A stretch of DNA of 14,836 nt from contig JAFVEX010000091.1 of the NCBI GenBank assembly GCA_017475785.1, positions 1 to 14,836 of the forward strand, in the 5' to 3' direction. Positions 1 to 14,836 of the stretch are shown one piece after another. The translations under genes and the position numbers were made by a program. Origin of the DNA: Eubacterium sp. GTDB taxonomy: Bacteria; Bacillota_A; Clostridia; Lachnospirales; Lachnospiraceae. Below the pieces are notes generated by a model. It worked only from the letters and a program-made list of their open reading frames with translations. It did no database searches and had not been told where the DNA came from. Each line of letters begins with the position of its first letter. Positions within the stretch are counted from its first letter, which is position 1.

Positions 1-1
1 G

Positions 2-1006
2 GCAGACGGCACGGACGACAGCGCTTTGCGCGGGCTCGCCGCCGAACGCGGCCTCCCCTTTTACGAGGATTGGCGGGAAATGCTGCAAAAAGAAGACCTC
101 GACATCGTCGAGGCGGACAATCGCTATGACCGGCACGCCGCCGTGGCCGGGGAGTGCCTGAAGCGCGGCCTGCACGTTTACTGCGAAAAGCCGCTTTCCA
201 TCTCCGCAGAGGAGTCTAAAGAGCTGGCAGAGCTCGCTGCAAAGAAGGGCGTGATCAACTACGTCGGTTACAACAACACCATGAACCCGGCAAATGCTTA
301 TGTCCGCGAGCTTGTACAGAGCGGCGCGCTTGGACGCATCGTCCGCTTCCAGGGAACATATGATCAGGATCAGCTCCTCGACGAGTCCCTGCCGATCACC
401 TGGAGACACATCAACAAGCTGGCAGGCTCCGGCGCACTCGGTGACCTTGGCGCGCATCTGCTCTCCATCTCCCAGTTCATCATGGGCGATATCACGAGAG
501 TCAACGCGATGACAGAGACCGTTTTCCCGAAGCGCCCGAAATCCGCTGGTTCTGACGAGCTGGTAGACGTTGAGAATGAAGATATCGTAACCTTCATGTG
601 CAAGTACGCAAACGGCGCAATCGGAACGATCGCTGCTGACCGTGTCGCGACCGGCCGCAAGAACTACCTGATGTATGAAATCCAGGGAACCAAGGGCTCT
701 GTCCGCTATGATCTGGAGCGCATGGGTGAAGTTCAGGTTTACTTCCATGACGACGATGTGCGCGACCGCGGCTTCCGCACGGTTCTGCTGAATCCGGAGC
801 ACAAGGGCTACAGCGCGTTCCAGCCGGCAGGCGGAATTTCCATCGCCTACAACGACATGAAGATCCTTGAGGTCCATGAGCTGTTCGCGGCACTGACCCA
901 CAATGAGCCGTATGCGTGCAACTTCGAGTTTGGATACAAGATCGACCGCACAATCGCTGCAGTTCTTGAGTCTGCCAAGAACGAGGCATGGGTAGACGTC
1001 GAGTAA
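2..1006 (+). CDS. Gfo/Idh/MocA family oxidoreductase, 5' truncated by window edge
   Basis: NAD(P)-dependent sugar or inositol dehydrogenase-like protein; the substrate cannot be told from sequence. The frame is open from the left edge (334 residues visible). The N-terminal Rossmann GxGxxG segment, about 40-50 residues, lies outside the window, so the TTG at base 26 is not a start. Seen directly: the family's EKP motif (HVYCEKPLS, bases about 170-200), whose Lys is the usual catalytic or cofactor-contacting residue, and a GDLGAH motif near bases 440-460 that matches the family's GDxGxH segment with its active-site His. The C-terminal half has the alpha/beta fold typical of GFO_IDH_MocA_C. The residues before EKP (EADNRYDRH) differ from the usual ATPNxxH pattern, so this may be a less common subfamily. 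A strong terminator follows 87 nt after the stop. The family call is firm; the substrate is unknown. Confidence 0.9.
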   Translation, partial: ADGTDDSALRGLAAERGLPFYEDWREMLQKEDLDIVEADNRYDRHAAVAGECLKRGLHVYCEKPLSISAEESKELAELAAKKGVINYVGYNNTMNPANAYVRELVQSGALGRIVRFQGTYDQDQLLDESLPITWRHINKLAGSGALGDLGAHLLSISQFIMGDITRVNAMTETVFPKRPKSAGSDELVDVENEDIVTFMCKYANGAIGTIAADRVATGRKNYLMYEIQGTKGSVRYDLERMGEVQVYFHDDDVRDRGFRTVLLNPEHKGYSAFQPAGGISIAYNDMKILEVHELFAALTHNEPYACNFEFGYKIDRTIAAVLESAKNEAWVDVE

Positions 1007-1092
1007 TCTGCCGGATGCCGGAAGGGCTTTCTGTTACGCTGCGGCACCGCGGCGGGTCAAAAAGCTAATTAAACTGAAGAAAAAAAGTAAAA

Positions 1093-1136
1093 CAATCCGC
1101 CGAATTCTCCAAAAGGGGTGTTCGGCGGATTGCTTT
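1093..1136 (+). terminator. Rho-independent terminator after the oxidoreductase gene
   Basis: A perfect 12-bp stem, CAATCCGCCGAA (1093-1104) with TTCGGCGGATTG (1121-1132), can be extended inward by CTCC/GGGG around an AAAA loop. It is followed by CTTTTC. The A-rich tract just upstream (1078-1092) would give a U tract on the other strand, so it may also stop minus-strand transcripts. Confidence 0.85.
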
Positions 1137-1158
1137 TCGCTGCAGATTCAAGTATAAT
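1130..1158 (+). promoter_or_regulatory. Candidate sigma-A promoter for the NifX-FKBP gene
   Basis: A perfect -10 box TATAAT at 1153-1158 lies 17 bp after TTGCTT at 1130-1135 (3 of 6 match to TTGACA). The -35 box overlaps the 3' arm of the terminator stem. Transcription would start near 1165, giving a leader of about 175 nt before the ATG at 1340. Confidence 0.5.
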
Positions 1159-1339
1159 GTTGAATCGTATACGTTGGGATACAGACTGCGTGTATGATGA
1201 CTTATCTCAGGTATTATGCCGCGGCAGCTGTACGCAGACGAGAAGCGCGGTAAAAGCAGCTGGAAAAGCTGATATAAGCCAATCCTGGTATGCCGGAGGA
1301 GGTCACATTAGAAGAGGAGAGGAAGGCAGACAACCGGAC

Positions 1340-2335
1340 ATGAAAATAGCGGTTACATATGACAACGGAGCAGTTTTTCAGCATTTTGGAAAGACAGAAC
1401 AGTTTAAAGTCTATGAAGTAGAAGACGGACAGGTGCTGTACAGCGAGGTGATTGGCACGGGCGGTGCCGGCCACGAGGCGCTGGCGGGATATCTCGCGGG
1501 GGTGGGCGCGGACGTCCTGATCTGCGGCGGCCTCGGAAGCGGCGCGCAGCAGGCGCTCGCCAAAGCCCGCATCCAGGTCTGTTCCGGCGCGTCGGGCGAC
1601 GCGGACGCGGCGGTCGCGGCTTTCCTGCGGGGAGAGCTTGCGGATGCCGGAGTGAACTGTGATCACCACCATCACGATCACATGAACGCCGCCGGAGCGG
1701 CCGGGGAACAGGAAGACGGCACATCAGAAGCTGACGGGAACGGCGAGGAAGCCGGTTGCTGTGAAAGCGGCGAGGAAACAGGCTGCTGTGGAAGCGGTGA
1801 GGAAACCGGCTGCTGCGAAGACGGCGGAGAAGCCGGCTGCGGAGGCTGCGGCGGGGACTGCGGAGGCTGTGGCGGGGGCTGCGGCATGGCCGGTCCGCCA
1901 ATTGAAGGCCCAAATGCCGGCAAGACATGCCGCGTGCACTACCGCGGCACATTTAACGACGGGACGCAGTTTGACTCCTCATACGACAGGGGCGAGCCGA
2001 TCGAGTTCATCTGCGGCGCCGGCATGATGATCAGAGGGTTTGACGCGGCGGTGGCAGTCATGGAACCAGGCCAGACGGCCGAGGTGCATCTGATGCCGGA
2101 GGAGGCCTACGGAATGCCGGATCCCAGAAATCTGTTTACGACTGATGTCAGCGAGATTCCGGGATCTGAGGAACTGCAGGTCGGGCAGCGCGTGGTGCTG
2201 ACGAATATGTCGGGACAGCAGTTCCAGGTAACGGTGACGGAGCGCGCGGGTTCCTCCATTACATTCGACGCGAACCACGAGATGGCCGGTAAAGAGCTGA
2301 ATTTTGTAATCGAACTGTTAGAGGTAATCGGCTGA
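1340..2335 (+). CDS. NifX/NifB-type cofactor-binding domain fused to SlyD-like FKBP peptidyl-prolyl isomerase
   Basis: 331 residues in three parts. Residues 1-115 (MKIAVTYDN, FQHFGKTEQFKVYEV, LICGGLGSGAQQAL) match the dinitrogenase Fe-Mo cofactor-binding family found in many anaerobes without nitrogenase, ending in a His cluster (CDHHHHDHM). Residues 135-182 are a Cys/Gly/Glu-rich linker with four 9-residue repeats of the type GEETGCCES, then GGCGGDCGG. Residues about 186-331 are a SlyD-like FKBP with insert-in-flap domain (VHYRG, FDSSYDRG, GMMIRGFDAA, then EMAGKELNF matching SlyD's HMLAGQNLKF). A cytosolic metal- or cluster-handling chaperone/isomerase is inferred. SlyD normally carries its metal-binding His/Cys tail at the C-terminus; here the metal-rich part lies N-terminal to the FKBP. 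The start at 1340 is chosen because MKIAVTYDN is the family's usual beginning; purine-rich GGAAGG at 1321-1326 is a rather distant ribosome site. Domain calls are firm; the role is not known. Confidence 0.88.
   Translation: MKIAVTYDNGAVFQHFGKTEQFKVYEVEDGQVLYSEVIGTGGAGHEALAGYLAGVGADVLICGGLGSGAQQALAKARIQVCSGASGDADAAVAAFLRGELADAGVNCDHHHHDHMNAAGAAGEQEDGTSEADGNGEEAGCCESGEETGCCGSGEETGCCEDGGEAGCGGCGGDCGGCGGGCGMAGPPIEGPNAGKTCRVHYRGTFNDGTQFDSSYDRGEPIEFICGAGMMIRGFDAAVAVMEPGQTAEVHLMPEEAYGMPDPRNLFTTDVSEIPGSEELQVGQRVVLTNMSGQQFQVTVTERAGSSITFDANHEMAGKELNFVIELLEVIG
1742..1849 (+). repeat. 27-bp in-frame tandem repeat, four units, encoding Cys-rich linker
   Basis: Units at 1742-1768, 1769-1795, 1796-1822 and 1823-1849 encode GEEAGCCES, GEETGCCGS, GEETGCCED and GGEAGCGGC. 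The first three are close copies with mostly synonymous or single-residue differences; the fourth is diverged. The unit length is a multiple of three, so copy-number change would keep the frame. Confidence 0.85.
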
Positions 2336-2345
2336 CGGAAGATAA

Positions 2346-2415
2346 AGAAACACTGATTAATTCGAGCTGGTCTGATCCCGGAAGCTGAGCGGTGATGGAT
2401 TAAATCAGCATTTCC
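2346..2415 (-). repeat. MITE/REP-like palindromic element, copy A
   Basis: 70 bp. Its reverse complement matches copy B (6101-6152) almost base for base, apart from 18 extra bases in the middle. The ends form an inverted repeat: GAAACACTGATTAA on the left against TTAAATCAGCATTTCC on the right. A 5-bp direct repeat ATAAA flanks it (2342-2346 and 2416-2420), a possible target duplication, though in AT-rich sequence. It fills most of the gap between the NifX-FKBP stop and the GNAT start. Confidence 0.8.
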
Positions 2416-2427
2416 ATAAATATAACT

Positions 2428-2889
2428 ATGACAGAAGACATCCGGATCCGGACGATGACAGTCGCGGATTATGAAAAAGTAAAAGCACTCTGGATGACGA
2501 TCCAGGGATTCGGGATCCGCACGATCGATGATTCGCGGGAAGGCGTTGAGCGGTTTATCCGCCGAAATCCTGACACAAGTGTCGTGGCGGAGAAGGACGG
2601 CGAGATCATCGGAACGATTCTCTGCGGACACGACGGCAGAAGCGCCTGCTTCTATCATGTGTGCGTGCGCGCGGATCTCAGGCGGCAGGGCATCGGCAAG
2701 GCCATGGCTGTCGCGGCAATGCGCCGCCTTCAGCCTGAGCATATCAACAAGGTCTCGCTTGTAGCCTATAAGCGCAACGAGGTCGGCAACCAGTTCTGGA
2801 ATAAGGCGGGCTGGGTGCTGCGGGAAGACCTGAACACATATGACTTCGTTCTGAATGACCAGAATATCACACAGTTTAATGAGGGGTGA
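2428..2889 (+). CDS. GNAT family N-acetyltransferase
   Basis: 153 residues, the usual length of a single GNAT domain that transfers an acetyl group from acetyl-CoA to an amine. The acetyl-CoA pyrophosphate-binding motif A is clear: RRQGIG at residues 85-90, after the beta-4 strand YHVCVRAD. The segment with DDSREGVERFIRRNP (residues 34-48) and FWNKAGW near the end match a common GNAT subfamily of unknown substrate. No good Shine-Dalgarno site precedes the ATG: the 12 nt upstream are ATAAATATAACT, directly after repeat copy A. An internal ATG at 2455 is possible but would remove the first strand (IRIRTMT), so 2428 is preferred. It ends 25 nt before the phosphate transporter and may be co-transcribed with it. 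Confidence 0.88.
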   Translation: MTEDIRIRTMTVADYEKVKALWMTIQGFGIRTIDDSREGVERFIRRNPDTSVVAEKDGEIIGTILCGHDGRSACFYHVCVRADLRRQGIGKAMAVAAMRRLQPEHINKVSLVAYKRNEVGNQFWNKAGWVLREDLNTYDFVLNDQNITQFNEG

Positions 2890-2914
2890 GCGCAGAAGAG
2901 CGCTCTGAGAAAAA

Positions 2915-4744
2915 ATGGATATATTTAATATCATCTCGCTTCTTGGCGGGCTGGCGATGTTCCTTTACGGAATGCGCCTGATGGGAGACAATCTGAAGGA
3001 GGGTTCCTCCGGCACACTGAAAAAGTTTATGGAAAAGGTCACAAACAACCCGGTCAAGGCATTTGCGCTGGGTGTGCTCGTGACGGCAATTATCCAGTCG
3101 TCCACGGCGACGATCGTGATCACGTCCGGTCTGGTGGCGGCGGGCATCATCACGCTGCGGCAGTCCCTGGGCGTCATCATCGGCGCCAATGTCGGTACGA
3201 CCGTCACAGGACAGATCATCCGGTTTATCGGAATCGACGCGGAGGGCGCGACGATTCTGCGGCTGTTCCAGCCTTCTACACTGGCGCCGGTGGCGCTGAT
3301 CGCAGGAATTGTCATGATCATGTTCCTGAATTTCCGCAGATCAAACGTGATCGGCAACATCTGCATCGGATTCGGCATCCTGTTTTCCGGCCTCCTCAAC
3401 ATGACAGAGGCTGTCAGTGTACTGTCGGAAAACGGTCTGATCAACGGACTGTTCGAGCAGCTGGGAAACCACATGTGGATGGGGTATCTCGTCGGCGCGG
3501 GCGTCGCGTTCCTGCTGCAGAGTTCTTCCGCGACAATCGGTATTCTGCAGGCGTTTTCACTCTCCGGCGTGATCCCGTTTAAGGCTGTGTACATCGTGCT
3601 CGTCGGCATTTATCTGGGCGACTGTGTCACGACGGCGCTGGTCTGTTCGATCGGCGCGAAGCCGGACGCCAGGCGCGTGGGAATCGTCAATATTCTGTTC
3701 AACCTGAGTGAGACGGTCGTTGTCCTGATCGTCGTCCTTGTGCTGAAACAGACCGGTCTGCTCGACGGACTCTGGAACGCCAGAATGTCCCCCGGCATGA
3801 TCGCGAATACCAATACCGTCTTCAATCTGGGGTGCGCAATCGTGCTCCTGCCAGCCGTCAATGTTTATGAAAAGCTGAGCAGGCGGATTGTCCGGGATGA
3901 GGCACAGAAGGCGAATAAATACGCGGACAAGCTGTCAGCGCTGAACCCCGTCTTCTTCCAGACGCCCGCGCTGGCGTTCAACAGCTGCTATGACATTCTC
4001 CGTGTCATGCTTGACGCGGCCTGCAGAAACGTCGATAAGGCACTGGATATGGTGCTTGCGTATGACGGGAAAATAATCGAGGAAATACGCGAAGAAGAAA
4101 AGAATATTGATATGATGACGGACAAGGTCAGCACTTATCTGACGCAGCTGTCGCCGTACGCGAGGGAGCCTAATTTTGTGCGGATCATGGATCAGTACAA
4201 CCGCGTCGTGACCGAATTTGAGCGTCTGGGCGATCATGCGGATAACCTCGCGGATGTCGCGGAGGAGCTGCACGAGCGCGGCTCGGTATTTTCCGATTAC
4301 GCGCTGGGCGAGCTGAAGGTCATCCGCGGTCTTCTGGATGAAATCTTTGTGTTTACGAAGCTTGCCTTCGAAAAGCGTGACGTAGACGCGGCGCAGCACA
4401 TTGAGCCGCTCGAAGAGGTCATGGATGACATGGTAAACGCGCTGCACAGCAACCACATCGCCCGTCTGCGCGATGGACTCTGCACGAGCCACACCGGCAT
4501 CTCATTCTTGGATATTCTGTCCAACCTGGAGCGGATTTCCGATATCTGCTCAAATGTCGGCATCTCCGTGCTGGTCCGCGTCCATCCGGAAATCGCGTCA
4601 AAAGCGCATTCCTATGTGTCCGCGCTGCACCAGAGTACGGACAGCATCTATGAAAAACGCTACCACAGCGCCCACGACGAGTACTTCGGCAGACTCGAGG
4701 CGGCGCATGCAGAGTCAGATACCCCGCAGCTTACCGGTGAGTAA
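2915..4744 (+). CDS. Na/Pi cotransporter (NptA type) with C-terminal PhoU domain
   Basis: 609 residues. The membrane part (residues 1 to about 320) has the inverted duplication of the Na+/phosphate cotransporter family, with the two signature loops QSSTAT at 61-66 and QSSSAT at 202-207, each followed by a glycine-rich helix (GANVGTT, 90-96; LGDCVTT, 234-240). Residues about 360-590 are a soluble helical PhoU-like domain, as in bacterial NptA relatives. It should sit in the plasma membrane and move phosphate with sodium; PhoU may gate or sense phosphate (family knowledge, not shown here). The start is preceded only by a weak purine tract (GAGAAAAA). A weak hairpin with a T run follows the stop. 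Confidence 0.92.
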   Translation: MDIFNIISLLGGLAMFLYGMRLMGDNLKEGSSGTLKKFMEKVTNNPVKAFALGVLVTAIIQSSTATIVITSGLVAAGIITLRQSLGVIIGANVGTTVTGQIIRFIGIDAEGATILRLFQPSTLAPVALIAGIVMIMFLNFRRSNVIGNICIGFGILFSGLLNMTEAVSVLSENGLINGLFEQLGNHMWMGYLVGAGVAFLLQSSSATIGILQAFSLSGVIPFKAVYIVLVGIYLGDCVTTALVCSIGAKPDARRVGIVNILFNLSETVVVLIVVLVLKQTGLLDGLWNARMSPGMIANTNTVFNLGCAIVLLPAVNVYEKLSRRIVRDEAQKANKYADKLSALNPVFFQTPALAFNSCYDILRVMLDAACRNVDKALDMVLAYDGKIIEEIREEEKNIDMMTDKVSTYLTQLSPYAREPNFVRIMDQYNRVVTEFERLGDHADNLADVAEELHERGSVFSDYALGELKVIRGLLDEIFVFTKLAFEKRDVDAAQHIEPLEEVMDDMVNALHSNHIARLRDGLCTSHTGISFLDILSNLERISDICSNVGISVLVRVHPEIASKAHSYVSALHQSTDSIYEKRYHSAHDEYFGRLEAAHAESDTPQLTGE

Positions 4745-4745
4745 A

Positions 4746-4798
4746 GCATCGGAAAAGCGGGGAATTGCCTGGAGACAAGGCGGTTTTCTGCCGATAGC
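4746..4798 (+). terminator. Weak or imperfect terminator-like hairpin after the transporter
   Basis: TTGCCT (4765-4770) pairs with AGGCGG (4778-4783) over a 7-nt loop, with two G-T pairs, and is followed by TTTTCTG. An outer stem GCATCGG (4746-4752) with CCGAT-A-GC (4791-4798) plus AAAA/TTTT could form a longer interrupted hairpin. It may be partly read through into the aldolase gene. Confidence 0.35.
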
Positions 4799-4857
4799 AG
4801 CAAGCTGAACAAGCGTGCCGGCCCGGACAGAGCGGCCGGACAGAAGAGGAGCCGGAT

Positions 4858-5691
4858 ATGTTAGTAACGTTAAATGATGTCTTAAACGACGCGCAGCGGA
4901 ACCACTATGCCGTGGGTCTGTTCAACACGATCAACATGGAAATGGCGCGCGGCGTGCTGGAGGCGGCGGAGGAGCTGGACAGCCCCGTCATCATCGGCAC
5001 GGCAGAAAGCCTGACCAAATATTCTCCCCTGCGGGAGCTCGCGTGGCTCCTGAAGCCGATGGCAGAAGAATCTTCTGTACCGGTGGTACTGCATTTTGAC
5101 CACGGAAAGACGGAACAGAAGATCATAGAGGCACTGAAGCTCGGCTTCTCTTCGGTCATGTATGACTGTTCGACCCTTCCTTATGAAGAAAATGTCGAGC
5201 GTGTCGCGCGCATGACAGAGTTTGCCCACATGTTTGGCGCGACGGTGGAGGGAGAGCTCGGCCACGTCGGGGCGAACGACAGCCCGGACGAGGACGCGGA
5301 TCTCTACACGACGCCGGATGAGGCCGCGGATTACGCGGAGCGCACCGGAATCGATGCCCTGGCGGTCGCGATCGGCACCGCGCACGGAGAATATCTGGAA
5401 ACACCAGTGCTGGATCTGGAGCGGTTGGAAGACATCCGGGCCGCGGTAGATGTGCCGCTTGTCCTGCATGGCGGCTCCGGACTGTCCGACGAGGATTTCC
5501 GGAACTGCATCCGCGGCGGCATCTGCAAGGTTAACATCTACACGGATATTAATCTGGCGGCGGCGCAGGCGGTCGCGGCCTACTACAGTGAATCCAGAAA
5601 GATGGATCGTCTGATTCCGGAGATGGTTGCGGCGGTGAAGGCCGCGGCGATCGAGAAAATGATGATTTTCGGTTCCTGCGGAAGGGCGTGA
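4858..5691 (+). CDS. Class II ketose-bisphosphate aldolase (fructose- or tagatose-1,6-bisphosphate type)
   Basis: 277 residues, the usual length for GatY/KbaY/Fba class II aldolases, which are Zn-dependent and split fructose- or tagatose-1,6-bisphosphate into dihydroxyacetone phosphate and glyceraldehyde 3-phosphate. Seen: the LHFDHG motif with the catalytic Asp81 and Zn ligand His82, the EGELG segment (131-135), Zn ligands His176 (IGTAHGEY) and His204 (LHGGSG), and the phosphate-binding KVNIYTD (224-230). Residue 104 is Cys in MYDCS, where GatY-type enzymes usually have Ala or Gly. Fructose versus tagatose specificity cannot be read from sequence. A good ribosome site GAGGAG lies 6 nt before the ATG. 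The leader has a 6-bp hairpin CCGGCC/GGCCGG (4818-4839). The SUKH gene starts 2 nt after the stop, so the two are probably translated together. Confidence 0.92.
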   Translation: MLVTLNDVLNDAQRNHYAVGLFNTINMEMARGVLEAAEELDSPVIIGTAESLTKYSPLRELAWLLKPMAEESSVPVVLHFDHGKTEQKIIEALKLGFSSVMYDCSTLPYEENVERVARMTEFAHMFGATVEGELGHVGANDSPDEDADLYTTPDEAADYAERTGIDALAVAIGTAHGEYLETPVLDLERLEDIRAAVDVPLVLHGGSGLSDEDFRNCIRGGICKVNIYTDINLAAAQAVAAYYSESRKMDRLIPEMVAAVKAAAIEKMMIFGSCGRA

Positions 5692-5693
5692 GC

Positions 5694-6116
5694 ATGAGCA
5701 CACTGGTTGAAAAAATCAAAGAGCACCCGCAGATCTTTCATTCCTCGCGCGGCAAGATGGTGCGCGTGTGGGAGGCGGAGGATCAGCTGGGGCTGACATT
5801 CCCGGAGGAATATGAGGCGTACCTGTGCCATTTCGGCGCGATCGGATTCGGAAGTGTGGAGTGGACAGGGATCAACGTGGACCCGGAATTGAATGTAGTC
5901 CGGGTGACCAGACGCGCGCGGGAAGAAGCAGAGTCGTTCCCGGCAGGATGTTTTGTGCTGCGCGTAAGCGACGCGGAAGGCCGCATGGTGGTCTGCTCAG
6001 AGACCGAGCAGATTCTGGCACTGCAGGAAGGCTCCGGGCCTGAGCAGATCTGTGAGGGTCTGGTATCTTATTTTGAGCGGTGCCTTGAAGAAGGGCTCGG
6101 GGAAACGCTGATTTAA
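5694..6116 (+). CDS. SUKH (SMI1/KNR4) family protein
   Basis: 140 residues. The family pattern is visible: LGLTFPEEYEAYLCHFGAIGFG (about 32-53), a typical SMI1/KNR4 N-terminal motif, then WTGI, a beta strand VVRVT, FPAGCFVLR and a late strand with EGRMVVCSE. SUKH proteins include many immunity proteins of polymorphic toxins, but also housekeeping members; no toxin gene is next to it here. Start choice: AGGG at 5683-5686 is 7 nt from ATG 5694, better than the GTG at 5688 that overlaps the aldolase stop. The last residues (GETLI and stop) are encoded by repeat copy B, so the original C-terminus may have been changed by its insertion. Confidence 0.8.
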   Translation: MSTLVEKIKEHPQIFHSSRGKMVRVWEAEDQLGLTFPEEYEAYLCHFGAIGFGSVEWTGINVDPELNVVRVTRRAREEAESFPAGCFVLRVSDAEGRMVVCSETEQILALQEGSGPEQICEGLVSYFERCLEEGLGETLI

Positions 6117-6152
6117 TCCATCACCGCTCAGCTCGAATTAATCAGTGTTTCC
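6101..6152 (+). repeat. MITE/REP-like palindromic element, copy B
   Basis: 52 bp with ends GGAAACGCTGATT and AATCAGTGTTTCC. It equals the reverse complement of copy A minus 18 bp; the missing segment in A is bounded by a CAGCT direct repeat, of which B keeps one. It overlaps the last codons and the stop of the SUKH gene and lies 65 nt before the rlmI start. Confidence 0.85.
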
Positions 6153-6217
6153 TTAGATAAAAATATCTGCGGAGAATGACCAGGTTATTTCTGGACAGTT
6201 CCGCAGGGAGGCGTGAT

Positions 6218-7444
6218 ATGGAAGATCATCTGGTTGCAAAAGCTTCGGTAACCCTCAGAAAAGGCGGCGGACGCACGATTAAATCCGGCGGCGCATGGAT
6301 TTTTGACAACGAAATTGAATCCATCCGCGGAGATTTCGAGAACGGCGACATTATCCGCGTGTACGATTTTGACGGATATTTTCTGGGATACGGGTTCTAT
6401 AACATCAATTCAAAGATACAGGTCCGGATGCTCTCACGCCGGACGCCGGAGCCGATCAGCGAAGCGTTTCTGCGCAGACACGTGAGGGACGCGTGGAAGT
6501 ACCGGAAAACCGTTCTGGAGGACACCTCCTCCTGCCGCGTGATTTACGGAGAGGCAGACTGGCTGCCGGGACTGATCGTGGACAAATACGAGGATGTGCT
6601 TGTCGTGCAGTCGCTCGCGCTCGGCATTGACCGGCTGAAGGGGCTGCTTCTGGACGCGCTCCGCGAGGAGCTGGAAAAGGACGGCATCGCGGTCCGCGGG
6701 ATTTATGAGCGCTCAGACGCCTCTGTGCGCAGAAAAGAAGGGATGCAGCCATATAAAGGCTTTATCGGTCCTGCCTTCAATACGCGCGTCGGAATAACTG
6801 AAAACGGAATCCAATACGAGATCGACGTCGCAAACGGACAGAAGACCGGCTTTTTTCTGGATCAGAAATTTAACCGCCAAGCGATCTGGCCGGTCTGCGG
6901 GGGAAAACGCGTGCTGGATTGCTTTACGCATGTGGGAACCTTCGCGCTGAACGCCGCGAAAGCGGGCGCTTACCAGGTGATTGGCCTGGATATTTCCTCA
7001 CAGGCAGTAGAAGAAGCAAAGGAAAACGCGGCCCGCAACGGGATGTCCGACCGCGTGCAGTTTTTCCAGGCGGACGTTCTAAAGGAATTGCCGCGCCTGG
7101 CGCAGGCGGGAGAAAAGTTTGACGTGGTCGTACTCGACCCGCCGGCGTTTACCAAGTCGCGGGAGGCGACACGCCGCGCCGTCAAGGGCTACAGAGAGAT
7201 CAATCTCCGGGCGATGAAGCTGATCCGCGACGGCGGATATCTCGCGACCTGCTCCTGTTCGCATTTTATGACGCAGGAACTGTTCGCGAAAACAATTCAG
7301 GAGGCTGCCCGCTCCGCGCACAGGCGGCTGCGGCAGGTCGAATTCCGCACGCAGGCGCCCGACCATCCGGTTCTCTGGACGGACGGAGAGGAAACCTCCT
7401 ATTATCTTAAATTCTTCATCTTCCAGGTGTGCGAGGAGCTGTGA
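6218..7444 (+). CDS. rlmI: Class I SAM-dependent rRNA methyltransferase RlmI (23S rRNA m5C)
   Basis: 408 residues, close to the roughly 400 of RlmI, which by family methylates C1962 (E. coli numbering) of 23S rRNA using S-adenosylmethionine. An N-terminal PUA domain (about 8-75, with SGGAWIFDNEI) is followed by a linker domain and a Rossmann methyltransferase: GQKTGFFLDQ (207-216), SAM motif I VLDCFTHVGTFAL (232-244), motif IV DPPAF (307-311) and the CSCS segment (345-348) with the likely catalytic Cys. The start at 6218 is set by a strong AGGGAGG site at 6205-6211, 6 nt upstream; a longer frame back to 6176 adds residues unlike the family. It ends 10 bp from the convergent BTAD regulator gene. 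Confidence 0.93.
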   Translation: MEDHLVAKASVTLRKGGGRTIKSGGAWIFDNEIESIRGDFENGDIIRVYDFDGYFLGYGFYNINSKIQVRMLSRRTPEPISEAFLRRHVRDAWKYRKTVLEDTSSCRVIYGEADWLPGLIVDKYEDVLVVQSLALGIDRLKGLLLDALREELEKDGIAVRGIYERSDASVRRKEGMQPYKGFIGPAFNTRVGITENGIQYEIDVANGQKTGFFLDQKFNRQAIWPVCGGKRVLDCFTHVGTFALNAAKAGAYQVIGLDISSQAVEEAKENAARNGMSDRVQFFQADVLKELPRLAQAGEKFDVVVLDPPAFTKSREATRRAVKGYREINLRAMKLIRDGGYLATCSCSHFMTQELFAKTIQEAARSAHRRLRQVEFRTQAPDHPVLWTDGEETSYYLKFFIFQVCEEL

Positions 7445-7452
7445 GGGCGAAA

Positions 7453-7488
7453 GGCTATAAGCAGACAGATCCAGAGCTGCTTACAGCC
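7453..7488. terminator. Inverted repeat at the convergent gene ends, possible terminator
   Basis: GGCTATAAGCAG (7453-7464) and CTGCTTACAGCC (7477-7488) pair at 11 of 12 positions around a 12-nt loop. The left arm covers the stop codon of the minus-strand regulator. There is no long T run on either side; on the minus strand only TTTC follows. It may stop or slow transcripts from both genes. Confidence 0.35.
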
Positions 7489-8741
7489 TGTGCCGGCGCA
7501 CCGGTACAGTATCGAATTACATAGTTTGATTCCTGCAGGTCAAATTGCGCGTCAATACGGGCCTGAATAGCGGCACAGCTATCCTGCGCTGCATTCATCA
7601 AAAGGGCAAGATACTGAAACTTTCCGCACCGGCATACGATGTCCGTTTTCCGCAGGGATCCGCAGACCGCATTCTCAAAACGCTGAGCCAGCATTTCCTG
7701 GAGAGCGTTTTTTTCATTTAAGATGCCATCTGACGCTAAGGTGCCATCTGCCTTTAAGCTGCCATCTGCCTCTAAGCTGTCATCTGCTTCTACGAAGCCA
7801 TCTGCTTCCTCCAGGGTGCAGAGCAGCAGCAGACAGGAGATGCCGCATCGCTCTTTAAGCCGGCTCATCACACGGTAAATGCTTTCAAAGACGGCATAAC
7901 TGCACAGATATGCTCCTTCCTCCGCTTCATGCGTTCCATTCAGATGTTCCTGAATAGCCTCCAGCGTTTTCTGGCCGGAATTCTTGCCTGCGGTGATGAT
8001 CTCCCGCAGCTCAAGCAGCCGGGCGTCTGGCTGTACCCTTAACTCATCAAAGTATTGCTGCTCTGTCTCATGGTACAGACTGTCGGCTTCCGTATAGCGG
8101 CCGAGGCCAACCAGGGCTTCCAGCGTAATGTGCTCCCAGTCAGAAAACGGCTGCACCCTGGCGGCGTGCTTTCCAAGCACCTGCAGACGGTCATACTGTT
8201 TCATCTCCAGCAGGATTGCCGCCGCTCCGTTTACACAGTCGCTGAACATATCGCGGTAACGCCACGCCTCGCGGGAAGCCCACAGGCTTCCGGCGCGCAT
8301 GGGAAGAAAATCTCCTCCATACAATTCGCAGGCGGTTAAGTATGCATTCAGCTTTTCCTCCGGTGTCGAACCTTGTGCTGCCTTTTGATATGCAGCCTCA
8401 AATTCAACCGTGTCCTCAACGACGGGGATTTCTGCCGTCCAGTAGAAGCGGCCGTTCCTTTTTACGATATAGGCGCACTCCGGCAGACCCATCTCCCGCA
8501 GGCGCCGTTTAAAATTGTAGAGCACGACGCGCATCGAGTGATTCGCATCCATGATCTCACGGTCATGGAACAGTTCGTCTATCAACAGTTCCCGGTCCGC
8601 TCCGTTTTCCCGCGTGTGCAGGAGTATTTGCAGCAGCTGGCTGAACTGTGAGTCTCTCCCGTTAATAAGCTGAATGCCGTTCCATCTGACAGAAAATGTA
8701 CCGAAGAATCGTACATACAGCACATTATTCTTTTCCTGCAT
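7455..8741 (-). CDS. SARP/BTAD-type transcriptional regulator with degenerate GGDEF-like C-terminus
   Basis: 428 residues. Residues 5-105 form an OmpR-like winged helix (VLYVRFFGTFSVRWNGIQL, then HSMRVVLYNFKRRL as recognition region). Residues about 110-250 are the BTAD helical-repeat domain (EFEAAYQKA, LYGGDFLP, VQPDARLLELREI). Residues about 278-410 look like a decayed diguanylate cyclase domain: the line SLRKTDIVCRCGKFQYLALL aligns with the usual R-x-x-D-x-x-x-R-Y-G-G-D-E-F strand, but the catalytic GGDEF residues are gone, so enzyme activity is unlikely. Residues about 312-341 are a low-complexity EADG-type repeat. The ATG at 8741 has AGGCGGTG 8 nt upstream; a TTG seven codons earlier is less likely. 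The target genes are unknown. Confidence 0.82.
   Translation of the reverse strand: MQEKNNVLYVRFFGTFSVRWNGIQLINGRDSQFSQLLQILLHTRENGADRELLIDELFHDREIMDANHSMRVVLYNFKRRLREMGLPECAYIVKRNGRFYWTAEIPVVEDTVEFEAAYQKAAQGSTPEEKLNAYLTACELYGGDFLPMRAGSLWASREAWRYRDMFSDCVNGAAAILLEMKQYDRLQVLGKHAARVQPFSDWEHITLEALVGLGRYTEADSLYHETEQQYFDELRVQPDARLLELREIITAGKNSGQKTLEAIQEHLNGTHEAEEGAYLCSYAVFESIYRVMSRLKERCGISCLLLLCTLEEADGFVEADDSLEADGSLKADGTLASDGILNEKNALQEMLAQRFENAVCGSLRKTDIVCRCGKFQYLALLMNAAQDSCAAIQARIDAQFDLQESNYVIRYCTGAPAQAVSSSGSVCL
7720..7809 (-). repeat. 18-bp in-frame minisatellite, five units, in the BTAD regulator
   Basis: Units at 7720-7737, 7738-7755, 7756-7773, 7774-7791 and 7792-7809 share the plus-strand core GCCATCTG (TCATCTG in the fourth). 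On the coding strand they give EADGFV, EADDSL, EADGSL, KADGTL and ASDGIL. The repeat lies in the loop between two strands of the GGDEF-like domain. Confidence 0.9.
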
Positions 8742-8799
8742 ATACGGTTCACCGCCTCTCAAAAAAACAAATCATCTCATCTTCAATATCCGTACAGAC

Positions 8800-8817
8800 T
8801 GTCAACTAATCATTATA
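8800..8817 (-). promoter_or_regulatory. Possible promoter boxes for the BTAD regulator
   Basis: On the minus strand TATAAT (8817-8812) lies about 70 nt upstream of the ATG, but no fitting -35 is seen. A TTGACA (8805-8800) lies just downstream, again without a fitting -10. One of the two may be used; neither is convincing as a complete promoter. Confidence 0.3.
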
Positions 8818-8927
8818 TAGACTGCCGTGCTCAAAAACGTCACAGTGCTGATTTGCGGGGCATTTTCGCGGTTTCGCATTCATTCTGAAGCCTGACCCGC
8901 AAGAAGCCGTCCCCGCTGAAAAGCGGC

Positions 8928-8960
8928 AAAAAAAGAAGGCACGGATTACTCCGTCCCTTC
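8928..8960 (-). terminator. Rho-independent terminator of the deoR-kinase-regulator operon
   Basis: On the minus strand GAAGG-G-ACGGA pairs with TCCGT-G-CCTTC around a GTAA loop, one mismatch in 11 positions, and runs into seven T residues (8934-8928). A second small hairpin CCGCT/AGCGG lies just beyond (8913-8926). It separates this operon from the BTAD gene. Confidence 0.92.
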
Positions 8961-8985
8961 CTGTCTGGTATACACAATTTCTCAT

Positions 8986-9786
8986 TTATCTCTGATATTC
9001 AAACCACAGTTTACTCAACGTCATTTCGGCCCAGCTGTATTGCGTCATGTATTCTCCGTGGAACGAATTGAGCGCGTCGGAGTTGCCGCTGAGCATCTGA
9101 TAGTAGTCGCAGTCGATCTTGTCTGCGCGGATGGCCAGCACGCCGCTTCTTCGTATGAGCAGATCCTCCATCCCGATTCTTTTCAGGGTCTCCCGCAAAT
9201 CATTGACATAGTTTCGTATCTGGTGCTTCGCCTTCCTTAATTCCGTCTCGCCTTCCCACAGAGCCGTTGCGATCTCCTCCGCCGTACAGGTCATGCCCTT
9301 CCGGTCCACGAGAAATGCCAGCAGCTCCTTCGTCCTGCGACGCTGGAACAGGAGTGGTTCGCCCTGCCAGAATACGTCAAAAAAGCCGAAGCACTGGATA
9401 TACAGTGTCTGCGGCACGGGTCTCGGAGAGACAGGAATCAGATCCAGTTCTTCCCGAATCGCCGCGGCGTCAGCCGGTTTCATGATATAACCGTGCGCGT
9501 GCACCCGATAGGCTTCCAGGGCATACTGGTCATAGCCTGTGACGAAAATGATCCGTGTGTCCGGCGCGGCTTCTTTTAACTTGACTGCAAGTGTGAGTCC
9601 GTTCATGCCGGGGAGCTCAATGTCGGAGAACACCACGTCGGGCAGCTTCCCGGGGTCTTGCAGTGTGGCTATCACATCCGCCGCGCAGGAGAACGCGAGG
9701 ATTTCCGCCTCCGGCTCAGCCTCCCGGATTGCGTCCTGCAGCATACGAAGCATTTTGGGCTCATCATCTATGGCAAAAATACGCAT
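8986..9786 (-). CDS. Response regulator, receiver domain plus SARP-type winged helix
   Basis: 266 residues. The receiver domain (1-118) has the acidic pair Asp7/Asp8, phospho-acceptor Asp55 in VVFSDIELPG, Thr83 in FVTGY and Lys103 in MKPAD, all conserved for an active receiver. Residues about 125-230 are an OmpR-like winged helix of the SARP kind (LYIQCFGFFDVFWQGEPLLF, then a recognition helix near KHQIRNYVNDLRETL). It begins 2 nt after the kinase's last codon-stop block (TAA-A-ATG), so translation is probably coupled and the kinase next to it is its likely partner. LytS-type kinases more often pair with LytTR-output regulators; here the output is SARP-like. DNA targets are unknown. Confidence 0.9.
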   Translation of the reverse strand: MRIFAIDDEPKMLRMLQDAIREAEPEAEILAFSCAADVIATLQDPGKLPDVVFSDIELPGMNGLTLAVKLKEAAPDTRIIFVTGYDQYALEAYRVHAHGYIMKPADAAAIREELDLIPVSPRPVPQTLYIQCFGFFDVFWQGEPLLFQRRRTKELLAFLVDRKGMTCTAEEIATALWEGETELRKAKHQIRNYVNDLRETLKRIGMEDLLIRRSGVLAIRADKIDCDYYQMLSGNSDALNSFHGEYMTQYSWAEMTLSKLWFEYQR

Positions 9787-9787
9787 T

Positions 9788-11059
9788 TTAGGAAACCTCT
9801 TTTGGTATCACGATCACAGCTCTTGTCCCGGCGCCGGGCGCAGAATTAATGCGCAGGCTGCCGCCGCTGACACGCTGCAGCCGCTCCTCTACATTTGCAA
9901 GTCCAATATGAGAGCGGCCGTCCATAATCTCCTGTCCGGGGTCGAATCCCGGGCCGTCATCTGAAACCGTGACCTCATAATGATCCGCAAATTCGCGCGA
10001 TGAAATCGTAACGCATCCTCGTCCGTCCGGGTTTCCTCTGACGCCGTGGCGCACCGCATTCTCAACCAGCGGCTGCAGCGTGAGCGTCGGGATGCGGAAT
10101 TCCGTGCAGCCAAGATCATAATGGACCTGCAGCGCATCCTCATACCGCAGCTGCTCCAGCTCCAGATAGAGCCGTGTATGCTCCAGCTCCTGAGAAAAGG
10201 ATATGGTTCTGTCCTTTGAGATCGAGTCCATGTTTCCCCGGAGATACTTTGAAAACCTCGCCACGGCTTTTTCCGCAGCCGCGGAATCGGTTTTGCACAG
10301 GCTCTGGATCGCCCCAAGTGTATTGTAGAGAAAATGCGGCTGAATCTGGCTGAGCATGATGTCTACCCGTAGCTGCTTATTCTCCTGAACCTGCTGGTAA
10401 TACCGCTCTGACTGGTCGATCCAGATGTAGTTGAACATGAATACCGCCGCGACAGCGGAACCAAGCAGGATCGTGTAAAGACCAAAGAAAAACATCTGGA
10501 TCAGCATGGAAATCATGGGGATGGTGATATAGATGCAAAACGCGAGGCGCTGTTTTGAGGACAGCTTATTCCTCCTGCGCCAGAGGGCGGCGATATTCAC
10601 CACCATGATCAGGATCGTCGGAACAAGCAGTACCGGATATAAGGGGCCGCGCCGGTACACATTGCTGTCGTCGATGCTGTAGATCACGGCAGAAAACTGT
10701 GTATAGACCAATAATCCGACATATACGGCCCACAGTGCTGCCACGATGTGAATGAGCCGGCTTTCTTTCCAATTAATCTCGCCGCTCGAACGGAGCAGAA
10801 ACACCGTGAGAAGCAGTAAGAGTATGGATGGCAGAAAAGATTCCCAAAACAGAGTGAAGCGAAAAATTCTTGCGTACGTCGGTCCGGAGTACATCGACGC
10901 ATGCTGGCCGGAAAGATTAAAAACGGCAATGGCAACCATAATACTGAAAAAAGCAGCAAAAAATTTTTTCGTCCACTGCTCAAAATGAGGACTGATCAGC
11001 ACCTGTATCAGACCAAGTGTGCTGATCATGAGTCCTGCAATTCCGATACTATAATTCAT
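9788..11059 (-). CDS. LytS/YehU-type membrane sensor histidine kinase
   Basis: 423 residues. The first about 212 are hydrophobic, with six or seven membrane segments and no recognisable extracytoplasmic sensor domain. The kinase part belongs to the His_kinase (PF06580) type: phospho-acceptor His242 in SQIQPHFLYNTL, N box with Asn334 in LVENAVRHG, G1 box SDDGPGF (366-372) and G2-like HIGLANVEERL (384-394). It should sense an unknown signal, possibly at or in the membrane, and pass phosphate to the regulator encoded directly downstream. An AAGGGTG ribosome site lies 6 nt before the ATG. It starts 54 nt after the deoR stop with no terminator between, so co-transcription with deoR is likely. Confidence 0.92.
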   Translation of the reverse strand: MNYSIGIAGLMISTLGLIQVLISPHFEQWTKKFFAAFFSIMVAIAVFNLSGQHASMYSGPTYARIFRFTLFWESFLPSILLLLLTVFLLRSSGEINWKESRLIHIVAALWAVYVGLLVYTQFSAVIYSIDDSNVYRRGPLYPVLLVPTILIMVVNIAALWRRRNKLSSKQRLAFCIYITIPMISMLIQMFFFGLYTILLGSAVAAVFMFNYIWIDQSERYYQQVQENKQLRVDIMLSQIQPHFLYNTLGAIQSLCKTDSAAAEKAVARFSKYLRGNMDSISKDRTISFSQELEHTRLYLELEQLRYEDALQVHYDLGCTEFRIPTLTLQPLVENAVRHGVRGNPDGRGCVTISSREFADHYEVTVSDDGPGFDPGQEIMDGRSHIGLANVEERLQRVSGGSLRINSAPGAGTRAVIVIPKEVS

Positions 11060-11113
11060 AGAACACCCTTTTCACGGTTCATTCTGGCTGAACAGTCTGG
11101 CGCCGCGGTCTTG

Positions 11114-11881
11114 TCACGGGCAGACCAGCTTGATGTCGTTGTACTGAATCGCGTCCAGGTACTTTTTGTCCGGCTCCCGGTTTGTGACGACCGCATACAG
11201 ATCATTAAACTGATAGAATGACAGGGTGGACGCCTTGTCAAACTTGCTGTCATCCGCGCAGAGGATGATTTTATCGCTGCACGCGACGACCTTTTTCTTG
11301 GTCTCCGCCTCAAAGTAGGTTGTGTGCGTCAGTCCTTTTTCCAGAGAGACGCCCGTCGCCGCAATAAAGGCCGCATTCGCGGAAATTGAAGAGAGCGGAT
11401 CCAGCGTGGAGATGCCGGAATAGGAGCTTGTCGCGTGATTGTAGTAGCCGCCGAGCGCAATGATATTGAGCGAAGGGTATTTGGCCGCTTCGTACATGAC
11501 ATTCAGGGAATGGGTGATCAGCGTCACGTTCGTTTTTTCCGCCAGGTACGGAACCATGCAGGCGACAGTGGTGCCGGAATCCAGAAAGATGGTCTCCCCG
11601 TCGGAAACCATATCGGCCGCCAGACGCCCGATGATATTTTTCGCGGTGCTGTTTTTGACAGAGCGGACCTGAAGCGGAACCGGCGCGGTGTCTGTGTCAT
11701 TCTCGGTGATGGCGGATACGCCGCCGTACACCTTGCGGATGCGCCCGCGCTTGATCAGCTCGTTGACGTCGCGCCGCACGGTGTTGACAGAAACCATAAA
11801 ATGATTCGCCAGATTCTCCAGCGGCACATTTCCTTCGGAGAGAATATACTCCTCCATTTCGATCAGACGGTCAATTCGCAT
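11114..11881 (-). CDS. DeoR/GlpR family transcriptional regulator
   Basis: 255 residues, the normal family length. The N-terminal helix-turn-helix (about 18-55) carries the signature VSVNTVRRDVNELIKRGRIRKVYGG. The C-terminal sensor domain is of the phosphosugar-isomerase-like kind with GETIFLDSGTT (94-104), LITHSLNV and an IALGG segment (145-149), which in this family bind a sugar phosphate and cause release from DNA. An ideal AAGGAGGT site lies 6 nt before the ATG. It is divergent from the GAPDH gene across 436 bp, which makes self-regulation and control of that gene plausible but unproven. A sugar phosphate is the expected effector; which one is not visible. Confidence 0.93.
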   Translation of the reverse strand: MRIDRLIEMEEYILSEGNVPLENLANHFMVSVNTVRRDVNELIKRGRIRKVYGGVSAITENDTDTAPVPLQVRSVKNSTAKNIIGRLAADMVSDGETIFLDSGTTVACMVPYLAEKTNVTLITHSLNVMYEAAKYPSLNIIALGGYYNHATSSYSGISTLDPLSSISANAAFIAATGVSLEKGLTHTTYFEAETKKKVVACSDKIILCADDSKFDKASTLSFYQFNDLYAVVTNREPDKKYLDAIQYNDIKLVCP

Positions 11882-11940
11882 GGGTTACCTCCTTAATAAT
11901 AACAGGGCAAAATGGGTACATTTTCGGGAATGCTGAAAAT

Positions 11941-11970
11941 AATATAAGTATTCCGGCGCCTTCGCGTCAA
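11941..11970 (-). promoter_or_regulatory. Sigma-A promoter for deoR
   Basis: On the minus strand TTGACG (11970-11965) and TATATT (11946-11941) each match the consensus at 5 of 6 positions with an 18-bp spacer. The expected leader is about 50 nt. An inverted repeat ATTTTC-N9-GAAAAT (11920-11940) lies just downstream of the -10 box, well placed as an operator for self-repression. Confidence 0.7.
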
Positions 11971-12233
11971 AAATATCTTCAAAAAGTGGCAATAATAATC
12001 AGTGTAAAACTCGCTGAAAAACTGGTTAATTCATTGTTATGTTATTAACGGATTCGGGAAAACACTGTGACGAGTGACCGGAAAACCGCGTAAAATCAAT
12101 AAAAATAAATATTTAACAAAGTTTGGAAGTGTTTTTTAAATAGAATTTGTCCTCAAGAGTATACCAAAAAACAACCATAAAATGCAACACTTTTGATGAA
12201 GTTCTTGAAAAAATATTTTTTTTGAATTAGGTA

Positions 12234-12262
12234 TTGCAAAAACTTAACCACTCTAATATAAT
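12234..12262 (+). promoter_or_regulatory. Strong sigma-A promoter for the GAPDH gene
   Basis: TTGCAA (12234-12239) and a perfect TATAAT (12257-12262) are separated by exactly 17 bp, with AT tracts upstream that could act as an UP-like element. The leader would be about 48 nt. The box quality fits a highly expressed gene. Confidence 0.8.
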
Positions 12263-12317
12263 GGAATCAGTGTTAAGCCATTTCTATTTTGAGTTGTTCA
12301 AGAGAGGAGAAAGAATC

Positions 12318-13364
12318 ATGGCAAAAGTGAAGGTTGGTGTAGCTGGTTATGGTACAATCGGACAGCGTCTGGCAGACGGTGTCGCAAAGCAGGGAGATAT
12401 GGAGCTTGTCGGTATTGCTGATATGGCCCCGACCCTGGCGATCCGCGCACTTTATGAAAAAGGTATGCCGTATGACCTCTATCTGGTAAACGGTGCAGAT
12501 ACAGCAAAGTTTGACGCAATGGGAATTCCTTACAAGGGATCTTTCCAGGATCTTGTGGATCAGGTCGATGTAATGCTGGATTCCTCTCCGGCAGGTATCG
12601 GTCTGAAGAACAAGCGTATCTACGAGGCGGCAGGCGTCAAGGCAATCTTCCAGGGCGGTGAGAAAAATGAAGTCGCGGATGTCTTCTTCCACGGCTACGC
12701 AAACTTTGAGAATGGTCTCGACCAAAACTATCTGAAGCTGACAAGCTGCAACACGACAGGCCTGATCCGTACCGTCGACGCGCTCGACAGAGCTTACGGC
12801 ATTGATAAGGTTGCGATTACAATTATCCGCCGCGTGGCTGACCCGGGCGATTACAACCGCGGCCTGACAAACGCGCTGCAGATTGAGAAGGCTCCGACCC
12901 ACCAGGCGGTTGACCTGATGACAATTATGCCGCACATCAACGCGACCGGTATTCTGGTTCACACACCAGTAACACACGGCCATATCATCACTGTCCTTGC
13001 GACCGGCAAGAACGGCAAGATCACCAAAGAGATGGCGATGAATGCTTTCAAGGATCATCCGCGTATCCGCATCCTGCGCATGGAAGACGGATTCCTCGGA
13101 AACGCTTCCTACTTCAAGTATGGCCGTGACCTCGGACATGAGCGCGGCGACATGTATGAGATCGGACTCTGGGAGAACAGCATTGTTGAGTCCGGCGACG
13201 ACATCATGTACGCATTCGTTGTTCCGCAGGAAGCAGTCACCATCCCGGAGACCATGGACTGCATCCGCGCAGCTATGCATATGCAGGAGACCCGCGAAGA
13301 GGGCACTTCCGAGACAAACAAATACCTCGGCATTGGCAAGTTCAAAGCGATGGGACTGGGCTGA
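12318..13364 (+). CDS. gap: Type II (archaeal-type) glyceraldehyde-3-phosphate dehydrogenase
   Basis: 348 residues. It oxidises glyceraldehyde 3-phosphate to 1,3-bisphosphoglycerate with NAD(P)+. It resembles archaeal GAPDH, not the usual bacterial GapA: N-terminal VGVAGYGTIGQRLADGV (archaeal form INGYGTIGKRVADAV), catalytic Cys144 in SCNTTGL, RRVADPGDYNRG, His195 in PTHQAVDL, and EDGF...YGRDLG (256-273). The bacterial signature ASCTTN is absent. Archaeal relatives mostly prefer NADP+; the segment after the second strand here is ADMAP and does not settle the cofactor. The start at 12318 is set by AGGAG 8 nt upstream; a longer frame back to 12234 would overlap the promoter. Codon choice (many GGT, CGT, CTG) suggests high expression. 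The archaeal-type PGK follows 365 nt downstream. Confidence 0.9.
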   Translation: MAKVKVGVAGYGTIGQRLADGVAKQGDMELVGIADMAPTLAIRALYEKGMPYDLYLVNGADTAKFDAMGIPYKGSFQDLVDQVDVMLDSSPAGIGLKNKRIYEAAGVKAIFQGGEKNEVADVFFHGYANFENGLDQNYLKLTSCNTTGLIRTVDALDRAYGIDKVAITIIRRVADPGDYNRGLTNALQIEKAPTHQAVDLMTIMPHINATGILVHTPVTHGHIITVLATGKNGKITKEMAMNAFKDHPRIRILRMEDGFLGNASYFKYGRDLGHERGDMYEIGLWENSIVESGDDIMYAFVVPQEAVTIPETMDCIRAAMHMQETREEGTSETNKYLGIGKFKAMGLG

Positions 13365-13453
13365 TCCGCAGAGAAAACATGACTGCCGGGCAAAAGCCTG
13401 TATGATAAAAACGCATAAAGCTGCAGCGGCAGAAACGTGTAAATGAAACAAAT

Positions 13454-13487
13454 GAGGCTGCCACGCATGCGGGGCAGCCTCGTTCTT
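13454..13487 (+). terminator. Terminator-like hairpin after the GAPDH gene
   Basis: A perfect 9-bp stem GAGGCTGCC (13454-13462) with GGCAGCCTC (13473-13481) surrounds a loop holding the small palindrome CGCATGCG. It is followed by GTTCTT, a short T-rich tail. The A-rich upstream side would make it work better on the minus strand. Partial read-through into pgk is possible. Confidence 0.6.
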
Positions 13488-13605
13488 GACATGGCGGGAG
13501 GGCGCTCTGTCCCGGAGCAGCGCCTGCCATACAAAAGCCTGCGGCGGACGTTGATCCCGATGTGGATTTTGTTTTCGCCGCAGTCTGTCCGATCATTTAA
13601 TACAG

Positions 13606-13685
13606 GGAAACGCTGATTTAAATTTATCCTTTTTGGCGGAAAAATCTCCTCGGGATCAGACCGGCTCGAATGAATCAGTTTTTCC
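13606..13685 (+). repeat. MITE/REP-like palindromic element, copy C
   Basis: 80 bp, same orientation as copy B, with ends GGAAACGCTGATTTAA and AATCAGTTTTTCC. The right half (CGGGATCAGACCGGCTCGAA) matches copy A read on its minus strand, including the part missing from copy B. The left interior (about 13622-13650) is unrelated to A and B. It lies 44 nt before the pgk start. Confidence 0.75.
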
Positions 13686-13729
13686 ATAGGATATAAATGC
13701 CGCCGCGCAGGCGGCAGAATGGAGCATAC

Positions 13730-14836
13730 ATGAAATTTGGAATCCGTACACTGGATGAAGTCAACGTGAGCGGCAAGACCGTTCTCTGCAGAATCGATAT
13801 CAACCAGCCGGTCGATATGGAGACAGGCACGCTGAAGAGCACGACCAGAATTCAGGCGTGCGTGCCGACCATCCGCGAGCTCTCCGACAAGGGCGCGAAG
13901 GTGGTTTTGATGGCGCATCAGGGAAGTGATATCGAGTATCAGAACTTTTACACAACTGAGCCTCACAGCAAGGTGCTTTCCGAACTGCTCGGACGTGAGG
14001 TGCAGTTCATTCCGGACGTCTGCGGCCCTGCGGCGATCGAGAAGATCAAGTCCCTCAAGAACGGCGAGATCCTGCTTCTGGACAATGTCCGCTTTATGTC
14101 AGAGGAGCAGACTCTGTTTGAGAAGAAGCTCCGCCTGACCCACGAGGAAATGGCGAAGACGATCGTCGTGCGCAAGCTGGCGCCGCTCGGAGATCTGTAT
14201 CTGAACGATGCGTTCGCCGCGGCGCACAGAGATCAGCCGACTCTCTCCGGATTTGAGCAGGTACTTCCGTCCATGATGGGCCGCCTGTTCGAGAAGGAGT
14301 ACGTCGTACTCTCCGAGCTTATGGAAGCGCCGGCACGTCCCTGCACATTCGTCCTCGGCGGCGCGAAGATCGCGGACGCGTTCCTGATGATGGAATCCGT
14401 CCTGTCCGCAGGCGCCGCAGATCACATTCTGGCGGGCGGCGTCGTGGCAAACATTCTTCTGATCGCGAAGGGCGAGCAGATCGGTCAGGGCAGCTATGAC
14501 TTCATCGTCAAGTCGAACTACGAGGAGTTTTTCGAGAAGGCAAAGATCCTTCTGGAGAAATATGCCGACAAGATCGTCCTGCCGGTTGACCTGGCGTGGA
14601 CAGAAGGCGATGCGCGCAAAGAGGCAAAGATCGGCGAGATTCCGGAGTCAATCGGATCTACTGACATCGGCGAAGAGACCGCGAAGATGTATCAGAAATA
14701 TATCCTCGAGTCAAAAACCGTCTTTGTCAATGGACCGATGGGCATCTTTGAGGCAGAGCTGACAGAGCTCGGCACAAAGATGGTCTGGGACGCGCTGGGC
14801 GATACCGAGGCATTCACCGTCGTCGGCGGCGGCGAC
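13730..14836 (+). CDS. pgk: Phosphoglycerate kinase, archaeal-type, 3' truncated by window edge
   Basis: 369 residues visible with no stop; archaeal PGKs are about 400-410, so roughly 40 residues are missing. It makes ATP and 3-phosphoglycerate from 1,3-bisphosphoglycerate, the product of the GAPDH encoded upstream. Motifs are the archaeal variants: RTLDE (6-10), RIDINQPVD (21-29; bacteria RVDFNVP), AHQGSD (62-67; bacteria SHLGRP), LLDNVRF (116-122), LAPLGDLYLNDAFAAAHR (150-167), VLPSMMGRLFEKE (178-190), LGGAKIADAF (209-218) and NGPMGIFE (334-341). Start: GGAG at 13721-13724, 5 nt before ATG. All substrate and nucleotide motifs are present, so it should be active. Whether it is transcribed with gap or from its own promoter is unclear. 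Confidence 0.92.
   Translation, partial: MKFGIRTLDEVNVSGKTVLCRIDINQPVDMETGTLKSTTRIQACVPTIRELSDKGAKVVLMAHQGSDIEYQNFYTTEPHSKVLSELLGREVQFIPDVCGPAAIEKIKSLKNGEILLLDNVRFMSEEQTLFEKKLRLTHEEMAKTIVVRKLAPLGDLYLNDAFAAAHRDQPTLSGFEQVLPSMMGRLFEKEYVVLSELMEAPARPCTFVLGGAKIADAFLMMESVLSAGAADHILAGGVVANILLIAKGEQIGQGSYDFIVKSNYEEFFEKAKILLEKYADKIVLPVDLAWTEGDARKEAKIGEIPESIGSTDIGEETAKMYQKYILESKTVFVNGPMGIFEAELTELGTKMVWDALGDTEAFTVVGGGD

Follow-up and report, generated by a model that had tools for sequence, protein, structure and literature searches.

Why does a lachnospiraceal bacterium encode, side by side, a glyceraldehyde-3-phosphate dehydrogenase (GAPDH) and a phosphoglycerate kinase (PGK) of archaeal type? We analyzed a 14,836-nucleotide stretch of Eubacterium sp. 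DNA (contig JAFVEX010000091.1; the window) that carries both genes, here called GAP2 and PGK2. The original prediction was that the two had been acquired together as a paired replacement or second route for lower glycolysis, possibly NADP linked and, judging from a strong promoter, a main pathway. Our comparisons suggest that GAP2-PGK2 is probably the energy-yielding step of an undescribed fermentation of inositol and related sugar acids to malate, rather than spare glycolysis.

Results

GAP2 and PGK2 belong to archaeal-type families but stand beside the canonical enzymes in relatives

GAP2 (positions 12318 to 13364, forward strand) is an intact open reading frame of 348 amino acids. The protein scored 389.5 bits against the type II GAPDH model NF003251 (cut-off, 185) and 295.2 bits against TIGR01546 (cut-off, 232.9); as a control, NF003251 was run on 14 well-known genomes, of which exactly the four archaea exceeded the cut-off. 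The best solved relatives were 2czc, 1cf2, 2yyy, and 1b7g (E values of 3.8e-74 to 5.8e-62), and the next matches were E. coli-type GAPDH (3e-4). The archaeal source of 1cf2 was checked and confirmed, and we take the other three to be archaeal proteins. PGK2 (13730 to 14836, forward strand) is cut by the window end after 369 residues, complete relatives having approximately 412 to 426. It scored 341 bits against Pfam PGK (PF00162; gathering score, 27), and no NCBIfam PGK model reached its cut-off in the profile scan. Its nearest solved relative was 2cun (E = 6.9e-76), presumably a Pyrococcus PGK, followed by 1vpe (1e-55). Profile scores, solved relatives, and an SCNTTG motif in GAP2 thus bear out the juxtaposition of a type II GAPDH with a divergent PGK, and the assignment of both enzymes to archaeal-type sequence families also held.

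Both proteins formed clades of their own in small trees. A 69-member GAP2 clade (support, 0.905; stem, 0.95) stood apart from the 18 sequences of archaea and from six further archaeal-like GAPDHs of bacteria. The archaeal rows were 2czc, 2yyy, and 16 sequences from the 1cf2 search, picked among 120 listed matches that, judged by their names, were mostly Methanobacteria; L177, the seventh solitary GAPDH of Anaerolineae (see below), was too short for inclusion. A recent transfer from archaea is unsupported, GAP2 forming a separate, long-stemmed clade in this small tree. PGK2 joined 2cun, the one archaeal sequence used, against canonical PGK (support, 0.933), and the PGK2s formed a separate clade in this small sample. 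The canonical set comprised 26 of 30 extracted sequences after removal of 4 of 646 to 648 amino acids, which are probably fusions.

Joint transmission of GAP2 and PGK2 was corroborated. In the host's lineage, the pairing is not the general rule: of 155 family genomes, 5 carried a type II GAPDH, as did 11 of 293 class genomes. Among 47 related genomes, paired replacement of glycolysis was refuted by the presence of canonical gap and pgk as well, with full-length canonical PGK (at least 488 bits) in 38 and GAPDH-I over its cut-off in 39. All three genomes with a 98 to 99% identical GAP2 carry canonical PGK and GAPDH-I; therefore, GAP2-PGK2 is no replacement in these closest relatives.

Residues at the predicted substrate sites are altered

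In an alignment of GAP2 from the window and the 51 of 54 loci that passed a length filter, the active-site residues Cys144 (52/52) and His220 (51/52) were retained. The archaeal motif PSHHGPDV reads P(S/T/N)HQA-DL in all 52, with His replaced by Gln196 and Gly by Ala197. Position 35, which we take to bear on the choice between NAD and NADP, is Lys in three solved archaeal enzymes and Asp in 48, Gly in 3, and Asn in 1 of the bacterial GAP2s. GAP2 therefore lacks both features of archaeal glycolytic-type GAPDH (PSHHGPDV and Lys at position 35), and the replacement of the archaeal Lys by Asp35 disfavors the predicted NADP linkage. In PGK2 (the window and 47 loci passing the filter), canonical R/K66 is Ser in 32 and Asp in 16 of 48 sequences, while R21, D23, N25, R40, H63, R121, R167, and K213 are retained in all 48. 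These residues together presumably make up the basic 3-phosphate site of PGK, which is incomplete in PGK2 with R/K66 gone; because the other listed residues are retained, binding of 3-phosphoglycerate may persist.

The bacterial proteins thus share with archaeal type II GAPDH (1cf2, 2czc, and 2yyy) and PGK (2cun) their family, the active-site Cys and His, the PGK lysine, and most ligand residues, but differ in the GAP2 motif, in Asp35 for Lys, and in Ser or Asp for Lys66. We propose GAP2 as a candidate NAD-linked phosphorylating (R)-malic semialdehyde dehydrogenase and PGK2 as a candidate D-malyl-1-phosphate:ADP phosphotransferase.

Elements surrounding the pair

A DeoR-family regulator (11114 to 11881, reverse strand; PF00455/PF08220) is divergent from GAP2, as are orthologues 96 to 97% identical in three related loci (L001 to L003); possibly, this protein regulates the module. 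A promoter-like site before GAP2 (TTGCAA-17-TATAAT; 12234 to 12262, forward strand) matches 10 of 12 consensus positions; five such sites were found versus a mean of 2.8 (standard deviation, 1.4) in shuffled sequences, so the site alone is weak evidence. The 365 nucleotides between GAP2 and PGK2 contain an RNA hairpin (13451 to 13484, forward strand; -23.4 kcal/mol; z = -4.71) that was equaled in stability by none of 200 shuffles. It has no U-run tail, is absent from the terminator list of the window, and is possibly a processing or attenuation element. Nucleotide matches between the window and the same three loci were limited to GAP2, PGK2, and nearby spacer, with DeoR matching as protein. 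The window, which ends inside PGK2, contains no iol, transketolase, malate racemase (MAR), or malic enzyme genes; the inositol genes are known from the loci of relatives, and such downstream genes (MAR, transketolase, and iol) would be expected in the window's own genome.

GAP2-PGK2 recurs alongside genes for malate racemase, a split transketolase, and inositol breakdown

We surveyed 54 loci, some of which were truncated where a contig ended. Partners of the pair were MAR (38 loci), the split transketolase genes TK-C (35) and TK-N (34), IolD (28), IolB (27), and IolE (27), and malic enzyme accompanied it in 24. At least one of MAR, TK-N, IolD, IolB, and IolE was present in 46 loci and none of the five in 8, including a Catonella locus (L030) that adjoins arabinose genes. 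GAP2-PGK2 is thus part of an accessory catabolic module, and its role as a main lower-glycolysis pathway is unsupported. In G003, the genome of a close relative, the order is GAP2-PGK2-MAR-malic enzyme-TK-N-TK-C-lipoprotein-like-IolD-IolB-IolE-IolG, with DeoR divergent and with kinase and aldolase genes absent between GAP2 and IolG; nor was an aldolase among the recurrent neighbors identified across loci. IolD of G003 scored 868 bits (cut-off, 715), whereas IolE and the IolB-like protein were assigned by homology to cluster members, the one IolB-like protein scanned (86.9 bits) falling below its model cut-off of 205.

The transketolase and racemase each resemble a known system. After removal of 4 of 35 TK-C rows, three of them E1-type dehydrogenase-like (L006, L016, and L031) and one lacking the region (L017), a head-group His was replaced by Asp in 31 of 31 true TK-C proteins. 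The L016 row stands beside an E1_dh gene. We take this column, matched through yeast numbering, to correspond to that of sulfofructose transketolase. PMC11659671 reports the same His-to-Asp change in that enzyme, SqwGH, which is likewise split, uses a ketose that ends in an acid group other than phosphate, and transfers a C2 unit to glyceraldehyde-3-phosphate. LarA-type neighbors exceeded the cut-off (500) of NF052593, the model of the nickel malate racemase LarAH6/Mar2, in L003 (578.8 bits) and L176 (503.2 bits), and the remaining MAR neighbors were assigned by homology. The physiological role of LarAH6/Mar2 was left open in PMC7583248.

GAP2 and IolC do not co-occur among the IolD genomes sampled from the host's class

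Across 293 genomes of the class, including two previously known carriers (G003 and G046), 11 had GAP2, 23 had IolD, and 9 had both (Fisher P = 1e-9, relatedness ignored). The 23 IolD genomes comprised 11 with IolC, 9 with GAP2, none with both, and 3 with neither (P = 3e-4, relatedness ignored). MAR was present in 10 of 11 GAP2 genomes versus 23 of 282 others. In one GAP2 carrier (G280), IolD and MAR were both below cut-off, and no PGK2 was found within 17 kb around GAP2. Among the 47 relatives, IolC was present in 4 and was absent at its cut-off from 31 of 35 IolD-positive genomes; 10 of the 47 had no IolD, even in pieces. According to PMC9430895, IolB, IolC, IolD, and IolE are the four core genes of the inositol catabolic cluster; G003 has IolD, IolB, and IolE, and IolC was found in none of the nine class genomes with GAP2 and IolD.

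The link to IolD failed to replicate in Anaerolineae (1 of 14 type II GAPDH genomes; P = 0.47). There, one model covers two proteins: GAP2 proper, which adjoins PGK2 and occurs in 8 genomes, and a solitary GAPDH, 36 to 41% identical, which occurs in 7, with one genome carrying both. IolD occurred in 1 of the 8, and because it is so rare among these carriers, the inositol product 2-deoxy-5-keto-D-gluconate (DKG) is no universal substrate. The pair in Anaerolineae is probably fed by other sugar acids.

Discussion

In inositol catabolism of the Bacillus subtilis type (IolG-E-D-B-C-J-A), IolG, IolE, IolD, and IolB lead to DKG, on which the kinase IolC and the aldolase IolJ then act. The GAP2 clusters resemble this system up to DKG but continue with split transketolase, GAP2, PGK2, malate racemase, and malic enzyme, IolC being mostly missing. 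We favor, at odds of roughly two to one, a role for GAP2-PGK2 as the oxidation and substrate-level phosphorylation step of a transketolase-based catabolism of sugar acids, in Clostridia mainly of inositol. From the gene content, the co-occurrence, the lack of IolC alongside GAP2 in a single class sample, and the residue changes observed, we infer every chemical step of this pathway, with a stereochemistry that we assume from the structures involved. IolG, IolE, IolD, and IolB would produce DKG from inositol. In place of IolC and IolJ, the split transketolase would shift the C5-C6 unit of DKG onto an aldose phosphate (perhaps, by analogy, glyceraldehyde-3-phosphate, giving xylulose-5-phosphate) and would free (R)-3-hydroxy-4-oxobutanoate (malic semialdehyde). 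This aldehyde would correspond to D-glyceraldehyde-3-phosphate with CH2-COO- replacing CH2-OPO3. Using NAD and phosphate, GAP2 would oxidize it to D-malyl-1-phosphate, an analogue of 1,3-bisphosphoglycerate; PGK2 would pass the phosphate to ADP, leaving D-malate, which the nickel racemase would turn into L-malate and malic enzyme into pyruvate and CO2. The route would spend no ATP on a kinase and gain one. Whereas SqwGH acts on a sulfonate, the substrate proposed here is a carboxylate, and the leftover aldehyde would be oxidized via an acyl phosphate with a gain of ATP.

Oxidation of malic semialdehyde to D-malate by an enzyme is described for carnitine breakdown (PMC11353897). Synthetic malyl-phosphate work (PMC5481828) is no precedent because it concerns malyl-4-phosphate, with the phosphate on the other carboxyl group. 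No description of the GAP2-PGK2 inositol route was found in the literature searched, partly as partial texts; because that search missed most subscription journals and all of bioRxiv, novelty is only weakly evidenced.

Three other readings were weighed. Could the proteins be, as the original prediction implied, a second true GAPDH-PGK pair that acts on glyceraldehyde-3-phosphate in glycolysis or gluconeogenesis when conditions differ? Homology to archaeal enzymes at the family level, retention of most listed active-site residues, and the Catonella copy beside arabinose genes are as expected from such a pair. One bacterial type II GAPDH, which may or may not belong to the GAP2 clade, had no GAPDH activity, possibly for technical reasons, and functional evidence for bacterial type II GAPDHs is said to be absent as of 2019 (PMC6543838). 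Together with the canonical enzymes in most of the 47 relatives, the linkage to malate racemase, transketolase, and iol genes, the exclusion of IolC, and the loss of R/K66 in 48 of 48 PGK2s, this makes a glycolytic pair unlikely. The usual inositol route ends in dihydroxyacetone phosphate (DHAP), and the identical gene clusters would also suit a GAPDH-PGK dedicated to inositol-derived glyceraldehyde-3-phosphate or DHAP, the transketolase, racemase, and malic enzyme serving another branch. That arrangement is unlikely: it leaves malate racemase and malic enzyme without a role, IolC is missing by model from the nine class genomes with GAP2 and IolD, no aldolase was identified among recurrent neighbors, and GAPDH-I and canonical PGK are already in place in most relatives.

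The true substrate might instead be tartrate semialdehyde from acids of the 5-keto-gluconate or tagaturonate type, with inositol as one feed only. In four loci from Anaerolineae and one from Blautia, an IolO-like 5-keto-gluconate epimerase (196 to 283 bits; cut-off, 300) adjoins transketolase and GAP2-PGK2, UxaE occurs in Lactonifactor, and L173 has a protein of the tartrate/isopropylmalate dehydrogenase family, under cut-offs. Malate racemases also epimerize tartrate according to PMC11770544, although LarAH62, another malate racemase, favors malate over tartrate. We regard this substrate as improbable, given that IolD, IolB, and IolE are frequent partners in Clostridia loci and that DKG would yield malic, not tartaric, semialdehyde. 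Broader than the preferred inositol route, and about evenly balanced in our judgment, is a widespread "carboxylate glycolysis," in which inositol, uronates, or keto-gluconates would supply 5-keto sugar acids for split transketolases to cleave into a C2 unit and a C4 acid aldehyde mimicking glyceraldehyde-3-phosphate. The repurposed GAPDH-PGK would then make ATP via D-malyl or tartryl phosphate, each the acyl phosphate of a C4 hydroxy-diacid. Natural substrate-level phosphorylation by such an acyl phosphate was not found in the literature searched.

The preferred route, if true, would add a substrate-level phosphorylation reaction, via an acyl phosphate of malate, and would mean that GAPDH and PGK were co-opted together for a substrate with carboxylate in place of phosphate. 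Genomes with this route alone would seem incomplete in surveys of IolB, IolC, IolD, and IolE (PMC9430895). The context of GAP2-PGK2 suggests what LarAH6-type malate racemases may do physiologically and gives one branch of bacterial type II GAPDHs a testable function. Inositol derives from plant phytate, and the pathway would account for its possible use by anaerobes that have IolD but lack IolC.

Organization of the GAP2-PGK2 pair

In the window, an intact type II GAPDH gene (GAP2, 12318-13364) is followed after a 365-nt spacer by a divergent PGK gene (PGK2, 13730 to the window end, where it is cut), and NCBIfam, Pfam, and PDB comparisons placed both products nearest to archaeal-type enzymes. 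The closest records were two Eubacterium sp. MAGs from the jejunum of goat and roe deer, and Lachnospiraceae bacterium FE2018, with GAP2 identities of 98 to 99%. A DeoR regulator lies divergent from GAP2 in the window and in all three relatives. Given these affinities and this shared arrangement, the original prediction of an archaeal-type GAPDH and PGK encoded side by side stands. Nucleotide matches between the window and the relatives' loci were confined to GAP2, PGK2, and the nearby spacer. In these relatives the GAP2-PGK2 spacer is only 171 to 178 nt; in the window it holds a very stable hairpin without a U-run (13451-13484), which could uncouple expression of the two genes.

GAP2 and PGK2 are a unit. 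Across 54 related loci, PGK2 lay on the same stretch as GAP2 in 50, directly downstream in 49 and upstream in L013, and was missing from the GAP2 stretch in L031, L033, L044, and L053. At least 14 pairs overlapped by 1 to 16 nt in the ORF calls used here. GAP2 and PGK2 distances were correlated (r = 0.60 over 47 pairs, with 0 of 2,000 permutations as high).

The further suggestion that the pair replaces the glycolytic enzymes was not borne out: of the 47 genomes that carry the related loci, 38 had a canonical PGK of full length (at least 488 bits) and 39 had GAPDH-I over its cutoff, and both enzymes were encoded in all three closest relatives, adjoining in G002 and G003. The nine genomes without full-length canonical PGK comprise three with a second PGK in pieces (G012, G022, and G031) and six MAGs with the low-scoring PGK class alone (G025, G027, G035, G037, G038, and G045).

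Residues and trees

The Cys of SCNTTG was invariant in 52 GAP2 sequences, and the His aligned with the archaeal His that we take to be the active-site residue was kept in 51. Where three archaeal enzymes have PSHHGPDV, the GAP2s carry P(S/T/N)HQA-DL; further changes were VPTTLMH to HTPVTH and VHQE to PQE. The archaeal Lys at position 35 is Asp in 48 of 52 GAP2s, which, in structural terms, favors NAD over NADP and speaks against the NADP linkage originally considered possible.

The 48 PGK2s matched 26 canonical PGKs at R21, D23, N25, R40, H63, R121, R167, and K213. Position 66, presumably the 3-phosphate binder (human Arg65), is Ser in 32 PGK2s and Asp in 16, compared with Arg or Lys in all 26 canonical PGKs and Lys in 2cun; canonical K217 is Ala in all 48 and Ser in 2cun. 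In a tree of these sequences with 1vpe and 2cun, PGK2 formed a single clade (0.969) with 2cun adjoining (0.933).

Gene neighborhood

Neighbors were identified by clustering adjacent ORFs and scanning representatives against family models. A LarA homolog exceeded the nickel malate racemase cutoff (MAR), IolD, IolE, and IolG exceeded theirs, and both halves of a split transketolase (TK-N and TK-C) recurred. The malic enzyme scored under the cutoff of its much longer model, and the protein counted here as IolB is IolB-like (86.9 bits, cutoff 205). By tblastn, the 54 loci contained MAR (38), TK-C (35), TK-N (34), IolD (28), IolB (27), IolE (27), malic enzyme (24), IolG (18), and DeoR (13), and 46 had at least one of MAR, TK-N, IolD, IolB, and IolE. 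Among the 35 loci with both flanks available, 29 had MAR, 27 had both transketolase halves, and 22 had iol genes. The order in the close relative G003 is GAP2-PGK2-MAR-malic enzyme-TK-N-TK-C-lipoprotein-like gene-IolD-IolB-IolE-IolG, and genome G228 has nine codirectional genes, GAP2-PGK2-TK-N-TK-C-IolB-IolD-IolE-IolG-MAR. The window ends inside PGK2, and we infer the genes downstream in this organism from its relatives.

Elsewhere in the window, a class II ketose-bisphosphate aldolase (4858-5691, ∼6.6 kb from GAP2) scored above the cutoff of the subfamily model cbbA only and was matched among the 54 loci in L030 only. An incomplete Gfo/Idh/MocA oxidoreductase (2-1006) best matched levoglucosan dehydrogenase, below cutoff (272.5 of 650), and IolG weakly (70.1 of 355). 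A single ORF (1118-2335) combines a domain of the dinitrogenase iron-molybdenum-cofactor type with a low-complexity stretch rich in Gly and Cys and an isomerase domain of the FKBP type.

Co-occurrence across genomes

In 293 genomes of the class of G003 (which we take to be Clostridia), a sample centered on G003 and including G046 as an already known carrier, type II GAPDH was sporadic (over cutoff in 11 genomes; 5 of 155 in the family), with PGK2 beside GAP2 in all carriers except G280. IolD was over cutoff in 23 genomes, IolC in 13, and MAR in 33. GAP2 and IolD occurred together in 9 (Fisher P = 1e-9, relatedness ignored), and 8 of 10 GAP2 carriers had IolD once G003 was left out. The 23 IolD genomes included 11 with IolC, 9 with GAP2, none with both, and 3 with neither (G078, G104, and G119; P = 3e-4, relatedness ignored). 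MAR was found in 10 of 11 GAP2 genomes versus 23 of 282 others (P = 9e-10, relatedness ignored). Of the 47 relatives, 35 had IolD over cutoff and two more had it in pieces; IolC was over cutoff in four, every one IolD positive. In one 1.1-Mb genome (G035, contig 29, locus L142), the IolD match (882 bits) contains three in-frame TGA codons and is either recoded or broken.

A proposed route to D-malate

From its keto end, 2-deoxy-5-keto-D-gluconate reads CH2OH-CO-CHOH(left)-CHOH(right)-CH2-COOH; transketolase donors have this D-threo pattern. We propose that removal of a C2 unit would leave OHC-CHOH(right)-CH2-COOH, which would have the layout of D-glyceraldehyde-3-phosphate with carboxylate replacing phosphate. 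Its oxidation through GAP2-PGK2 would yield D-malate, with no ATP spent on a kinase and one gained. D-malate would have to be racemized before a malic enzyme specific for L-malate could use it; the route thus predicts a malate racemase, and the presence of MAR fits.

Across 31 true TK-C chains, Asp takes the place of the His that aligns with the sugar head-group site, a column that we matched by yeast numbering. Asp is likewise reported at this His in the sulfofructose transketolase (PMC11659671), a likeness between the two enzymes under that matching, and the acceptor in our proposal would follow the sulfo-TK case by analogy. Oxidation of malic semialdehyde to D-malate is described for carnitine breakdown (PMC11353897).

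Anaerolineae and variant loci

The link between GAP2 and IolD was absent in 160 genomes of the class of G036 (Flexilinea), presumably Anaerolineae: 14 had type II GAPDH, 27 had IolD over cutoff, and 1 had both (P = 0.47); IolC was found in 22. GAP2 adjoined PGK2 in 8 of the 14, a solitary GAPDH occurred in 7, and G429 had both. Of the eight GAP2-PGK2 genomes, with G036 counted in, six had MAR and five had transketolase. The solitary GAPDHs (L177 to L183) were 36 to 41% identical to GAP2 and represent a second bacterial archaeal-like kind, with the motif mostly PSHQGPDA; no PGK2 or malate racemase matches were found within their 4.9- to 18-kb stretches. On plasmids, 33 records (Rhodococcus, Paracoccus, and others; e.g., NZ_CP041044.1) matched GAP2 below 60% identity. 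The eight matches listed were 34 to 36% identical, seven annotated as type II GAPDH; these proteins are another bacterial branch.

Neighbors varied among the GAP2 loci. In Anaerolineae, an IolO-like 5-keto-gluconate epimerase occurred in L172, L173, L174, and L176 (264 to 283 bits, under the cutoff of 300), and L173 also had a tartrate/isopropylmalate-dehydrogenase family gene under cutoffs, with MAR not found in its 17 kb. The Lactonifactor locus encodes a tagaturonate-epimerase family protein. In the Anaerolineae locus L171, GAP2-PGK2-MAR adjoins pyruvate-dehydrogenase-like E1 alpha and beta genes in place of transketolase. A Spirochaetia MAG locus (L038) combines GAP2-PGK2 with an HpcH/HpaI aldolase, with transketolase absent from the 8.8 kb examined, and is possibly an aldolase-fed variant; racemase-like (33% identity), fucose-isomerase-like, and URO-D-like genes also lie there. 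The recurring core is GAP2-PGK2 together with potential makers of C4-acid aldehydes and potential users of C4-hydroxy-diacids.
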